Shown here one piece after another: positions 1-64,000 of a DNA stretch of 64,000 nucleotides. The stretch's first letter is position 1; the number at the start of each line of letters is the position of its first letter. Source of the stretch: Qipengyuania pelagi (GTDB taxonomy: Bacteria > Pseudomonadota > Alphaproteobacteria > Sphingomonadales > Sphingomonadaceae); assembly GCF_009827295.1 (NCBI RefSeq), contig NZ_WTYD01000002.1, positions 310,001 through 374,000 of the forward strand, in the 5' to 3' direction. The notes beneath the pieces are model-generated. The model saw only the letters and a list, made by a program, of their open reading frames with translations, did not search any database and was not told where the DNA came from. The translations under genes were made by a program, and so were the position numbers.

Positions 1-75
1 ACGGGCCGACACAACATGGTCTATCGCCGCCGCGACGGGACGATCGGATGGGTCGAGCCGAAGCGGGCCGACTGA
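1..75 (+). CDS. C-terminal end of an unidentified protein (truncated by the window)
   Basis: An open frame enters from the left edge and stops at TGA 73-75, giving 24 residues ending GTIGWVEPKRAD. The composition and the 60 bp spacing to the next gene fit the tail of a real coding region on the plus strand. Too little is visible to name a family. The opposite-strand frames over this stretch look like shadows. Confidence 0.5.
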   Translation, partial: TGRHNMVYRRRDGTIGWVEPKRAD

Positions 76-137
76 TCCACCTGATCTGACGCGAAACCTT
101 GCGTCCGAGAGGCGTTCCGGGGCACGGGGGAAGGGTC

Positions 138-626
138 ATGGCCGACGACACACCACCCTCCCCCGCTTTCACGCCCAAGCCCAGCGAAGGCGCCGCATCG
201 CATCACCGCGCGCTCGAGCGGCTGTATCGCTCGGCGCCGGTGAACACCCTGTTCGCCTCCGAACTGGCGATCGAGGGCGAGGGGCGCGCGCGGATCAGTT
301 TCGATATCACCGAGGACGTCTTCCACGCGGCGGGTGCCGCCCACGGGACGGTCTATTTCAAGATGCTCGACGATGCGGCCTTCTATGCGGCCAACACGCT
401 GGTGACGGACCGCTTCCTGCTCACGACATCGTTCAACCTCCATTTCACGAAACCGGTGCGGACCGGGCGCGTGATCGCGGAAGGGCGCTGGATCAGCGGG
501 CGTCGCCGCGTCTTCGTCGCCGAATCGCGGCTGGTCGATGCGGAAGGGGACGAGATCGGACGCGGAACGGGCACCTTCATGCGCTCGCGCATCGCGCTTT
601 CCGGCCTGCCCGGTTACGCACAATAG
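138..626 (+). CDS. PaaI-family hotdog thioesterase
   Basis: A 162-residue protein of the PaaI/YigI hotdog-fold thioesterase group, which hydrolyses acyl-CoA or related thioesters in the cytoplasm. The family pattern is visible as AAHGTVYFKMLDDAAFYAAN (about residues 76-95), in which the HG and the following acidic residue correspond to the usual HGG...D/E catalytic region, and as a later strand with TTSFNLHFTKPVRTGRVIAEG. I chose ATG 138 over the longer frame from 99 because a purine-rich GGGGGAAGGG sits just upstream. The next gene starts 4 bp after its stop, so the two are probably cotranscribed. The substrate is unknown. Confidence 0.8.
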   Translation: MADDTPPSPAFTPKPSEGAASHHRALERLYRSAPVNTLFASELAIEGEGRARISFDITEDVFHAAGAAHGTVYFKMLDDAAFYAANTLVTDRFLLTTSFNLHFTKPVRTGRVIAEGRWISGRRRVFVAESRLVDAEGDEIGRGTGTFMRSRIALSGLPGYAQ

Positions 627-630
627 CCCG

Positions 631-963
631 ATGGACGATGCGCGCCTGCCCGCCCATGTCGAAGTCGCCGGGCTGATCCGCGCGGTCCAGGCGGCGGGCG
701 GGTTCGCGACGGTGCTGCACAAGGGGGAGCGCGACGCGGGCGCGATTTGCCTGATTGCGACACATAAAGGCCACAATTCAACACTGTGGGAGCGGATGCC
801 CCAGCTTGACGGGTCGCGGAAATTCGTCGCGACCAAGCATCAAGATACTGAAAATAAGGGATATTTTGACGAATACCTCGCCCGCCGCGTGCGTCAGGAC
901 CCGGATACCTGGCAGATCGAACTGGATATCGAAAATCCCGAACGCTTCATCGCGTCCTGCTGA
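631..963 (+). CDS. DUF1491-family protein
   Basis: A 110-residue protein matching the DUF1491 family of alphaproteobacteria. It starts LPAHVEVAGLIRAVQAAGGF and has a mixed alpha/beta pattern with a conserved region around DTWQIELDIENPERFI at the end. The function of the family is not established. ATG 631 lies 4 bp after the thioesterase stop, which implies translational coupling. The 211 bp that follow, up to the cell wall hydrolase, hold no supported gene. Confidence 0.75.
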   Translation: MDDARLPAHVEVAGLIRAVQAAGGFATVLHKGERDAGAICLIATHKGHNSTLWERMPQLDGSRKFVATKHQDTENKGYFDEYLARRVRQDPDTWQIELDIENPERFIASC

Positions 964-1174
964 CCGATCGGCCTGCTAGAGGTTGACTCGGTTTCGGATG
1001 TGACTAGTTGGCCGCCGACTTCGCTTGCGTAGGCGGTCGTTGGGCATGGGGTCCGATGGCTAGCACGCAGTCGGGGAATGGCCGGCAGGCCCGTAACGGA
1101 TCGCTCAACGACGCAGAGAACGCGCGACTGATCCCAGCCTGCGACAGGTATTCACCGCCGAATGTATCGGTTTC

Positions 1175-1852
1175 ATGTTCAAACGATCGCTTACCGCAGG
1201 CGCGGGTATCGCCGCTGCTGCAATTCTTACGTTTGCCGGGGCCCAAGGTTCCGGCGCCGTGGCACAGGAATCGGATTCCGCCCCGGCGATCATCCTTCCC
1301 CAGACCGAAGTGACGGACGAAATCGTCCCCGCAACCGCTCCGGTCTTCGTGGAAAAGGAAGTGGCTCAGGAAATTCCCGCCGAGACGGCGGAGACCGAGC
1401 CCGCCCTCCCCTCCAGTGACGAGACCCCGCGCGCTTCCTCCTTGCGCGAACTCGTCGCCATGACGCCCACCGACGGCGCGCTCTCCGAAGAGCTGCAGTG
1501 CCTCGCAGGCGCGGTCTATTTCGAATCGCGCGGCGAACCGCTCGACGGCCAGCTCGCCGTCGCGCAGGTCATCATCAACCGCGCGGAATCGGGCCAGTTT
1601 CCCGAAAGTTACTGCTCGGTCGTGCACCAGCGCTCGCAATTCAGCTTCGTGAAGAATGGCCGGATGCCGCAGCCGCGGACATCCAGCGCTGCCTGGACGC
1701 GGGCCAAGGCCATCGCGCGCATCGCCCATCGCGGGTTATGGGATAGCGCGGCAGACGATTCGCTCTATTTCCACGCCAAATATGTCCGCCCGAGCTGGAG
1801 CCGCAAGAAAGTGGCCCGCGCGACGATCGATTCGCATATTTTCTATCGGTGA
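1175..1852 (+). CDS. secreted cell wall hydrolase (SleB/Hydrolase_2 type)
   Basis: A 225-residue exported protein. It begins MFKRSLTAGAGIAAAAIL, a signal peptide ending near residue 30, followed by a Glu/Pro/Ala-rich linker to about residue 95. The C-terminal half carries the SleB-like hydrolase domain: LAGAVYFESRGEP contains the catalytic Glu typical of this lytic transglycosylase/amidase-like family, followed by QLAVAQVIINR and a conserved FHAKYVRPSW near the end. It is likely to act on peptidoglycan in the periplasm. It converges with xthA across about 100 bp that contain a small GC-rich hairpin near 1870-1885. Confidence 0.85.
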   Translation: MFKRSLTAGAGIAAAAILTFAGAQGSGAVAQESDSAPAIILPQTEVTDEIVPATAPVFVEKEVAQEIPAETAETEPALPSSDETPRASSLRELVAMTPTDGALSEELQCLAGAVYFESRGEPLDGQLAVAQVIINRAESGQFPESYCSVVHQRSQFSFVKNGRMPQPRTSSAAWTRAKAIARIAHRGLWDSAADDSLYFHAKYVRPSWSRKKVARATIDSHIFYR

Positions 1853-1956
1853 GATTTCAGGCGCCGGGCGCGAGCCGTCCGGCTCGCTTGGCTTCGGCCT
1901 GACGGCCGGCGCGCGGTTGCGCTTGCGGTCGCTGACGCGACCGATCGCGATCGAGG

Positions 1957-2742
1957 TCAGTCTTGGAGTTCGACCCATACGGGCGTGTGGTCGCTGGACT
2001 TCTCGCGCCCGCGATACTCCTTGTCGACGCCGGCCGCCGTCATCCGGTCGGCGAGTTCGGGGCTGAGCAGCAGATGGTCGATCCGAAACCCGTGATCGCG
2101 CTGCCACGCGCCCGCCTGATAGTCCCAGAACGTCCACACCCCGCCGCGCGGATTGAGCGTGTCGATGGCATCGGTCCAGCCATCCGCCAGCATCCGCGCA
2201 TAGGCGTCGCGCGATTCGGGCTGCATCAGCGCATCGCTCGCCATTGCCTTGGGTGACCAGACATCCTTGTCCTCGGGGATCACGTTGTAATCGCCGACCA
2301 GGGCGGTGGGGATCTCCTGCGCCCAGAGATCGGCGGCGTGCGCGCGCAACCGTTCCATCCAGCGCAGCTTGTATTCGAATTTGGGGCCTGGAAGCGGATT
2401 GCCGTTGGGCAGATAGATGCACCCCACCCGGACGCCGTTCATATCGGCTTCGAGATAGCGGGCGTGATCGTCCTCCCCGTCTTCGGGAAACAGGTCTGGA
2501 AGGCCGCGCCGCGTTTCGACCGGCTTCACTCCGTCGGCGAGGATTGCGACGCCGTTGAAGCTCTTCTGCCCGTGCCAGATCGCGTGATAGCCGATCTCCT
2601 CGAACTCGGAAGCCGGGAAGCCCTCGTCCTGGGTCTTGATCTCCTGCAGGCAGGCGACGGTAGGCCGCGTCTCCGCAAGCCATTCCTTCAGGCGCGGCAG
2701 GCGCGCCTTGATCCCGTTGATGTTGAAACTGGCGATACGCAT
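1957..2742 (-). CDS. xthA: exodeoxyribonuclease III
   Basis: A 261-residue AP endonuclease/3'-5' exonuclease of the ExoIII family, active in base excision repair. It starts MRIASFNINGIKARLPRL, the canonical N-terminus. Visible motifs are CLQEIKTQDE (metal-binding Glu), IYLPNG, GDYNVIPEDKD (catalytic Asp/Asn) and the C-terminal RIDHLLLSPEL and SDHTPVWVEL (catalytic Asp-His pair). Length is normal. It stands 38 bp upstream of the end of the A-type Fe-S carrier gene on the same strand, so cotranscription is possible. Confidence 0.95.
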   Translation of the reverse strand: MRIASFNINGIKARLPRLKEWLAETRPTVACLQEIKTQDEGFPASEFEEIGYHAIWHGQKSFNGVAILADGVKPVETRRGLPDLFPEDGEDDHARYLEADMNGVRVGCIYLPNGNPLPGPKFEYKLRWMERLRAHAADLWAQEIPTALVGDYNVIPEDKDVWSPKAMASDALMQPESRDAYARMLADGWTDAIDTLNPRGGVWTFWDYQAGAWQRDHGFRIDHLLLSPELADRMTAAGVDKEYRGREKSSDHTPVWVELQD

Positions 2743-2780
2743 GGGCGTTCGTCTGCCCGAAACCGGCCTTCGCGTCTAAT

Positions 2781-3125
2781 TCAAATCCCGAAGCTGGTAC
2801 CGCATCCGCAGCCCGCCGCCGCCTGCGGGTTTTCGACGCGGAAGGCCGCGCCGCCCAGCGATTCGACGAAATCGACCGTGCTGCCCGCGACGAGATCGAG
2901 GCTGACCGGATCGACGACCAGGCGGACGTCGCCGGTCTCGCTCACCATGTCGTCGCTCTCGGCTTCGGGGGCGAGGCCGAATTTGTACTGGAAGCCCGAA
3001 CAGCCCCCGCCCTCGACGGAGAGGCGCAGGATCGCGGGCGCGCCCTGCTTGGCGGCGATCGCCGCGACACGGTCGGCGGCGGCCTGGGTCAGGGTCAGGC
3101 GGGTGAGGGAGAGGGGTTCGGCCAT
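2781..3125 (-). CDS. erpA: A-type iron-sulfur cluster carrier (ErpA/IscA family)
   Basis: A 114-residue Fe-S cluster insertion protein. The three conserved cysteines are present as GGCSGF (Cys42) and GCGCGTSF (Cys106 and Cys108). The family binds an Fe-S cluster through these residues and hands it to apo-proteins. It is separate from the SUF operon at 30-37 kb, which carries its own A-type protein, so this one is more likely the housekeeping ErpA-like carrier. That assignment is by family resemblance and genomic position only. Confidence 0.85.
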   Translation of the reverse strand: MAEPLSLTRLTLTQAAADRVAAIAAKQGAPAILRLSVEGGGCSGFQYKFGLAPEAESDDMVSETGDVRLVVDPVSLDLVAGSTVDFVESLGGAAFRVENPQAAAGCGCGTSFGI

Positions 3126-3167
3126 GCTGCCGATGTAGGGAGCCGGAGCCCCGCCCTCAAGCGCGTC

Positions 3168-3599
3168 TCAGGCGGTCTGGATATATTGCCGCATCTGCGC
3201 CGCCTCGTGTTCGACCTGATCGATCTTGGATTTGACCAGATCGCCGATCGAAATGAAGCCGCACAATGTCTCGCCGTCGAGCACGGGAAGATGGCGGATG
3301 CGCCGCCGCGTCATCAGCGCCAGCGCGCCGTCGATTTCGGTCATGCGGTCGACCGTGATGGCGGGCGCGGTCATCGCTTCGCGGACCGGACGATCGAGCG
3401 CGGCGGCTCCGTCCTTGGCGAGGCAATAGAGGACATCGCGTTCCGAAAAGATCCCCGCGACCCGGCCTTCCTCCATCACCGGGAGGGCCCCGATCCGCCG
3501 TTCCGCCAGCAAGGCGACGACATCGCGCATCGTCTGGTCGACAGTGCAGGTCACGATGGCCGAGCTGGCCCGGCCCTCGATCAGATTTCCGATATTCAT
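3168..3599 (-). CDS. tandem CBS-domain protein
   Basis: A 143-residue protein made almost entirely of two CBS motifs (about residues 8-60 and 75-130), a fold that binds adenosine nucleotides as a regulatory module. Recognisable elements are MRDVVALLAERRIGALPV and ISIGDLVKSKI. Stand-alone CBS pairs of this size occur widely in alphaproteobacteria as putative energy sensors, but no partner is visible here. It is divergent from the small membrane protein at 3727. Confidence 0.85.
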   Translation of the reverse strand: MNIGNLIEGRASSAIVTCTVDQTMRDVVALLAERRIGALPVMEEGRVAGIFSERDVLYCLAKDGAAALDRPVREAMTAPAITVDRMTEIDGALALMTRRRIRHLPVLDGETLCGFISIGDLVKSKIDQVEHEAAQMRQYIQTA

Positions 3600-3726
3600 C
3601 CGCGTTCTCCCTCAACCCCAATGAACCGGGAGAATGCCATCATCGCGGGAAAAAGGCGAATCGCGGCTAAGCGACGGGCGCGCCCGACGCTTGCACCGGG
3701 GGCCGGGATTGCCCATTGCAGGGCGC

Positions 3727-3996
3727 ATGGCTCGCAAGTCCCCGCTCGAAGATCCCGAAACCGCTGCCTTCGCGTGGGCGCGATACCGGCGGATCATGCG
3801 CTTCATGCTGCTGGTGACGGTAGGCGTGGTCGCGCTGGCGCTGGCCGTCCTCTATGACGGGGACAGCGAGGCGTCGGTCCATTATTACATCGCGATCGCG
3901 CTGGGGATCGGCTTCACCATGCTGCTGGCGAGCGCGCTGATGGGGCTGGTTTTCCTCTCCGCCGGGACCGGGCACGACGATTCGATAGAGGACTGA
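3727..3996 (+). CDS. small membrane protein with two transmembrane helices
   Basis: An 89-residue protein with a charged N-terminus (MARKSPLEDPETAAFAWARY) and two hydrophobic segments, about residues 25-43 and 53-78. No enzyme motif is visible. ATG 3727 is preferred over the in-frame start at 3634 because the extra N-terminus is an Arg-rich, shadow-like sequence. It converges with thiSG 6 bp downstream. Function unknown. Confidence 0.65.
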   Translation: MARKSPLEDPETAAFAWARYRRIMRFMLLVTVGVVALALAVLYDGDSEASVHYYIAIALGIGFTMLLASALMGLVFLSAGTGHDDSIED

Positions 3997-4002
3997 CGGT
4001 TT

Positions 4003-4995
4003 CTAGATCAGGCCCGCCAGCGGGCTGGAGGGATCGGCATATTTGCGCGTCGCCATCCGGCCGGACAGATAGGCGTCGCGCCCCGCCTCGACCGCCAGCT
4101 TCATCGCGCGGGCCATGCGGATCGGGTCCTTCGCTTCGGCGATGGCGGTGTTCATCAGCACCCCGTCGCAGCCCAGCTCCATGGCGACCGCCGCATCGCT
4201 CGCCGTGCCGACGCCCGCATCGACCAGGACGGGGACGCTGGCCCCTTCCTTGATCAGGCGGATGGTCACGCGATTCTGGATGCCGAGGCCCGATCCGATC
4301 GGCGCGCCCAATGGCATCACCGCCACCGCGCCCGCCTCTTCCAGCTGTTTCGCCGCGATGGGATCGTCGACGCAATAGACCATCGGAAGGAAGCCTTCCT
4401 TCGCCAGCACCTCGGTCGCCTTCAGCGTCTCGCGCATGTCGGGATAGAGCGTGCGCGCCTCGCCGAGCACTTCCAGCTTCACGAGGTCCCAGCCTCCCGC
4501 CTCGCGCGCCAGGCGCAGCGTGCGGATCGCATCGTCGGCGGTGAAGCATCCGGCCGTGTTGGGGAGGTAGGTGACTTTCTTCGGATCGATGAAATCGGTC
4601 AGCATCGGCGCCTTGGGATCGCTGACATTGACGCGCCGCACCGCCACGGTGACAATCTCCGCGCCCGAGGCTTCGAGAGCGGCGGCGTTCTGGGCGAAAT
4701 CCTTGTACTTGCCCGTGCCGACGATCAGGCGCGACCGGAAGGTGCGGCCCGCGACGGTCCAGCTGTCGTCCTGCGCGTCATGATCGCCGCCTCCCCCGAC
4801 AAAGTGGACGATCTCCAGCGTGTCGCCGTCTGCGAGAGTATGCTGTTCGAGTTCGCTGCGCGGCGCGATCGTGCCGTTGCGCTCGACCGCCACCTTGGCG
4901 GGATCGAGCTCGAGCTCGCGGACGAGATCGGCGACGGTGGTGGCGGAGGTGCGGCGAGTCTCGCCGTTGACGGTCAGGGAAAGAGGCGCGGTCAT
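4003..4995 (-). CDS. thiSG: fused sulfur carrier ThiS-thiazole synthase ThiG
   Basis: A 330-residue single polypeptide that joins ThiS and ThiG, the pair that builds the thiazole phosphate of thiamine. Residues 1 to about 66 are ThiS-like ([11 protein letters not shown]...[13 protein letters not shown]). The rest is ThiG, with [11 protein letters not shown], the Schiff-base lysine in VKLEVLGE, and [20 protein letters not shown]. In separate proteins the C-terminal Gly-Gly of ThiS becomes a thiocarboxylate, whereas here four glycines sit inside the chain. ATG 4995 starts exactly at [12 protein letters not shown]. An 18-residue upstream extension is open but has no support. Stand-alone thiC, thiE and a TPP riboswitch are not visible nearby. 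Confidence 0.9.
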
Positions 4996-5014
4996 GATCC
5001 GCGCGACATAAGCC

Positions 5015-5410
5015 TCAATGCGACTGGCGCAAGTTGAGGATGTGGCCAAGCGAGACCAGCGCGACGCCGATAATGGTCAGGATCGCCTCCTTCTGCCCGT
5101 GCGGCACGGCCAGCGCCCCGCCCATGAAGGTCAGGCCCGTCATCGCGATCACGAAGGGAGCCGCCTTGCGATGGCGCAGCGCGCCCCAACCGATCGCCAC
5201 GGCAGCGATCAGGACCGCGAGGACGAGGCCGATCCGGTGGATGTCGGGATTGAGGAACAGTTCGCCGCCGATACCGAGTCCGGCGCCAAGCCCCGCGACG
5301 ATGACGATGCTGACCACGCAATGCACGGCGCACAGCCCCGACAGGACGATACCGGCGCGATCGAGCCGGCGCCGAATCGGAGAGACGGGGCGTTCCACCA
5401 TGGCGGTCAT
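5015..5410 (-). CDS. MerC-domain integral membrane protein
   Basis: A 131-residue protein with four predicted transmembrane segments and the MerC-type LCAVHCVVS motif (a CxxxHC pair, about residues 26-31) in the first one. MerC proteins were described as mercuric-ion transporters, and in sphingomonads similar proteins often lie near Zur-type regulators, so a role in zinc or another metal is equally plausible. No mercury genes are nearby. It lies 20 bp upstream of thiSG on the same strand. A Zur-like sequence covers the region just before its start. Confidence 0.75.
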
Positions 5411-5421
5411 GTATGTGACGG

Positions 5422-5436
5422 TGTAACATTATGCAA
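5422..5436 (-). promoter_or_regulatory. possible Zur-like operator upstream of the MerC gene
   Basis: On the minus strand the sequence reads TTGCATAATGTTACA, which resembles the AT-rich, dyad-like Zur box of proteobacteria (TGTTATAATATAACA) at about two thirds of positions. It lies 11 bp upstream of the MerC start. The match is moderate and could be chance. Confidence 0.3.
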
Positions 5437-5550
5437 GGGGTCGCCCCGATATTCGGGCGCTCGGATTGCGTGCCAAAATTGCAGGCAAGCGCCTGCGCGG
5501 TGCAGCAAATGCACTTGCGAAGCGCGGCGCCGCGCAGCAATGGGGCGCGC

Positions 5551-6585
5551 ATGGCACCCAAACCGCATTCATCCGCGCCTTCGCGCCCGATCGCGATCGC
5601 CAACTGGCTGCTGGTGGTCGCGGCTCTCGTCGTCCTGATGGTCGCCGTCGGCGGCATCACGCGCCTGACTGAGAGCGGCTTGTCGATCACGCAATGGAAG
5701 CCGATCACCGGCGCCATTCCCCCGCTCAGCGAGGCGGCGTGGCAGGCCGAGTTCGATCTCTATCGCCGGACCGGGGAATATATCAACGTGACGGGGCCGG
5801 CGGGCATGGATCTGGCCGCGTTCAAGTTCATCTATTTCTGGGAATGGTTCCACCGGTTGCTGGGCCGCGTGATCGGACTGGCCTTCGCCGTGCCGCTGGC
5901 GTGGTTCTGGGTGAAGGGCGCGATCCCGCAAGGATACAGGCATCGGCTGGTCGCCCTGCTCGCGCTTGGCGGTCTCCAGGGCGTGTTCGGCTGGTTCATG
6001 GTCAGGAGCGGGCTTGCGGGCACGATGACCGATGTGAGCCATTTCTGGCTGTCGATCCATCTGCTGACAGCGTTCTTCACGCTTGGCGGCCTTGTCTGGA
6101 CCGCGCTCGACCTGCGGCAATTGGGCCTTGAGGACAGGCCGCGATCGCGCTGGACCGTCACGGCGAGCTGGGTTGGCGCGATCCTGTTCGTCCAGCTTCT
6201 CCTGGGGGCCTGGGTCGCTGGCCTCAATGCCGGGCTCGCCTCCGACACCTGGCCGCTGATGCAGGGCCGCTTGGTGCCGGAATTCGATGCAACGGGCGGC
6301 ATGGTCCACGCGCTGACGCATGACCCCTTCCTGATCCATTTCGTCCATCGCTGGTGGGCGTGGATCGCGTTCGTGGCGCTGATCGTGATGGCGCGGCGCG
6401 TGAAGCCGATCGCGCGCCCTGCCGCGATCACGATAAATGCGCTTCTGGGCACCCAGATCCTGCTCGGCATCGCCACGGTGATGAGCGGCGTCGAACTCTG
6501 GCTGGCCGTGGCGCATCAGGTGGTGGGCGCGCTCCTGACCGCGAGCTTCGCCTGGGGTGCGCACGCGCTTGGCCGCAAGGCCTGA
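5551..6585 (+). CDS. ctaA: heme A synthase (COX15/CtaA)
   Basis: A 344-residue membrane protein of the COX15 family, which oxidises heme O to heme A for cytochrome c oxidase. About eight transmembrane segments are visible. Conserved signatures are GGITRLTESGLSI (about residues 34-46), WEWFHRLLGR and FVHRWWAW, whose histidines serve as heme ligands, and VAHQVVGALL near the C-terminus. The start at 5551 (MAPKPHSSAPSRPIAI) gives the usual length. The frame is open 120 bp further upstream, but that sequence looks non-coding. The next gene begins 3 bp downstream. Confidence 0.93.
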   Translation: MAPKPHSSAPSRPIAIANWLLVVAALVVLMVAVGGITRLTESGLSITQWKPITGAIPPLSEAAWQAEFDLYRRTGEYINVTGPAGMDLAAFKFIYFWEWFHRLLGRVIGLAFAVPLAWFWVKGAIPQGYRHRLVALLALGGLQGVFGWFMVRSGLAGTMTDVSHFWLSIHLLTAFFTLGGLVWTALDLRQLGLEDRPRSRWTVTASWVGAILFVQLLLGAWVAGLNAGLASDTWPLMQGRLVPEFDATGGMVHALTHDPFLIHFVHRWWAWIAFVALIVMARRVKPIARPAAITINALLGTQILLGIATVMSGVELWLAVAHQVVGALLTASFAWGAHALGRKA

Positions 6586-6588
6586 TTT

Positions 6589-7350
6589 GTGACACGAGGC
6601 TCGGACCGGCGCGATGTTCTGCGCACGGTCGCGGGTTTCGCGATCGCGCCGATCCTTGGCCTGCCGATCTTCGCCTTGTCGACCCGGCCTGCCGGGGCTG
6701 CGACGATTGGCCCGAAAATCGCACCCGGCCTCGCCTTCACCCTCCATCGCGAACTCGAACGGGAAATCGTCGGCGGCAAGGCGATCATCGTGCGCCGCGC
6801 ATGGGCCTGCCGGTTCGAAAAGGTCGGGCGCGGCCTGGGCGTTTCGGGATCGCAGATTTCGGCCAGCGTCGAGGCGCCGCCTTCGCTCGGCGCCTTCGCC
6901 GCGATCGAGGAGCGGCGGCAGGAAACCGGCTTCCTCCCCGCCACTCTCGATGCGAACGGCCTGATCCTTCCGCGCGGCGAGAGAAAGGGATCGCCCGAGA
7001 TCGCGACGGCAGCCGCCCTGGCGCTCGATTTGTTCGAGGCCCTGCCCGCAGGCGATCCGCGCATTCCGGCCGCGCGCCAATTCCTGGCCGAGGTGTCCAA
7101 TCGCGCCGCCCTCCTCTTGAGCCGGGTTCCCAGCGACCTGTTCTTTCCCACGCCCGGCTCGACGCGCGAGGACCGTCCGATGGAGACCGGGGGCGAACCG
7201 GCGCATATCGTGATCGAAACCGAGGCCGCGGCCGATCCGCACACCGGGCTGCTCGACCGCTTCGAGCGCCGCATCCTGACACAGATAGGCCCCGATACGC
7301 GGCTTTCGCGCGACCGCTGGACCCTCGAAGCAGAGGCGGCCGCCCCCTAG
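6589..7350 (+). CDS. conserved exported protein of unknown function, linked to ctaA
   Basis: A 253-residue protein starting with GTG 3 bp after ctaA, so the two are very likely cotranslated. The N-terminus has a twin-arginine-like SDRRDVLR followed by a hydrophobic stretch to about residue 36, suggesting export (the Tat match is imperfect). The rest is predicted soluble and has no motif that I recognise. The position suggests a role linked to respiratory chain biogenesis, but that is only inference. Confidence 0.65.
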   Translation: MTRGSDRRDVLRTVAGFAIAPILGLPIFALSTRPAGAATIGPKIAPGLAFTLHRELEREIVGGKAIIVRRAWACRFEKVGRGLGVSGSQISASVEAPPSLGAFAAIEERRQETGFLPATLDANGLILPRGERKGSPEIATAAALALDLFEALPAGDPRIPAARQFLAEVSNRAALLLSRVPSDLFFPTPGSTREDRPMETGGEPAHIVIETEAAADPHTGLLDRFERRILTQIGPDTRLSRDRWTLEAEAAAP

Positions 7351-7366
7351 CGGTATTATTATACCG
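7351..7366. promoter_or_regulatory. perfect short palindrome upstream of rplM
   Basis: CGGTAT-TATT-ATACCG is a perfect 6 bp inverted repeat with a 4 bp AT-only centre, directly after the stop of the gene at 6589-7350 and 147 bp before rplM. There is no T-tract, so it is not a typical intrinsic terminator. It may be a protein-binding site or a weak hairpin. Confidence 0.35.
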
Positions 7367-7388
7367 TATCCAGCATCCCCGGATTTGC

Positions 7389-7417
7389 TTGACTTGCGGG
7401 CGATCCGAAGCCATTTG
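7389..7417 (+). promoter_or_regulatory. candidate promoter of the rplM-rpsI operon
   Basis: A TTGACT hexamer at 7389-7394 matches the -35 consensus well and is followed 17 bp later by CATTTG, a weak -10. It would give a leader of about 90 nt before rplM. The good -35 and exact spacing support it; the poor -10 does not. Confidence 0.35.
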
Positions 7418-7512
7418 CGCGCCGCATCGCGGTATCCGGTTCGCCCGGATTCGCTGCTCAACGGATTCGGCTTCGCGCCGGGGCCAGACAACATACAGGA
7501 CGGAACAGCGCC

Positions 7513-7992
7513 ATGAAGGCTCTCACCAAGGCCACCCGGTCGATCAAACCGGCAGAGGTCGAAAAGAAATGGCACCTGATCGACGCCGAAGGGCTCGTCG
7601 TCGGGCGCCTCGCGGCGATCGTCGCCAATCACCTGCGCGGCAAGCACAAGCCGAGCTTCACCCCCCATGTCGATTGCGGCGACCACGTCATCATCATCAA
7701 TGCGGACAAGGTGAAGTTCACCGGCCGCAAGATGACCGACAAGATCTATTACAAGCACACCGGCCACCCCGGCGGCATCAAGGAAACGACTCCGGCCAAG
7801 GTGCTGGAAGGCCGCTTCCCCGAGCGCGTGCTGGAAAAGGCCGTGCAGCGCATGATCCCGCGCGGGCCGCTTGGCCGGGCGCAGATGAAGGCGCTCCACC
7901 TCTATGCCGGGACTGAACACCCGCATGAAGGCCAGCAGCCGCAGACGCTCGACGTCGCTTCGTTGAACCGCAAGAACAAGGCTGCCGCATAA
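7513..7992 (+). CDS. rplM: 50S ribosomal protein L13
   Basis: A 159-residue L13, one of the early-assembling proteins of the large ribosomal subunit. The conserved sequence [17 protein letters not shown]...[10 protein letters not shown] is at the N-terminus, and the central [16 protein letters not shown] and [18 protein letters not shown] are typical. Its stop overlaps the start of rpsI by one base (TAATG), the usual rplM-rpsI arrangement, so the two are translationally coupled. Confidence 0.97.
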
Positions 7993-8612
7993 TGGCCGAC
8001 GACAACACCACGCCCGACACCAAAGCAGCCGAAAACGGCGCTGCCGATACGCCTGCTGACGCCGCGACCAAGGGCGCGACGAGCGGGAACGAAGGCGCCG
8101 ACGCGAAGAACAGCGTCTCCGACCTCGCCGACCTCAAGGACATCGCCGGCGATGCCCCGCAGGGCGATTCCGCCGAGATCGCGCAGCGCGCCGAAGTTCC
8201 CCTGCGCGAGCAGGAGCTGGACAAGCAGGGCCGCGCCTACGCCACTGGCCGCCGCAAGGACGCCACCGCGCGCGTCTGGCTCAAGCCCGGCAGCGGCAAG
8301 GTCATCGTCAACGGCAAGGACCAGGAAGTCTATTTCGCGCGTCCGACCCTGCGCCTGATCATCAACCAGCCCTTCACCATCACCGATCGTGAAGGCCAGT
8401 ACGACGTCATCGCCACCGTGCGCGGCGGCGGTCTGTCGGGCCAGGCCGGTGCGGTCAAGCACGGCATCAGCCAGGCGCTGACCAAGTACGAACCGACGCT
8501 GCGCAGCACCGTCAAGGCCGCCGGCTTCCTCACCCGCGACAGCCGCGTGGTGGAACGCAAGAAGTACGGCCGCGCCAAGGCTCGCCGCAGCTTCCAGTTC
8601 TCGAAGCGCTAA
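7992..8612 (+). CDS. rpsI: 30S ribosomal protein S9 with a long N-terminal extension
   Basis: A 206-residue S9, where the usual length is near 130. The core starts at about residue 79 ([20 protein letters not shown]) and ends with the standard basic tail [11 protein letters not shown], which reaches the P-site tRNA. The first 78 residues are low-complexity, rich in Ala, Asp, Glu, Gly and Thr, and strongly acidic. ATG 7992 overlaps the rplM stop, which supports the long form being translated. An intrinsic terminator follows at 8643. Confidence 0.95.
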
Positions 8613-8642
8613 GCCTTACAGCGATCTTTTCGATCACCGAGG

Positions 8643-8680
8643 AAAGGCGGTCCTGCACAAGCGGGGCCGCCTTTTTCTTT
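8643..8680 (+). terminator. intrinsic terminator of rplM-rpsI
   Basis: A stem AAAGGCGGTCC (8643-8653) pairs with GGGGCCGCCTTT (8663-8674), allowing G-U pairs, with a 9 nt loop and a T-rich tail (TTTTTCTTT). It lies 31 bp after the rpsI stop. Confidence 0.85.
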
Positions 8681-8744
8681 GCGAGATTTCGGGGTGGGAA
8701 CGGTCCGGATCGGGCCGCGCGGCGGGCTTGTCCGCGAGTAGCCC

Positions 8745-8945
8745 TCAGGCCTGAAGCGCCATAATCCCCCAGGCCAGCGCGGTTCCGCCCAGGAATATCG
8801 GCCACGACCAGTAGAACGACTGCTCCATCACCTGCATCTGTTCGACAGCCAGCGTGCCCCCCAAACCTCCGGCATGGCCGATGAAGAGCGCGGTGATCCA
8901 AGCCAGCAAGGCCCCGCAGGGCAAGGCTTTGACGAGTTCAGACAT
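8745..8945 (-). CDS. small two-helix membrane protein
   Basis: A 66-residue protein starting MSELVKALPCGALLAWITAL with two hydrophobic helices (about residues 8-27 and 45-64) and a short polar loop between them. ATG 8945 has a purine-rich AAAGGCAG upstream. No family is recognised. It lies about 100 bp downstream of the phosphoesterase gene on the same strand and could be the last member of that cluster. Confidence 0.5.
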   Translation of the reverse strand: MSELVKALPCGALLAWITALFIGHAGGLGGTLAVEQMQVMEQSFYWSWPIFLGGTALAWGIMALQA

Positions 8946-9047
8946 GATCTGCCTTTCGTGGTTACGAAGGCTCGACATAATCGGGTTTGGTTAGGATCGG
9001 GTTGACGCCCGCCTGATTACACCGGCCCGCCCGTATGCACCGATGGC

Positions 9048-9932
9048 TCAGTGGACCGGCGGATCGGTGGGCGGCACATTGCCGATCGGCGCGACCGGCT
9101 CGCCCGGCTGGCGGGGCGGCATCGCATCTTCGGGCACGTCGTCGATCTGCATGTCGCGCGTGCGCACATCCCCCAGATTGCGGGCGCGCACCTTCAGCGT
9201 CTCGCCATTCCAATGCAATTCGTTGAAACTGGGCGGCGTCGAACGGACGCGCTGCGACAGAGTGCCCGCGCCGATCATCCGCACCGGGCCGTGGACGGTT
9301 TCCTGCACCAGATCGAAGGGATCGTGGACGTGCCCGCTCAAGACCCCGATGACCGGGCGTTGCGCCAGCGCCGTCAGCGCCTTCTGCCCGTTATGCGTCA
9401 GCGCCGTGCCGCTCGTCCCCACCTCGCGCAGCGGATGGTGGACCGCGACCAGCGCCCTGACCCCGTCCGGCAGCGCGTCGATCGCGGCGAGGCATTTGGT
9501 CAGAGCCGCATCGGTCACCCACCCCTTCGACCAGTTCAAACGCGGCTGGGCGCGGACCGCCGTCTTCAAAGGCACGATCGCAAGGCCGGGCAGGTCGAGC
9601 TCCTTCTCGACCACGCTCTCCACGCCCTTGAAGCGCTTATACGGCGTGAAGAACCGCTCGATCAGGTTGAAATAGGGAAGGTCATGATTGCCGACCTCGA
9701 CCGTGACCGGCACGTCGAGCGAGCGAATCCAGCGCGTCGCGGCCTCGAACTCGCGATGGCGCGCGCGCATGGTCAGATCGCCGGTGATGGCAACCGCATC
9801 GGGCCGCCGCTCGGCAATCTCGCGCTTCACCCAGGCGATCGCTTCCTCGTCCACCAGTCCGAAATGGATGTCGGAGAGATGGAAAACGAGCGTGCTGGCG
9901 GTCGAGTGTGCGGGCGCGGGATCAATAGCCAT
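9048..9932 (-). CDS. calcineurin-like metallophosphoesterase
   Basis: A 294-residue cytoplasmic phosphoesterase with the full dinuclear metal set in order: HLSDIHFG (about residues 19-26), AITGDLT, VEVGNHDLPYF, AVHHPLRE and SGHVHDPFD. The family cleaves phosphomonoesters or diesters, and the substrate cannot be read from sequence. Its start overlaps the end of the diacylglycerol kinase-like gene by 11 bp. Together with that gene this suggests a lipid or phospho-metabolite function, such as UDP-sugar lipid or phosphatidate chemistry (inference). Confidence 0.88.
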   Translation of the reverse strand: MAIDPAPAHSTASTLVFHLSDIHFGLVDEEAIAWVKREIAERRPDAVAITGDLTMRARHREFEAATRWIRSLDVPVTVEVGNHDLPYFNLIERFFTPYKRFKGVESVVEKELDLPGLAIVPLKTAVRAQPRLNWSKGWVTDAALTKCLAAIDALPDGVRALVAVHHPLREVGTSGTALTHNGQKALTALAQRPVIGVLSGHVHDPFDLVQETVHGPVRMIGAGTLSQRVRSTPPSFNELHWNGETLKVRARNLGDVRTRDMQIDDVPEDAMPPRQPGEPVAPIGNVPPTDPPVH

Positions 9933-10794
9933 GCGCGGTCGCTAGCAGATCGACTTCGCAGGCGGCCACGGAAAATGTCGCGCGCGATCCGAGGCTTGCG
10001 GGCTCGCCATCGAGCAGGACTTCGATCGGCTGACCTTCGCAATTCTCCAGCGTCAGTTCGTCGAACAGACCCAGCCGGTCATGCGGACCCTCGCGGAACC
10101 GCCGCCGCAGCAGCGCCCAGCCCTGGCGCAGGAAATCGCCGGGATCCTTCGCGTGATAGGCATCGAGCTGAAGGCCGCGATGGCTGGGGGTGAATTCGAT
10201 CATGGGATAGCCCTCGCGCCTTCCCAGCGGAGGCTCGGCCATGCGGATGAAGGCCCCGCCGGTGGTTTCGGCCAGCGCATCCCCGGTCTCTTCCGCCAGC
10301 GCGGCGATGTCGAGGTCGCGCATCGCTTCGCGCACGCTGGCCCAGGCCGTGCCCGGCCCGCTCAACAATCCCGCCAGCGCATCGCCCGCATCGCAGCGAG
10401 CAACCTGGGGGCGGACATTTCGGAACGCACCATTGGCGATCCGGTCGAGGATTTCCTCGCATGACGCCTCGCCATGCATCCTGCGGCTGAGCAGGTTCAT
10501 CGTCCCGCCGGGCAGCACCAGGATCGCTCCCGACCAACCGTAAAGCCCGGTGATCGCCGCATTCAGCGTCCCGTCGCCGGTAAACACCGCCAGGCATTTG
10601 ACGCCCGCCGCGTCGAGCTGGTCCGCCGCCGGCAGATCCTCGTCGGGAAAGCAGATTTCGCGCGCGAGTTCGAGGTTTCGGCGCGCGCAGTGTTCGCGCA
10701 GATCTTCGATCGCGCCGTCTTCATTGCTGCCGCTGCGTGCGTTGAGCACCAGCCAGATGGTGTCGATCGAAGCCATGTCAGCCAAGCGCGCCAT
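9922..10794 (-). CDS. diacylglycerol kinase-family lipid kinase
   Basis: A 290-residue protein with the DAGK catalytic fold: an N-terminal IWLVLNARSGSN nucleotide-binding strand, FTGDGTLNAAITGL (the GGDGT-like catalytic loop, here TGDGT) and LPGGTMNLLSRR. Family members phosphorylate diacylglycerol, sphingoid bases or related lipids. The first in-frame ATG is used; a second, six codons in (MASIDTIW), is an equally good start. It lies in a minus-strand cluster with an upstream small membrane protein (gap 21 bp) and a downstream phosphoesterase (11 bp overlap). Confidence 0.85.
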   Translation of the reverse strand: MARLADMASIDTIWLVLNARSGSNEDGAIEDLREHCARRNLELAREICFPDEDLPAADQLDAAGVKCLAVFTGDGTLNAAITGLYGWSGAILVLPGGTMNLLSRRMHGEASCEEILDRIANGAFRNVRPQVARCDAGDALAGLLSGPGTAWASVREAMRDLDIAALAEETGDALAETTGGAFIRMAEPPLGRREGYPMIEFTPSHRGLQLDAYHAKDPGDFLRQGWALLRRRFREGPHDRLGLFDELTLENCEGQPIEVLLDGEPASLGSRATFSVAACEVDLLATAHGY

Positions 10795-10815
10795 CGCCCG
10801 CGTGGTTCCAGCGGA

Positions 10816-11094
10816 TCATATCCGCCCGGTCAGCAAAGCCCAGGCGCTGGCGATATTGGACAGGCTGTAGAGCGCATAGACCCATGCGATCGCATGATAG
10901 CCCTCCGACAGGAACAGCATCGTGGCGAAAAGGAGAATGAATTCGAGGATCAGCGAAACCGGCCCGAATCGATCTCCGAACGGGCGAGAGCGCATCAGGG
11001 GGATTCGCGCGATCATGGGGTGGCCGCTCTCGAGCACGGCCTTATGCGCCGCGAAATTCGCGATTCCGAGCAGGAAGGTCAGCACAAACGCCAT
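10816..11094 (-). CDS. small three-helix membrane protein
   Basis: A 92-residue protein with hydrophobic segments at about residues 1-15, 46-63 and 68-88 and a basic central loop (RIPLMRSRPFGDRFG). No family is recognised. It sits 21 bp upstream of the lipid kinase gene on the same strand, so a membrane-associated accessory role is possible. Confidence 0.55.
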   Translation of the reverse strand: MAFVLTFLLGIANFAAHKAVLESGHPMIARIPLMRSRPFGDRFGPVSLILEFILLFATMLFLSEGYHAIAWVYALYSLSNIASAWALLTGRI

Positions 11095-11286
11095 CGACCA
11101 GGGGTTAGGCGTGTCGCTGGCGGATCGCCAGAGGTCGTTCGTCCGCGACGGTCCGCGCTCGATCGGAACGGCGGCCCGCCGGTCGATCCCGCAATGCGCC
11201 TACGCACGTAATCGATCATCTCTGTGTCTGCGGCGCGCCTTCCCCAACCCCTACGTTCCGGGCGCGCCGCAACCCAGGAGGATTGT

Positions 11287-11631
11287 ATGAAGAGCCGTTT
11301 TGGAACCCTCGCTTCGACTGTTGCGCCCCTTGCCGCACCCCTCGCCGCGGCCTGTGGACTGGCACTGGCGGCCAGCGCCGCACCTGCCGCGGCCAAGACC
11401 GTGAGCGTGGATGTCGCTTACGCCGACCTCGATCTGACCAGCCCGCAGGGGCAATCCGCGCTCGACCGGCGGATCGACAGCGCCGCGCGCCATATCTGCG
11501 GAGACGGCCGGCAGCGCACCGGCACGCGGATCGTCGACAATGCCAAGATGCGCGTCTGTGTCGCCGAAGTGAAGGCGCGGGCCGCCAGTCAGGTCGCGGC
11601 CGTAAAGCAGGAGCGGCAGCTGGGCGGCTGA
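11287..11631 (+). CDS. UrcA-family exported protein
   Basis: A 114-residue protein with a signal peptide (MKSRFGTLAS to about residue 36, ending AAPAAAKT) and a mature domain with the UrcA-type pattern: VSVDVAYADLDLTSPQGQSA, DRRIDSAARHICG and a second Cys in MRVCVAEVKARA. UrcA proteins are small periplasmic proteins of Sphingomonadales and Caulobacterales with unknown function. An AGGAGG Shine-Dalgarno at 11277-11282 fixes ATG 11287. A strong terminator follows at 11681. Confidence 0.85.
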   Translation: MKSRFGTLASTVAPLAAPLAAACGLALAASAAPAAAKTVSVDVAYADLDLTSPQGQSALDRRIDSAARHICGDGRQRTGTRIVDNAKMRVCVAEVKARAASQVAAVKQERQLGG

Positions 11632-11680
11632 CCACCAAGATCGGCGACACATCCCGTTGCCATCCCGCTCGCCATCTCGT

Positions 11681-11718
11681 GGCCCCGGTCGGACCAGCAG
11701 CTCCGGCCGGGGCCTTTT
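11681..11718 (+). terminator. intrinsic terminator after the UrcA-family gene
   Basis: A 13 bp stem, GGCCCCGGTCGGA (11681-11693) with TCCGGCCGGGGCC (11702-11714) and one G-U pair, has an 8 nt loop and is followed by TTTT. It may also slow transcription arriving from the response-regulator gene on the other strand. Confidence 0.85.
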
Positions 11719-11752
11719 CTCGTCTGCCCTGGCCAAACGCTCGGATAAGGGT

Positions 11753-12490
11753 TCAGCGCCCCGCCATCGCCTTGACCTTGGGCAGATAGGTGCGTCCGAT
11801 CCTCACCGGCTCCTCGCCTTCCAGTTCGACCGACCAGACGCCGAGCCCGTCATGCTTCAGCCCGACGATCCGATCGCGGCGCAGGATCGTGGAGCGGTGG
11901 ACGCGGATGAACTTTGCGGGGTCGAGCCGGTCCTCGAGGCCCGCGATCGTCTGCAACAGCAGATAGGAGCGATCGCCGACATGGAGCCGGACATAGTCGC
12001 GCTCCGCATCGATGCGATCGACCTGCGCGGTTTCGAGGCGGATCAGCTCCGAGCGGTGGGGGATCCACAATTCGTCGAGCCATTCGCTTTCGCTGCGCGC
12101 GCCTTCGTTGCGGCGCGACAGGGCGCGGGCGATGGCGCGTTCCAGCCGCTCGCTCTTGACCGGCTTCAGCACGTAATCGACCGCATCGAGATCGAAGGCT
12201 TCGACCGCGTAATTGTCGTGCGCGGTCACGAACACCACGGCGGGGCGAGTCGCTTTCTTCGCAAGGCTGCGCGCCACCGACAGGCCGTCGACCTCGGGCA
12301 TGGTCATGTCGAGCAGGACGAGATCGGGATGCAGCGCATCGACCAGTCGCAAAGCCGCCGCCCCGTCGCTGGCCGTGCCGACCACGGCGATATCGTCCAT
12401 CTTGCAGCACAGCACCTGCATCCGCTCCACGGCCAAGGGCTCGTCGTCGACGATGAGTGTGCGCAGCTTCTCGCTCGAGGTTTCTGCCAT
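11753..12490 (-). CDS. LytTR-family response regulator
   Basis: A 245-residue two-component regulator. The receiver domain (about residues 10-125) has the acidic pocket IVDDE, the phospho-acceptor Asp in LVLLDMTMPEVDGL and a Lys in VLKPVKSE. The C-terminal LytTR DNA-binding domain (about residues 145-244) carries DYVRLHVGDRSYLL and FIRVHRSTILRRDRIVGL. It follows its kinase gene by 39 bp. LytTR regulators of this type activate or repress genes through imperfect direct repeats; no target is evident here. Confidence 0.92.
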   Translation of the reverse strand: MAETSSEKLRTLIVDDEPLAVERMQVLCCKMDDIAVVGTASDGAAALRLVDALHPDLVLLDMTMPEVDGLSVARSLAKKATRPAVVFVTAHDNYAVEAFDLDAVDYVLKPVKSERLERAIARALSRRNEGARSESEWLDELWIPHRSELIRLETAQVDRIDAERDYVRLHVGDRSYLLLQTIAGLEDRLDPAKFIRVHRSTILRRDRIVGLKHDGLGVWSVELEGEEPVRIGRTYLPKVKAMAGR

Positions 12491-12529
12491 GGTCCTGTTC
12501 CCCCTTTTTTCGGCTTTCGGCCCTCGGCC

Positions 12530-13795
12530 CTAATCCCGCCCGTGGCTCACCAGCGGCAGCCGCAATTCGGTCTCGTATCCGTCCAATGTCTCGCCCGAAC
12601 TGATCGTGGCGAGGTCTCCGAAGCGCGCCACCAGCCGGTCGCGCACATTGGCGAGACCGATGCCGAACCCGCCCTGCGCGGCCTGCCCCTGATCCGAAGC
12701 GCTCGCGATCCCCGGCCCGTCATCGCTGACGCTCAGCACCAGCCGCCCGTATTCCTCGCGCGCGGCGAGCGTGATCGTGACCGGACGGCTGCTTTGCGAC
12801 ACGCCGTATTTCACCGAATTTTCCACCAGCGGTTGCAGGATCATGCCCGGCACGCGGTATCCCTTGAGCGCGTCGGGCAGGATGAATTCGGTCTTGAGCC
12901 GTTTCGGGAAGCGGACCTGTTCGATGTCGAGATAATGGCGCTGGAGATCGAATTCGTCCTCCAGCGAGACGTCGGCGGTGGGATCTTCCGCCAGGCTGTG
13001 GCGATAGAAGCCCGACAGGGTCTGGATCATCTCCTCCGCCTTGGCCTGACGGTCGGTCATCACCAGCGCGGAGAGGGAATTGAGCGCGTTGAAGAGGAAA
13101 TGCGGGTTCACCTGATAGCGCAGGGATCGCAGCTCCGCCGCCTTTGCCGCGCTGCGAAAGCGTTCGCCCCTACGCTCGGCATCCTTGGCGCGTATGCCGG
13201 CAAGCAGGGCGAAATAGAGCGCGGCCCAGGCGATCAGGAGGAAGAACTGGCTGAGCGCCCTTTCGATCAGGATCAGCCAGCGTTCGCGATCCTCGTCATT
13301 GGGAACGACGATCCGCCCGCGCGGCATGGTCGGCGGGTCACCGATGCCGTCATCGCCCGGCACCGAGGCGGCGGGGCCTTCGATCACGAAATTGCCGAAT
13401 TCGTCGCGGCTGATCGAGAAGCCGCGCTCTGCCGCCATGCGCGCCTGGAGGCGTTCCTGGAGCCCGGAAAAGACCCAGATATTGGTCTGCGCGATGGCGA
13501 GCGAGGTGGGGATCGCCAACAGGACAGCCGCGCCGATCTGGACGGGCAGGGTCCGGTGATCGAACAGGCGCAGGACGATCCACAATCCGACTGTCGCGGT
13601 CATCCCTGCAAGGGTCACCAGCGCCCTTCGCAGCACGACTTCGATATCGGATTCGAGCCCCACGACCATGCCGCGCGCGGTGAAGATCAGGAAATAGGCG
13701 ACCCACAGGCCGAAGATCGACCACAGGACCGTGCGCACCGGCAGGCGCGATGGCGTTTCCGATGCAGGATCGGCGTAAGATGTGTCAAAAGGCAA
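12530..13795 (-). CDS. LytS-type sensor histidine kinase
   Basis: About 421 residues with several transmembrane helices in the first 180 residues, then the His_kinase domain with LRYQVNPHFLFNALNSLSAL (His in NPHFLF) and a HATPase domain with LQPLVENSVKYGV and SDDGPGI...GFGIGLANVRDRL. It is paired with the LytTR regulator downstream. The start is uncertain. The frame is open to ATG 13966, inside the fumarase gene, but that extension is Arg/Ser-rich and shadow-like. I favour TTG 13795; internal ATG codons would delete the first helix. Confidence 0.85.
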   Translation of the reverse strand: MPFDTSYADPASETPSRLPVRTVLWSIFGLWVAYFLIFTARGMVVGLESDIEVVLRRALVTLAGMTATVGLWIVLRLFDHRTLPVQIGAAVLLAIPTSLAIAQTNIWVFSGLQERLQARMAAERGFSISRDEFGNFVIEGPAASVPGDDGIGDPPTMPRGRIVVPNDEDRERWLILIERALSQFFLLIAWAALYFALLAGIRAKDAERRGERFRSAAKAAELRSLRYQVNPHFLFNALNSLSALVMTDRQAKAEEMIQTLSGFYRHSLAEDPTADVSLEDEFDLQRHYLDIEQVRFPKRLKTEFILPDALKGYRVPGMILQPLVENSVKYGVSQSSRPVTITLAAREEYGRLVLSVSDDGPGIASASDQGQAAQGGFGIGLANVRDRLVARFGDLATISSGETLDGYETELRLPLVSHGRD

Positions 13796-13880
13796 AGCGA
13801 CAGTCTTCTGCGCGCAAAAGGTTCGATTCTCCAGCGCGGCTGTCGAGAGGCGACGGCGGTTGGTCGAAGCGGGTGGGGCT

Positions 13881-15428
13881 TCAGCCGATGGGCAGCAGCT
13901 TATCCTCGCGGATCTTCTCGCGCCATTTCGCCGGGGCGAGCGTGTGGACGTTGTTGCCCCGTGCATCGACCGCCACGGTCACGGGCATATTCTCGACCGT
14001 GAATTCGTAGATCGCCTCCATGCCGAGATCCTCGAACCCGACAACCTTCGCTTCCTTGATCGCGCGCGCCACCAGATAGGCCGCACCGCCGGTCGCCATC
14101 AGATAGGCCACCTTGAAGCGGCTGATGACCTCGACCGCGTCGGCACCACGCTCCGCCTTGCCGATCATGGCGAGCAGGCCGAGATCGAGCATCGTCTCGG
14201 TAAACTTGTCCATCCGGGTAGCGGTCGTGGGGCCGGCGGGGCCGACCACCTCGCCCATGACCGGATCGACCGGGCCGACATAATAGATCGCGCGGCCCGC
14301 GAATTCGACCGGCAGCTCCTCGCCCTTTTCGACCATGTCGCGGATGCGCTTGTGGGCCGCGTCGCGCCCGGTCAGCATCTTGCCCGACAGAAGCAGGCGA
14401 TCGCCATGCTCCCAGCTTTCGACCTCTTCCTTGGTCAGACTGTCGAGATCGACGCGCTTCGCCGCGGCGTCGGGCTGCCAGTTGACCTTGGGCCACTGGT
14501 CGAGGTCGGGCTTTTCGAGATAGCTCGGCCCCGATCCGTCGAGCGTGAAATGGGCGTGGCGGGTCGCCGCGCAGTTCGGGATCATCGCCACCGGCTTGCC
14601 CGCCGCGTGGCAGGGCCAGTCGAGGATCTTGACGTCGAGCACGGTCGATAGGCCGCCCAGCCCCTGCGCGCCGATCCCCTGCGCATTGACCGCGTCGAAG
14701 ATGTCGATGCGGAGCTTTTCGAGATCGTTCTGCGGCCCGCGCTGTTTCAGCTGCGCCATGTCGATCGGCTCCATCAGCGATTGCTTCGCGAGCCGCACGC
14801 AATGTTCCGCCGTGCCGCCGATACCGATCCCCAGCATCCCCGGCGGACACCAGCCCGCTCCCATCGAGGGGATCTGCTCGACCACCCAGTCGATGATATT
14901 GTCGCTGGGATTCATCATCTTGAACTTGGACTTGTTCTCGCTGCCGCCGCCCTTCGCCGCGACGTCGATCGAGACCGTGTTGCCTGGGACCATCTCGACC
15001 GAGAGGACGCAGGGCGTGTTGTCGCGCGTGTTGCGGCGGGTGAAGGCGGGATCGGCGAGGATCGAGGCGCGCAGTTTGTTGTCGGGGTGGTTGTAGGCGC
15101 GGCGCACGCCTTCATCGACGATGTCCTGCAAGGCGCGGGTCGAATCGAGGCGGCAGTCCTGACCCCATTTGACGAACACGTTGACGATGCCGGTATCCTG
15201 GCAGATCGGGCGGTGCCCTTCGGCGCACATCCGACTGTTGGTCAGGATCTGCGCGATCGCGTCCTTCGCCGCCGGGCCCTGTTCCGCCTCGTAGGCATCG
15301 CCCAGCGCGCGGATATAATCCATCGGGTGGTAATAGCTGATGAATTGCAGCGCGTCGGCGACGCTGTCGATCAGATCGTCCTCGCGGATGGTCACCATCG
15401 CCCGTTCGGTTCCCGACTTGTCGTTCAT
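13881..15428 (-). CDS. fum: class I fumarate hydratase
   Basis: A 515-residue iron-sulfur fumarase that interconverts fumarate and malate in the TCA cycle. The N-terminal half carries the [4Fe-4S]-binding region beginning AEGHRPICQDTGIVNVFVKW, with further conserved cysteines in AGWCPPGMLGIGIGG and IPNCAATRH. The C-terminal domain has GRDAAHKR, VVGPAGPTTATRM and MATGGAAYLVARAIKEA. Full length, no sign of damage. It diverges from the PIMT-like gene across a 177 bp region with a strong inverted repeat at 15538-15571. Confidence 0.95.
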   Translation of the reverse strand: MNDKSGTERAMVTIREDDLIDSVADALQFISYYHPMDYIRALGDAYEAEQGPAAKDAIAQILTNSRMCAEGHRPICQDTGIVNVFVKWGQDCRLDSTRALQDIVDEGVRRAYNHPDNKLRASILADPAFTRRNTRDNTPCVLSVEMVPGNTVSIDVAAKGGGSENKSKFKMMNPSDNIIDWVVEQIPSMGAGWCPPGMLGIGIGGTAEHCVRLAKQSLMEPIDMAQLKQRGPQNDLEKLRIDIFDAVNAQGIGAQGLGGLSTVLDVKILDWPCHAAGKPVAMIPNCAATRHAHFTLDGSGPSYLEKPDLDQWPKVNWQPDAAAKRVDLDSLTKEEVESWEHGDRLLLSGKMLTGRDAAHKRIRDMVEKGEELPVEFAGRAIYYVGPVDPVMGEVVGPAGPTTATRMDKFTETMLDLGLLAMIGKAERGADAVEVISRFKVAYLMATGGAAYLVARAIKEAKVVGFEDLGMEAIYEFTVENMPVTVAVDARGNNVHTLAPAKWREKIREDKLLPIG

Positions 15429-15537
15429 CGCGGTATCGTTCCTCTTCGCAGATTGGCGGGTGTGCCTTGGCGCGGAAAACGCGAATGGTCAAAGCGCTTG
15501 GCCCCGCGCGGCCATGCGCTTAAGGAAAACGAGCGTT

Positions 15538-15571
15538 GCGCCACTGTGTTGTTTGTGTAATACAGTGGCGC
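15538..15571. promoter_or_regulatory. 10 bp perfect inverted repeat in the fum / PIMT-like divergent region
   Basis: GCGCCACTGT (15538-15547) and ACAGTGGCGC (15562-15571) are perfect reverse complements separated by a 14 bp AT-rich spacer. The site lies 34 bp before the PIMT-like gene and 109 bp before fum. The spacing suits either a dimeric regulator or a hairpin in the 5' leader of the plus-strand transcript. No T-tract follows. Confidence 0.5.
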
Positions 15572-15605
15572 GTATCCCCAGCTCGAGACGACAGAGATTG
15601 CGCCG

Positions 15606-16238
15606 ATGACCGTCACCGCCGAACAGCCCGCAAGCCAGAGCCAAGAGCGGCAACGCGCCCTTGATTTCGCCGCCGCGCGCCGCGCCATGATCGATAGCCA
15701 GCTGCGCACCAGCGGGGTCAACCAGCGCTTCGTGCTCGAACGGATGGGCGCGGTGGCGCGTGAGGAGTTCGTGCCCGCCAGCGCGCGCGGCACCGCCTAT
15801 ATGGATCGCGCGATCCGGCTCGAGAATGGTGGGTTCCTCCCCGCCCCCGTGTTCCACGGCATGATGCTCGAAGAAGCCGCGCCGCGCGCGGACGATGTCG
15901 TCGTCGTGGTCGATGGGGGTAGCGGCTATCTCGCTGAACTGGTGCGCCCGCTGGTCACCAGTGTCGAGACTCTGGACGCCGATAGTGCCGCGAAGGGCGA
16001 TGTGACGCAATCGGGCGCCACGCTGCTGCTGATCGACGGGGCGATCGAACATCTTCCCGCCGGACTGGCGGGTATGCTGGCCGATGGCGGCCGCGTGGTC
16101 ACTGGCCTCGTGGAGCGGGGCGTCACGCGCCTTGCCACGGGTCGCAAGGTGGCCGGATCGCTCGGCCTGCTTCCGCTTGCCGAAACGGGCATTCCCCGGC
16201 TCGGCCAGTTCGACAAGCCGGTCGGTTGGACGTTCTGA
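15606..16238 (+). CDS. protein-L-isoaspartate O-methyltransferase-like protein
   Basis: A 210-residue protein of the PIMT superfamily. The N-terminus has AARRAMIDSQLRTSGVNQRFVLERM and EEFVPASARGTAYMDRAI, as in PIMTs that repair isoaspartyl residues. The SAM-binding loop is unusual (VVVDGGSGYLAELV), and the acidic strand that follows is short, so activity is uncertain. It ends 2 bp before tolC, an arrangement I associate with sphingomonads, and may be cotranscribed with the outer membrane protein. Confidence 0.75.
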   Translation: MTVTAEQPASQSQERQRALDFAAARRAMIDSQLRTSGVNQRFVLERMGAVAREEFVPASARGTAYMDRAIRLENGGFLPAPVFHGMMLEEAAPRADDVVVVVDGGSGYLAELVRPLVTSVETLDADSAAKGDVTQSGATLLLIDGAIEHLPAGLAGMLADGGRVVTGLVERGVTRLATGRKVAGSLGLLPLAETGIPRLGQFDKPVGWTF

Positions 16239-16240
16239 CC

Positions 16241-17782
16241 ATGCGGGGAGGGGTGTCGCGTCGGGGCCGCCGGGCCAGCCTGATCGCCCTGGCGATGGGC
16301 TGCGCGCCGCTCTGCGCCGTCGCCACGCCCGCTTATGCCGACACGCTCCAGGAAGCGCTGACGCAGGCTTATATCAACAATCCGACACTGATGGCCGCGC
16401 GCGCCACTCTGCGCGCGACCGACGCGCAGGTCGAGGTCGAGCGCGCCGATGGCCGCCCCTCGGCCAATGCCAATGGCTCGGTAACCGAATTCATCGAACA
16501 GAGCTCGACCAGCTTCTTCACCCCCGACCGCGCCTTCAATCTGGGCGTCGATCTCGGCGTACCGATCTATTCGGGCGGTGCGATCAAGAACCGCATCCGC
16601 GCCGCCGACCAGCGGGTCGAGGCCGGCCGCGCCGATCTGCGCGGGACGGAAAGCGCCGTCTTCAGCCGCGTCGTCGCCGCCTATATGGACGTGTTGCGCG
16701 GGCAGGCGCTGGTCAGCCTCGCGCGCAATCAGGTCGAGGTGTTGGGCGTCAACACGCAGGCGACCAGCGACCGGTTTGAGATCGGCGACCTGACCCGCAC
16801 CGATGTCGCCCAGTCGCAATCGCGGCTGGCGCTGGCGCAGGGCAATCTGCGCAGCACCGAGGCCAATCTGATCGCCGCGCGCGAGGAGTATATCGCCCTT
16901 GTCGGCGAAGCGCCGACCGATCTCGCCCCGCCGCCGTCGCTGCCCGGCCTGCCCGCCAGTGTCGAGACCGCGGTGGACGTGGCGCTGGTCGCCAATCCCG
17001 ACCTCATCGCCGCGCGCGAACGTGCCGTGGCCGCCGGTTACGATATCGACGTCGCCGGATCGACCCGCCTGCCGCGCGTTTCGGTCTTCACTGGATACGA
17101 TTACCAGAACTTCCTCGGCAGCGTGCCGAACGCGGTCGATCCCGACAACCCGACCGGCCCGGTGATCGCCAGTCCGCAGACCTCCACGGCGGCGCAGGCG
17201 GGCGTGACCGTCTCGATCCCGTTGTTCCAAGGTGGGCGACCCGCCGCCCTGCAACGCCAGGCGCAGGCGCGCGCTTCCGCCGCGCTCGAACAGGTCATCG
17301 CCGCCGAGCGTGACGTGATCGCGCAGGTCCGCGCCGCCTATTCGAGCTGGCAGGCCTCGCTCGCCATCATCGAAAGCTCGCAGACCGCGGTCGACGCCGC
17401 ATCGCTCAGCCTCGAAGGCGTGAGGGCGGAAAACTCGATCGGCAATCGCACCATTCTCGAAGTGCTCAACGCCGAACAGGAATTGCTGAACGCGCGCGTC
17501 GATCTCGTGACCGCGCGGCGCAACGCCTATGTCGCTGCGTTCTCGCTGCTCGCCGCGATGGGCCGCGCCGAAGCGCGCGATCTGGGCCTTGCCGATGAAG
17601 GCGTGCTCTACGATCCGGTCGCCAATTACGATCGCGTCAGCGGCACCTGGTGGGACTGGAGCCGCGATCCCGATCCCGAGGCGATGAGCACATCGACCGC
17701 CGCGATTCCCGCCGCCACTGCCGAGGTGCCCGCTCAGCCCGCGCTCGAGACGGATGAAATGTCGGCCGAAAGCGGGTATTGA
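16241..17782 (+). CDS. tolC: TolC-family outer membrane efflux channel
   Basis: A 513-residue protein with a signal peptide ending near residue 32 (AVATPAYADTL), followed by two OEP repeats typical of TolC: DTLQEALTQAYINNPTL near the start of the mature protein and the second repeat near ETAVDVALVANPDLIAARE. Conserved features include PIYSGGAIKNRI, GDLTRTDVAQSQSRLALAQG and IGNRTILEVLNAEQELLNA. It forms the outer membrane exit duct for type I secretion and RND pumps. ATG 16241 lies 2 bp after the previous gene. The last 60 residues are a Pro/Ala/Glu-rich tail. Confidence 0.92.
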   Translation: MRGGVSRRGRRASLIALAMGCAPLCAVATPAYADTLQEALTQAYINNPTLMAARATLRATDAQVEVERADGRPSANANGSVTEFIEQSSTSFFTPDRAFNLGVDLGVPIYSGGAIKNRIRAADQRVEAGRADLRGTESAVFSRVVAAYMDVLRGQALVSLARNQVEVLGVNTQATSDRFEIGDLTRTDVAQSQSRLALAQGNLRSTEANLIAAREEYIALVGEAPTDLAPPPSLPGLPASVETAVDVALVANPDLIAARERAVAAGYDIDVAGSTRLPRVSVFTGYDYQNFLGSVPNAVDPDNPTGPVIASPQTSTAAQAGVTVSIPLFQGGRPAALQRQAQARASAALEQVIAAERDVIAQVRAAYSSWQASLAIIESSQTAVDAASLSLEGVRAENSIGNRTILEVLNAEQELLNARVDLVTARRNAYVAAFSLLAAMGRAEARDLGLADEGVLYDPVANYDRVSGTWWDWSRDPDPEAMSTSTAAIPAATAEVPAQPALETDEMSAESGY

Positions 17783-17848
17783 AGGATACGCGATTCGGCG
17801 GTCGGCGATTCGGCTTCGTCGGGTGGAGCAGGTCAGGGGGATTGGGCA

Positions 17849-18388
17849 GTGCAGCAACCGGGCGAACCTTCGGTCGAGGAAATCCTCGACTCGATCAAGA
17901 AAGTGATCGCGCGCGACAACCGCGAAGGCGCCATCGCCGAGCGGCGCAATCGCGCCCAGTCCGGTCCGCATTCGGATAGGCGTTCCGATGCACGGGCCGA
18001 GCCCATCGAACCCAGCGATGCCGAGGAAGCGGAAGAGATCCTCGAACTCGACGAAGACGCGATGGTCGCGCACTCTCCTTCGCGGGCCCATTCGCGGGTC
18101 CACTCTCAGGACGATGACGACCGGGATTCGGCTGATCATGACGAGGACGCGCCGCTGACCACCGAAGCCATGCGCAATTCGATCCAGGCCAATTTCGCCG
18201 CACTCGCCATGCTGTCCGAACCCGGCGCGAGCCCGCAGATCGTGCGCTCGGGCGAAACCTCGCTGGAAGGTCTGGTGCGCGAAATGCTGCGCCCGATGCT
18301 GGCCCAGTGGCTCGACACCAATCTGCCGCCCATGGTCGAAAAGCTGGTCAAGGACGAGATCACGCGGATCGCGGGCAAGCGCAGCTGA
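17849..18388 (+). CDS. popZ: PopZ-like polar organising protein (DUF2497)
   Basis: A 179-residue acidic protein with the two conserved ends of the PopZ/DUF2497 family: EPSVEEILDSIKKVIARDN at residues 6-24 and the C-terminal LEGLVREMLRPMLAQWLDTN plus LPPMVEKLVKDEITRI. The middle is a Glu/Asp/Ser-rich, apparently disordered spacer. In Caulobacter PopZ self-assembles at the cell poles and anchors the chromosome through ParB. The GTG start at 17849 is preceded by AGGGGG. It follows tolC by 66 bp. Confidence 0.82.
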   Translation: MQQPGEPSVEEILDSIKKVIARDNREGAIAERRNRAQSGPHSDRRSDARAEPIEPSDAEEAEEILELDEDAMVAHSPSRAHSRVHSQDDDDRDSADHDEDAPLTTEAMRNSIQANFAALAMLSEPGASPQIVRSGETSLEGLVREMLRPMLAQWLDTNLPPMVEKLVKDEITRIAGKRS

Positions 18389-18447
18389 GCGGCCAGCTGA
18401 ATCGATTGTCTTTGCCCGGTTGATCGCGCGCGGCTAACATCGCGCGC

Positions 18448-20634
18448 ATGACCATGTTTTCACGCCCGGCGAGCCGTTTCGCCCTTCTCGCCGCCAGTCT
18501 CACCGCCAGCGCCGCAGCTCTCGCTATCGCAGCGCCCGTTTCGGCCCAGCAAAGCGCCCCGGCGGCGGCCACCGCACCCGCACCGATGAGCGCGCAGGAC
18601 CTCATCACCCTGCCGCGCCTCGGCGCGCCGACCGTGTCGGCGGATGGGCGCTTGGCGGTCTACACCGTCACCGATACCGATCCCGCGAGCTATGCGCGCA
18701 CCGGCGTGCCCTACCTGCTCGACTTGACGCGCGAGGGCGCGCAGCCGGTCCGGCTCGATTTCGGCGGCCCGGTGTCGGGCCTCAGCTTCGGGCCGGACGG
18801 TCAGCTCTATTTCCTCTCGGACCGCAAGCCGACCGCTTCGGGCGACGAACGCGCGCGCGTCTGGCGCGCCAGCGTGACGCCCGCGGGGCGCGTGGGGACG
18901 CCCGCGCAGGTCAGCAGTTTCGACACCGCTGTCGATGGTTTCGCCGTCTCTCCCAAGGGCGACAAGCTCGCGGTCTGGGCCGAAGTCGCGCGCGGCTGCC
19001 CGCAATTCGGCTGCGAGACCGATGGGACCGCGCATCTGACCGGTCCCGGCGACGGGCGGCTCTATCAGGGCGACGAAGGCTTCGTGCGCCATTGGGACAG
19101 TTGGGAGACGCCCGGCACGGTCAGCCGCGTCTTCGTGTTCGATCTCGCGCAGGGCCGGACCTCCGGTAGCGGCGTCGCGGTGGACGGACCGATCGGCGCG
19201 GGCGGACCTTCGGGCGACACGCCGACCAAGCCGTTCGGCGGCAGTGAGGATATCGCCTGGGCACCCGACGGGTCGGGCCTCTATTTCGTCGCGCGCGAAG
19301 CCGACGGGGCCGAGCCGGCCTCGACCAATCTCGATATCTGGTTCTCGGACCTCAGCGGCAAACCGCCCGTCAATCTGACTGCCGCGAACCAGGCCTATGA
19401 CGCGCTGCCGACGCCCTCGCCCAACGGCCAGTATCTCGCCTACGTCGCCATGGCCCGCCCGACTTACGAGGCGGACCGGATGGTGGTGATGCTGCGTGAC
19501 GTGAAGACGGGCGTGGTCACGCCGTTGACGCAGGATTTCGACCGCAGCTTCGGCACGCTCGCCTGGACCCCCGACAGCCGCTATCTGATCGCCACCGCGC
19601 AGGACGTGCTCGATACGCCCGCCTTCCGCATCGATCCGCAGACCGGCGCGATCGACAAGCTCGACCTGATGGCAGGCAATGAAGCGCATATCGCCAATGT
19701 GATGCCGCTGGTCGACGATCGCCTGCTGTTCACGCGCGATTCGATCGCGGCGCCGTCCGAACTGTATCTCTCGCAAGGTTATGGCCAGGCCGTGCCGCTG
19801 ACCGAAATCACCACGCAGCGCGTCGCCGCGCTTGCTCCGGTCGAGGTCGAACGCTTCAGCTTCAAGGGCGCGAATGGGGATACGGTCTGGGGCCAGATCA
19901 CCAAGCTGGCGAACCAGGCCGGGCCGATGCCCGCCATCCTTTACGTCCATGGCGGTCCGCAGGGATCCTTCAATGACGGCTGGTCGACACGCTGGAATCC
20001 GCGCGTCGTCGCCAGCCAGGGCTATGCCGTGATCTCGGTCGATTTCCACGGGTCCACCGGATACGGTCAGGCCTTTACCGACAGTATCCGCCGCGACTGG
20101 GGCGGCAAGCCGCTGGAAGATCTGCAGAAGGGCCTCGCCGCCGCGCTGGAACTCGATCCGCAGATCGACGGCACGCGCGCCTGCGCCATGGGTGCGAGCT
20201 ATGGCGGCTACATGATGAACTGGATCGCGGGCCAGTGGTCCGACCGGTTCGACTGCCTGGTGCAGCATGACGGGTTGTTCGACATGCGCAGCTTCTATTA
20301 CGCCACCGAGGAATTGTGGTTTCCGCGCTGGGATTTCGGCGGCACCTATGCCGAACAATCCGCGCTTTACGAGAAGTGGAATCCGGTCAACCACGTCGAC
20401 AAATGGCAGACGCCGATGCTGGTCATCACGGGCGAAAAGGATTTCCGCGTTCCCTATACGCAAGGGATCCAGAGCTTCACCGCCTTGCAGGAGCGCAATA
20501 TCCCGAGCCAGCTGCTCGTCTTCCCGAACGAGAACCACTGGGTCCTGAATGCGAAGAATTCGCGCCAATGGCACGATACCGTGTTCGCCTGGCTGGATCG
20601 CTGGCTGAAGCCTGAGGGCACGGCTGCCGAATGA
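18448..20634 (+). CDS. secreted S9-family prolyl oligopeptidase-like peptidase
   Basis: A 728-residue exported serine peptidase. A signal peptide (to about residue 35, PVSAQQ) precedes an atypical beta-propeller with WD-like APDGSGLYF and [10 protein letters not shown] repeats (about residues 50-430). The catalytic alpha/beta-hydrolase domain follows, with [15 protein letters not shown], the nucleophile in [11 protein letters not shown], Asp in [11 protein letters not shown] and His in NENHWVL. Such enzymes cut short peptides after Pro or small residues in the periplasm. The stop overlaps the start of the ferredoxin-like gene by 4 bp (ATGA). Confidence 0.92.
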
Positions 20635-21038
20635 GTCGCGACGACAAGGCCGAAAGGCATCTGCGCAAGGCGGAGCGCGCTTTGTCCAAGATCGGCGGCG
20701 AAACGGTCGAGCGGCACATCTTCCTGTGCGCGCTGTCTGAAAAGCAGAAATGCTGTTCGCGTGACGAGGGCAAGGCGGCCTGGAGCTTCCTGAAGACGCG
20801 GCTGAAGCAGTTGAAGCTGGCGGGCCCGAAAAAGGGCGAGGGGCCGGATGCGACCGGCGGAATCCAGCGCACCAAGGCGGACTGCCTTCAGGTCTGCACC
20901 ATGGGGCCGATCGCGGTCGTCTGGCCCGACCGGGTCTGGTATCATTCCTGCACGCCCAGCACGCTCGAACGCATCATTCAGGAGCATCTGATCGGCGGCG
21001 TTCCGGTGGAGGAGTTCCGCCTGCGCGGCCAAGACTAG
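20631..21038 (+). CDS. thioredoxin-like [2Fe-2S] ferredoxin
   Basis: A 135-residue protein resembling thioredoxin-fold ferredoxins. Candidate cluster ligands are Cys33 and Cys42 ([12 protein letters not shown]) and Cys85 and Cys89 ([10 protein letters not shown]), which give the expected CxnC and CxxxC pairs, followed by [14 protein letters not shown]. It is translationally coupled to the S9 peptidase (4 bp overlap), although no functional link between the two is obvious. The electron-transfer partner is unknown. Confidence 0.82.
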
Positions 21039-21069
21039 CGGGCGGGACTGATTCGAACCTTTTTCAAGG

Positions 21070-21088
21070 CTAACGCGAAATTAACCAT
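21070..21088 (+). promoter_or_regulatory. CtrA-like binding site
   Basis: CTAA-N7-TTAACCAT begins at 21070. The second half-site TTAACCAT (21081-21088) matches the extended CtrA half-site, and the first half differs from TTAA at one base. It lies 44 bp upstream of the gene at 21132. In Caulobacter, CtrA controls cell-cycle and motility genes through TTAA-N7-TTAA. Assignment is by motif only. Confidence 0.4.
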
Positions 21089-21131
21089 CATGGGCGAAAC
21101 CTGTCTCTCGCAAACAGGGAGGGCCCTTCAC

Positions 21132-21659
21132 ATGGCCATTGCGAAGACAGCGTCCGTCACCATCGCCGAAATGCGCGAATTTGCGAGCTTCACCGCCGCC
21201 GAACAGCGTTACATCCGCCGCAGCCTCGATATCGGGCTGGGCCGATGCGATGCCTTCCGCGTCTGGGGCAGGAATGCGCGCGAGAACGCGGCGATCAGAA
21301 GCCAGTATGTCGCCTATCAGGAACTGAAGGCGCTGCGCCACGCGATCCCGAACGAGACCGGCTTCGATGCGGTCGAAGGCTTCATCGGCAAGCTGACCCG
21401 CGTCGCCGCCTTCGACCTGGCGCAGGAGCGGATCGACTGCTTTTCGAGCTTCCGCTTCCTCTACGAACGCCTGCTCGGGCCCGAGGCACGGCCCTGGCTG
21501 CCGAGCGCCTTCTGCGCCGCCGCCGCGCTGCCGCAGATCCAGCCCCAGCGCCGCAAGCTGCTGCTCCAGTCGCTGAGCGAGACCGCGGCGACCGCACCGG
21601 GCTGGTCCGACCGCGCGCCCGGCTTCTACCCCGAATACATCGCGGAAGCCGCCGCCTGA
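21132..21659 (+). CDS. conserved protein of unknown function behind a CtrA-like site
   Basis: A 175-residue soluble protein, predicted largely helical. It starts MAIAKTASVTIAEMREFASF and carries AEQRYIRRSLDIGLGRCDAF and a C-terminal LPSAFCAAAALPQIQPQRRK. ATG 21132 is preceded by AGGGAGGG. I recognise no domain. The CtrA-like site upstream, and the proximity of popZ 3 kb away, make a cell-cycle or polarity role conceivable, but nothing in the protein shows it. Confidence 0.6.
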   Translation: MAIAKTASVTIAEMREFASFTAAEQRYIRRSLDIGLGRCDAFRVWGRNARENAAIRSQYVAYQELKALRHAIPNETGFDAVEGFIGKLTRVAAFDLAQERIDCFSSFRFLYERLLGPEARPWLPSAFCAAAALPQIQPQRRKLLLQSLSETAATAPGWSDRAPGFYPEYIAEAAA

Positions 21660-21726
21660 TTCATCTCTTAATACTGGTCGCGTCTTAGGTCTGGTCGCGC
21701 CACCACGCCTCGCTTATGGCGCGGGC

Positions 21727-22842
21727 ATGGATGGCGCGCCCGAACCCTTGCAAACCACGGCCCGGACGCCCTTTCTGGCCCCGCCGATCTGGTCGATCGC
21801 GATTCCGGTGCTGGGTCTCGGCGTGGCGCTTGCCCCCCTTCCTGGCTCGAGCCTGCTGCTGGTCGCGGTCGTCCTGGTCCTCTGCGCGGTGATCACCTCG
21901 GCGGTCTTCCATGCGGAGACTCTCGCGCAATATCTCGGCGAACCGTTCGGGACGCTGGTGCTGGCGCTGGCCGTCACGGTCATCGAATGTTCGCTGATCG
22001 TGTCGATCATGCTGAGCGAGGGCGCGCAGGCGCAGGCCCTTGCGCGCGATACCCTGATCGCAGCGATCATGATCACGATCAACGGCGTGGTCGGCGTGTG
22101 CCTGTTGGTCGGCGGGCGAAGGCATTTCGCGCAGAGCTATACCCAGTCGGGCGTGAGCGCGGGGCTGGCCATGCTCGCTACCCTGGCCGTTCTCACGCTG
22201 ATCCTGCCCAATTACACGATCAGCGCGGGCGGGGCGTTCTACAACGACACCCAATTGCTGTTCGTCGCGATCGTATCGCTGGTGATCTACGGCACGTTCG
22301 TGATGGCGCAGACGATCCGCCACCGGGAGGATTTCCTGCACGAACAGCCCGAAACGGCAAGGGACGACCAGGCTGCAGAGGTCACGAGGCGACGCGCGCT
22401 CGTGGCGGGCCTGCTTTTGATCGCGGCCCTCACGGCGGTCGTCCTGCTGGCGACGGCGCTGTCGCCCACGATCGAATCGGTGGTCGCCTCGCTCGGCGCG
22501 CCGCGCGCCCTTGTCGGGATTCTGATCGCCATGCTGGTGCTCGCGCCCGAAGGCTTCGCCGCCGTCCGCGCGGCGCGGGCCAATCGCGTGCAGACCAGCC
22601 TCAACCTCGCCATCGGATCGGCTCTGGCCACGATCGGCCTCACCATCCCGACCGTCGCGATGGTCGCCCTGTTCCTGGGGCTGGACCTCGAACTCGGCCT
22701 GTCGATGCGCTCGACCGTCCTGCTGGCGCTGACCCTGCTGGTGGCGACGCTGACGCTGGGAAGGGGCCGGACCACCATCGTCCAGGGCGTGATCCACCTC
22801 GTGATCTTCGCGACCTATCTGTTCGTGACGATCGTTCCCTAG
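21727..22842 (+). CDS. chaA: calcium/proton antiporter (ChaA/CaCA family)
   Basis: A 371-residue inner membrane protein with about eleven hydrophobic helices in two related halves. The acidic transport motifs of the CaCA superfamily are present as GTLVLALAVTVIECSLIVSI (first half) and LVLAPEGFAAVRAARANRVQ (second half), as in ChaA-type Ca2+(Na+)/H+ exchangers. A polar loop separates the halves at about residues 200-220. It converges with the acyl-CoA synthetase gene 16 bp downstream. Confidence 0.87.
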   Translation: MDGAPEPLQTTARTPFLAPPIWSIAIPVLGLGVALAPLPGSSLLLVAVVLVLCAVITSAVFHAETLAQYLGEPFGTLVLALAVTVIECSLIVSIMLSEGAQAQALARDTLIAAIMITINGVVGVCLLVGGRRHFAQSYTQSGVSAGLAMLATLAVLTLILPNYTISAGGAFYNDTQLLFVAIVSLVIYGTFVMAQTIRHREDFLHEQPETARDDQAAEVTRRRALVAGLLLIAALTAVVLLATALSPTIESVVASLGAPRALVGILIAMLVLAPEGFAAVRAARANRVQTSLNLAIGSALATIGLTIPTVAMVALFLGLDLELGLSMRSTVLLALTLLVATLTLGRGRTTIVQGVIHLVIFATYLFVTIVP

Positions 22843-22858
22843 GCGCTCCTAATAGCGC

Positions 22859-24664
22859 TCATCCGCGATAGAGCGCGTCCAGCCGCTCGCCATAGCGTTC
22901 CTTAATCTTGTGGCGGCGGATCTTCATCGAGGGGGTCATTTCCTCGTTCTCGATCGTGAAGGGTTCGTCCGCCAGCACGATCTGGCGCACCTTTTCGACC
23001 ACCGACAGATCCCTGTTCACCCGGTCGACCGCAGCGCGGATCGCGGCCTTGAATTCGGGCAGGTCGGCCACCTGCTTGCAGTCGAATTTCTTGTTCTGCG
23101 CCTGGCACCATTCCAGCATCCATTCCGCATCGGGAACGATCAGGCCGACGATGTAGGGCCGCTTGTCGCCCACCACCATCGCCTGCCCGATCTCGGGCTG
23201 GAGCGTCAGCATCCCTTCGACCTTCTGGGGCGCGACATTGTCGCCCTTGTCGTTGACGATCATGTCCTTCTTGCGATCGGTGATGACGATCCGGCCCTTG
23301 GCGTCGAGATGGCCGATATCGCCGGTGTGGAGCCAGCCGTCCCTGATCGTCCGCTCGGTCTCGGCATCGTTGTGCCAATATCCGTGCATCACGAGTTCGC
23401 CGCGCACCAGGATCTCGCCATCTTCCGCGATCCGCACATCGACGCCGCGCATGGGCGGGCCGACGCTTTCCATCGCGATGCCCGCGCGCGGGCGATTGCA
23501 GCTGATGACGGGCCCGGCCTCGGTCTGGCCGTAACCCTGAAGCAGGGTCAGGCCCATCGAATCGAAGAACACGCCGACTTCGGGATTGAGCGGCGCGCCG
23601 CCCGATACCATCGCCTTCAACCGCCCGCCGAAGCGCTGGCGGATCTTGGGGCGCAACAGCTTTTCATAGACCACGTTGCGCGCGCCATCGCCGAGCTTGC
23701 GCCTGCCGTCCGCCCGCCGCTGGCCGAGCGCGAGCGCGCCTTCCATCAGACGCTGCGCCGCGCCGCCCTGTTTCGTGACCTGTTTCATGATCCGTGTGCG
23801 CAGAACTTCGAACAGGCGCGGGACGACGACCATGATCGTCGGCCGGGTTTCCTCGATATTGGCGGCGAGCTTTTCCAGCCCCTCGGCGTAATAGATCTGG
23901 GCGCCGACCGCGATCGGGAGATACTGGCCGCCAGTATGCTCGTAAGCGTGGCTCAGCGGCAGGAAGCTCAGGAACCGTTCGTCTTCGGCAATCCCGAAAT
24001 CCTCGACCAGAATCTCGCCCGCTCCCGCCACGTTGCACAGGATGGCGCCGTGATGCTGCAACACGCCGCGCGGTGCGCCACCGGTGCCGCTGGTGTAGAT
24101 GATGCAGGCGGTGTCGCCGCGCCCGATCCCCTTCAGCCGCGCATCGACCGCGCTGCGCGCCGCAGCGGCATCGCCGGAAATCATCTGGCTCCACCCGTGG
24201 CAGGCCAGGTTCCCGCCCTGATAGCCGCGCACCTCGTCGATCGGGATGATGTGGTTGGCGATCCCCGTGCGGAAGATCGCCGGGATCAGCGGCTTGGCGA
24301 GCTTGTCGGTCGAGACGATGACCGCCTTCGCGCCCGAATTGTCGAGGATGTGCTGGTGGTCGCGCTCGGTATTGGTGGTGTAGGCGGGCACGGTGATGCA
24401 GCCTGCCGCCATGATGCCGAGATCGGCGATGCACCATTCGGGCCGGTTCTCGCTGACCAGGGCGACCCGGTCCCCATCCACCAGACCCAGACCCCGCAGG
24501 CTTTCCGCCAATACGCAGACCTGGTCCGCCGCCTCGCGCCAGCTGATCGTCTGCCAGCTGCCCTGCCTTTTCGCGCCGAGAAACGGTTTGTCGCCATTCT
24601 CGTCGGCACGTTTCAGAAACAGCTCGACCAGATTGTTGGCGGCATCGATATCGTCCAGCACCAA
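22859..24664 (-). CDS. long-chain acyl-CoA synthetase (AMP-forming)
   Basis: A 601-residue adenylate-forming enzyme of the FAA1/long-chain fatty acyl-CoA ligase branch. Visible motifs are the P-loop-like IIYTSGTGGAPRGVLQHHG, GYGQTEAGPVISCN, WLHTGDIGHLDAKGRIVITDRKKD and a C-terminal lysine region EEMTPSMKIRRHKIKERYG. It activates fatty acids for beta-oxidation or lipid synthesis. It follows ggt on the same strand after a 130 bp gap. Confidence 0.9.
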   Translation of the reverse strand: MVLDDIDAANNLVELFLKRADENGDKPFLGAKRQGSWQTISWREAADQVCVLAESLRGLGLVDGDRVALVSENRPEWCIADLGIMAAGCITVPAYTTNTERDHQHILDNSGAKAVIVSTDKLAKPLIPAIFRTGIANHIIPIDEVRGYQGGNLACHGWSQMISGDAAAARSAVDARLKGIGRGDTACIIYTSGTGGAPRGVLQHHGAILCNVAGAGEILVEDFGIAEDERFLSFLPLSHAYEHTGGQYLPIAVGAQIYYAEGLEKLAANIEETRPTIMVVVPRLFEVLRTRIMKQVTKQGGAAQRLMEGALALGQRRADGRRKLGDGARNVVYEKLLRPKIRQRFGGRLKAMVSGGAPLNPEVGVFFDSMGLTLLQGYGQTEAGPVISCNRPRAGIAMESVGPPMRGVDVRIAEDGEILVRGELVMHGYWHNDAETERTIRDGWLHTGDIGHLDAKGRIVITDRKKDMIVNDKGDNVAPQKVEGMLTLQPEIGQAMVVGDKRPYIVGLIVPDAEWMLEWCQAQNKKFDCKQVADLPEFKAAIRAAVDRVNRDLSVVEKVRQIVLADEPFTIENEEMTPSMKIRRHKIKERYGERLDALYRG

Positions 24665-24794
24665 AGGCTCGTCCCTCCTCGCAGATCGCTTCGCGAGCGT
24701 CCGGCCCGGATGTCTTGTCCGTTCGCGCGACCGCTTCAGCGCGCGGGTTTACGAAGAAGGGTTCGTTACGGCAAGCCTGCTGGGGTAGGGCCTG

Positions 24795-26540
24795 CTAGGG
24801 CAGCGGCGTGGCGCGCGGCACCAAGAGCACGTCCTCCAGCCGCGGGTCGCGCGCCGCTTCCCAGATCGCGCCCTCGCGCTTGATCGCGCCCGCCTTGATC
24901 GGCGCCTCGCGCAGCGAGATGTTTTCGTGCCCGAGCGCCCGGAGCGCAGGAACGCGCCGTTCGAGCCAGCTGCCCTGTTCGACCAGGACGCTGTCGCCGA
25001 ACGCCATCGTGAAGGGGAGGGCCAGCGCCTGCCGCGAGGACAGGTCGAAATCGATCGCGCCGATGATGGCGCGCGCGGTCGTCACCGGAATGGTCGATCC
25101 GCCCGCCGCGCCGATCGCGAGGACCGGGCGCCCTTCGGGGTCGAAGACTACGGTCGGCGCCATCGAGCTGCGCGGGCGCTTGCCGGGCTCGACTCTGTTG
25201 GCGACCGGTTTGCCGTCGACAGTGGGCGAGCGGCTGAAATCGGTCAGTTCGTTGTTCAGATAGAACCCGTTCGCGGTCAGCCCCGATCCGAACGCGCCTT
25301 CGATGGTCGAGGTGTAGCTGATCATCGTGCCCATGGCATCGACCGCCGCGATGTGGGAGGTGCCGCGTTCCTCGGGCTCGTCCCCGTCGGCCAGCGCGCT
25401 CTGCGCTCCGCGGGGCACGCCCGGAAGCGCTTCGGCCATGGTCGTGTCGGGCGAGATCAACGCACTGCGCTCCGCCAGATAAGCGCGATCGATCAGGCCC
25501 GCGACCGGGACCGACACGAAATCGCTGTCGGCGAGGTAGAGTTCGCGGTCGGCATAGGCGAGGCGCTGGGATTCGAGGAACAGGTGCCAGGTCACCGGAT
25601 TGCCGAGGCCGAGCGCGCGCAGGTCAAACCGTTCGAGCTGGCCGAGTATCTGCAACACCGCCACGCCGCCCGAAGACGGCGGCCCCATCCCGCAGACGCG
25701 ATAGCCGCGATAAAGACCACAGACACCGTCGCGCAATTTCGCTTCATAACCGGCGATGTCGGCCTCGGTCATCGGGGCGGGGCGAGGGGTTGCGCTCGCC
25801 ACGGTTTCGGCGATTCCGCGCGCGATGGGTCCGCGATAGAACGCCTCCGGGCCTGTTTCGGCGATCGCTTCGAAGGTGCGCGCCAGATCGGGATTGCGGA
25901 CCAGCGTCCCGGCGGGGAGGGGACGGTTCTGGTTATCGTAGAACAGCGCGCGCCCGCCCGCGCTCGAAGCGGCGCGGTCGCTCGACTGGGCGAGCGATTG
26001 CGCCAGCCGCACATTGATCGCGAACCCGTCCCGCGCCAGCTTGATGGCCGGTTCGAACAGGACCGCCCAGGGCAATTTCCCGTGCCGCCCATGCGCTTGT
26101 GCGGCGAGCGCGATATTGCCCGGCACGCCGACGCTGAGGCCGCTCAGCACGCTCTCCATGAAGGGCGGGACCGATCCGTCGGCGTTCAGGAACCAGTCGG
26201 GCGTCGCCCCCATCGGGGCCGTCTCGCGTCCGTCGACCGTCTCGACCGACCCGTCAGCCGCGCCGCGAACCAGAAAGCCGCCGCCGCCGATCCCGCTGCT
26301 CTGCGGCTCGACGACGGTGAGCGCCAGCATGGTGGCGATCGCGGCGTCGGTGGCGCTGCCGCCGCGCTTGAGCATTGCCATCCCCGCCGCCTCGGCGCGC
26401 GGATCGGCGGCGCTCACGCTGCCGATGAAGGGGAGGTCGCCAGGGACGTCAGCGGGGCTGGCGGCTTCCTGCGCATGGACGGCAGGGGCACCGGTCAGGA
26501 CCAGCAGGGCGGCGAGGGTGCGGGTGGCGGATCTGATCAT
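24795..26540 (-). CDS. ggt: gamma-glutamyltransferase (exported)
   Basis: A 581-residue Ntn-hydrolase that cleaves glutathione and other gamma-glutamyl compounds in the periplasm. A signal peptide occupies about residues 1-25. The autoprocessing threonine lies in ERGTSHIAAVDAMGTMISYT, which starts the small subunit. Other conserved parts are GIGGGGFLVRG and KRPRSSMAPTVVFD. ATG 26540 is used because it begins the signal peptide (MIRSATRTLAALLVL); the longer frame runs into pyrD. It starts 10 bp after pyrD. Confidence 0.92.
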   Translation of the reverse strand: MIRSATRTLAALLVLTGAPAVHAQEAASPADVPGDLPFIGSVSAADPRAEAAGMAMLKRGGSATDAAIATMLALTVVEPQSSGIGGGGFLVRGAADGSVETVDGRETAPMGATPDWFLNADGSVPPFMESVLSGLSVGVPGNIALAAQAHGRHGKLPWAVLFEPAIKLARDGFAINVRLAQSLAQSSDRAASSAGGRALFYDNQNRPLPAGTLVRNPDLARTFEAIAETGPEAFYRGPIARGIAETVASATPRPAPMTEADIAGYEAKLRDGVCGLYRGYRVCGMGPPSSGGVAVLQILGQLERFDLRALGLGNPVTWHLFLESQRLAYADRELYLADSDFVSVPVAGLIDRAYLAERSALISPDTTMAEALPGVPRGAQSALADGDEPEERGTSHIAAVDAMGTMISYTSTIEGAFGSGLTANGFYLNNELTDFSRSPTVDGKPVANRVEPGKRPRSSMAPTVVFDPEGRPVLAIGAAGGSTIPVTTARAIIGAIDFDLSSRQALALPFTMAFGDSVLVEQGSWLERRVPALRALGHENISLREAPIKAGAIKREGAIWEAARDPRLEDVLLVPRATPLP

Positions 26541-26550
26541 AGACACATCG

Positions 26551-27603
26551 CTATTCGCTTCCGACCGCTTCGGCAATCGCAGCGAAGCCGTCGCGCCGCA
26601 TAAGCCTTTCAAGGTCGCCCACGATCCGGCGCGCAAGGCCGGGTCCTTCGTAGACGAGGGCGGAGTAGAGCTGCACCAGGCTGGCCCCGGCGCGGATGCG
26701 CGCCCAGGCGTCCTCGGCATTGGCGATGCCGCCCACGCCGACGAGCGGGATGGCGCCACCGGTCGCCTCGCGGAAATCGCGGATTCGCTGGAGAGCAAGC
26801 TCGCGCAAGGGCGCGCCGGACAGGCCGCCCGTCTCCTCGCGGTGCCGTGAAGAGAGGTCGGGGCGGGAAATCGTGGTGTTCGAGACGATCAGCGCCCCGA
26901 GCCCGGTGTCGAGGGCGATCCGGGCGATCGCGTCGATATCGGCGGGTTCCAGATCGGGCGCGACCTTCAGGAAAACCGGCGGGGTATTCGCCTCGGCTCG
27001 GCAGACCTCGGCCCGCGCTTCCATCACGCCTTCGATCAGGCCGACAAGCGCGCCTTCGTCCTGCAATGCGCGCAGGCCGGGCGTGTTGGGGCTGCTGATA
27101 TTGATCGCGAGATAGCTGGCGAGCGGCGCCATCAGCCGCGTCATCGCCGCATAATCGGCCACGCGATCGGCGCTGTCCTTGTTCGCGCCGACATTGATGC
27201 CGACGATCCCGCCACGATGCTTGCGGGCAGACAGGCGGGCTGCCGCTTCCTCGCCGCCGCGATTGTTGAATCCCATCCGGTTTATGACCGCGCGATCCTC
27301 CGTCAGGCGGAACAGGCGGGGCTTGGGATTGCCCTCCTGCGGGCGGGGCGTGATCGAACCGACCTCGACGGCACCGAACCCCAGCCCCAGCATCGCGTCC
27401 GGGACTTCGCCGTTCTTGTCGAAGCCTGCGGCAAGGCCGACCGGATTGGGAAAGGTCAGCCCCGCCACGTCGCACGCCAGAGCGCCCGGCACGGGCTTCG
27501 GGCCCGCGGGCTTGGCTTTCAGGGCAGCCACGGTCAGGCCGTGGGCCCGCTCGGGATCGAGTGCGAATATCGCGGGGCGCAGGAGATCGAACAGCATCGC
27601 CAT
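26551..27603 (-). CDS. pyrD: quinone-dependent dihydroorotate dehydrogenase (class 2)
   Basis: A 350-residue membrane-associated flavoenzyme of pyrimidine synthesis that oxidises dihydroorotate and passes electrons to ubiquinone. The short N-terminal quinone-binding helices (MLFDLLRPAIFALDPERAHG), FPNPVGLAAGFDKNGE, FKVAPDL-like FLKVAPDLEPADI and IVSNTTISRP are typical. The catalytic Ser is expected in the loop ISSPNTPGLR. It heads the minus-strand order pyrD-ggt and is divergent from the DUF885 gene. Confidence 0.95.
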   Translation of the reverse strand: MAMLFDLLRPAIFALDPERAHGLTVAALKAKPAGPKPVPGALACDVAGLTFPNPVGLAAGFDKNGEVPDAMLGLGFGAVEVGSITPRPQEGNPKPRLFRLTEDRAVINRMGFNNRGGEEAAARLSARKHRGGIVGINVGANKDSADRVADYAAMTRLMAPLASYLAINISSPNTPGLRALQDEGALVGLIEGVMEARAEVCRAEANTPPVFLKVAPDLEPADIDAIARIALDTGLGALIVSNTTISRPDLSSRHREETGGLSGAPLRELALQRIRDFREATGGAIPLVGVGGIANAEDAWARIRAGASLVQLYSALVYEGPGLARRIVGDLERLMRRDGFAAIAEAVGSE

Positions 27604-27694
27604 CGCTATGCCCCCTTGTCCGAAACCTGTCGAGACGATGCGAAAACAACACCGAAACGGATCAATCTGACATCATTTGTCACTATTTCGGGCG

Positions 27695-27841
27695 CGCGCA
27701 TGTCGCATCTGTCCTATTCGGGCGACACACCTTCGTGTAGGTGCGGGTTTGCGACCCGAAGGGCTCGGCGCTTTGTGCGGCGGGTTCTCTCCTTTCGAGG
27801 GGCGGTTCCGCCTTCATGGCGGGTCCGCCCCTTTCTTTTTG
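27695..27841 (+). ncRNA. candidate small structured RNA
   Basis: A run of local stems occurs here without a coding frame: CACACCTTCGTGTAGGTG, CGGGT-TTGCG-ACCCG near 27746-27760, and a closing terminator hairpin with T-tract. No plus-strand gene lies upstream that would need this terminator, which is why an independent transcript is proposed. It does not match 6S, SRP or tmRNA signatures that I know. The 5' end is a guess. Confidence 0.35.
27799..27840 (+). terminator. strong intrinsic terminator with no upstream plus-strand gene
   Basis: GGGGCGG (27799-27805) pairs with CCGCCCC (27825-27831). An inner CCGCC/GGCGG stem closes a TTCAT loop, and TTTCTTTTT follows. The layout is orphan: the gene to the left (pyrD) is on the other strand. 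Confidence 0.7.
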
Positions 27842-27929
27842 GGCCAGCTTCCTGTCCGCCCCACCTGCTTTGGGCTGGCCAAACCCGCCCGCTCCGCGCT
27901 AGCGCTTCGAAAATTCATTTCGGGAGAGC

Positions 27930-29765
27930 ATGATGACGGCGAGCGGTAACAAGCGGACATTGCAGGGATATCTGGCCGGAGTCTGCGCCATGGCGCTGAC
28001 AGGGTGCGCGACCACCATGGGCGAACCGGCCCCCACGCCTGCGACCGGTGCAGCGCAAGCAAGCGCACCGCAGGCCAGCGCCGATATCGGCACTTTCTTC
28101 GAACGCTACGACCAGGCGCAACTCGCGCTGTCGCCGCTGTCCAAGGCCTATCGCGGCATTCGTGACGAGGATTACGGGCGCTGGGGCGATTTTTCCGATG
28201 CGGCCGCAATCGCCGAGGAGCGCCTGCAGCAGCTGACCGCGCAAACGATGCGCGCGACCTATTCGCCGATCGACCTCTCGCCGCAGGACACGCTGTCCTA
28301 TCGCCTGTTCGACTATCAGGCGGACAACAGCGCCATGCTGTTCCCCTTCCGCGAGAACGGGTACATCTTCGATCAGATGAATGGTGCGCAGAGCCAGCTG
28401 CCCGCCTTCCTCATCAATATCCACTCGGTCGCCAATGCGGATCAGGCGGCGGATTACGTCAGCCGGATCGAAGGGCTCGGCCCGGTGATCGACACGCTCA
28501 TCGCCGAATCGCGCGAACGGGCCGCGAAGGGCGTGATGCCGCCGGACTGGGTCTATCCTTACGTCATCTCGGATATCGAGAACCTGCTGAATGCGGGCGA
28601 CGACAATGCCGTGCTGGAGGATTTCGCCGGCAAGGTCGGAAAGCTCGATCTGGGCGAGGCGCAGAGCGTGGCGCTCATGGCAGGGGCGAAGACGGCCTGG
28701 AACGACAGCGCGCGTCCCGCCTATCAGCGCCTGCTCGCCGAAATGCAGCGCCAGCAGGCAATGGCGCCGACCGATGACGGGATCTGGCGCTTCGACGACG
28801 GAGCCGCCTATTATTCGGCTCTCCTGAAGAACTACACCACCACCGATCTGACCGCCGACCAGATCCACGCGATCGGCCTGCGCGAGGTGGAGCGCATTCA
28901 TGACGAGATGCGCAAGATCATGCGCGAGGTCGGGTTCGAAGGCGATCTCCAGGATTTCTTCGAATACACTCGCACCGACGATCGCTTTTATTACGATACG
29001 CGCGAAGCCTATCTGGCGGATGCGGAGGCTAAGCTCGACGCGATGGAGGCCCGCCTGCCGGACTTCTTCAACACGCTGCCGAGCGATCCGCTGGTGATCA
29101 AGCCGGTCGAGGCCTTCCGCGAAAAGAGCGCGGGCAAGGCCTTCTACCAGCGCCCCGCACCCGATGGATCGCGGCCGGGGACCTATTACGTCAATCTCTA
29201 CAATCTCAAGGACATGAGCCGGAACGAGCTCGAAGCGCTCGCCTATCACGAGGGGCTTCCGGGCCACCATCTCCAGCTTTCGATCCAGACCCAATTGGGC
29301 GACGTTCCGCCCTTCCGCCGCTTCGGCGGAGTCACTGCCTATAGCGAGGGCTGGGGCCTCTATTCTGAGGAATTGGGCAAGGATATGGGCTTCTACACCG
29401 ATCCCTATTCCGATTTCGGACGGCTGGGCATGGAGCTGTGGCGCGCCTGCCGCCTCGTCGTCGATACCGGCATCCACCACAAGCGCTGGAGCCGCGAACG
29501 GGCGATCCAATATCTCACAGACAACACCCCCAACCCGCCCGGCGACATCGAAAAGGCGATCGAACGCTACGTGGTCTATCCGGGACAGGCGACCGCCTAC
29601 ATGATCGGCAAGCTTAAGATCATGGAACTGCGCGAGAGGGCGCAGAGCGAACTGGGCGACGATTTCGACATCCGCGCTTTCCACGACGTGATCCTGAAAA
29701 GCGGCCCCGTCCCGCTGGCCATCATGGAAGAGAATGTCGACGCCTGGATCGAAGGGGAGAGCTGA
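27930..29765 (+). CDS. DUF885-family lipoprotein, putative metallopeptidase
   Basis: A 611-residue exported lipoprotein. The signal ends in the lipobox MALTGC (Cys near residue 30) followed by a Pro/Ala linker. The DUF885 domain fills the rest, with the conserved metal-binding signature ALAYHEGLPGHHLQLSIQ (HExxxGHH type) near residues 440-457 and the downstream EGWGLYSEELGKDMG. Members are thought to be zinc-dependent peptidases or carboxypeptidase-like enzymes; activity is mostly unproven. It is probably anchored to a membrane facing the periplasm. Confidence 0.87.
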   Translation: MMTASGNKRTLQGYLAGVCAMALTGCATTMGEPAPTPATGAAQASAPQASADIGTFFERYDQAQLALSPLSKAYRGIRDEDYGRWGDFSDAAAIAEERLQQLTAQTMRATYSPIDLSPQDTLSYRLFDYQADNSAMLFPFRENGYIFDQMNGAQSQLPAFLINIHSVANADQAADYVSRIEGLGPVIDTLIAESRERAAKGVMPPDWVYPYVISDIENLLNAGDDNAVLEDFAGKVGKLDLGEAQSVALMAGAKTAWNDSARPAYQRLLAEMQRQQAMAPTDDGIWRFDDGAAYYSALLKNYTTTDLTADQIHAIGLREVERIHDEMRKIMREVGFEGDLQDFFEYTRTDDRFYYDTREAYLADAEAKLDAMEARLPDFFNTLPSDPLVIKPVEAFREKSAGKAFYQRPAPDGSRPGTYYVNLYNLKDMSRNELEALAYHEGLPGHHLQLSIQTQLGDVPPFRRFGGVTAYSEGWGLYSEELGKDMGFYTDPYSDFGRLGMELWRACRLVVDTGIHHKRWSRERAIQYLTDNTPNPPGDIEKAIERYVVYPGQATAYMIGKLKIMELRERAQSELGDDFDIRAFHDVILKSGPVPLAIMEENVDAWIEGES

Positions 29766-29774
29766 ACGCGGCCT

Positions 29775-29873
29775 CGTCATTGCGAGGAGCCGCAGGCGAC
29801 GAAGCATTCCAGAGGCGTCGCGCGTGGCCGCCCTGGATTGCTTCCCCCGGCTGGCGCCGGGCTCGCAATGACG
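29775..29873. repeat. CATTGCGAGG-type palindromic repeat, copy 1
   Basis: The 99 bp element begins CGTCATTGCGAGGAGCCG and ends GGGCTCGCAATGACG, so its ends are inverted repeats. Internal arms also pair (GAAGCATTCCAG with CTGGATTGCTTC). A second copy with the same ends lies at 33247-33333. It is of the REP/palindromic-unit kind seen dispersed in many proteobacteria. Confidence 0.75.
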
Positions 29874-29895
29874 AAATCGACGAGTAGGTCTTGGC

Positions 29896-30045
29896 ATAAA
29901 AAAGTCCGCTGGTCGCGGACCGGACCATTCCCGGCCTGTGGGCTTGGTCGCGGAGCTCGGACCCGCAGGGTCCGCAAGGGCGACTGCCCGCCCGCAGCGA
30001 CCGTAGGGAGCGAGGATTTCGCATCCCGGAGGGGATGCGGAACAC
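29896..30045 (-). other. structured minus-strand element ending in a terminator-like hairpin
   Basis: Read on the minus strand this stretch holds GCATCCC-CTCC-GGGATGC (near 30020-30038), then a GGACCC-TGC-GGGTCC stem, then GTCCGC-GACCA-GCGGAC (29904-29920) followed by TTTTTTATG. No gene is supported on either strand here. It may be a small RNA, a leaderless terminator for antisense transcripts or an unrecognised repeat. The rest of the region to 30115 carries the promoter side of the Rrf2 gene. Confidence 0.35.
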
Positions 30046-30083
30046 AAACATAATAACGACTCGCAACAATCGGGTTTTGGTTG

Positions 30084-30108
30084 AAATCGGACCGCATTGC
30101 TCCGATTT
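30084..30108. promoter_or_regulatory. inverted repeat operator candidate before the SUF regulator gene
   Basis: AAATCGGA (30084-30091) and TCCGATTT (30101-30108) are perfect inverted repeats separated by 9 bp, ending 7 bp before the ATG of the Rrf2 regulator. The size suits a dimeric winged-helix regulator, most simply autoregulation. The arms do not match the enterobacterial IscR type 1 site closely. Confidence 0.5.
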
Positions 30109-30115
30109 GGCCCCT

Positions 30116-30520
30116 ATGCGCCTCAGCAATCTCGCCGACTATGCCGTCGTCACCATGCACGCCGCCGCGCGCCATTGCGGTGGCGGGCGGACGAGCGCGG
30201 CGGAACTGGCGGCGGAGACCGGCCTTCCGGTCCCCACCGTGCAGAAGCTCGTCAGCAAATTGAGCGCGGCGGGTCTCTTGCGCTCGGTGCGCGGGGCGGG
30301 CGGCGGATTGCAGCTCGCGCGCCCGGCCGCCGCGATCAGCGTCGCCGACATCGTCGAGGCGGTCGAAGGCCCGATCGCGCTGACCGCCTGCGTCGAAGGG
30401 CAGGATTGCACGATCGGCCATGATTGCAGCGTCCGCCCGCACTGGCCCGTCATCAACACCGCCCTGCGCGGTGCGCTGGCGGACATTCCGCTGACGCGGC
30501 TTTCTGCGGAGGTGGCGTGA
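30116..30520 (+). CDS. Rrf2/IscR-family regulator of the SUF operon
   Basis: A 134-residue transcription factor. The N-terminal winged helix starts MRLSNLADYAVVTMHAAARH with the recognition helix near TGLPVPTVQKLVSKL. Three cysteines, Cys92, Cys98 and Cys104 (ACVEGQDCTIGHDCSVRPHW), sit at the same positions as the [2Fe-2S] ligands of E. coli IscR. It therefore probably senses Fe-S status and represses the suf genes when clusters are plentiful. ATG 30116 starts the canonical N-terminus; the longer frame from 30035 crosses the operator-like repeat. Confidence 0.9.
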   Translation: MRLSNLADYAVVTMHAAARHCGGGRTSAAELAAETGLPVPTVQKLVSKLSAAGLLRSVRGAGGGLQLARPAAAISVADIVEAVEGPIALTACVEGQDCTIGHDCSVRPHWPVINTALRGALADIPLTRLSAEVA

Positions 30521-30590
30521 TGGTCGGGCGATCGCAAAGGCGTAAAGGCGCTATGGTTACTGCGCGGCGGAGCCGCCTTACAATCTTGCA

Positions 30591-30660
30591 CTCACAGAGG
30601 CACAGAGGCACGGGGGCCCGTCGCGCACCATTCTCTCTGTGTCTCTGCGCCTCTGTGAGC
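30591..30660. repeat. CTCACAGAGG-type inverted repeat, copy 1
   Basis: The left arm CTCACAGAGGCACAGAGGCA (30591-30610) and right arm CTCTGTGTCTCTGCGCCTCTGTGAGC (30635-30660) are imperfect inverted repeats. It lies between the regulator gene and sufB, where it would form a long hairpin in a transcript that spans both. A second copy is at 45175-45306. Downstream, a short direct repeat of CCTTCGCG (about 30700-30722) precedes sufB. Confidence 0.7.
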
Positions 30661-30746
30661 GTCACTCATTCTGCGCCTTTGGCGCGAACGCATTCTCTTC
30701 GCGCCTTCGCGCCTTCGCGAGCGCCTCAATATCTCAAGGCTTCAGC

Positions 30747-32228
30747 ATGACCGACACCGTAGAAATACAGGACCAGGACGCCCGCGATGCGGCCGCGCGC
30801 GCCGCCGAGTATGAATTCGGCTGGCATTCGGACATCGACACCGAATTCGCGCCCAAGGGTCTCGACGAAGACACCGTCCGCTTCATCTCCGCCAAGAAGA
30901 AAGAGCCCGAATGGATGCTCGACTGGCGGCTGAAGGCTTTCCGCCTGTGGCAGGACATGGAAGAGCCCGACTGGGCGAAACTGGGCTATCCCGAGATCGA
31001 TTATCAGGACGCCTATTATTACGCCGAGCCCAAGGCCAAACCGAAGCTGGAATCGCTCGACGAGCTCGATCCCGACATCAAGGCGGTCTACGACAAATTG
31101 GGCATCCCGATCGCGGAGCAGGAAGTGCTCGCGGGCGTGGAAGGCGCGCGCAAGGTCGCGGTGGACGCCGTGTTCGACAGCGTCAGCGTCGCCACCACCT
31201 TCCGCGAGGAATTGAAGAAGGCGGGCGTCATCTTCCTCTCGATCAGCGAGGCGATTCGCGAATATCCCGAGCTGGTGAAAAAATGGCTCGGCAAGGTCGT
31301 GCCGCAGCGCGACAATTACTTCGCCACGCTCAACAGCGCGGTCTTTTCGGACGGCACCTTCGTCTACATCCCCGAAGGCGTGCGCTGCCCGATGGAGCTG
31401 TCGACCTATTTCCGCATCAATGCGGAAAATACCGGCCAGTTCGAACGCACGCTGATCGTGGCGGAGAAGGGTAGCTATGTCAGCTATTTGGAAGGCTGCA
31501 CCGCGCCGATGCGCGACGAGAACCAGCTGCACGCCGCCGTCGTCGAACTGGTCGCGATGGACGATGCCGAGATCAAGTATTCGACCGTCCAGAACTGGTA
31601 TCCCGGCAACAGCGAAGGCGTGGGCGGGATCTACAATTTCGTCACCAAGCGGGGCCTGTGCCAAGGCGCGCGGTCCAAGATCAGCTGGACCCAGGTCGAA
31701 ACCGGCTCCGCCGTCACCTGGAAATATCCCAGCTGCGTGCTCAATGGCGAGGACAGCGTGGGCGAATTCTACTCGGTCGCGGTGACGAACAATCACCAGC
31801 AGGCCGATACCGGCACCAAGATGATCCATAACGGGCGCGGTTCGCGTTCGACCATCATCTCCAAGGGGATTTCGGCGGGCAAGTCGAACAACACCTATCG
31901 CGGCCTGGTGCGCGTGGCCGCCAATGCCGACAATGTCCGCAACCGCACCGAATGCGATTCGCTGCTGCTCGGCGAGAAATGCGGCGCGCACACCGTGCCC
32001 TATATCGAGGTCAAGAACCCCAGCGCCCAGATCGAGCACGAGGCGACCACCTCGAAAATCTCGGACGACCAGCTGTTCTACGCCCAGCAACGCGGCTTGG
32101 GTGAGGAAGAGGCGATCGCGCTGATCGTCAACGGCTTCGCGAAAGAGGTGATGAAGCAGCTGCCGATGGAATTCGCGGTCGAAGCGCAGAAGCTGCTGGC
32201 GATCTCGCTCGAGGGGAGTGTGGGGTGA
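30747..32228 (+). CDS. sufB: Fe-S cluster assembly scaffold subunit SufB
   Basis: A 493-residue component of the SufBCD scaffold on which new Fe-S clusters are built. The beta-helix core is recognisable from [40 protein letters not shown] and [17 protein letters not shown] to [20 protein letters not shown], which includes conserved Cys residues near the C-terminus. ATG 30747 ([14 protein letters not shown]) is preferred to the upstream frame, which runs through the repeat. The next gene starts with GTG overlapping its stop. Confidence 0.95.
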
Positions 32229-33223
32229 GCGCTCTCGTCGATAAAGGGGCCGATCCGAAAACCCCTCCCCTTCAGGGGAGGGGCAAGGGGTGGGGGCTGT
32301 CATCCGAACAGCTCGCAACGCTGAAGGATCGTGCGCGCGAAATGCGCAGCAACCCGACCGAGCCGGAAAAGCGCTTGTGGCGTAATCTTTCCAACAGCCA
32401 GTTGAATGGTTTCAAGTTCCGGCGTCAGGAGGTCATCGGCCATGCCATCGTGGATTTCTATTGTCCGGCGGCAAAGCTCGTCGTCGAGGTCGATGGCGAT
32501 ACGCATGACGATCCCGAAAAGGATGCGCGCCGGGACGAGTATCTGGCTGAGATGGGCTTGGCCGTCCTTCACCTTTCCAATGACGACGTCATGAATAACT
32601 CGGATGGCGTTCTGCAAACGATGCTTGCCGCTCTCGACGTTGGTGACAGCCCCCACCCCAACCCCTCCCCTGAAGGGGAGGGGCTTGCGCAGCGTAAAAC
32701 CCTCCAGCTCCGCGATCCGTCGGAAACCGACGACACCGCCCCCGCGCTCAAAAAGAAGGGCCGTGGGTGGAAGATTTCGGACAAGCGGCTCGACGTTCTG
32801 CACGAACAGGCGCGCGAGTTGCGGCGCCATTCCTCCGAAGCGCACAAGGCGCTCGCCGAGAAGTTCGCCAAGGCGGATATGGGCCGCTACACCTTCAAGC
32901 GGTTCGCCGTGGTCGGCAGCGCGATCGTGGACTTCAACTGCCACAATCTCGGCATGGCGATCATGGTGGACGAGGAGGGCGCGGACGAAGCGCTGGCAAA
33001 ACGCCGTGACAAGAGCCTCGAGGCGGTCGGCATCCGCGTGATGCGAATCGCCGCCTCCGACATTCTGACGGACATCGAAAGCGTGCTCCAGCGCATCACG
33101 CTAGGCATGCGCAGCCGCATCGCCGACAAGAAAGAGGCCGCGCGCGCCCATGCCGCGGCCAATCCCAACCAGCATTATTCGCGGCCCAACAAGCGCCAGG
33201 AGCGCCCCGAGGGTCGGCGGTGA
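32225..33223 (+). CDS. tandem DUF559 (Vsr-like nuclease fold) protein inside the SUF operon
   Basis: A 332-residue protein between sufB and sufC. Its GTG start overlaps the sufB stop. Domain 1 (about residues 26-137) is a complete DUF559 domain with [16 protein letters not shown] and [12 protein letters not shown], keeping the Asp77, Glu88 and Asp90 expected of the PD-(D/E)XK/Vsr-like active site. Domain 2 (about residues 184-292) aligns with it ([16 protein letters not shown]) but reads [12 protein letters not shown] where ExDG is expected, so the catalytic Glu is lost. Domain 1 is flanked by palindrome-encoded peptides ([11 protein letters not shown] and [10 protein letters not shown]). Its role in Fe-S assembly is unknown. 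Confidence 0.85.
32262..32305 (+). repeat. left inverted repeat of a DUF559 cassette, G-quadruplex capable
   Basis: A perfect palindrome, CCCCTCCCC-TTCA-GGGGAGGGG (32262-32283), is followed by CAAGGGGTGGGGGCTGTCA. The G-run series at 32275-32296 (GGGG-A-GGGG-CAA-GGGG-T-GGGGG) meets the simple quadruplex rule. The same sequence returns in reverse orientation at 32643-32683. Confidence 0.85.
32643..32683 (-). repeat. right inverted repeat of a DUF559 cassette, G-quadruplex capable
   Basis: Read on the minus strand this matches the left copy over about 40 bp, with one substitution/indel cluster (CAA versus TT). It contains CCCCTCCCC-TGAA-GGGGAGGGG (32662-32683) and the C-runs of a minus-strand quadruplex motif (32650-32670). 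It encodes the [10 protein letters not shown] linker of the protein. Confidence 0.85.
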
Positions 33224-33246
33224 TGCGCTTCCCCTCACCATCCTCC

Positions 33247-33333
33247 CGTCATTGCGAGCGGAGCGAAGCAATCCAGAGCGGTGCGCGATCCGCCCCTGGA
33301 TTGCCGCGTTGCCCGCGGCTCCTCGCAATGACG
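33247..33333. repeat. CATTGCGAGG-type palindromic repeat, copy 2 (inside the SUF operon)
   Basis: The 87 bp element starts CGTCATTGCGAGCGGAGC and ends GCTCCTCGCAATGACG, with internal AATCCAG/CTGGATT arms. It matches the ends and layout of copy 1 at 29775. It occupies most of the 130 bp between the DUF559 gene and sufC and could form a long hairpin in the operon mRNA. Confidence 0.75.
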
Positions 33334-33353
33334 AAAATTGTAGAGAAACTCTG

Positions 33354-34118
33354 ATGCTCGAAATCAAAGACCTCCACGCCGAAATCCCTGATGTGAACGG
33401 GGGCAAGCAAATCCTCAACGGCCTCTCGCTCACCGTGAATGCGGGCGAGGTTCATGCCATCATGGGCCCCAACGGCGCGGGCAAATCGACGCTCGCCTAT
33501 GTGCTGGGCGGTCGGCCCGGTTACGAAGTGACCGGCGGCAGCGTGAAATTCGCGGGCGAGGACCTGCTCGAAATGGACCCGCACGAGCGCGCGGCGGCTG
33601 GCCTTTTCCTCGGCTTCCAGTATCCGGTCGAGATCCCCGGCGTCTCCAACGTCCAGTTCCTGCGCGAGGCGTTGAACGCCCAGCGTCAGGCGCGCGAGGA
33701 AGAGCCGCTGACCGGCGGCGAATTCCTGAAACACGCCAAGGAACAGGCGGCGCTGCTCAAGCTCGATATGGACATGCTCAAGCGGCAGGTGAATGTCGGC
33801 TTTTCGGGCGGCGAGAAGAAGCGCGCCGAAATGGTGCAGATGGGCATCCTCGACCCGAAGCTGGCCGTGCTCGACGAGACCGATAGCGGGCTCGACATCG
33901 ATGCGCTGAAGACGGTCGGCAACGGCATCAACGCGATCATGCGCAAGCCCGACAAGGGCGTGCTGCTGATCACGCATTACCAGCGCCTGCTCGATTACGT
34001 GAAGCCGGATTTCGTCCACATCCTGTCGCAGGGGCGGATCGTGAAGACGGGCGAGGCGGACCTTGCGCAGCGGCTCGAGGCCGAAGGCTATGACGCGGTG
34101 ATGGCGGAGGTGGCGTGA
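33354..34118 (+). CDS. sufC: SUF system ATPase SufC
   Basis: A 254-residue ABC-type ATPase of the SufBCD scaffold. Motifs in order are Walker A GPNGAGKSTL (about residues 36-45), a Q-loop in GFQYPVEIPG, the signature NVGFSGGEKKRAEM, Walker B LAVLDETDSGLD and the switch His in LLITHYQRLL. ATG 33354 starts the standard MLEIKDLHAEI. The stop overlaps the GTG of sufD. Confidence 0.96.
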   Translation: MLEIKDLHAEIPDVNGGKQILNGLSLTVNAGEVHAIMGPNGAGKSTLAYVLGGRPGYEVTGGSVKFAGEDLLEMDPHERAAAGLFLGFQYPVEIPGVSNVQFLREALNAQRQAREEEPLTGGEFLKHAKEQAALLKLDMDMLKRQVNVGFSGGEKKRAEMVQMGILDPKLAVLDETDSGLDIDALKTVGNGINAIMRKPDKGVLLITHYQRLLDYVKPDFVHILSQGRIVKTGEADLAQRLEAEGYDAVMAEVA

Positions 34119-34888
34119 GCGAAGCGATCATTCTCCCGACACGGAAAGACGAAGCCTGGCGCTATTCGGACACGGATGCGCTGGAGGGCATGGACCTCCG
34201 CACGCTCGACCAGTGGCGCGATATCGAGGTCGCGGAGGGCGAGACCTTTCGTGACACCATCGTGATCGCCGATGAGGGCGATGCGGTCAGCGATGCAACC
34301 GAACTGCACCGCCTGCGCATAGATGTGCGCCGTAACGCCACCTGCGAGATCTTCGGCGTGATCGCCTCGGGCCGGTTGGGCCGGGTCGAGATGGTCGTGA
34401 TGATCGAGGAAGGCGGGCATTTCGAATTCGGCGGCGTGACGGTGGGCGGGCGCGACACGACGCGCGAATTCGTCACGCGGATCGCGCACGATCACCCCAA
34501 CGCCACCAGCAATCAGGTGGTGCGCGGCGTCCATTGGGGGCAGGGCACGGGCAATTTTCTCGGCCGGATCGACGTCGCGCGCGATGCGCAGAAGACCGAT
34601 GCCAAACAGGACTTCAAGGGCCTGCTGCTGGAAAAGGGGGCGAGCGTGAACTCGGTCCCCCAGCTCGAAATCTATGCCGACGACGTCAAATGCGCCCACG
34701 GCGCCACGGTCGGTCAGCTGGACGAACAGGCGCGCTATTACATGGCGGCGCGCGGCCTGCCGCCGGAAACCGCGCGCAAGCTGCTGGTCCGCGCCTTCCT
34801 GGGCGATGCCTTCGTGGCTCTGGACGACGAGGCTGAGAGCGAGCGCCTGATGGATGTCGCGCTGGGCAAGCTGGACCGGCATCTGTGA
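34115..34888 (+). CDS. sufD: SUF scaffold subunit SufD
   Basis: A 257-residue SufD, shorter than the enterobacterial form, with the beta-helix core and C-terminal segment YADDVKCAHGATVGQLDEQA, RYYMAARGLPPETARKLLVR and AFLGDAFVAL. The conserved His in CAHGATVG is the residue implicated in cluster transfer between SufB and SufD. GTG 34115 overlaps the sufC stop, and its own stop overlaps the GTG of sufS, indicating tight translational coupling. Confidence 0.92.
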   Translation: MSEAIILPTRKDEAWRYSDTDALEGMDLRTLDQWRDIEVAEGETFRDTIVIADEGDAVSDATELHRLRIDVRRNATCEIFGVIASGRLGRVEMVVMIEEGGHFEFGGVTVGGRDTTREFVTRIAHDHPNATSNQVVRGVHWGQGTGNFLGRIDVARDAQKTDAKQDFKGLLLEKGASVNSVPQLEIYADDVKCAHGATVGQLDEQARYYMAARGLPPETARKLLVRAFLGDAFVALDDEAESERLMDVALGKLDRHL

Positions 34889-36102
34889 GCGAAGCGGGTG
34901 TCCTTTCACGCAAGGCGGATTTTCCCGGCCTCCTGACGGCGGACGGCAGGCCGTGGCATTATCTCGACACGGCGGCATCCGCGCAGAAGCCGCAAAAGGT
35001 GATCGACGCGATGACGCGCGCTTTGGGGGAGGATTACGCGACGGTGCATCGCGGCGTCTATGGCCGCAGCGCGCAGATGACGCTCGGCTACGAAGCGGCA
35101 CGGCGGCGCGTCGCGGAGTTCATCGGGGCGGAGGGCGAGGACGAGATCGTCTTCGTGCGCGGGGCGACCGAGGGGATCAACCTCGTCGCCCAGAGCTGGG
35201 GTGCGGCGAATCTGGGCGAGGGGGACCGGATCGTCCTCTCCATGCTGGAGCATCATTCCAACATCGTCCCCTGGCAGATGATCGCCGAGCGAACGGGCGC
35301 CGAAATCGACGTCTGCCCGCTGACCGAGGACGGGCGGATCGATCTCGGCGCGCTCGAGGCGATACTGACGCCGCGCACCCGGATGGTCGCGCTGGCGCAT
35401 GTCTCGAATGTGCTCGGATCGGTCCTCGACGCGCGCGCCGCCGCCGATCTGGCGCATTCCGTGGGCGCGAAACTGCTGCTCGACGGATGCCAGAGCACAC
35501 CGCGCATGGCGCTCGACATGAAAGCGCTGGCTTGCGATTTCTACGTCTTCTCCGGCCACAAGCTCTACGGGCCGACCGGGATCGGCGTGTTGTGGGGCCG
35601 CAAGGCACTGCTCGAAGAGATGCCGCCCTGGCAGGGCGGGGGCGCGATGATCGACAAGGTGGCGTTCGACGGGACCACCTATGCCCCGCCGCCGCAGCGC
35701 TTTGAAGCGGGCACGCCGATGATCACCGAAGCGATCGCGCTGCACGCCGCGATCGACTATGTCGCGGAGCAGGGGCCGGACCGGCTGTTCGCGCACGAAG
35801 CCGCGCTCGCCCGCACCTTGCGCGAGGAATTGCGCAGCCTCAATTCGGTCACGCTGTTCGGGCCGGAGGAAAGCGCGGGGATCGTCTCTTTCGCGCTTCA
35901 GGGGGTTCACCCGCACGATCTCGGCACCATATTGGACGAAGAAGACGTCGCGATCCGGGCCGGGCATCATTGCGCGCAGCCCCTGATGGAGCATCTGGGA
36001 GTCCCCGCCACCGCGCGGGCCAGTTTCGGCCTCTATTCCGACGAGAGCGACATCGCCGCGCTGCTGCGCGGGATCGAGCGCACACTCAAGATTTTCGGCT
36101 AG
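34885..36102 (+). CDS. sufS: cysteine desulfurase SufS
   Basis: A 405-residue PLP enzyme of group II cysteine desulfurases that supplies persulfide sulfur to the SUF scaffold. The PLP lysine is Lys226 in FYVFSGHKLYGPTG, and the persulfide cysteine is Cys363 in RAGHHCAQPLM. LEHHSNIVPWQ and DGCQSTPRM complete the cofactor pocket. No sufE or sufU is visible in the window, so the sulfur acceptor must be encoded elsewhere. Confidence 0.96.
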   Translation: MSEAGVLSRKADFPGLLTADGRPWHYLDTAASAQKPQKVIDAMTRALGEDYATVHRGVYGRSAQMTLGYEAARRRVAEFIGAEGEDEIVFVRGATEGINLVAQSWGAANLGEGDRIVLSMLEHHSNIVPWQMIAERTGAEIDVCPLTEDGRIDLGALEAILTPRTRMVALAHVSNVLGSVLDARAAADLAHSVGAKLLLDGCQSTPRMALDMKALACDFYVFSGHKLYGPTGIGVLWGRKALLEEMPPWQGGGAMIDKVAFDGTTYAPPPQRFEAGTPMITEAIALHAAIDYVAEQGPDRLFAHEAALARTLREELRSLNSVTLFGPEESAGIVSFALQGVHPHDLGTILDEEDVAIRAGHHCAQPLMEHLGVPATARASFGLYSDESDIAALLRGIERTLKIFG

Positions 36103-36111
36103 GATTTTCGT

Positions 36112-36624
36112 ATGAGCACCACGGAAAAGGATCAGGACTTTATCGCGGCGCCCTCGCCGACCGAGCAAGTCGTTTCGTCGGCGAAGCCCCCGCGTGCGCG
36201 CGTGTCCGATGCGGTCGATCCCGACGCGGAAGCCCCGCGCGAGAAGATGGAACGCAAGCGCGACTATCTCGAAGGGTTCCTCAAGAAACAGCCCGAAAGC
36301 GTTGGCGCGGGCGAACCCGGCGGCGAGCTTTACGAGAAGGTCATCGCGGCGCTGAAGGAGATCTACGACCCGGAAATCCCGGTCAACATTTACGATCTCG
36401 GCCTGATCTACGGGGTCGAGGTAGGCCCGGACAGCGATGTCGTCGTCACCATGACGCTGACGACCCCGCATTGCCCGGTCGCCGAGAGTATGCCGGGCGA
36501 GGTCGAACTGCGCGCCGCCAGCGTGCCCGGCGTGCGCGATGCCGAGGTGAACCTCGTCTGGGACCCGCCGTGGAGCCCGGAAAAGATGACCGACGAAGCG
36601 CGCCTCGAACTGGGAATGCTATGA
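36112..36624 (+). CDS. sufT: SUF-associated DUF59/MIP18-family protein
   Basis: A 170-residue protein with an Arg/Pro/Asp-rich N-terminal 65 residues and a C-terminal DUF59 domain: VIAALKEIYDPEIPVNIYDLGLIYG, then TMTLTTPHCPVAESMPGEV, which has the conserved Cys, and NLVWDPPWSPEKMT. Family members help to mature Fe-S proteins. It starts 9 bp after sufS and overlaps sufA by 4 bp (ATGA). Confidence 0.9.
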   Translation: MSTTEKDQDFIAAPSPTEQVVSSAKPPRARVSDAVDPDAEAPREKMERKRDYLEGFLKKQPESVGAGEPGGELYEKVIAALKEIYDPEIPVNIYDLGLIYGVEVGPDSDVVVTMTLTTPHCPVAESMPGEVELRAASVPGVRDAEVNLVWDPPWSPEKMTDEARLELGML

Positions 36625-36977
36625 CCGAGACGAAAACCCGCGAACGCCCCGCTGCGGTGAACCTCACCGCCTCTGCCGAACAGCGCGTGGCCGATCTGAT
36701 GGCGCGCGCGCCCGACGGTGCGATCGGCGTCAAGCTGTCGACCCCGCGCCGGGGCTGTTCCGGCCTCGCCTATTCGGTCGATTACGTGACCGAGGAAGCG
36801 AAATTCGACGAGAAGATCGAAACCCCCGGCGGCATTTTCTACATCGACGGGGCGAGCCTGCTCTATCTGGTCGGCAGCACGATGGACTGGCGCGAGGACG
36901 ATTTCACCGCCGGTTTCGTGTTCGAAAACCCCAACGCCAAGGGCGCCTGCGGATGCGGCGAAAGCTTCATGGTGTGA
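36621..36977 (+). CDS. sufA: A-type Fe-S carrier of the SUF operon
   Basis: A 118-residue A-type protein with cysteines Cys46 (RRGCSGLAY) and Cys110/Cys112 (GACGCGESFMV). It likely receives clusters from SufBCD and delivers them. ATG 36621 overlaps the DUF59 gene stop and gives the normal length; the long frame starting at 35970 is an overlap artefact. It is the last suf gene and converges with a lipoprotein gene. Confidence 0.93.
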   Translation: MTETKTRERPAAVNLTASAEQRVADLMARAPDGAIGVKLSTPRRGCSGLAYSVDYVTEEAKFDEKIETPGGIFYIDGASLLYLVGSTMDWREDDFTAGFVFENPNAKGACGCGESFMV

Positions 36978-36984
36978 AGCAGGC

Positions 36985-37446
36985 CTAGAGCCTCAGCGCC
37001 GCCACGCAGCGCGCCCGGTCCACATCCAGCCCATCGCTCGCCCGCCGCGCATCGACATAGGTGGCGGTCGGCTCTGCCCCTTGCGTCAGCGGATAGAGAT
37101 AGACGTCGAGCACGCACGCCTCACCGGTGAATTGCAGTTTCAGCGCATCGCCCTCGCGCACTTGCAGGCGGGGCGTCCCGAAGACCGCGGCCAGCGCGGC
37201 GGCATTGCTGCCGATCACGCCCTCGAGGCCGGGCATATTCATCACTCTCGGGGGGATGAAGGCACCGGGTCGGACGCTCGGCGCGGGAGTCGGGACGGTC
37301 ATCGGCGGCGGATTGGTTGGACGGGGCCGCTGCGCCTCTCCACCGGTTGCGGGCGTCCCCGCAGGCGGGGCGGTGACGCAGCCCGACAGGATGAGGGCCA
37401 GAGCGGCGACGGATGCCGACAGGCGAGCGAATTCAAACCGGCGCAT
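36985..37446 (-). CDS. putative lipoprotein
   Basis: A 153-residue protein with a lipoprotein signal ending LILSGC (Cys near residue 23), a Pro/Thr-rich linker (about residues 25-65), and a C-terminal domain ending in a disulfide-capable pair (GEACVLDVYLYP and DRARCVAAL). The motif MNMPGLEGVIGSNAAALAAVFG is clearly structured, but I do not recognise the family. ATG 37446 overlaps the end of the EI24 gene by 14 bp. Confidence 0.65.
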   Translation of the reverse strand: MRRFEFARLSASVAALALILSGCVTAPPAGTPATGGEAQRPRPTNPPPMTVPTPAPSVRPGAFIPPRVMNMPGLEGVIGSNAAALAAVFGTPRLQVREGDALKLQFTGEACVLDVYLYPLTQGAEPTATYVDARRASDGLDVDRARCVAALRL

Positions 37447-38140
37447 GGCGCGGCCTCCCATGGAACAGATGCGTGGCGCTCGCCGCGCCGATCACCGGGG
37501 CGAGCAGGTTGACGAAGGGGATCGCGAGCAGCGCCGCGACCACGCCGCCGAGGCAAAAGCGCGTGAGGCCGCCCACCGATGATGCCCCAGCGGTTCGGGA
37601 TGAGGCATGGCGCAGCGCGACCATCTCGGTCAGCTCACGGCCCAGCAGCAGCGCGTTGACGAACCAGAACAGCAATGCGGTGCCGATCCCGGTGACCAGC
37701 AGGACCAGTGCGAAGGGCAGGGCGACGAGATTGAACGCGATGGCCCGCACCGCGCCGCGCGCGCCATTGGCGATATCCTCGCGCAAGGGCAGCGTGCGTG
37801 CGCTGATCGCGGCCTGCGGATAATGACGCGCCTCCACCGCCTGCACGATCTCGTCGGCGAAGAGCTGGATCACGGCGAGCGCGACCACGCGGAACAGGAA
37901 CCACGCGGCGAGCAGGCCAAGGACGAGTGCGACCACCCCCGCGATCCCGTCGCTGTAATCGGCGGGCAGGGTGGCGACGATCCACTCCTCGATCGCCGCA
38001 TCGAGCGCCCACCACAGAGCCGCGCCGAGCGCCGCGAAGATCGCCAGCGTCAGCGCCGCCGACTTCGCCAGCACGCGCAGGATCGCGCGGTCGCCGAGCT
38101 GGGCGATCGACAGGGCAAGGGCCCGGGGCAGGCTCGTCAT
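37433..38140 (-). CDS. EI24-domain membrane protein
   Basis: A 235-residue inner membrane protein with four or more hydrophobic segments (about residues 25-48, 65-95, 135-165 and 200-225), resembling the EI24/CysZ-like family. A typical pattern is LPLREDIANGARGAVRAI and FNLVALPFALVLLVTGIGTA. Bacterial members include sulfate permease-like CysZ, but no sulfate genes are adjacent, so the substrate is open. It diverges from the adenosine kinase gene. Confidence 0.75.
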   Translation of the reverse strand: MTSLPRALALSIAQLGDRAILRVLAKSAALTLAIFAALGAALWWALDAAIEEWIVATLPADYSDGIAGVVALVLGLLAAWFLFRVVALAVIQLFADEIVQAVEARHYPQAAISARTLPLREDIANGARGAVRAIAFNLVALPFALVLLVTGIGTALLFWFVNALLLGRELTEMVALRHASSRTAGASSVGGLTRFCLGGVVAALLAIPFVNLLAPVIGAASATHLFHGRPRHAPV

Positions 38141-38263
38141 TGCAGGCTCGTCATCAGCGGCGCGGAGTGGAAGAGGGCAGACCCCAAGTCAATCGCGCCC
38201 TTGGCCTCGATCCGCCGAACGGCTAACCGCGCGCGACGTAATGCCGTTTTCACTGGAGTTTTC

Positions 38264-39286
38264 ATGACCGACACCGCCGCCCCGACCAAATACGACGTCA
38301 TCGCCATCGGCAACGCCATCGTCGACGTGATGGCCCCGTGCGAGGATGCGCTGATCGGCGAGCTCGGTCTGAACAAGGGCGGGATGACGCTGGTCGACAC
38401 CGAGCGGGCCGATGAGCTTTATCAGGCGATGGGCCCGGCGAAGGAAATCTCCGGCGGATCGGCGGCGAACACGCTGGCGGGCATGGCGGCTCTGGGTGCG
38501 AAATGCGCCTTCGTGGGCCAGGTGGCGGACGATCAGCTGGGCGAGGTCTTCACCCACGACATCCGCGCCATCGGCGTCGCTTACGAGACTCCCGCTCGCC
38601 CGGCCGAGGGTGGCGAGGACAGCCTCCCCACCGCACGCTGCCTCATCTTCGTGACGCCCGATGGCGAGCGGACGATGAACACGTTTCTCGGCGCGACGCA
38701 GTTCCTGCCCGCCGAAGCGCTCGACGACGATCTGATCGCGAGCGCGGGCATCCTCTATCTCGAAGGCTATCTCTGGGACCCGGAAGAGCCGCGCCGCGCC
38801 ATGCGCCGCGCGATCGAGGTGGCGCGTAAGTCGGGGCGCAAGGTCGCCTTCACTGCCAGCGAAAGCTTCGTGATCGATCGCCATGGCGACGATTTCCGCG
38901 CGCTGATCGACGAGGGCCAGATCGACATCCTGTTCGTCAACGAAACCGAACTGGCGACGCTGACGGGCGAGAGCGATTTCGACGCGGGCCTCGCCAGATT
39001 GAGCGGCAAGATCCCAACCGTCGTCGCCACGCGCAGCGCCAGGGGTGCGGTCGCGGTGCAGGGGGAAACCCGCGCCGAAGTCCCCGCCGAGCCGGTCGAC
39101 AAGGTCGTCGACACCACCGGCGCGGGCGACCTGTTCGCGGCGGGTTTCCTGACCGGCCATGCGCGCGGCGAATCGCTGGAGACCTGCCTCACCATGGGCG
39201 CGGTCTGCGCGGCGGAAATCATCTCGCATTACGGCGCCCGCAGCGAAGCCGACCTCAAGGCACTGGTTGAGAAGCGGCTGGGATGA
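38264..39286 (+). CDS. PfkB-family kinase, probable adenosine kinase
   Basis: A 340-residue ribokinase/PfkB-family protein. It starts MTDTAAPTKYDVIAIGNAIVD; the substrate and ATP motifs are EISGGSAANTLAGMAALG and the C-terminal VDTTGAGDLFAAGFLTGHARG, with the catalytic Asp. Alphaproteobacterial relatives are annotated adenosine kinase. ATG 38264 is used; the longer frame upstream covers the opposite-strand EI24 gene. It converges with purD after 4 bp. Confidence 0.88.
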   Translation: MTDTAAPTKYDVIAIGNAIVDVMAPCEDALIGELGLNKGGMTLVDTERADELYQAMGPAKEISGGSAANTLAGMAALGAKCAFVGQVADDQLGEVFTHDIRAIGVAYETPARPAEGGEDSLPTARCLIFVTPDGERTMNTFLGATQFLPAEALDDDLIASAGILYLEGYLWDPEEPRRAMRRAIEVARKSGRKVAFTASESFVIDRHGDDFRALIDEGQIDILFVNETELATLTGESDFDAGLARLSGKIPTVVATRSARGAVAVQGETRAEVPAEPVDKVVDTTGAGDLFAAGFLTGHARGESLETCLTMGAVCAAEIISHYGARSEADLKALVEKRLG

Positions 39287-39290
39287 CGCC

Positions 39291-40577
39291 TCACCCCCGT
39301 TCGCGCCGGACCTCGCGCTGGCCGATGTCGCGGCGGCAGAAACCGTCGGGGAAATCCACCGCATCGACCGCGTGATAGGCGGCGGCCTGGGCCTCGCCGG
39401 CGCTCGCCCCGCGCGCGGTAACGTTGAGGACGCGCCCGCCAGTCGCAGTCAGGCTCTCGCCGTCATGGGCCGTGCCCGCGTGGAACACCTTGGCCCCGTG
39501 CGCTTCGGAATGGCCGAGATCGATCGTGCCGCCCTTTTTGGGCGTGCCGGGATACCCTTCCGCCGCCATCACCACCGTCAGCGCGAAATCGTCGCTGAAG
39601 CGCGGCGGTTCGATCTCGCCCAGCCTTCCCTCGGCGCAGGCGAGCATGATCTCGCCGAGATCGCTCTCCAGCCGCATCATCAGCACCTGGCATTCGGGAT
39701 CGCCGAAGCGGACATTGTATTCGATCAATTGCGGCCCGCTCTCGGTCAGCATCAGCCCGGCATAGAGCACGCCCGAAAACGGCGTTCCGGCCTCGCGCAT
39801 CGCGGTAACAGTCGGCTCGATGATCGTGCGCATGGCCTGGGCCTGCAATTCGGCGCTCAGCACCGGGGCGGGGGAATAGGCGCCCATCCCGCCAGTGTTG
39901 GGCCCGGTATCGCCTTCGCCCACGCGCTTGTGGTCCTGCGCAGTGCCGAAGGGGACGATATGGGTCCCGTCGGTCAGGGCGAAGAAGCTCGCTTCCTCGC
40001 CGGTCAGGAACTGTTCGATCACGACTTCCGCGCCCGCAGCCCCGAACCTGCCGTCGAACATGTCGGACAGGGCGTGCTGCGCCTCCTCGCGCGTTTCCGC
40101 GATCACCACGCCCTTGCCCGCGGCCAGCCCGTCGGCCTTGAGGACGAAGGGCGGATCGAAGCGTTTGAGCGCGCCCCAGGCGGCCTCGAGCGATGTCGCG
40201 CGGATGTAACGCGCGGTGGGGATATCGGCCCGCTCGCACAAATCCTTGGTGAAGCCCTTGCTGCCTTCGAGCTGCGCGGCGGCTTTGGACGGTCCGAATA
40301 CCGGCACGCCGGAATCGCGCAACGCGTCGGCCAGCCCTTCGACCAGCGGAACTTCCGGCCCGACGACCACGAGGCCGATCGTGTTCTCGGCGCAGAAGCG
40401 CGCCACCGCATCATGATCGCCCATGTCGAGGGCGACGAGCTGGGCATGATCCGCTATCCCCGGATTGCCCGGCGCGGCGAACAGCGTGTCGCCTTCGCCA
40501 GCCACCAGCCGGGATTGCGCCAGCTTCCACGCCAGCGCATGTTCGCGCCCGCCCGAGCCCAGCAACAGGATATTCAT
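39291..40577 (-). CDS. purD: phosphoribosylamine-glycine ligase
   Basis: A 428-residue ATP-grasp enzyme of purine synthesis (GAR synthetase). It opens [20 protein letters not shown], the family N-terminus, and contains [29 protein letters not shown] and [19 protein letters not shown] (metal/ATP ligands). Its start codon overlaps that of xseA on the opposite strand: the CATG at 40575-40578 serves both genes. Confidence 0.95.
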
Positions 40578-42033
40578 GGCCGATTACCTCTCAGACGACG
40601 AAACTGACGCCGGGCTGGTAGCGCGGGAGAATGACGGCGACAACGCCCAGGCCTATTCGATCAGCGAGATATCGAACCTCTTAAAGCGCACGGTGGAGGA
40701 TCGCTTCGGCTTCGTGCGGCTGCGCGGCGAATTGTCGGGGGTGAAGCGGGCGGCCTCGGGCCATCTCTATTGCGCGCTCAAGGACGAGAAGGCGGTGATC
40801 GACGGCGTCATGTGGCGCGGCAACACGCAGCGCCTGCCCTTCAAGCCCGAGGACGGGCTGGAGGTCGTCGCGAGCGGTAAGCTGACGACCTATCCCGGAC
40901 GCTCCAAATACCAGATCGTGATCGAGCGGATGGAGCTGGCGGGCGAGGGCGCGCTGCTGGCGCTGCTGGAAAGGACCCGCGCGCGTCTGGCGGCGGAGGG
41001 CCTGTTCGACGAGGGACGCAAGCGCGTGCTCCCATTCCTGCCGCGCACGATCGGCGTGGTGACCTCGCCCACCGGCGCGGTGATTCGCGACATTCTGCAC
41101 CGGCTGGCAGACAGGTTTCCCAGCCGCGTGATCGTGTGGCCGGTGCTCGTGCAGGGGCAGGGCGCTGCCGAGCAGGTTGCAGGCGCGGTGCGGGGCTTTT
41201 CCGAGATGGATAGGGACCATCCCGACCGGCCCGATCTGGTGATCGTGGCGCGCGGGGGCGGCTCGATCGAGGATCTGTGGAGCTTCAACGAGGAGATCGT
41301 GGTCCGCGCCATCGCTGGATCGACGATCCCCACGATCAGCGCGGTCGGGCACGAGACCGATACCACGCTGGCCGACTTCGCCGCCGACGTCCGCGCGCCG
41401 ACGCCGACCGCCGCGGCGGAGCGGGCGGTGCCGGTCAGGGCCGACCTCGCCGTCATGCTCGCCGATCTCGGCCATCGCCAGCGCCAATGCGCCGCCCGTC
41501 CGGTCGCTTTGGGGCGCGAGAGGCTGGAGGCGCGGGTCCAGCGGATGCCGAAGCTGGAAGCCCTGCTCCAGCCCAAGGCGCAGAGGCTGGACGAAGCGGG
41601 CGAGCGGTTGAAACGGGGGCTGCTCGATCGTGCGGCTTCGGGACGGCAGAAGCTCGGCGAATTGCGGCTGACGCCTGCCGTGCTGCATCGCAATCTGCGC
41701 GATGCCGGGCGCGATCTTGCCACGTTGCGCTTGGCCCCGGTGCTCGTCGAGCGCCGCATCGCCGATTCGCGCGAAAGGCTGGCGGGTACGGTGCGCGTGA
41801 TGCGCTCGCTCGATCCCGATGCGGTGCTGGCGCGCGGCTATGTCAGGGTGACGGGGGCGGATGGCCGGACGCTGACCGACCGGGCGGCGGCGGGCAAGGA
41901 AGCGGCACTGACGCTCAAGTTCCGCGATGGCGATCTGGCAGCGGTCCCGGCAGGAGCGCCGGCCGCCCCGCCCGTCAAACGCCCTAAAAGGCAAAGCGCC
42001 GCTTCGCCGGGTCAGGAAGATTTGTTCGGATGA
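40576..42033 (+). CDS. xseA: exodeoxyribonuclease VII large subunit
   Basis: A 485-residue ExoVII large subunit. It has the N-terminal OB fold ([25 protein letters not shown]), the catalytic region [36 protein letters not shown] and [24 protein letters not shown], and a coiled-coil C-terminal half. The small subunit xseB is not in the window. ATG 40576 shares its first two bases with the purD start codon. The open upstream extension overlaps purD and is not supported. Confidence 0.93.
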
Positions 42034-42057
42034 GCGCGGCTTGCTAGGGAGCGACCC

Positions 42058-42288
42058 ATGTTGATGTCCTCCCGAGATCGAAGCGACGGCGAAGCCCGCT
42101 TGCAATATGGCCCCAACGGCTTTCGCGTGCTGCGCGCGGGCACTCATGTGTTCTGCGCGGTCAGCGGCCAGGCGGTCCCCTTGGAAGAGCTACGCTATTG
42201 GAGCGTCCACCACCAGGAAGCCTATGCCGGCGCGGAAATGGCCGCAAAGCGGATGGCCCAAGGGACGGCTCAGCGGGCCGATTCGTGA
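42058..42288 (+). CDS. DUF2093-family small protein
   Basis: A 76-residue protein with ARLQYGPNGFRVLRAGTHVF and LEELRYWSVHHQEAYAG, matching the DUF2093 family that often follows xseA in alphaproteobacteria. Function unknown. Its stop overlaps the GTG of the M23 peptidase gene. Confidence 0.85.
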   Translation: MLMSSRDRSDGEARLQYGPNGFRVLRAGTHVFCAVSGQAVPLEELRYWSVHHQEAYAGAEMAAKRMAQGTAQRADS

Positions 42289-43211
42289 TTTCGGGTTTGA
42301 GGGCGCTATTCGGCCTGTCGCTGTTCGCGCTGGCCGGATGCGTCGCCTCCGACAGCGCGCCGCCGGTTACAGGGCCGGTGACCGAGACGGTCCAGCCGGT
42401 TCGTGTTCAGCCCACACCTACGCCGACTCCCGTTCCGACGCCCGCACCCACCCCGGCCCGCGCGCCCGTATTCACTTTCGACGGTGAATTGACCCAGGGT
42501 GGCTGGATTCGCGGCACTGCCCCCGGTGGCGCGGTTTCGGCGAAACTGGACGATCAGGACCTGATCCTCGACGAGGAAGGCCGTTTCTTCGCCGCCTTCG
42601 ATCGCGATTCGAGGCCGCAGGCGCGCCTCACCGCAGTTCTGGCCGATGGGCGCGTGATCGCCAGTCCCGTCGCCGTGTCTCCGCGTGACTGGAATATCGA
42701 GCGCGTGAACGTCGCGCGCACGCCGGGCGGCGCGTCGGCGGCTTTCATGGCGCGGCGCAATCCCGAATTGGAAGCCATCTATCTCTCGCGCCAGAAACGC
42801 ACCGGCGCCCAAGGATGGCGCCAGGATTTCGTCTGGCCGGTGCGGGGGCGGATCTCGGGCCGGTTCGGATCGCAGCGCATCTATCGTGGCGAGCCGGGCA
42901 GCTACCATTCCGGTCTCGACATCGCGCAGCCGACCGGCACGCCCTTCGTCGCACCCGCCGATGGCGTGGTGGTGCTGGCGGTCGAGGATTACTCGCTCGA
43001 AGGCCAATTGCTCATCATCGACCACGGTCAGGGTCTCAACAGCGCATTCCTGCATTGTTCGCGCATTCTGGTGCGCGAGGGCGAGAAGGTGCGCCAGGGC
43101 CAGCATATCGGCGATGTCGGCGCGTCCGGGCGCGCCACTGGACCGCATCTCCATTGGGGGCTGACCTGGCACGGCGCGCGGCTCGATCCGCTGCTCTTCG
43201 TCGACCGCTAG
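42285..43211 (+). CDS. M23-family peptidase lipoprotein
   Basis: A 308-residue lipoprotein (lipobox LFALAGC, Cys near residue 18) with a Pro/Thr-rich linker (about residues 35-60), an intermediate domain and a C-terminal LytM/M23 domain. Its zinc motifs are YHSGLDIAQPTGT (HxxxD) and HLHWGLTW (HxH). It probably trims peptidoglycan cross-links or activates an amidase in the periplasm. GTG 42285 overlaps the DUF2093 stop and directly precedes the signal sequence. Confidence 0.9.
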   Translation: MISGLRALFGLSLFALAGCVASDSAPPVTGPVTETVQPVRVQPTPTPTPVPTPAPTPARAPVFTFDGELTQGGWIRGTAPGGAVSAKLDDQDLILDEEGRFFAAFDRDSRPQARLTAVLADGRVIASPVAVSPRDWNIERVNVARTPGGASAAFMARRNPELEAIYLSRQKRTGAQGWRQDFVWPVRGRISGRFGSQRIYRGEPGSYHSGLDIAQPTGTPFVAPADGVVVLAVEDYSLEGQLLIIDHGQGLNSAFLHCSRILVREGEKVRQGQHIGDVGASGRATGPHLHWGLTWHGARLDPLLFVDR

Positions 43212-43220
43212 GGACACTGT

Positions 43221-44246
43221 TTGCGCCCGCTGCGCGCCTTCCTCGCCGTGGCCGTGGCGCTCGGTCTGGCACCGGGGACGGTGTGGCGCAGCGAGGTGCG
43301 CCCGATCGATCCGGGTGCCGCCATCGTCTTCACGCCCGTCGACATCGCACCGGATGCACGGCGTCAGGGCCCGCTGCTGCTGACCGGAGCATGGGCGATG
43401 GCAAGCAGGAGCCGCAGCCTCGGCGGCTATTCGGCCTTGATCGCGCGCGGGGACAATTCCCTGCTGGCAGCCAGCGATGCAGGCGGGTTGCTGGCGATCG
43501 ATCGTCCGGGCACGCGGGCGATGGAGGCCCGCTTCCTCGCTATTACCGGCACTGCCGAGCGGGACAAGCGCGACGCGGACGCGGAGGCCTTGACCCACGA
43601 TCCTGCGAGCGGGCGGATCTGGGCGGCCTATGAAGGCAGCAATGCGATCGAGGCCCTCACGCCCGATCTGGCGCCGATCCGCCGTGTCCAGCCCGCCGCC
43701 ATGGCGAAATGGCGCTCGAACTCCGGCCCTGAATCCTTCGCGCGGCTGGCGGACGGGCGCTTCGTTGCGATCGCCGAGGTCGTGCGCCGGGGCGAGACCT
43801 ATAATCGCGGCGTCGTGTTCCCCGGCGATCCCACCACAGGCGCGAAGGGCGCGAAATTCCGCTTCGCCGCGCCCGAGGGCTTTCGTCCCGTAGACATGAC
43901 GCAAGTGCCGTCGGGCGAGGTGCTGGTCCTGCTCCGCCGGGTCGAATGGGGCCTTCCCCCGCGCTTCGTCAGCGCGATCGTGCGGCTCGATCCGGCCAGC
44001 CTTGAACCGGGCACCGTCTGGCGGCCAGAAGAGGTGCTTTCTCTGCCGCGTGGTATGCCGAACGACAATTTCGAAGGGATCGCGGCGGCCGAACTGGCGG
44101 ACGGCACAGCCATCCTCTGGCTGGTTTCGGACGACAATTTCTCCGCCTTCCAGCGTTCGCTGCTGGTTCGGCTGTTGTATTCCCCAGCGGCGCAGACACG
44201 CGAAAAGGCGCCCGGAAGCCCCGAGCGCCCTTCACGCAGTCGGTAA
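43221..44246 (+). CDS. esterase-like phytase-family secreted protein
   Basis: A 341-residue protein starting with TTG (MRPLRAFLAVAVALGLAPGT, a signal peptide). The body is a beta-propeller-like domain with DADAEALTHDPASGRIWAAYEGSNAIEAL, PESFARLADGRFVAIAE and NDNFEGIAAAEL, which fits the esterase-like activity of phytase family. It starts 9 bp after the M23 gene. Substrate unknown. The terminator of rpmB lies within its last 45 bp on the other strand. Confidence 0.82.
   Translation: MRPLRAFLAVAVALGLAPGTVWRSEVRPIDPGAAIVFTPVDIAPDARRQGPLLLTGAWAMASRSRSLGGYSALIARGDNSLLAASDAGGLLAIDRPGTRAMEARFLAITGTAERDKRDADAEALTHDPASGRIWAAYEGSNAIEALTPDLAPIRRVQPAAMAKWRSNSGPESFARLADGRFVAIAEVVRRGETYNRGVVFPGDPTTGAKGAKFRFAAPEGFRPVDMTQVPSGEVLVLLRRVEWGLPPRFVSAIVRLDPASLEPGTVWRPEEVLSLPRGMPNDNFEGIAAAELADGTAILWLVSDDNFSAFQRSLLVRLLYSPAAQTREKAPGSPERPSRSR
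44203..44231 (-). terminator. intrinsic terminator of rpmB, embedded in the opposing gene
   Basis: On the minus strand GGCGCTCGG and CCGGGCGCC (plus-strand 44221-44229 and 44207-44215) form a 9 bp stem followed by TTTT. It lies about 40 bp past the rpmB stop and inside the 3' end of the converging phytase-like gene. Confidence 0.65.
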
Positions 44247-44268
44247 AAGACAAAAAGCGAACGGCGCC

Positions 44269-44559
44269 TCAGGCGGCCGCGGCGGTCGCCTTCTTGAGCT
44301 CGCGCTTCACCTTGAGCGCGCGATCCGACAGCTTGGTGTCGCTGGTCTTCATCAGCCAGTTGTCGAGCCCGCCATTGTGCTCGACCGAGCGCAGGCCGTG
44401 GGTCGAGACGCGGAACTTGAAGCTGCGATCCAGCTTCTCGCTCATCAGCGTGACGTTCTGAAGGTTCGGCAGGAAGACCTTCTTGGTCTTGTTGTTGGCG
44501 TGGCTCACATTGTGGCCGACCTGGCGGCCCTTGCCCGTCAGTTCGCAGATGCGCGACAT
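44269..44559 (-). CDS. rpmB: 50S ribosomal protein L28
   Basis: A 96-residue L28 starting [25 protein letters not shown], the standard N-terminus, and continuing with [12 protein letters not shown] and [22 protein letters not shown]. It is a structural protein of the large subunit. Start 44559 is chosen over a position two codons upstream by family alignment. It is monocistronic and divergent from tadA. Confidence 0.96.
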
Positions 44560-44712
44560 GATCAAATCTCTCGTTCGAATGGATGCGTGCGGAAACTGCC
44601 CCGCAGGCGATCAAGTAACACCGGTATCCCGGAAAGCGGCGCGCATAGCCAGCGACAGGCGAATCGTCAAGCGTTTGCCGGACAGGTCCGGGCGGGCTAG
44701 GGCGGAGCCGCG

Positions 44713-45168
44713 ATGCGTGGATGGCCGACCCCCGAACCGATGGCAAGGGCCCTCACGCTCGCGCGCGAGGCGGCTGGGGCTGGCGAGGTGCCGGTCGGCG
44801 CGGTGGTGGTCCATCGCGGACAGGTGATCGGCGAAGGCCGCAATGCGCCGCGGGGGCATCACGATCCCACCGCCCACGCCGAGATCGTGGCGATCAGAGC
44901 GGCGGCGCGCGCGCTCGGCAACGAACGGCTTACGGATTGCGAATTGTGGGTCACGCTCGAGCCCTGCGCCATGTGCGCGGGCGCCATCGCCCATGCCCGC
45001 ATCGCGAAGCTCTATTACGGGGCGAGCGACCCCAAGGGCGGGGCGGTCGAACATGGGGCGCGGGTGTTCGACCAGCCGCAATGTCTGCACCGGCCGGAAA
45101 TCTATTCCGGCATGGGAGAACGCGAGGCGGGCGAGCTGTTGCGGGGGTTCTTCAAGCGGTTGCGTTGA
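44713..45168 (+). CDS. tadA: tRNA adenosine(34) deaminase TadA
   Basis: A 151-residue zinc-dependent deaminase that converts A34 to inosine in tRNA-Arg(ACG). The zinc motif is HAEIVAI (His55, Glu57) and EPCAMC (Cys85, Cys88). The N-terminal AREAAGAGEVPVGAVVVHRG and C-terminal GASDPKGGAVEHGARVF are typical. A paralogous guanine deaminase is the main alternative but fits less well. Confidence 0.93.
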   Translation: MRGWPTPEPMARALTLAREAAGAGEVPVGAVVVHRGQVIGEGRNAPRGHHDPTAHAEIVAIRAAARALGNERLTDCELWVTLEPCAMCAGAIAHARIAKLYYGASDPKGGAVEHGARVFDQPQCLHRPEIYSGMGEREAGELLRGFFKRLR

Positions 45169-45174
45169 TTTTTT

Positions 45175-45306
45175 GCGCTCACAGGGGCGCGGAGGCACAG
45201 AGACGAAGATGGCTGCGGCTTTGCCGCCTTCGATCATCAGTCTTCGCAAGCGCTCGATCGCTAATCTCGCGGGAGCCCACCCGTGCCCCTGCGCCTCTGT
45301 GAGCGC
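45175..45306. repeat. CTCACAGAGG-type inverted repeat, copy 2
   Basis: The left arm GCGCTCACAGGGGCGCGGAG (45175-45194) and right arm GCGCCTCTGTGAGCGC (45291-45306) are inverted and match the arms of the copy at 30591. It fills the entire gap between the converging tadA and RNase T2 genes and encloses about 85 bp of unrelated sequence. It may also act as a bidirectional terminator. Confidence 0.7.
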
Positions 45307-46050
45307 CTACAACCCCCGCCAAATCTTCACCGCTGCTTCGTCCTCAGGCCCGAACCGCCCCCTGTCGCAGCGCGCGGGCATGAACCGGCGGTCGTAACAG
45401 AGCCGCAATTCCTCCAGCCAGCCGCGCGCGTTCAGCTTGATGCCCACCGCGCCGGACGGCCAGCCGCGATTGGCGGCGGCGAACCAGTCGCGCACATCGC
45501 CCGCCGTCAGGTCGGGCTTGCGCGAGAGGCGGTCGAAATCGGGCCAGCGAAGCCCGTCATAGAGGATCGCGCTGACCCGGTAATAGGTGCGCGGGCTTCG
45601 GGTCATGCAGGCGCCATGCTTGGCCCATTGGCGGGCGACGAGGCGCGCGGACGGGCTGCGGCAGAGCTGGGTGGCGATCTCTGGCCCGGTCGGTCGCACC
45701 TCGGTCCCGCACCATTGCGGCCAGCCGCGCGCGCCGTTGGGCCACAGACCGTGGAGGACGAAGCCGAAACGCCCGCTGCGCCCCGAACATTGCCGCGCCT
45801 GACCCGAATCGCCATCCCGCGTGCGGCAGCATTCGGGCGACCAGCTCACGGCCAGCGTATAGCCGGTGACGGGCATCTGCCGTTCCGGTCCGTCGCGCGC
45901 GATGGTGGGCACGCTCGCCGTCCGGGGCAGCGAACACTGATAGGCCTGTGCCGATACCGGCGCGGCAAGCGCGAGCGAGGCTGTTGCAAACCCCAGAGCC
46001 AGGGCGAGGGCCCCGCGCCGCCGGATGCTATTCGTCAGCCGCCCCATCAT
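45307..46050 (-). CDS. secreted RNase T2-family ribonuclease
   Basis: A 247-residue exported ribonuclease. The signal peptide runs to about residue 36. The two catalytic segments are GFVLHGLWPNGARGWP (CAS I) and ARQWAKHGACMTR (CAS II), both with the catalytic His. YTLAVSWSPECCR also matches the family, and several Cys could form disulfides. The enzyme cleaves RNA without sequence strictness, in the periplasm or outside. It overlaps the upstream membrane-protein gene by 23 bp. Confidence 0.92.
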   Translation of the reverse strand: MMGRLTNSIRRRGALALALGFATASLALAAPVSAQAYQCSLPRTASVPTIARDGPERQMPVTGYTLAVSWSPECCRTRDGDSGQARQCSGRSGRFGFVLHGLWPNGARGWPQWCGTEVRPTGPEIATQLCRSPSARLVARQWAKHGACMTRSPRTYYRVSAILYDGLRWPDFDRLSRKPDLTAGDVRDWFAAANRGWPSGAVGIKLNARGWLEELRLCYDRRFMPARCDRGRFGPEDEAAVKIWRGL

Positions 46051-46465
46051 CGCCGCGCTTCTGCGCCAGCCAGGTGGTCGCTTCGGGCTGGAACAGGAAA
46101 TAGACCGCCGCGACCACCATAATCGAACTGATCGCCCCGAAGGCGAGGTTCAGCGCCGTCGCCTGCCCGCTCGCGATCGAAGTGCCGAACGACAGCAGGC
46201 CCCAGGCGACGAACAGCATCAGGATCCATTTGACGAAGCCGATCCGCAGGACCGAAATCAGGAACCACAGCACCACGTTGATCGCCACGCCGACCAGCAT
46301 ACTGCCGATGAGGAATCCGCTCGCCGCGCCTTCCATCCCGCTGGCGGTCAGCTCCGCACTGACACTCTCGGCAAGAGTGCCGTAATTGAGCGCGAAGCCC
46401 AGCACGCCCACGGCGATGGAGCCGAGATAAAGCCAGTCGAAATTCCTGATCTCTGCCGGTTTCAT
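46028..46465 (-). CDS. four-helix membrane protein of unknown function
   Basis: A 145-residue inner membrane protein with hydrophobic segments at about residues 8-24, 47-70, 76-98 and 108-130. It starts MKPAEIRNFDWLYLGSIAVGV and ends in a charged QKRGDDGAADE. No family is recognised with certainty. It overlaps the RNase T2 gene by 23 bp and lies 42 bp downstream of nadC on the same strand. Confidence 0.65.
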   Translation of the reverse strand: MKPAEIRNFDWLYLGSIAVGVLGFALNYGTLAESVSAELTASGMEGAASGFLIGSMLVGVAINVVLWFLISVLRIGFVKWILMLFVAWGLLSFGTSIASGQATALNLAFGAISSIMVVAAVYFLFQPEATTWLAQKRGDDGAADE

Positions 46466-46507
46466 AATGGCCTTCTCCCCCTGTCAGGCCGTAGCCATGG
46501 CGCGGTT

Positions 46508-47377
46508 TCACAGGGGCGTAAAGTCGAGACCGATATCGGCGGCGGGCGCGCTCTGGGTCAGGCGACCGACGGAGACGTAATCGACCCCCGTCGCCGCCTT
46601 GGCGCGGATCGTGTCGAGCGCGATGCCGCCGCTCGCCTCGGTGGGCACGCGGCCCGCCACCAGCGACACGGCCTCGCGCAGAGTGGGCGGCTCCATATTG
46701 TCGAGCAGCAGCCGGGTCGCACCGGCTTCCAGCGCGGGTTCGATCTGGTCGATGCGGTCGACCTCGCAGATGATCTCCGCGACTCCGGCGTCGACCGCGC
46801 GGCGCACCGCCTCGCCCACCGATCCGGCGACGAGGACGTGGTTGTCCTTGATCATCGCGGCATCCCACAGCCCCATGCGGTGGTTCGACCCGCCGCCCAT
46901 CCGCACGGCATATTTCTCGAGATGGCGCAGGCCCGGAATGGTCTTGCGAGTGTCGAGCAGGGTGCAGGCGGGATTGTCCATGGCGGCGATGTATTCAGCG
47001 ACCATGGTGGCGATGCCGGAAAGGTGTTGGACGGTGTTGAGCGCGCTGCGCTCCGCCGTCAGCATGGCGCGGGCATTGCCGGTCAGGCGCATGAGATCGG
47101 TGCCGGGTGCGATCGCGGCGCCCTCCTCGACCAGGATCGCGATCTCCATATCGGGGTCGAGCGCGCGGAAGAAGGCGGCGGCCACTGGCAGGCCCGCCAC
47201 CCGGATCGCATCGCGGCTGTCCATGACCCCGGAAAAGCGCGCATCGCCGGGAATCACGCTTTCGCTGGTGACGTCACGACCGCCTCCGGGAAGGTCATCG
47301 CCCAGATCCTCGCCAAGCGTTTCGCGCACGAAACGGTCGAGGTCGAAGCCGGGGAGAGTCCAGGCGGTGTCGGTCAT
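46508..47377 (-). CDS. nadC: nicotinate-nucleotide pyrophosphorylase
   Basis: A 289-residue quinolinate phosphoribosyltransferase of NAD synthesis. Key segments are LTAERSALNTVQHLSGIAT, LLDTRKTIPGLRHLEKYAV, GGGSNHRMGLWDAAMIKDNH and VPTEASGGIALDTIR. It uses quinolinate and PRPP. The start at 47377 overlaps the end of the AI-2E permease gene by 4 bp. nadA and nadB are not in this window. Confidence 0.95.
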   Translation of the reverse strand: MTDTAWTLPGFDLDRFVRETLGEDLGDDLPGGGRDVTSESVIPGDARFSGVMDSRDAIRVAGLPVAAAFFRALDPDMEIAILVEEGAAIAPGTDLMRLTGNARAMLTAERSALNTVQHLSGIATMVAEYIAAMDNPACTLLDTRKTIPGLRHLEKYAVRMGGGSNHRMGLWDAAMIKDNHVLVAGSVGEAVRRAVDAGVAEIICEVDRIDQIEPALEAGATRLLLDNMEPPTLREAVSLVAGRVPTEASGGIALDTIRAKAATGVDYVSVGRLTQSAPAADIGLDFTPL

Positions 47378-48483
47378 ACATCGTCTCCTTCGGGGAGCGG
47401 ATCGGGATGGTGGGCCACGCCGCGCTGCTCGCTCATGATCGCCCATCCGGTCAGGAACAGTCCGGCGAGCAGCGGGCCGACGACGATGCCGCTGAGGCCC
47501 AGCGTGGCGATGCCGCCCAAGGTCGTCACCAGCACGACCCAGTCGGGAATGCCCGTATCGCGGCCCACCAGGATCGGGCGCAGGATGTTGTCGGCCATTC
47601 CGATCACGCCGACGCCCGAACCGATCACGACCGCCGTCTGCCAGTATTCGCCGATCGCCGCGAGGTAGATCGCGACCGGGATCCATACGATCGCCGGGCC
47701 GAGCGCGGGCAGCAGCGAGAAGATCGCCATCAGCACGCCGAACAGCGCGGCGGCGGGCATTCCGACGATGGCGAAGGTGATCGCGCCGAGAGCGCCCTGG
47801 ACCAGCCCGACGACGACCGACCCCTTGATGGTGGCGCGCACCACGATCGCGAAGCGGTCTGCCAGCTCATGCGCCATTTGGGGTTCGAGCGGGAGCGCGT
47901 CGCGGATCGCGGGGCCGATGCGCTGCCCGTCGCGCAGGAGGAAGTAGAGGACGTAAAGGCCCACGCCGAGCGAGAGCACGAAGGAAAACGCGCTGCCGCC
48001 GATGGACAAGGCCGAGCGGCCCGCGATCATCAACGCTTCTTCGGTGAATTGCGACACCCGCTGTTGCAGCACGCCGAAATCGCCATACCCGGCCCTATCG
48101 ATCATGCGCTGCCAGCTTAGCGGAAGCGCATTATGCACCCGGTCGAAGGCGGCGGCGGGATCGATCTGCTGGGTCTGCAAGGCGAGATAGAGCCGGGTCG
48201 CCTGATCGACGATGATGTTTCCGATCCAGATCGCGGGTACGATCACGAGGACGGTCACGGCGAGCAGGGTCAGGATGGCGGCCCGGTTGCTGCCCCCCAG
48301 ATGCCGCTGGAACAGGGCGAACAGGGGCTGGAAGATGATCGCGGCGAGCGCGGCCCACAGGATCGCCGAGGCGAACGGCCATGCGACCCAGATCAGCCCG
48401 ACCGTGACAAGCGCCAGGAACAGGACGAACCCGCCCCGTTCGATGCGGCGCGCCCGCATTTTCCGGTCACCTTCAATCGTCAT
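47374..48483 (-). CDS. AI-2E family transporter
   Basis: A 369-residue membrane protein of the AI-2E (PerM/TqsA) family with about eight hydrophobic segments and the conserved GLVQGALGAITFAIVGMPAAALFGVLMAIFS and GMADNILRPILVGR-like NILRPILVGRDTGIP. Members export autoinducer-2 or exchange ions; the substrate here is unknown. It is translationally coupled to nadC (4 bp overlap). Confidence 0.9.
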   Translation of the reverse strand: MTIEGDRKMRARRIERGGFVLFLALVTVGLIWVAWPFASAILWAALAAIIFQPLFALFQRHLGGSNRAAILTLLAVTVLVIVPAIWIGNIIVDQATRLYLALQTQQIDPAAAFDRVHNALPLSWQRMIDRAGYGDFGVLQQRVSQFTEEALMIAGRSALSIGGSAFSFVLSLGVGLYVLYFLLRDGQRIGPAIRDALPLEPQMAHELADRFAIVVRATIKGSVVVGLVQGALGAITFAIVGMPAAALFGVLMAIFSLLPALGPAIVWIPVAIYLAAIGEYWQTAVVIGSGVGVIGMADNILRPILVGRDTGIPDWVVLVTTLGGIATLGLSGIVVGPLLAGLFLTGWAIMSEQRGVAHHPDPLPEGDDV

Positions 48484-48505
48484 GTCCGCCCCCTGCTGCC
48501 CCGGC

Positions 48506-49303
48506 TCAGTGCACGAACCGGGCGACGACGTCGCGATAGCTGCGGCTGACCTTCACCTCGGCTCCCGAATCGAGGACGAGGAAGCATTCGCCATTGGTAT
48601 GCGGCTTCACCTGCCGGACCTGATCGAGATTGACGATGGTCGAACGGTGCACGCGCTGGAACTTGCGCGGGTCGAGGCGGCGCTCGAGGTCCTTCATCGT
48701 CTCGCGCAGGATCAGCGAATTGTCGCCGGTATAGATGCACATGTAATCGCCCGCCGCCTCGATATGTTCGATCGTGCCGACCTCGACGCGGAAGATCTGC
48801 CCGCGATCCTTGACGTTGATCAGCTTCTCGTAACGGCCCGCGGCATCGCCGTCCTCGCCGGTGAATTCCTCCGCCGCCTCGGGTGCGACTTCGGAGAGGA
48901 CGTTCATCAGCTTTTCCGCCTCCTCGGACGATTTCTTCTCCGACAGGCGCACGCGCACGCGCTCGATCGTGTCGGCCAGCTTGTCCTCGTCCACCGGCTT
49001 CATCAGGTAATTCACGGCATTGGCTTCGAAGGCGCGGATGGCGTGTTCCTGATAGGCGGTGACGAAGACGAACAGAGGCGGGTCGATCTCCATCACGCCC
49101 TGGACGACCGAGAAGCCGTCAAAGCCGGGCATCTGAATGTCGAGGAAGACGAGGTCGGGCTTCTGCGTCTTGATCGCGCGGATCGCCTCGCGCCCGTTCT
49201 GGCAGGTGTCGATCACCTCGACATCGTCGAATGGTTCGAGGCGCACCTGAAGGCCCTGGATGGCGAGTTTCTCGTCGTCGACGATGAGCGTGCGGATGGT
49301 CAT
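48506..49303 (-). CDS. LytTR-family response regulator (second pair)
   Basis: A 265-residue regulator with a receiver domain (TLIVDDEKLAIQGL, phospho-acceptor in LVFLDIQMPGFDGF, Lys in LMKPVDEDK), an acidic linker (about residues 125-165) and a C-terminal LytTR domain (YMCIYTGDNSLILRETM and FQRVHRSTIVNLDQVRQVK). Its start overlaps the kinase gene stop by 4 bp. It is the second LytTR pair in the window and is more divergent from the first in the linker. Confidence 0.93.
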   Translation of the reverse strand: MTIRTLIVDDEKLAIQGLQVRLEPFDDVEVIDTCQNGREAIRAIKTQKPDLVFLDIQMPGFDGFSVVQGVMEIDPPLFVFVTAYQEHAIRAFEANAVNYLMKPVDEDKLADTIERVRVRLSEKKSSEEAEKLMNVLSEVAPEAAEEFTGEDGDAAGRYEKLINVKDRGQIFRVEVGTIEHIEAAGDYMCIYTGDNSLILRETMKDLERRLDPRKFQRVHRSTIVNLDQVRQVKPHTNGECFLVLDSGAEVKVSRSYRDVVARFVH

Positions 49304-50544
49304 GCGGGGGAGGCTTTCTCGGAAGGCAGGGCGGCAAGTCTCGAAGGCGAGACCGCTTGCCGGGCCTGGGGGGTGGAAGAGGGGGAAGCCGCCGTGTCTT
49401 CGGCGGATTCGAAGGGAATTTCGATCATGACGGCAAAGCCGCCGCTATCGGGTGAGCGGATTTCGAACCGGTGATCCTCGCCATAGGCCTGCGCCAGCCG
49501 GTCGCGGATATTGGCGAGGCCGACGCCGGTGGAGGTGGTGCGGCGCGACCGGTCGAGCATCCCTGTCGGAATGCCGCCATCCGCGCGGTCCGGATCGCCG
49601 CGCCCAGAATCGCCGCGGACATTGTGATGGATGCCGGGCCCGGTATCGGTGATGGTCACGCGCAGACGGCTGCCCACGATCTGCGCCACCACGGAGATCA
49701 TCGCGCCTTCCTCCTGCGGGGAGACGCCGTATTTGATCGCGTTTTCGACCAGCGGTTGCAGCAGCATGGAGGGGATACAGGCATCGCCCGCGCCCGGTTC
49801 CAGCCGGAACTCGGTCTGCAACCGATCCTCGAACCGCATCCGCTCGATGTCGAGATAGAGCTTCAGCATCTCCACCTCCTGTTCCACCGTCACCTTCCCT
49901 CCCGGTTCGGTGACGAGCGTGTGGCGCAGGAAGCTGGACAGGCGCGTCAGCATCGCATTGGCGGGCGCGGTCTGTTTCAACAGCACCAGCGTGCTGATCG
50001 AATTCAATGTGTTGAACAGGAAATGCGGGTTCAACTGATAGCGCAGCATCGCCAGCTGCGCGCTGGTGGCCTGCATTTCCAGCCGCTCCAAGCGGTCGGC
50101 CTGCTCCTCGATCTGAAGGAAGTAGTTGATCGCGAAATAGAGCGCCGACCATGCGCCCAGGAGCGCCAGCGGCCAGATCAGGAAGCCGATATAGAGCGCG
50201 ACGAAATCGCCATCGAAGCTCGCGCGCGTCAGGCTGGTGACCCAGGCGATGATGAAGGTGAAGATGGCGACGCCCACCAGCAGGACCAGAACGGTCGAGG
50301 CCCAGGTGACCAAAGGTCGGACCGAGATCAACCGCTGGTAGATGACCGACAGGACCAGGCTGATCGAAAAGCCCGTCACCGCCTCGATCGCGACATTGAC
50401 GAGGAAGCTCCAGTCCTGCCCGCCGACCAGGCCCGTGATCGCGCGCAGCAGGAAGGCGCCGCCCCAGCCCGCGCTCTGGAGCAACCAGAACGCGCGGTTC
50501 TTGTCCGCGAAGAACGGGGTCGGCTGGATGGGCAGGACGGCCAT
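49300..50544 (-). CDS. LytS-type sensor histidine kinase (second pair)
   Basis: A 414-residue kinase with about four transmembrane helices (residues 18-150), no recognised input domain, then a His_kinase segment with RYQLNPHFLFNTLNSISTL and an ATPase domain with MLLQPLVENAIKYGV, TDTGPGIHHN and TGVGLANIRDRL. A low-complexity insertion of about 25 residues lies in the ATP lid. It is coupled to the LytTR regulator by a 4 bp overlap. Confidence 0.92.
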   Translation of the reverse strand: MAVLPIQPTPFFADKNRAFWLLQSAGWGGAFLLRAITGLVGGQDWSFLVNVAIEAVTGFSISLVLSVIYQRLISVRPLVTWASTVLVLLVGVAIFTFIIAWVTSLTRASFDGDFVALYIGFLIWPLALLGAWSALYFAINYFLQIEEQADRLERLEMQATSAQLAMLRYQLNPHFLFNTLNSISTLVLLKQTAPANAMLTRLSSFLRHTLVTEPGGKVTVEQEVEMLKLYLDIERMRFEDRLQTEFRLEPGAGDACIPSMLLQPLVENAIKYGVSPQEEGAMISVVAQIVGSRLRVTITDTGPGIHHNVRGDSGRGDPDRADGGIPTGMLDRSRRTTSTGVGLANIRDRLAQAYGEDHRFEIRSPDSGGFAVMIEIPFESAEDTAASPSSTPQARQAVSPSRLAALPSEKASPA

Positions 50545-50627
50545 TATCCCCTCGCTTTAGACCATTTGCCGCGAGGCTGACCAGCCGCTAGACTGTCGCT
50601 TTCCAGCCGGAGCGAGGGAGAGATGCG

Positions 50628-51239
50628 ATGGATGTGAGCGAACAGGTGCCCCACGCGATGGCGGAACGGGCCAAATTCCGCGAAATGAAGGAAGGCACCA
50701 AGGAGGACTGGGCGATCATCGGCGGCGAATATCGCGCCTTCGCCAAGGGATTGCCCGACCGCGTGCTCGATCATCTGAAACTGCTCGACGGGGATTTCGG
50801 CGGGTTTCCGGTCTGCCGCCTCGAACATTCGCTCCAGACCGCGACCCGCGCCCATCGCGACGGGCGGGACGAAAGCTATGTCGTCATGGCGCTGCTGCAC
50901 GATATCGGCGATACTCTGGGAAGCTACAACCACCCCGAAGTCGCCGCCTCGATCCTCAAGCCCTTCGTCAGCGAGGAATTGCACTGGATCTGCCAGAACC
51001 ACGGCGCATTCCAGGGCTATTACTATTTCCATCATCTCGGGATGGACAAGAACGCGCGCGATGCGTTCCGCGACAATCCGCATTTCGAAGCGTGCCGCGA
51101 ATTCTGCGAGAAATACGATCAGGCGGCGTTCGATCCCGATTACGAGAGCGAGCCCCTCGAGTTCTTCGAACCGATGGTGCGCCGCGTGATGGCGAAGCCG
51201 CTGGCGTCGCTATACGCCAAGGCGATCGCGGAGGAATAA
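50628..51239 (+). CDS. HD-domain protein, resembling diiron oxygenases (PhnZ-like)
   Basis: A 203-residue protein with the HD metal set CRLEHSLQTATRA, ALLHDIGDTLG, SYNHPEVA and ICQNHGAFQGYYYFHHLGMD. The EHxLQ...HD...H...H spacing resembles the mixed-valence diiron oxygenases PhnZ/TmpB and inositol oxygenase more than phosphohydrolases. No phosphonate genes are adjacent, so the substrate is unknown. ATG 50628 has a purine-rich AGCGAGGGAGAG upstream. It converges with the M48 gene after 18 bp. Confidence 0.8.
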   Translation: MDVSEQVPHAMAERAKFREMKEGTKEDWAIIGGEYRAFAKGLPDRVLDHLKLLDGDFGGFPVCRLEHSLQTATRAHRDGRDESYVVMALLHDIGDTLGSYNHPEVAASILKPFVSEELHWICQNHGAFQGYYYFHHLGMDKNARDAFRDNPHFEACREFCEKYDQAAFDPDYESEPLEFFEPMVRRVMAKPLASLYAKAIAEE

Positions 51240-51257
51240 GCGGCCTGATCGGGCCGT

Positions 51258-52220
51258 TTATTCCGGTTTCGCCATCGGGACGAAATGCTGCGACCAGTCC
51301 GCTTTGCCGGTTTCGGCAAGCGCGGCTTCCATGGTCGCGATTTCCGCCTCGATGAACTCGACGCGCTCGTCCCATCCGTCATGGCTGCGGTCTCTCAGGA
51401 GCCCGCCGCCATATTTCGGGCCCCAGCGCGTCATGAAGCGCACCGAAGCGCGCGGATCGTATCCGGCATTGTAGAGCAACCAGGGCATCATCCGGTCGGC
51501 ATCGCGTTCGGTCAGGCGGACCAGCGACTGGCTGCGTCCGACCGCATCGAACATCTTGCGGTGCCGGAGGAGATTGTGCGCCAGTTCGTGCGCCACGGCG
51601 GCGGCGAATTCATCTTCGGCATAGGCGAACCCGGCGAAATCGCGCCCGAAGATCACGCGGCTGCCATCGGCGACGGCGCGCTTGCCCCCGTCGAGCACTT
51701 CGAACCGGCTCGGACAGGCGGGCACGCCCGCGATCGTCGCGCTTGTTGGGGTTTCGCCCGCACTCGCCCAGCCGAACCGGGCCGGACCCTCGGCCAGCGC
51801 GTCGTCGATAGCGGCGTTGACGCTCACCATGCGCTGCCAGCGGGGATCGCTCGGCGGAAAGGCGTCAAAGAGGATCGCCCCGTTCAGATCGAGCAGTGTG
51901 GCATTGCGCGTCAGCCCGGCGGCGGCGGCGGGCGATCCGGGCGCGACGGCCTGCACCGCGATATCGCCGACAAGCCCCAGTTCCGCGCGGACCCTGTCGG
52001 GCTTCCCGTAGGAGGCGGCGTCATGGAACAGCGCGCCGATAGCGGGCCGCGCATCGGCGCAATAGGGCGCGTTGCCAGTGGCGAGTTTCCAGCCGATGCG
52101 GAACAGCTGGATGTCGCGCGCCTGCAAGGCCTCGATCTCGCTGAGCTTCTGGGATTGCGCGGATGCGGGCGCGATCCCTACGGCCAGGAGAGCGAAGAAG
52201 AGAGCCGCGCGGAAGAGCAT
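51258..52220 (-). CDS. M48-like metallopeptidase with a PDZ-like segment
   Basis: A 320-residue exported protein. Signal peptide to about residue 21 (ASAQSQ); a PDZ-like stretch IAVQAVAPGSPAAAAGLTRNA (about residues 90-112); and the zinc motif AAAVAHELAHNLLRH (HExxH) near residue 215. A distal Glu ligand is expected in ERDADRMMPWLL. It acts in the periplasm on unknown substrates. It overlaps the DsbA-like gene by one base at 52220. Confidence 0.85.
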   Translation of the reverse strand: MLFRAALFFALLAVGIAPASAQSQKLSEIEALQARDIQLFRIGWKLATGNAPYCADARPAIGALFHDAASYGKPDRVRAELGLVGDIAVQAVAPGSPAAAAGLTRNATLLDLNGAILFDAFPPSDPRWQRMVSVNAAIDDALAEGPARFGWASAGETPTSATIAGVPACPSRFEVLDGGKRAVADGSRVIFGRDFAGFAYAEDEFAAAVAHELAHNLLRHRKMFDAVGRSQSLVRLTERDADRMMPWLLYNAGYDPRASVRFMTRWGPKYGGGLLRDRSHDGWDERVEFIEAEIATMEAALAETGKADWSQHFVPMAKPE

Positions 52221-52924
52221 CAGCTGGTTGCCGCCGAACCGCTTTCATCTGCAAGCGCATCGGCCAGCGCGTCATACCCGACCGCGCCTTCCAGCACGCG
52301 GCCACCCGCGACCCAGCTCGGCGTGCCGGAAAAGCCCAGCTCGCGCGCCAGGGCCATGTTGCGGGCGAGTTCCGCGCTCACCCGGTCGCTCGCAGCATCG
52401 GCGCGGGCGCGGTCGAGATCCAGCGCAGCGGTCTTGGCCGCTGCCTCGACCGTGGCCGGGGTTGGCGGGCCGAGCGCGAACATCGCTTTGTAGAAGGCGG
52501 GATATTTGCTCTGCATCGCCGCGGCCAGCGCCATGCGCGCCGCCTCCTCGCTCCCATCGAAGATCGGCCATTCGCGCACCACAACCTTCACTTGCGGATC
52601 GTCGGCGATCAGGCGGGCGATGTCGGGCTCGCTGGCCTTGCAATAGGTGCAACCGTAATCGGTGAATTTGACCAGCGTGCGCGACCCATTGGGATTGCCG
52701 AGCACGGCACCGGGGAACGGCGCGACCACCTCTTCCCGGACCCCCGCCAGCCGCTCCTGCGCCTGCCCCGCCTGGAAGGCTTCCGCCATTTCGGGAAGGA
52801 TATCGGGATTGGATACGAGATACTGGCGCGTCTGCGCATGGCCCAGTCCGGTAAACGACCACACAGCCGCCCCGGCAAAGCCAGCGACCAGCGCGATCAG
52901 CGCCGTCAGGAAATACTGCCGCAT
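52220..52924 (-). CDS. DsbA-family thiol-disulfide protein
   Basis: A 234-residue exported thioredoxin-fold protein. The signal/anchor is MRQYFLTALIALVAGFAG. The active site is Cys92 and Cys95 in TDYGCTYCKAS, and the cis-Pro loop is FSGTPSWVAGG. It resembles the DsbA/ScsC-type proteins that form or reshuffle disulfides in the periplasm. ATG 52924 is preferred because it starts the signal sequence. It lies 16 bp after the BepA-like protease gene on the same strand. Confidence 0.9.
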   Translation of the reverse strand: MRQYFLTALIALVAGFAGAAVWSFTGLGHAQTRQYLVSNPDILPEMAEAFQAGQAQERLAGVREEVVAPFPGAVLGNPNGSRTLVKFTDYGCTYCKASEPDIARLIADDPQVKVVVREWPIFDGSEEAARMALAAAMQSKYPAFYKAMFALGPPTPATVEAAAKTAALDLDRARADAASDRVSAELARNMALARELGFSGTPSWVAGGRVLEGAVGYDALADALADESGSAATS

Positions 52925-52940
52925 AATCTGTCTTAGCCCC

Positions 52941-54296
52941 TCAGCGCTTGTCCATCTGCTGTTCCAGCAGGGCGCGTGCCTGCATTCCCACATCCTGCGC
53001 CCGCAGCCAATCGGGCGACCCGTCGGGAAGGCCCGCCTCCGCCGCCTGCGCGCTGCGCAGCGCCATCGCGTATTGCCGGCTCATCACCTGCTGTTCCGCG
53101 CTGGCGAGGCGGGCGCGCGGCAGATCGCCCTGCGCGGCATAGACCATGCCCAGCTGATACCAGGCGAAGGGGTTGTAGCGATCGCGCGTGACCGATGCGC
53201 GCAGCACCTGTTCCGCCTCTTCGAAATGGCTCTTATCCTCGGTTGCGATCAGAGCGTGGCCGAACATCGAGGAAATCAGCGGATCGGAGAGCGTCAGTTC
53301 GGTCGCCTTGCGCAGCGGCGCGAGCGCTTCTTCCGGCCGCCCGGATTCGAGCAGGACCTGGCCCTTCAATTCGAGGAAATACGGGTCGTCGGGGTCGACG
53401 GCGAGCAGCGAATCCGTTTCGGCCAGCGCGCGATCGACCTGCGCGGTCTTGTGATAGGCGTAGGCGCGGGCATAGCGCGCGGGCACGGTCTGGTCGGTCT
53501 GCGGATAATCGCGGAAGGTGTAGCGCGGTTCGGCGATATAGCCCTTGAGCTTGGCCTTCACGCGCGCGAATTCGCTCTCCCATTCCGGGTTCAGCGGCGC
53601 GTCCCAGGCGGGGTCCTTTTCATAGACGCCGCGCAGAGCCGAAATGCGATCGCCCGATAGCGGGTGGGTGCGCGTGAAGGCAGCATCGTCGGACTGGCTG
53701 TAGCCATAGCGATATTCGCGGTTCTGCAATTTGCCGAAGAAGCTCAGCGATCCGCGCCCGGTGATCCCCGCATCCGCAAGATATTGCGCGCCCGCCATGT
53801 CGGCGCTGCTTTCCTGGACGCGGGTGAAGGCGAGGAACTGGCCCATCGCGGCGCGCTGCCCCATCATCATGGCCGCCATCGCTGCATCCCCGGCCCCGGC
53901 GAGCGCGGCGCCGATCCCGGCGAGCAGCGAGAGCAGGGTGATCCCGCTCGCCGCCTTCATCCCCTCGCCGAAGCGGACGACATGGCCGCCGGTAATATGG
54001 CCCAATTCGTGCGCGATCACGCCCTGGACCTCGTTGGCGCTGTCCGCCGCCTCGATCAGGCCGGAATGGATATAGACTGCCTGCCCCCCCGCCACGAAGG
54101 CGTTGACGCTGGGATCGTTGATGAGGACGATGTCGACGTTTCCGGGCTCCAGCCCCGCCGCCTCGACCAGCGGTTCCGAAATGTCGCGCAGGAACGCCTC
54201 GGTCTCCGCATCGCGCAGGATCGACTGGGCGGCGACCGGCTGGGCGCTCGCAAGCGTGAGAGCGACGAAGGCGAGCAGGAAGGAAAGAGCGCGCAT
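52941..54296 (-). CDS. BepA-like M48 peptidase with TPR repeats
   Basis: A 451-residue periplasmic protease. The signal peptide ends near VAAQS; the zinc site is VIAHELGHITGGH (residues 94-105), and an active-site Glu is expected in ESSADMAGAQYLADAG. The C-terminal half (about residues 270-440) carries TPR-like helices, the architecture of BepA, which degrades or assists outer membrane beta-barrel assembly. ATG 54296 starts the signal; the upstream extension is Arg-rich and unlikely. Confidence 0.9.
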   Translation of the reverse strand: MRALSFLLAFVALTLASAQPVAAQSILRDAETEAFLRDISEPLVEAAGLEPGNVDIVLINDPSVNAFVAGGQAVYIHSGLIEAADSANEVQGVIAHELGHITGGHVVRFGEGMKAASGITLLSLLAGIGAALAGAGDAAMAAMMMGQRAAMGQFLAFTRVQESSADMAGAQYLADAGITGRGSLSFFGKLQNREYRYGYSQSDDAAFTRTHPLSGDRISALRGVYEKDPAWDAPLNPEWESEFARVKAKLKGYIAEPRYTFRDYPQTDQTVPARYARAYAYHKTAQVDRALAETDSLLAVDPDDPYFLELKGQVLLESGRPEEALAPLRKATELTLSDPLISSMFGHALIATEDKSHFEEAEQVLRASVTRDRYNPFAWYQLGMVYAAQGDLPRARLASAEQQVMSRQYAMALRSAQAAEAGLPDGSPDWLRAQDVGMQARALLEQQMDKR

Positions 54297-54306
54297 TGCG
54301 GCCCTG

Positions 54307-55305
54307 CTAGCGGGTTTCGCCCTGAACCGGAACTGAAGCCTGCGGTACCCTCTGCGCCTTCCCCTGCTTCCGGGCATCCGCATGATCGGCGATGAAAGCG
54401 AGGATCGGGTCGAGCACCGTGCCGTTCTGCGCGAACGGTTTCGAAAGGGCCATCACGATCCCGGCATGGCTCATCCCGTCATATTCGACGAGATCGACCA
54501 TGCCACCGCCTTCTTCGATGGCGACGGCGAGATTGCGCGAATTATACGGGCGCACGGTCTCGTCGGCGGTCCCGTGCATCAACAGGAATGGCGGCGCACC
54601 GGCGAGATTTTTTCTTGTCGCCTGCGTGACCGGCTGGGTCGCTCGCCCGTCCGCGACATGGCCGAAGGCATTGCGCGAGGAATCGGTGTCGAAGGGGAAG
54701 AAATCCGCCGGCCCCGCCATGCTGACGACGCCCGCCAGGCTTTCGCGCGGTATGCCTGCGCTGCGCAGGTATCGAGGATCCAAGCCGAGCATAAGCACGT
54801 TATAGGCACCCGCCGAATGGCCGATCAGGATCGCCTGGTCGGCGCGTAGATTGGCGGTCGCGGCCTTGTCCCGCACCCAGGCCAAGCCCGCCGCGCTGTC
54901 TTCCAGCATGACGGGATAGCGCCCGTCCGGCACCAGGCGATAGCCGACCAGCGCGGTGGCGATGCCCCGCTCGCCCAAGCTGCGCGCGACGAAGCGATAG
55001 TCTTCCGGCGCGCCCGAATGCCAGCCGCCGCCATGCACGAACACGGCGAGGGGGAAGCCGCCCGCGGGCGCCGCGCCTTCGGGCACCCAGATCTCCGCCC
55101 GCTGCGCGTCCGTGGGGCCATACTTGCCCTGCGCCACCAGCTCGATCCCGGTTTCGCGGGGAAAGCGCGCATCGATCCAGTCGAGCGTCGCCGCCGATCC
55201 CGCTGCCAGCGCCCATCGCCATAAGGCGAAGCCCGCCAGTGCCAGCACCAGAATTGCGATCAGCGTCCAGCCCATCTTTCCCGGTCTCCTGCGTGCTGCC
55301 TTCAT
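54307..55305 (-). CDS. alpha/beta hydrolase (esterase/lipase-like)
   Basis: A 332-residue enzyme with an N-terminal membrane anchor (about residues 10-30), the oxyanion motif VFVHGGGWHSG, the nucleophile elbow ILIGHSAGAYN and a C-terminal catalytic Asp/His region (HGTADETVRPY and YDGMSHAGIV). This is the HSL/BD-FAE-like esterase pattern. The start at 55305 overlaps the App1-like gene stop by 4 bp; an ATG 10 codons further in is possible. Confidence 0.87.
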   Translation of the reverse strand: MKAARRRPGKMGWTLIAILVLALAGFALWRWALAAGSAATLDWIDARFPRETGIELVAQGKYGPTDAQRAEIWVPEGAAPAGGFPLAVFVHGGGWHSGAPEDYRFVARSLGERGIATALVGYRLVPDGRYPVMLEDSAAGLAWVRDKAATANLRADQAILIGHSAGAYNVLMLGLDPRYLRSAGIPRESLAGVVSMAGPADFFPFDTDSSRNAFGHVADGRATQPVTQATRKNLAGAPPFLLMHGTADETVRPYNSRNLAVAIEEGGGMVDLVEYDGMSHAGIVMALSKPFAQNGTVLDPILAFIADHADARKQGKAQRVPQASVPVQGETR

Positions 55306-56447
55306 GGTGCCCCCTTTTCGGTACTGCCCGGATCGCCCTGTCCGGTCCTGTCGACCATGCGCACGATCTCCTCTGCCTCGCCATCGCTGGCGAGCCCGAT
55401 AGAGCGCAGGAATTCGTGGCCGGTCTCGTAATCGTCACCCAGCCATAGCGGCACATCGGCCGATTCGATCGTGGCCTTGGCCTCGCGTTCCTCGGGGGTG
55501 AAGGGATCGCCCGCGCGGCGGATGAAGACGGCGCGGATGCGGCCCGGATGATCGGCGACCACCTTGGCGAAGGCGGTCAGATCGCCCTGGGTGTCGTCCC
55601 CGATCAGGGCGAAGCGCAGCGCGGGATAGCTCTCGATGATGCGATGGATCGCCTGCGTCTTGTGCGCGCCGTGGCTGCCCGATCCGAACGTGTCGCGGTT
55701 CAGCCCCCAATCGCGCAGCATCAGCGGCCCGAGCGGCAAATGGCGGCTCTTCATGAAGGCGACGAGATAGGAGAACAGGTTCCACGGGCTGGAACTGACA
55801 TAGAAGAAGGGATGGTGCGTCGCGGGCAGGCGCTCGCCCGCCGCGCCTTCCCCATCCTCAAGCACCGCACCCCCGCCCAACGCGGTGTAGAAGACGTCGG
55901 CCTGCGGCACGAGCAGGCGCTGGTCGGGCATCTGCATCAGCACGCGCCGCCAATTGCGCGCGATCGCGCCGAGATTGCCGGTGATCCCGGTCTCGATCAC
56001 CGTATCGTCGATATCGCTGATGACGCCCAGCGCCGCGTCCCGGCCGGGCACGAGGACATGGCCATCGACCGCCTGCCTCCCATCGCGATTCTCCCAATGG
56101 AAGGTGACGACTTCCCAGACGGTCGTTTCCGAAAGCTCCTGCGCCGGATCGAGCGCGATGTCGAAATGGGCGTAGCCCTCTTCATCCGTCACCGCGCGAT
56201 TGCGGTGCGCGGTCCCGTCGCGATCGCATATTTCCAGTTCGACCGCGATGTCCGGCACCTCGCGCGAGGCGAATTGGGCGACCATCGTGCGCAGGGCCTG
56301 CCAGCGCCCGCTCGGCTGGAAGCGGGCTCCGGCATCGCGCTTGCCCGATCGCAGGGCACGGCACGATATCGTCAGCCGTTCGCGATTGCGGAAGCCGTAA
56401 TAGGGCTGGATGCGGATCGGCGGGGCGCGGAACGGTCCAATGGGCAT
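55302..56447 (-). CDS. App1-family phosphatidate phosphatase-like protein (DUF2183)
   Basis: A 381-residue protein with the HAD-type phosphatase motif SDIDDTVIETGITGNL and downstream RFALIGDDTQGDLTAFAKVV, matching the App1/DUF2183 family whose yeast member dephosphorylates phosphatidic acid. The N-terminal third is a beta-rich region. It is coupled to the alpha/beta hydrolase, so a lipid-turnover pair is a fair inference. Confidence 0.85.
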   Translation of the reverse strand: MPIGPFRAPPIRIQPYYGFRNRERLTISCRALRSGKRDAGARFQPSGRWQALRTMVAQFASREVPDIAVELEICDRDGTAHRNRAVTDEEGYAHFDIALDPAQELSETTVWEVVTFHWENRDGRQAVDGHVLVPGRDAALGVISDIDDTVIETGITGNLGAIARNWRRVLMQMPDQRLLVPQADVFYTALGGGAVLEDGEGAAGERLPATHHPFFYVSSSPWNLFSYLVAFMKSRHLPLGPLMLRDWGLNRDTFGSGSHGAHKTQAIHRIIESYPALRFALIGDDTQGDLTAFAKVVADHPGRIRAVFIRRAGDPFTPEEREAKATIESADVPLWLGDDYETGHEFLRSIGLASDGEAEEIVRMVDRTGQGDPGSTEKGAP

Positions 56448-56486
56448 GGCCCGCGCGCTAGCCGTCGCCGGGCGGACTGTGAAGGG

Positions 56487-58463
56487 TCAGGCGAGCTTGC
56501 GCGCGGCCCGTTCGATCAGCGCGATATCCTCGGGCACCTCGCCGATCAGGTCGAGCACGCCGGTCTCGTCGCGGCGGATCATCACCAGCGCGAATTCCGG
56601 CCCGGCTGGGGCGAGGTCGGATAGCGCGATCGGGTCCATCCGGCGCAGCAGTTCGGCGAGTTCGGCGCGCACGGCGGCTGCGTCGAGCGCGGGTTTCCCG
56701 GCCTCTTCGCGGCGCAGGCGGCGTTCCTCGCGCACCACGCCCTTCAACCCGCCTTCGGCTTCCATGAGGAAGCGCGAGAGCGAGCCGCGCGCCAGCTTGG
56801 CGCGGTGCGCATGGGCGAGGACGGCGGCGTATTCGGTCAGGCGCGTCTTGTCGTAATCGGACCCGAAGACCAGCTTCACCACCGGGGTCATCGGCGCGCG
56901 ATCCTGCATCGTCAGGCCGCTATCGGCGACGAGTTCGGCGAACCCGTCCGGGTCGGCCTGCGCTTCGAGGCTGAAATCATAGGCCCTGCCGACCGCGGCA
57001 TAGAGCGCGGTGCGGCTGCGATCCTCGCTGGAGCGGGCGGTATAGGCCAGCTCGCGCGCCTCGGCGAGACAGTCGTAGAGACCGTCGGCGTCGGCAAGGT
57101 CGGGCTCGCTCGGTTCCAGGGCTTCCGGTTCCGGCGTTTCCGACGCGGGCTGGGCCAATTCGACAGGCTCCGGTTCGTACGCCTGCGGTATCGGGGCACT
57201 GGAAATGTGCGCGGTGGGCAGGTCTGACGCCGTGCCGTCGATCTCGCCGTCAAGATCGGCCACGATCGGAAGCGAAGGCATGATGACTTCGCTCGCGCGC
57301 CGCGTGCCGCGCGTCACCAGCGAGGCGAGGCCGGGTCCGGCGAAATCGTCCGCAAGCGGATCGACGACGCCGTCGACATCCTCGTATTCGGGTTCGTCCC
57401 AATCCTCGGCCAGACCGTAATCGCTGGCGCGCTCGCCGATCGTCCAGGTGTCGTCGTCGTCCTCGTCGATACCGTCCCCGGACATATCTTCGGGCGAACC
57501 CGCCTCTCTCGCTGCTTCTCGGGCCGCCTCTTCCGCCGCCTCCGCCGCGTAGTCCGGCGTCGGCAGAGCGGGGCGCTTGACCGGCGCCGTTCCGAAGGCG
57601 GGAAGCGGAAGCGAAGTGTCGGTCTGATCCAAGCTATCCTCGCTCGGCGCGAGGCTGTCGAGTTCGAGCACGGTTTCCACCGCTCGCGGCGGCGCATACC
57701 CTTCCAGCGCCTGTCCGATCTCGAGCAACAATTCGTCGGTCGTCGCCTGGTCGGCGAGTTCCTTCCAATTGATCACGCCGTAGATGAAATCGATCTTCGC
57801 CTCTCCCGTCGCGGGATCGCCATGCGGCTCGCTCGAATAGGGCAGCAGGATGCCGCGATAGAGCGCGGTGTTGCCGCGTTCGTTCAGGAATTCGGCCTCG
57901 AAACCGATCGGAGCCTGGTTCGCCAGGATCTGCATGTAATGGTCGGTGATCCGGCTTAGCAGGGATCGGCTGGGCACGTCGGACAGGCGCTGCATCGTGG
58001 CGTCGGCGCTGCATTCCTCTGCCAGTTCGGCGCCGATATGGCGCAGGACCGGATCGTCCAGCCCGTCGGAGAAATCGAGCAGGACCGAATAGGGGCCGAA
58101 ATCCTCGATCGTGTCGGGGTCCAGCGCGTCGATCGCCGGGAAGGCCTGATCGCCAAGCTGGCTCGCCCAGAGATTATAGGCGCGAACCTGCATCCGCCGC
58201 TCGTCCTGCCCCACCGGGCTAGGCGGGGCGAGGTCGAAATCCTCATCCTCGTCGCAATCATCGAGATCGAGCACGTCGAGATCGAAGGGATCGGCCAAGG
58301 GATCCATTGCGGGATCGCTCGAATCGCCGAATCGGTCGGGTCCGAAATCCCCGTCATGCGCGCCGAATTCGCCGCCAAGCCTGTCCATCGCCGGTATCGC
58401 CCCAGAATCCACTGCAATCAGAGGCTCGTTTTGCGCGTGCGTGGTAAAGATACGCTTAAACAC
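56487..58463 (-). CDS. large acidic protein with a PAS-like N-terminal domain
   Basis: A 658-residue protein. The first 85 residues are strongly acidic (DLDVLDLDDCDEDEDFDLAP). Residues about 85-260 hold a globular domain with RRMQVRAYNLWASQL and FGPYSVLLDFSDGLDDPVLRHIGAEL, resembling PAS_5-type sensor domains. About residues 280-480 are low-complexity, rich in Asp/Glu/Ala/Pro, and the last 160 residues are helical (LADADGLYDCLAEARELAYT). No enzymatic motif is seen. It could be a signalling or scaffold protein. Confidence 0.7.
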   Translation of the reverse strand: MFKRIFTTHAQNEPLIAVDSGAIPAMDRLGGEFGAHDGDFGPDRFGDSSDPAMDPLADPFDLDVLDLDDCDEDEDFDLAPPSPVGQDERRMQVRAYNLWASQLGDQAFPAIDALDPDTIEDFGPYSVLLDFSDGLDDPVLRHIGAELAEECSADATMQRLSDVPSRSLLSRITDHYMQILANQAPIGFEAEFLNERGNTALYRGILLPYSSEPHGDPATGEAKIDFIYGVINWKELADQATTDELLLEIGQALEGYAPPRAVETVLELDSLAPSEDSLDQTDTSLPLPAFGTAPVKRPALPTPDYAAEAAEEAAREAAREAGSPEDMSGDGIDEDDDDTWTIGERASDYGLAEDWDEPEYEDVDGVVDPLADDFAGPGLASLVTRGTRRASEVIMPSLPIVADLDGEIDGTASDLPTAHISSAPIPQAYEPEPVELAQPASETPEPEALEPSEPDLADADGLYDCLAEARELAYTARSSEDRSRTALYAAVGRAYDFSLEAQADPDGFAELVADSGLTMQDRAPMTPVVKLVFGSDYDKTRLTEYAAVLAHAHRAKLARGSLSRFLMEAEGGLKGVVREERRLRREEAGKPALDAAAVRAELAELLRRMDPIALSDLAPAGPEFALVMIRRDETGVLDLIGEVPEDIALIERAARKLA

Positions 58464-58520
58464 GCCGCTGCGCAGGGGGCAAGCGCAGGCGGGATGGCCC
58501 GCATAGCGCGCGCGCCGCCG

Positions 58521-59000
58521 CTAGAGGATATAGCGCATCCGTATCGGCAGCGTGCGCGGCGCCCGGTCGATCTCGACGGCGGCCTCGTCGAATGCCGGCG
58601 GGCCCATCTTCACCTTGGCATCCCGCGAGAAGCCGAAGCCTTCCTTCGGCATCATCCCCATCGCGCGGTCGGCCTTGCCGTTGGCGTTCTCGTCGTGAAG
58701 CAGCGCCACCGCATAGCGACCCGGCGCAACGTCGGAGAAGCGCAGCGTGATCGCCCCGCTCTGGGCGTCCACGATGGCGCTATAGGCGTTCGCATCGCCG
58801 CGACATTTGGGGAAACGCGCCGGATCGCGCGTCATGCAGGCGCGCACGACACCCTTGGCATTCCTGAGATCGCTGACCGCCACCGTGACGGTCGTGCCGG
58901 AATGCCGGTCCGCCTCCCTGGCAGCTTGGGGTGCCGCCCCGCCCGTCAGAAACGCCGCGAGCGGCAGGGCCAGCAGCGCAAACCCGCCGCGCGGCCTCAT
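58521..59000 (-). CDS. DUF2141-family exported protein
   Basis: A 159-residue protein with a signal peptide (MRPRGGFALLALPLAAFLTG) and a small beta domain containing TVAVSDLRNAKGVVRACMTRD, YAVALLHDENANGKADRAMGM and EGFGFSRDAK, which fits DUF2141. Family function unknown. ATG 59000 overlaps the stop of the sterol-desaturase-family gene by 4 bp (ATGA), so the two probably belong together. Confidence 0.85.
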   Translation of the reverse strand: MRPRGGFALLALPLAAFLTGGAAPQAAREADRHSGTTVTVAVSDLRNAKGVVRACMTRDPARFPKCRGDANAYSAIVDAQSGAITLRFSDVAPGRYAVALLHDENANGKADRAMGMMPKEGFGFSRDAKVKMGPPAFDEAAVEIDRAPRTLPIRMRYIL

Positions 59001-59734
59001 GCGTTCGGGCTCAGACCCCGGTCGGTTCCGCACAGACGGTCCCAGAAGCGGAAATACAGTCCGTAATTGCATCGATACTCTTCGTGATGGCGTTGGTGAT
59101 GGCTGGCCGTTATCAGCCAACCGCCTAACTTGGAGTGAACCAGGCGGCGGGGAAACATCTCCCACCCCATATGGTTGGTTACCCCCATCACGGTCATGAC
59201 CGCAAGCACCACCCCGAGCATGGTGACATGGATCGGGACGAGGAAGACGAGGGCCGGGATCACCACCGCCCCGGTCAGCGCCTCGTAGGGGTGGAAGCTC
59301 ATCGCCGCCCAGGCCGTGGGCGGGCGGCTGGCATGGTGGACCGCGTGCATCGCGCGAAACACCTTGGGGCGATGCATCCAGCGATGCGTCCAATAGAACC
59401 AGGTATCGTGCGCGAAGAGATAGAGAAATACCGACACGGGCGCATACCACAGCGGATAGGCGCTCCAGTCCTCGTAGATCCGGGTCCAGCCCCGCTCCTG
59501 CCAGCCCCAGGCGACCACGCCCGCCGGTATCCCGAAGATCGCCGCCGAAACCAGCGACCAGCGGATCTCGCGCCGCATCTGCGGACCCAGCCTGTCGTGA
59601 ATGCCCGGCACCCGCCGCGCGCTGATCCAGGCGAACAGGCCGCTCGACGCGAAATAGCGCGCGGCGACGATCGCTGTCATCGACAGGACGGAAACGAGGA
59701 TGGCGAGAAGGGTCACGATCCCGCTATGCCCCAA
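58997..59734 (-). CDS. sterol desaturase/fatty acid hydroxylase-family membrane protein
   Basis: A 245-residue membrane diiron protein with four hydrophobic segments and the His clusters of the superfamily: HDTWFYWTHRWMHRPKVFRAMHAVHHAS and a second HHQRHHEEYRCNYGLYF. It hydroxylates or desaturates lipids; the exact substrate (fatty acid, carotenoid or hopanoid) cannot be read. Coupling with the DUF2141 gene recurs in related genomes to my knowledge. Confidence 0.87.
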   Translation of the reverse strand: MGHSGIVTLLAILVSVLSMTAIVAARYFASSGLFAWISARRVPGIHDRLGPQMRREIRWSLVSAAIFGIPAGVVAWGWQERGWTRIYEDWSAYPLWYAPVSVFLYLFAHDTWFYWTHRWMHRPKVFRAMHAVHHASRPPTAWAAMSFHPYEALTGAVVIPALVFLVPIHVTMLGVVLAVMTVMGVTNHMGWEMFPRRLVHSKLGGWLITASHHQRHHEEYRCNYGLYFRFWDRLCGTDRGLSPNA

Positions 59735-59793
59735 TCCAGCCGGGCGGAGAAGGGGTTAGCTCGCCAGAGAGGTCATATCGGGGCGCGCTGACT

Positions 59794-60336
59794 TCAGGCG
59801 ATATCGCCGGTTCCCCACGCTGCGCATTCGGGATCGGCGGCGACGGTCAGCCGACGCAGCGCCGCGCGCGACAGGCGTTCGATCTCCACCTTGCGCCGCG
59901 CCGCAGCCAGCGGATGAAGGGGCGCCGGACGCACGATTTCCGCATCGTATCCGTCCGCCACGATCACGCCGCAGCAATCCGGTCGATACTCCTCGCTGTC
60001 AAGCGGGCCGCGATCGAGTCCGGGCGGGACACCCCAGAAGAACCGGTCGCAATGGTCGAGATAGTCGGGCCATTTGCCGTCGCCCATGAGGTCGCCGCGC
60101 TGCACCTTCACTTCGACGATCACCACCCGGCCCTTCGCATCGACGCCCATCAGATCGGCGCGGCGCCCGTTGCGCAGCGGCATTTCGGGCAGACACCAGA
60201 TATCGTTGCGCGCGAACAGGCGCATGATTCCGCGACACACGTCGCCTGCAACCGGGCGCGCGACCGGAATGGTGTCGGGATCGGGAGTGGGGCTCGATAG
60301 CTCGTGCGATCGAGCGAGTGCGGCTGATTCGGACAT
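59794..60336 (-). CDS. mmcB: MmcB-family DNA repair protein
   Basis: A 180-residue protein of the MmcB family (a restriction-endonuclease-like fold linked to mitomycin C resistance in Caulobacter). PD-(D/E)XK-type residues are visible in RADLMGVDAKGRVVIVEVKV, with WPDYLDHCDRFFWGVP downstream. The start at 60336 is chosen because a perfect LexA box lies 13 bp upstream and would otherwise fall inside the coding region. It is therefore a likely SOS gene. Confidence 0.87.
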   Translation of the reverse strand: MSESAALARSHELSSPTPDPDTIPVARPVAGDVCRGIMRLFARNDIWCLPEMPLRNGRRADLMGVDAKGRVVIVEVKVQRGDLMGDGKWPDYLDHCDRFFWGVPPGLDRGPLDSEEYRPDCCGVIVADGYDAEIVRPAPLHPLAAARRKVEIERLSRAALRRLTVAADPECAAWGTGDIA

Positions 60337-60349
60337 ACCGCTCTGGCTG

Positions 60350-60364
60350 GAACAAAATGTGAAC
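60350..60364 (-). promoter_or_regulatory. LexA (SOS) box upstream of mmcB
   Basis: Read toward mmcB the sequence is GTTC-ACATTTT-GTTC, an exact match to the alphaproteobacterial LexA operator GTTC-N7-GTTC. It ends 13 bp before the ATG. MmcB is a known SOS-regulated DNA-damage gene in Caulobacter, so sequence and context agree. Confidence 0.8.
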
Positions 60365-60413
60365 CCAGTCAAGCGAGCCCAATCAAGCAGGCTCAGTCAG
60401 GCAGGTGTCAGAC

Positions 60414-60833
60414 TCAGGCCGCCAGCCGGTCGGGTTCCGCGATCGTAAGGATGTCAGCGCGCGCGGCATGGAATTCGCGCCACAGCGTCAGGGCCGCAGG
60501 CGTGGTGTCGCATCCCGTTCCCGCCGCCACGATCAGCGCGCGAAGCCCGGTCTGCATCACGAAGGCGAGATCCTCGATCCGCGTCGCGACCTCTTCGCCG
60601 CGCCATCCCGTCAGTTGTGCTGCCCGCGCAGGAAACCGCGCGATGGCGCCGCTCATGCTCTCGCGGCGCAGCTGCGCCAGCTCGGCCACGGCATCGCCGG
60701 CCGCATGGATCGCTTCCCAGCGGGCGGCCAGAAGAACGGCGCGCTCGCTATGGAGGCTCTTGCCGGACACTGCGCCGAGGGGCGGAAGCATGGTCGCCCC
60801 GGCCAGATCGAATTCATGGTTGATCGCGGACAT
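60414..60833 (-). CDS. helical protein of unknown function
   Basis: A 139-residue protein starting MSAINHEFDLAGATMLPPLG and predicted almost wholly helical (AVAELAQLRRESMSGAIARFP, LTLWREFHAARADILTIAEP). No domain is recognised. It lies 50 bp upstream of the mmcB LexA box on the same strand and could be independent of it. Confidence 0.55.
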   Translation of the reverse strand: MSAINHEFDLAGATMLPPLGAVSGKSLHSERAVLLAARWEAIHAAGDAVAELAQLRRESMSGAIARFPARAAQLTGWRGEEVATRIEDLAFVMQTGLRALIVAAGTGCDTTPAALTLWREFHAARADILTIAEPDRLAA

Positions 60834-60938
60834 GCTGCTATCGTTAGCGCGAACAGGCTTACCGAAACGCTAAGATCGAGGCGCGCGAACGAAGCCTCTG
60901 GTGCCCGGCCCCCGCCTTTGCTAGAGGCCCGCCGCTCG

Positions 60939-60982
<44 letters not shown>

Positions 60983-61105
60983 GTGTCAAGGCTTGATGAA
61001 TAACAATTTTTAGAGGTAATGTATTAAATTTCAATAACTTACAAAAGCTCACTTGATGGGGTTCACATTGCAATCCTTTCCGCGTAAGCATCGCGTAAGC
61101 ACGAG
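60983..61105. other. AT-rich spacer between the two tRNA-Arg copies
   Basis: These 123 bp are much lower in GC than the flanking DNA (for example TTTTTAGAGGTAATGTATTAAATTTC). A direct repeat CGCGTAAGCA/CGCGTAAGCA lies at 61080-61100, just before the complete tRNA. No gene is supported. It resembles a recombination scar of the kind left by integrative elements. Confidence 0.6.
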
Positions 61106-61182
61106 GCACCCGTAGCTCAGCTGGATAGAGTGTCGCCCTCCGAAGGCGAAGGTCACTGGTTCGAATCCAGTCGGGTGCGCCA
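61106..61182 (+). tRNA. tRNA-Arg (anticodon CCG)
   Basis: A complete cloverleaf of 77 nt including an encoded CCA: acceptor GCACCCG/CGGGTGC, D-stem GCTC/GAGT (one G-U), anticodon stem TCGCC/GGCGA with loop CTCCGAA (anticodon CCG at 61140-61142), T-arm ACTGG-TTCGAAT-CCAGT. It reads CGG. It lies directly at the switch from high-GC core DNA to a lower-GC segment. Confidence 0.95.
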
Positions 61183-61524
61183 TTTCCTTGGTATTAAGTA
61201 GCAAGCGTACAAAGCGATAAGATGCTAATTTCGCTATCTCATCGCGCATGGAAATCACAAGCTTTGACGTACCACTTGAGGACTACCCGTTCTTACGATT
61301 GAACGCATGAAATCCCACATCGACCACTGCGTCCGGTGTGCTTTGTCAAAAGGGGCTGCGAGCGTCGATTCTAATTGAGCTTCCCGACTGTTTCTTTTGG
61401 CGGATTTCTGGGCTTTCCCGCCGGAAAAGACTTGGCCTTTCGTCCGTGCGACGAGAGCGCGGGCGAGGCCAGTCTTCTATGAATGTTCCCAGGAGGGAAC
61501 CAGAAGCCATCAACAATTGGAGAA
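61183..61524. other. gene-poor lower-GC segment after tRNA-Arg
   Basis: Frames on both strands are open for 60-110 codons, but their composition is Arg/Ser/Pro-rich with no start signal or recognisable domain, so I support no gene here. Codon bias and GC differ from the left side of the tRNA. Presumed degraded or newly acquired DNA. Confidence 0.5.
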
Positions 61525-61710
61525 CTACCGGACCCGTAAATCGATGCGGTCTGGTTCGCCACATTCGGCCCCAAACGTCCTTTGGTCTTTCGCCAGTTCT
61601 GCGGCATCCTCGCTGATTGGTTTTCGGCCCTCGATATGTTCGAGGACCGGGGTCTCTTCCGCGTCATGCGCGCTACTGGTGAGGTCGAGCGTGACACGAG
61701 CCGATTTCAT
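61525..61710 (-). CDS. small hypothetical protein, coupled to the cytochrome b561 gene
   Basis: A 61-residue, acidic frame (MKSARVTLDLTSSAHDAEET, then EHIEGRKPISEDAAELAKD) whose ATG shares a base with the stop of the cytochrome b gene (TGATG), a typical translational-coupling overlap. No family is recognised. The coupling is the main support; the short length and the lack of a known domain leave it uncertain. Confidence 0.35.
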   Translation of the reverse strand: MKSARVTLDLTSSAHDAEETPVLEHIEGRKPISEDAAELAKDQRTFGAECGEPDRIDLRVR

Positions 61711-62291
61711 CACGGTTTGCGGGACCGAAAGATGAACATGTTCCTTAGCACTGGATCATGCGCGAATTCATGCACCAGACTCATCAACACATGTCCGCCG
61801 AAATATATCCACATCGGGAGGCCCAGTGCCTCGTGCACCCCAAGCGCCCAGCTCTGGTCGTAGAAATAACCAAGCGTGCCCGTCGCCGCCAAGGCAAGAG
61901 CGATTAATGCGCCAAGGCCATGGAAGGCATTGGCCAGCGGCTGATCATCGCTGATCGGCAGCTTGCCGCCCCGAAGGATCGCCAGATGCGCCTTGGTATC
62001 GGCCCACAATGCGGCAAGCCGACGACCAGATAGATAAGGGAACCAGTCACCAAGACTAGGTTCGCGGCGCCGGAAGACGGCCCATAGCCAGAACAGGACC
62101 AATCCGCCGAGAGCGACCAGTCCGGCCTTTTCATGCACTTCAAACCAGAAATCACCCGGCTTTCCGCCCTTTGGATAAGTCATGAACAAACTGATGACAA
62201 GCGCTGCGGTGACCGCCATTACCGTAACTAGATGAAGAAAGCGCGTCAGGTTCGAATAGTACTGTGTATTACCTGGTTTCTCTACTTTCAT
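61710..62291 (-). CDS. cytochrome b561-family membrane protein
   Basis: A 193-residue protein with about four transmembrane helices and heme-ligand-type histidines: TRFLHLVTVMAVTAALVIS, VHEKAGLVALGG, FHGLGALIALALA and YFGGHVLMSLVHEFAH. Such di-heme cytochromes b transfer electrons at the inner membrane. ATG 62291 starts MKVEKPGNTQYYSNL; the longer frame upstream is not supported. It shares a minus-strand cluster with copB and copA. Confidence 0.85.
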   Translation of the reverse strand: MKVEKPGNTQYYSNLTRFLHLVTVMAVTAALVISLFMTYPKGGKPGDFWFEVHEKAGLVALGGLVLFWLWAVFRRREPSLGDWFPYLSGRRLAALWADTKAHLAILRGGKLPISDDQPLANAFHGLGALIALALAATGTLGYFYDQSWALGVHEALGLPMWIYFGGHVLMSLVHEFAHDPVLRNMFIFRSRKP

Positions 62292-62683
62292 ACGATAATT
62301 TCCTCTCGTGGGATGTCCGTCAGCCGATAGCCTGGCCGACCAGCTTCCTATTGCAAACGGTGCAGTTGCAGCGACGCTGCCAATCGCTAATTGTCGCAGT
62401 GAGATATGCCAGCGTCCCCGACCTGTTAGGAGCGCGCAGGCGACCTCGAAAACCAGCAAACTCATTCTGGTCGCTATAAACGCTTTGCCCTCCTTTCAGC
62501 GCCATATGAATAGGAGAGATGTCGCCCCGCCAAAAGTGAACAGGCCGCACGATGTCAGCGCAACGGTCATGGGGGATTCGTAAAGATCGCTCCGGACGAT
62601 CCCTAACCCCACCTTCGGAAGTGTATCCAGCACCGGCCCAGGCCCAAGCAGATGTGACGGTCTTCATTTGTTGTTTCTCAAAC
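62292..62683. other. spacer between copB and the cytochrome b gene, with possible small ORFs
   Basis: No full gene is supported in these 392 bp. On the minus strand a short frame at 62496-62633 (GTG start, 45 codons) encodes ESPMTVALTSCGLFTFGGAT followed by a hydrophobic end, which may be a small membrane protein. A second frame, MSLLVFEVACALLTGRGR, leads into the cytochrome b gene. Both could be remnants of a degraded membrane-protein gene. Confidence 0.3.
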
Positions 62684-63859
62684 TTAGAACCAGAACCGGA
62701 GACCAACTACGTAGCTCGTCACGCTCGGGTCTTCGCCAGCCGCGCGTGCAAAATCGGCGCTTCTGCCAACTTTCCAACCCTGAGCGATGCCGATATAGGG
62801 TGCAAATTCGCGTACGAATTCATACCGCAAGCGAATTCCCGGTTCGATCCGGTCGATGCCGGCGCCGATGCCCAATTCGGGCACGTCTTGAGCGGCAAGG
62901 TTAACCTCCACCCGTGGCGTGAGAATCAGACGCTGGGTAATTCTCTGGTCCAGTTCAGCCTCGAAACGAGCGGTGATATCTCCGGTGTTAGAGAGAAACG
63001 CTGCTCCGAGAATATCGAACTTGTAGGGAGCCAAACCCTGAAAGCCGACCACACCATAGGTCCGCTTCGGTCCGGTCAAATCCTGGCGGATACCTGCCTG
63101 GAAATCAAAGAAGGGGGCAATGGCCCGGCTCCACAGTCCCTGAACCTCGGCACTTTCAACTTTATTGCCGAACGCACCTTCGCCTTCAGATCGGAACCAG
63201 AACTTGTCGATGTCGCCGCCATAATAGCCCTGAACATCCCACAAATAGCCATCCGTGCCTTCGCGCGCACGATATTCGAGGCGGTCGCCCTGGATCCACA
63301 GTCGCTTGCCGCCGTCGGTCTCGCGGATCAGTTCCTGCCGGGCTTCGTTCATGGCTTCCTCGCCCCAGATCGGAATCGCCGCGCGGGCAGGCCCGCTTCC
63401 GGCTTCGGGCGGAGGAGGAAGTAGAGGAATGTCAGCGCCGGAATTCATCTGCATAGCGGAGTGGTCTATACCCTGCATGCCCTGCGCGCGTGCTGGAGCA
63501 TCGGTCATTGTGCCGTGATCCATCCTTGGGACCTGCTGCCCGGATTGGTTGATGGGCATCGCCATGCCCGTTTGCCCTTCGGCCATAGGCATCGCACCGT
63601 GGTTCATCTGCGAACGATCCATGCTCCCATGATCCATTTCGACCTCAGCTTCAGGTTTAGGTTTGCAGGCGCCATCCGGGACGGTGTGGCCCATTGCGCG
63701 ATGGCGCTGTGCCTCTTGAGCACATTGCTGCGCTGCTTGCCCCGCACTCTGCTGTGGCTGAGCCATGTCATGCCCGGTGTGCTGCTGTGCCGATACCGGC
63801 GATACCAACGCGGTTCCCGCAGCGAGCGATACGATCGTGCTTACAACAAAAGTCTTCAT
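62684..63859 (-). CDS. copB: copper resistance outer membrane protein CopB
   Basis: A 391-residue CopB/PcoB protein. A signal peptide (to about residue 24, VSAQQH) is followed by a Met/His-rich segment with repeats such as MDHGSMDRSQMNHGAM, which binds copper, and by a beta-barrel domain from GPARAAIPIWGEEAMNEARQ onward (DRLEYRAREGTDGYLWDVQG, ending in FWF). It acts in the outer membrane to sequester or export copper. Its ATG overlaps the copA stop (ATGA). Confidence 0.95.
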   Translation of the reverse strand: MKTFVVSTIVSLAAGTALVSPVSAQQHTGHDMAQPQQSAGQAAQQCAQEAQRHRAMGHTVPDGACKPKPEAEVEMDHGSMDRSQMNHGAMPMAEGQTGMAMPINQSGQQVPRMDHGTMTDAPARAQGMQGIDHSAMQMNSGADIPLLPPPPEAGSGPARAAIPIWGEEAMNEARQELIRETDGGKRLWIQGDRLEYRAREGTDGYLWDVQGYYGGDIDKFWFRSEGEGAFGNKVESAEVQGLWSRAIAPFFDFQAGIRQDLTGPKRTYGVVGFQGLAPYKFDILGAAFLSNTGDITARFEAELDQRITQRLILTPRVEVNLAAQDVPELGIGAGIDRIEPGIRLRYEFVREFAPYIGIAQGWKVGRSADFARAAGEDPSVTSYVVGLRFWF

Positions 63860-64000
63860 GCTTCGTCTCCGGCAGGATTGGCAACGGTGACGATCTGGAA
63901 CATCCCGGCGACCAAATGATAGAGGATATGGCAGTGAAAGGCCCAGTCACCGGGTTCGTCAGCGGTCAGGTCAAACTCCACACTACCGCCGGGCTGGACA
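63856..64000 (-). CDS. copA: C-terminal end of multicopper oxidase CopA (truncated by the window)
   Basis: The visible 47 residues end VQPGGSVEFDLTADEPGDWA then FHCHILYHLVAGMFQIVTVA. The HCHxxxHxxxGM block is the type 1/type 3 copper site of periplasmic multicopper oxidases such as CopA/PcoA, which oxidise Cu(I). It continues past the right edge. It lies upstream of copB with a 4 bp overlap, the standard copAB order. Confidence 0.93.
   Translation of the reverse strand, partial: VQPGGSVEFDLTADEPGDWAFHCHILYHLVAGMFQIVTVANPAGDEA

Follow-up and report, generated by a model that had tools for sequence, protein, structure and literature searches.

The stretch of 64,000 nucleotides from Qipengyuania pelagi analysed here (the window) raises a specific question: why does a gene between sufB and sufC encode two DUF559 nuclease domains, the first of them enclosed by inverted palindromes? 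An earlier note on this DNA had taken the arrangement for a mobile unit of nuclease domain and terminal palindromes that landed in a resident DUF559 gene and was kept in frame, and had envisaged a general link between DUF559 and palindromes like that between RAYT and REP.

A DUF559 domain enclosed by inverted palindromes

sufB (SufBD core, 30747..32228, + strand, within an ORF listed from 30639) is followed on the same strand by an ORF of 332 aa with a GTG start (32225..33223), in which a cassette DUF559 domain is fused to a degenerate SUF-linked one, and by sufC (33354..34118, +). The two domains were confirmed by profile search, with PF04480 matches of 119.7 bits at 32321-32635 (cut-off 20.6) and 56.5 bits at 32801-33100. 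Profile match and alignment identify the first (+ strand) as an intact, Vsr-like PD-(D/E)XK domain. It reads VEVDGDTH where the second reads IMVDEEG; the second has lost the catalytic Glu, as already noted, and the His as well. The DUF559 residues D, ExD and H were invariant across a 50-sequence alignment, and the profile together with this conserved D...ExD...H motif makes the cassette DUF559 a member of the PF04480 nuclease family. Structural matches of the DUF559 domain include Vsr-like and Hjc-like folds, the second-best match being the catalytic domain of the homing nuclease I-Bth0305I. The peptide that opens the ORF (32225..32260, +) looks part of the cassette, because stand-alone cassette proteins begin very similarly; the resident SUF-linked gene (32693..33223, +) has no start of its own. 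Counted from an alignment with the uninterrupted gene start of relatives, the net extra DNA amounts to about 459 bp, a multiple of three.

A repeat search placed the inverted arms at 32251-32295/32650-32694 and 32260-32302/32644-32686. They are about 45 bp each instead of the 40 bp first estimated, and the enclosed unit, put at about 420 bp, measured 422 bp from hairpin to hairpin. Each arm forms a hairpin, CCCCTCCCC-loop-GGGGAGGGG, and continues towards the gene with a G-rich inner tail, GGGGTGGGG. On the left, the REP hairpin is CCCCTCCCC-TTCA-GGGGAGGGG (32262..32283, +; sequence reading and repeat search), and its tail (32287..32295, +) lies in register as the putative third strand of an intrastrand triplex. 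On the right, the tail (CCCCACCCC on the + strand; 32651..32659, sequence reading) and the hairpin (32662..32683, sequence reading and repeat search) belong to the − strand. The starts of the 22-bp palindromes, CCCCTCCCCTTCAGGGGAGGGG (32262-32283) and CCCCTCCCCTGAAGGGGAGGGG (32662-32683), are separated by 400 bp. A search for their pattern that tolerated up to 3 mismatches found it at 2 places only in the 64-kb window and in 0 of 100 dinucleotide shuffles. Rfam returned no meaningful match, one match falling below its cut-off. Outside the cassette, between the fused ORF and sufC, lies another inverted pair, CGTCATTGCGAG...CTCGCAATGACG (33247-33333), which looks CGTC-type and would then belong to a separate class of REPs that is already known.

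The whole 3.03-Mb genome contains ten palindromes of the window's type (A-type, up to 2 mismatches), which form exactly five inverted pairs. One pair encloses the nuclease and the other four are gene-free REPIN-like doublets, 75-92 bp apart; two further matches were single copies of a different palindrome, CCCCTCCCGCAAGCGGGAGGGG. The right arm of the cassette is identical to one REPIN arm at 44 of 46 positions, reaching into the inner end. Two REPINs lie within long open frames. The first, of 113 bp (C1:1752049-1752161; L005 1501-1613), is in frame within a 937-aa open frame that we take to be valS (valyl-tRNA synthetase); the second (C1:1791528-1791629; L012 1501-1602) lies within what is presumably the open frame of the glycine-cleavage P protein. 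REPIN sites with an empty relative for comparison showed small replacements and no clear target duplication, which fits repair-based insertion. Palindromic insertions of other kinds share some REPIN sites, and at the valS-like site another such insertion was seen in G023. This genome also has REP doublets of another type, D (L196, L197), which are orphan repeats, no D-type nuclease having been found there.

Inverted palindromes accompany DUF559 genes in general

To score bracketing, the 350 bp to the left of the domain were aligned in inverted orientation with the 350 bp to its right, and the best alignment was taken (IR score, pass at 16 or more). As a control, the identical geometry was slid along the same locus, and controls passed in 0-0.9% of cases over the samples. 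Across 61 genomes, the own one and 60 relatives, 32 of 38 DUF559 matches of at least 75 bits were bracketed, against 3 of 1021 controls; two of the 40 matches in this range lay at contig edges and were dropped, and 17 matches below 40 bits are uncounted. Only 1 of 36 SUF-linked residents was bracketed, a count that leaves out L089 and L091. An even sample of 120 Pseudomonadota genomes gave 56 matches of at least 75 bits, 40 of them bracketed, in 21 of 24 genomes (controls 7/763); this count omits the window's own match and matches below 75 bits and includes L343 (IR 8.0, controls 0/14). Among the best 80 of 558 confirmed loci named across phyla, which come mostly from Alpha- to Deltaproteobacteria and from few other phyla, 60 of 78 were bracketed (controls 3/1036) after L168 (contig edge) and L162 (N-run) had been dropped. 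The non-proteobacterial passes among these best 80 were Gastranaerophilales (38.0 and 27.5), Marinimicrobia (19.0) and WOR-3 (20.0), and single loci from Elusimicrobiaceae (11.0), Spirochaetes (14.0) and Desulfobacteraceae (14.0) stayed below the threshold. Overall it was missed by 6 of 38 matches in relatives, 16 of 56 in Pseudomonadota and 18 of 78 across phyla. In family genomes chosen for lacking the A nuclease, 17 of the 30 DUF559 loci fetched, out of 62 matches, were bracketed (controls 0/391). Inverted, family-specific palindromes around DUF559 genes are thus a general link with strong support, as the earlier note had supposed by analogy with RAYT and REP; the pairing of repeat copies around DUF559 genes beyond expectation, which it had proposed as a check, was found in several samples.

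The same comparison with control windows led us to reject ordinary terminator hairpins. G+C-rich hairpins can serve as terminators, but this reading, or that of chance inverted repeats around small genes, is scarcely credible when control windows in the same loci pass so rarely and the palindrome sequences are family-specific. Moreover, the hairpins of the window have no T-run after them, the palindromes stand on both sides of the gene with tails inward, and two REPINs lie inside open frames.

A scan of viral contigs found no relative, and two phage records matched. Plasmid matches comprised 35 records, one of them a SUF-linked cassette on a Sphingomonas parapaucimobilis replicon, and the five plasmid loci that were read scored IR 26.0, 7.5, 17.0, 14.5 and 25.5. 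On Picosynechococcus plasmids, the DUF559 loci (L340 and L341, IR 17.0 and 14.5) lie between inverted repeats that are richer in AT, CCCCTAAATCCCC...TTTGGGG, and may represent a cyanobacterial form. In L303 and L300, an additional palindromic insertion seems to split one of the cassette palindromes. In G005 (L050), a B-type cassette is open in frame into a trpA-like gene (400-aa open frame), at a site common to six genomes.

Repeat type appears to go with the nuclease

Nuclease clades within the genus differ in palindrome, and one genome may hold several clades. At one orthologous site, G027 carries a D-type nuclease with D-type repeats and G025 another nuclease (41% identical) with other repeats; the latter match those of a related nuclease at a different site in G029. 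The genus holds 28 elements at 12 sites, many shared by descent, and for this reason the genus-only Mantel test (rho 0.54, n=26) is confounded and was dropped as main evidence. A broad Mantel test was weak (rho 0.13, n=65, 1 of 500); both tests cover loci with a scored IR. In a set of 124 elements, with the genus thinned to one per site or allele and loci without a scored IR omitted, repeat similarity tracked protein identity (rho 0.32, 0 of 500 permutations). In 24 of 35 comparisons (p 0.016), repeats were nearer to those of the closest nuclease in another genome than to those of other elements in their own genome.

At the family level, 30 loci were read from 43 matches. In 25 of them both flanks carry the A-type palindrome with at most two mismatches, and in 19 both copies are perfect, at a nuclease identity of 50-71%, the window's own aside. 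We then compared 40 of the 41 genomes found to have an A nuclease with 40 of the 356 that lack one. A-type copies occurred in 36 of the former and 7 of the latter, three or more copies in 31 and 4, and copies totalled 431 and 53, respectively; with one genome per genus, the median p for the association was 3e-7. The query used to sort the genomes held REP-encoded peptides, a bias favouring cassettes with such flanks. By nuclease-only identity, positives ranged from 50 to 71% (30 measured, own aside) and negatives reached at most 49%, except for G189 at 57%; this genome, one of the 7 'negatives' with A-type copies, carries an A-like cassette. Inside the genus, hand counts of non-flanking copies with and without the cognate nuclease gave 5/7 against 6/30 and 4/9 against 2/28 (p 0.016 and 0.022, the broken D-type gene of G004 being scored as absent in the Fisher test), a modest link for copies away from the gene. 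REP number may depend on the nuclease, the relation being an association that is weaker within the genus. D-type doublets without a D nuclease occur in G000, the own genome, and in G008; therefore repeats can outlive their nuclease or arrive without it.

Orphan REPs of this kind, and sites shared with other kinds of palindromic insertion, would suit an explanation in which another enzyme moves the REPs and DUF559 was caught between two of them. We hold this to be quite unlikely, given that bracketing of this one gene family recurs in several phyla and that REP type goes with the nuclease across sites and hosts. RAYT was rejected as the mover: a Y1 transposase/RAYT (PF01797) was not found in the own genome, and 35 of 37 genus genomes have none (2/37 have one). 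In these comparisons, repeat type goes with the nuclease and not with site or host.

A hairpin with a putative third strand

In 39 distinct D-type arms the inner pairing is kept despite widely varying sequence, with a mean stem of 2.85, whereas recombining the halves gave 1.27 (0 of 5000 permutations); a strict rule gives no stem in 8 of the 39. The 62 D-type copies comprise 13 beside a nuclease, 32 in 16 doublets and 17 single ones, and the tails point inward in all 16 doublets. Most REPs, by reading, have ends that are AAGCCCC...GGGGCTT-like or ATCCTCC...GGAGGAT. Of 346 arms, 287 had a hairpin and a tail that allowed scoring against a triplex code (G on G-C, A or T on A-T). Own tails fitted their own stems at 0.726, against 0.575 for the tails of other arms (0 of 2000 permutations), these permutations, like those of the stem test, ignoring relatedness. 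Compared with shuffles, folding was far better in the four A-type REPINs (z -5.8 to -8.2) and in one D-type doublet (z -6.2), and little better in single arms (z -1.4 and -2.5). A hairpin followed by an in-register, purine-rich third strand corresponds to the intrastrand triplex (PIT) motif, which as a physical triplex is putative here.

Such structures could also be the substrate of a Vsr-like housekeeping enzyme that does not mobilise REPs but repairs DNA, resolving those REP hairpins or triplexes at which replication stalls, the flanking REPs being its own regulatory or recognition sites and REPs spreading by slippage. The Vsr-like and Hjc-like folds among the structural matches agree with this, as do the identical sites at which the genes often stand in several species. 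In the accessible text of the respective reports, the Caulobacter DUF559 protein VsrA triggers a DNA damage response when methylation is missing (PMC12907096), and the triplex motif is tied to instability in E. coli (PMC4666352). Alone, however, repair fails to explain why the gene stands within a complete inverted pair at most loci, why REPINs have the same inner ends, or why tails always point inward. We regard it as unlikely.

History of the SUF locus

Among same-genus SUF-type DUF559 ORFs, 35 of 36 lack the cassette, that of the window being the sole exception (37 genus genomes; G013 gave no such ORF in the stretch read). The search for empty sites in related genomes, advised earlier, was thus answered by 35 single-domain genes. 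In a DNA-level alignment of ten single-domain relatives, six line up with the end of sufB. The order cassette then resident also occurs in another genus (G198, L289), and sufB or sufC matches mark 18 of the 30 fetched family cassette loci, the window's included, as SUF-linked. SUF is therefore a slot of long standing or repeated use, as opposed to the place of a single landing, and a resident struck once by chance as an unrelated target was rejected on the same grounds. Some of the other family cassette loci lie between genes that we take to be yebC and ruvC.

A recurring slot, together with the structural likeness to the catalytic domain of I-Bth0305I, might suggest a homing-type element whose nuclease cuts a specific empty allele and which is copied in by break repair. 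One genus alone has 12 occupied sites and the family has several, and homing leaves the REPIN doublets elsewhere unexplained; we consider it very unlikely.

After the right palindrome, a second copy of the sufB 3' end was found in L279, L283 and L292, out of 30 loci, and G210 has sufB, the cassette, a second sufB tail, about 340 bp and sufC, in this order. The closest cassette proteins (120 listed of 1354) are mostly stand-alone and several end in a SufB tail copy; a simple motif detects REP-like peptides at both ends in 103 of these 120, the query itself having contained such peptides. In the window, GCGCAG (32687..32692, +) may be the remnant of a second, duplicated sufB tail, and the SUF site may carry a duplication of roughly 50 bp. 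Since the cassette has its own start and some relatives carry a second sufB tail, the in-frame fusion is probably secondary, and the join to the resident probably a later deletion.

In a phylogenetic tree, the resident groups with other SUF-linked DUF559 proteins in one clade (support 100/99), whose position among the A-type cassettes is weakly supported. Members show graded loss of the active site; L314 retains VVEVDGDEH and is unbracketed (IR 10.0). The resident accordingly seems to be no unrelated target; it is probably a relative of the cassette that was domesticated earlier, and the graded loss probably represents a domestication series. Of the initial reading, the unit of nuclease and palindromes stands; the single in-frame landing in a resident gene holds in part.

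A candidate nuclease for a class of REPs

On the basis of architecture, generality, cognate specificity, same-ended REPIN-like doublets, covariation of hairpin and tail, and absence of RAYT, all established by comparison, we consider it likely that a class of REPs has its dedicated nuclease in DUF559, which would be RAYT-like in its working but unrelated to RAYT. The cassette would be a DUF559 nuclease gene, of the Vsr/EDxHD type of PD-(D/E)XK enzymes, within two inverted, triplex-type cognate palindromes. The nuclease would bind, nick or cut its own REP when single-stranded or extruded, and replication or repair would copy the REP-bounded segment to new sites; the usual product would be short REP doublets made in trans, the gene being carried along rarely. 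The gene would mostly stay put and be inherited vertically, as described for RAYTs, which are single-copy and vertically inherited according to the passages available (PMC8049555); in several genomes it has indeed been held at fixed sites for long. At the SUF locus, an old copy would have decayed to a domesticated degenerate gene, to which an intact cassette was fused here. On this comparative evidence, the cassette is a putative mobile element.

As far as the available text of PMC3116915, PMC8049555 and PMC3733652 goes, RAYT REPtrons likewise consist of a nuclease gene within inverted REPs, with inverted REP doublets (REPINs) as the short replicating unit and a REP type matched to the enzyme. 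DUF559 REP doublets are inverted, about 70-120 bp apart, and carry the same REPs as those beside the enzyme gene. RAYTs, however, are HUH tyrosine transposases and their REPs bear a GTAG tag, whereas the cassette enzyme has a Vsr-like PD-(D/E)XK fold and its REPs have a G-rich triplex tail and no GTAG. A literature search of mainly open-access papers, preprints excluded, found no published DUF559-REP link in the text it covered. CGTC-tagged REPs, whose dimers are common in Alphaproteobacteria without a known transposase in the parts of PMC3733652 at hand, differ in sequence, the cassette REPs having no CGTC tag by reading. Unlike I-Bth0305I, an EDxHD homing endonuclease, and Vsr, the cassette is REP-bounded, with no intron or intein seen and no cognate empty allele shown. 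We know of no Rickettsia palindromic element with a nuclease gene inside the repeat pair; these elements are otherwise similar in that palindromic repeats lie inside genes. The latter point is taken from the available sections of PMC3733652.

The repeat matches the intrastrand triplex motif (TM_ECO, earlier PIT), present in E. coli and more than 260 genomes. It too has C-rich and G-rich arms in a hairpin, then a G-rich tail, e.g. CCCTCTCCCTGTGGGAGAGGGCCGGGGTGAGGGC, and is known in inverted pairs. The accessible text of PMC4666352, which is the source of these points, describes the motif as stable in vitro, with no stable triplex found in vivo, and its E. coli copies as having no mobility gene nearby and an unclear origin. 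DUF559, proposed here as the partner, looks like the missing one of these 'orphan' repeats, because its relatives in many bacteria carry their own matching repeats. With slightly more confidence than doubt, we propose that DUF559 proteins are the missing mobilisers of a third great REP class, the PIT repeats: PD-(D/E)XK-only, convergent with RAYT/REPIN, spread across Pseudomonadota and several other phyla, and recognising hairpin-plus-third-strand DNA. If true, this would assign a role to a common family of 'unknown function' and imply that alliances between REPs and nucleases have more than one origin; it would also point to triplex-type DNA as a substrate of bacterial enzymes. The SUF locus contributes a visible domestication series. 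With a dedicated nuclease and matched repeats, the partner question for triplex motifs becomes testable with a small protein and short oligonucleotides.

In E. coli MG1655, one of 23 triplex copies, an intact motif, sits 167 bp downstream of ycjD, which is annotated as DUF559. Bracketing of ycjD is absent in this strain, which makes the observation a lead, not proof. The PF04480 profile control was silent in E. coli despite the annotated ycjD of MG1655, which the control strain or the filter may explain. Downstream of ycjD (L337, MG1655 1349000-1354000), the DNA resembles a second DUF559 C-terminus, followed by the triplex motif, and is perhaps a decayed tandem copy.
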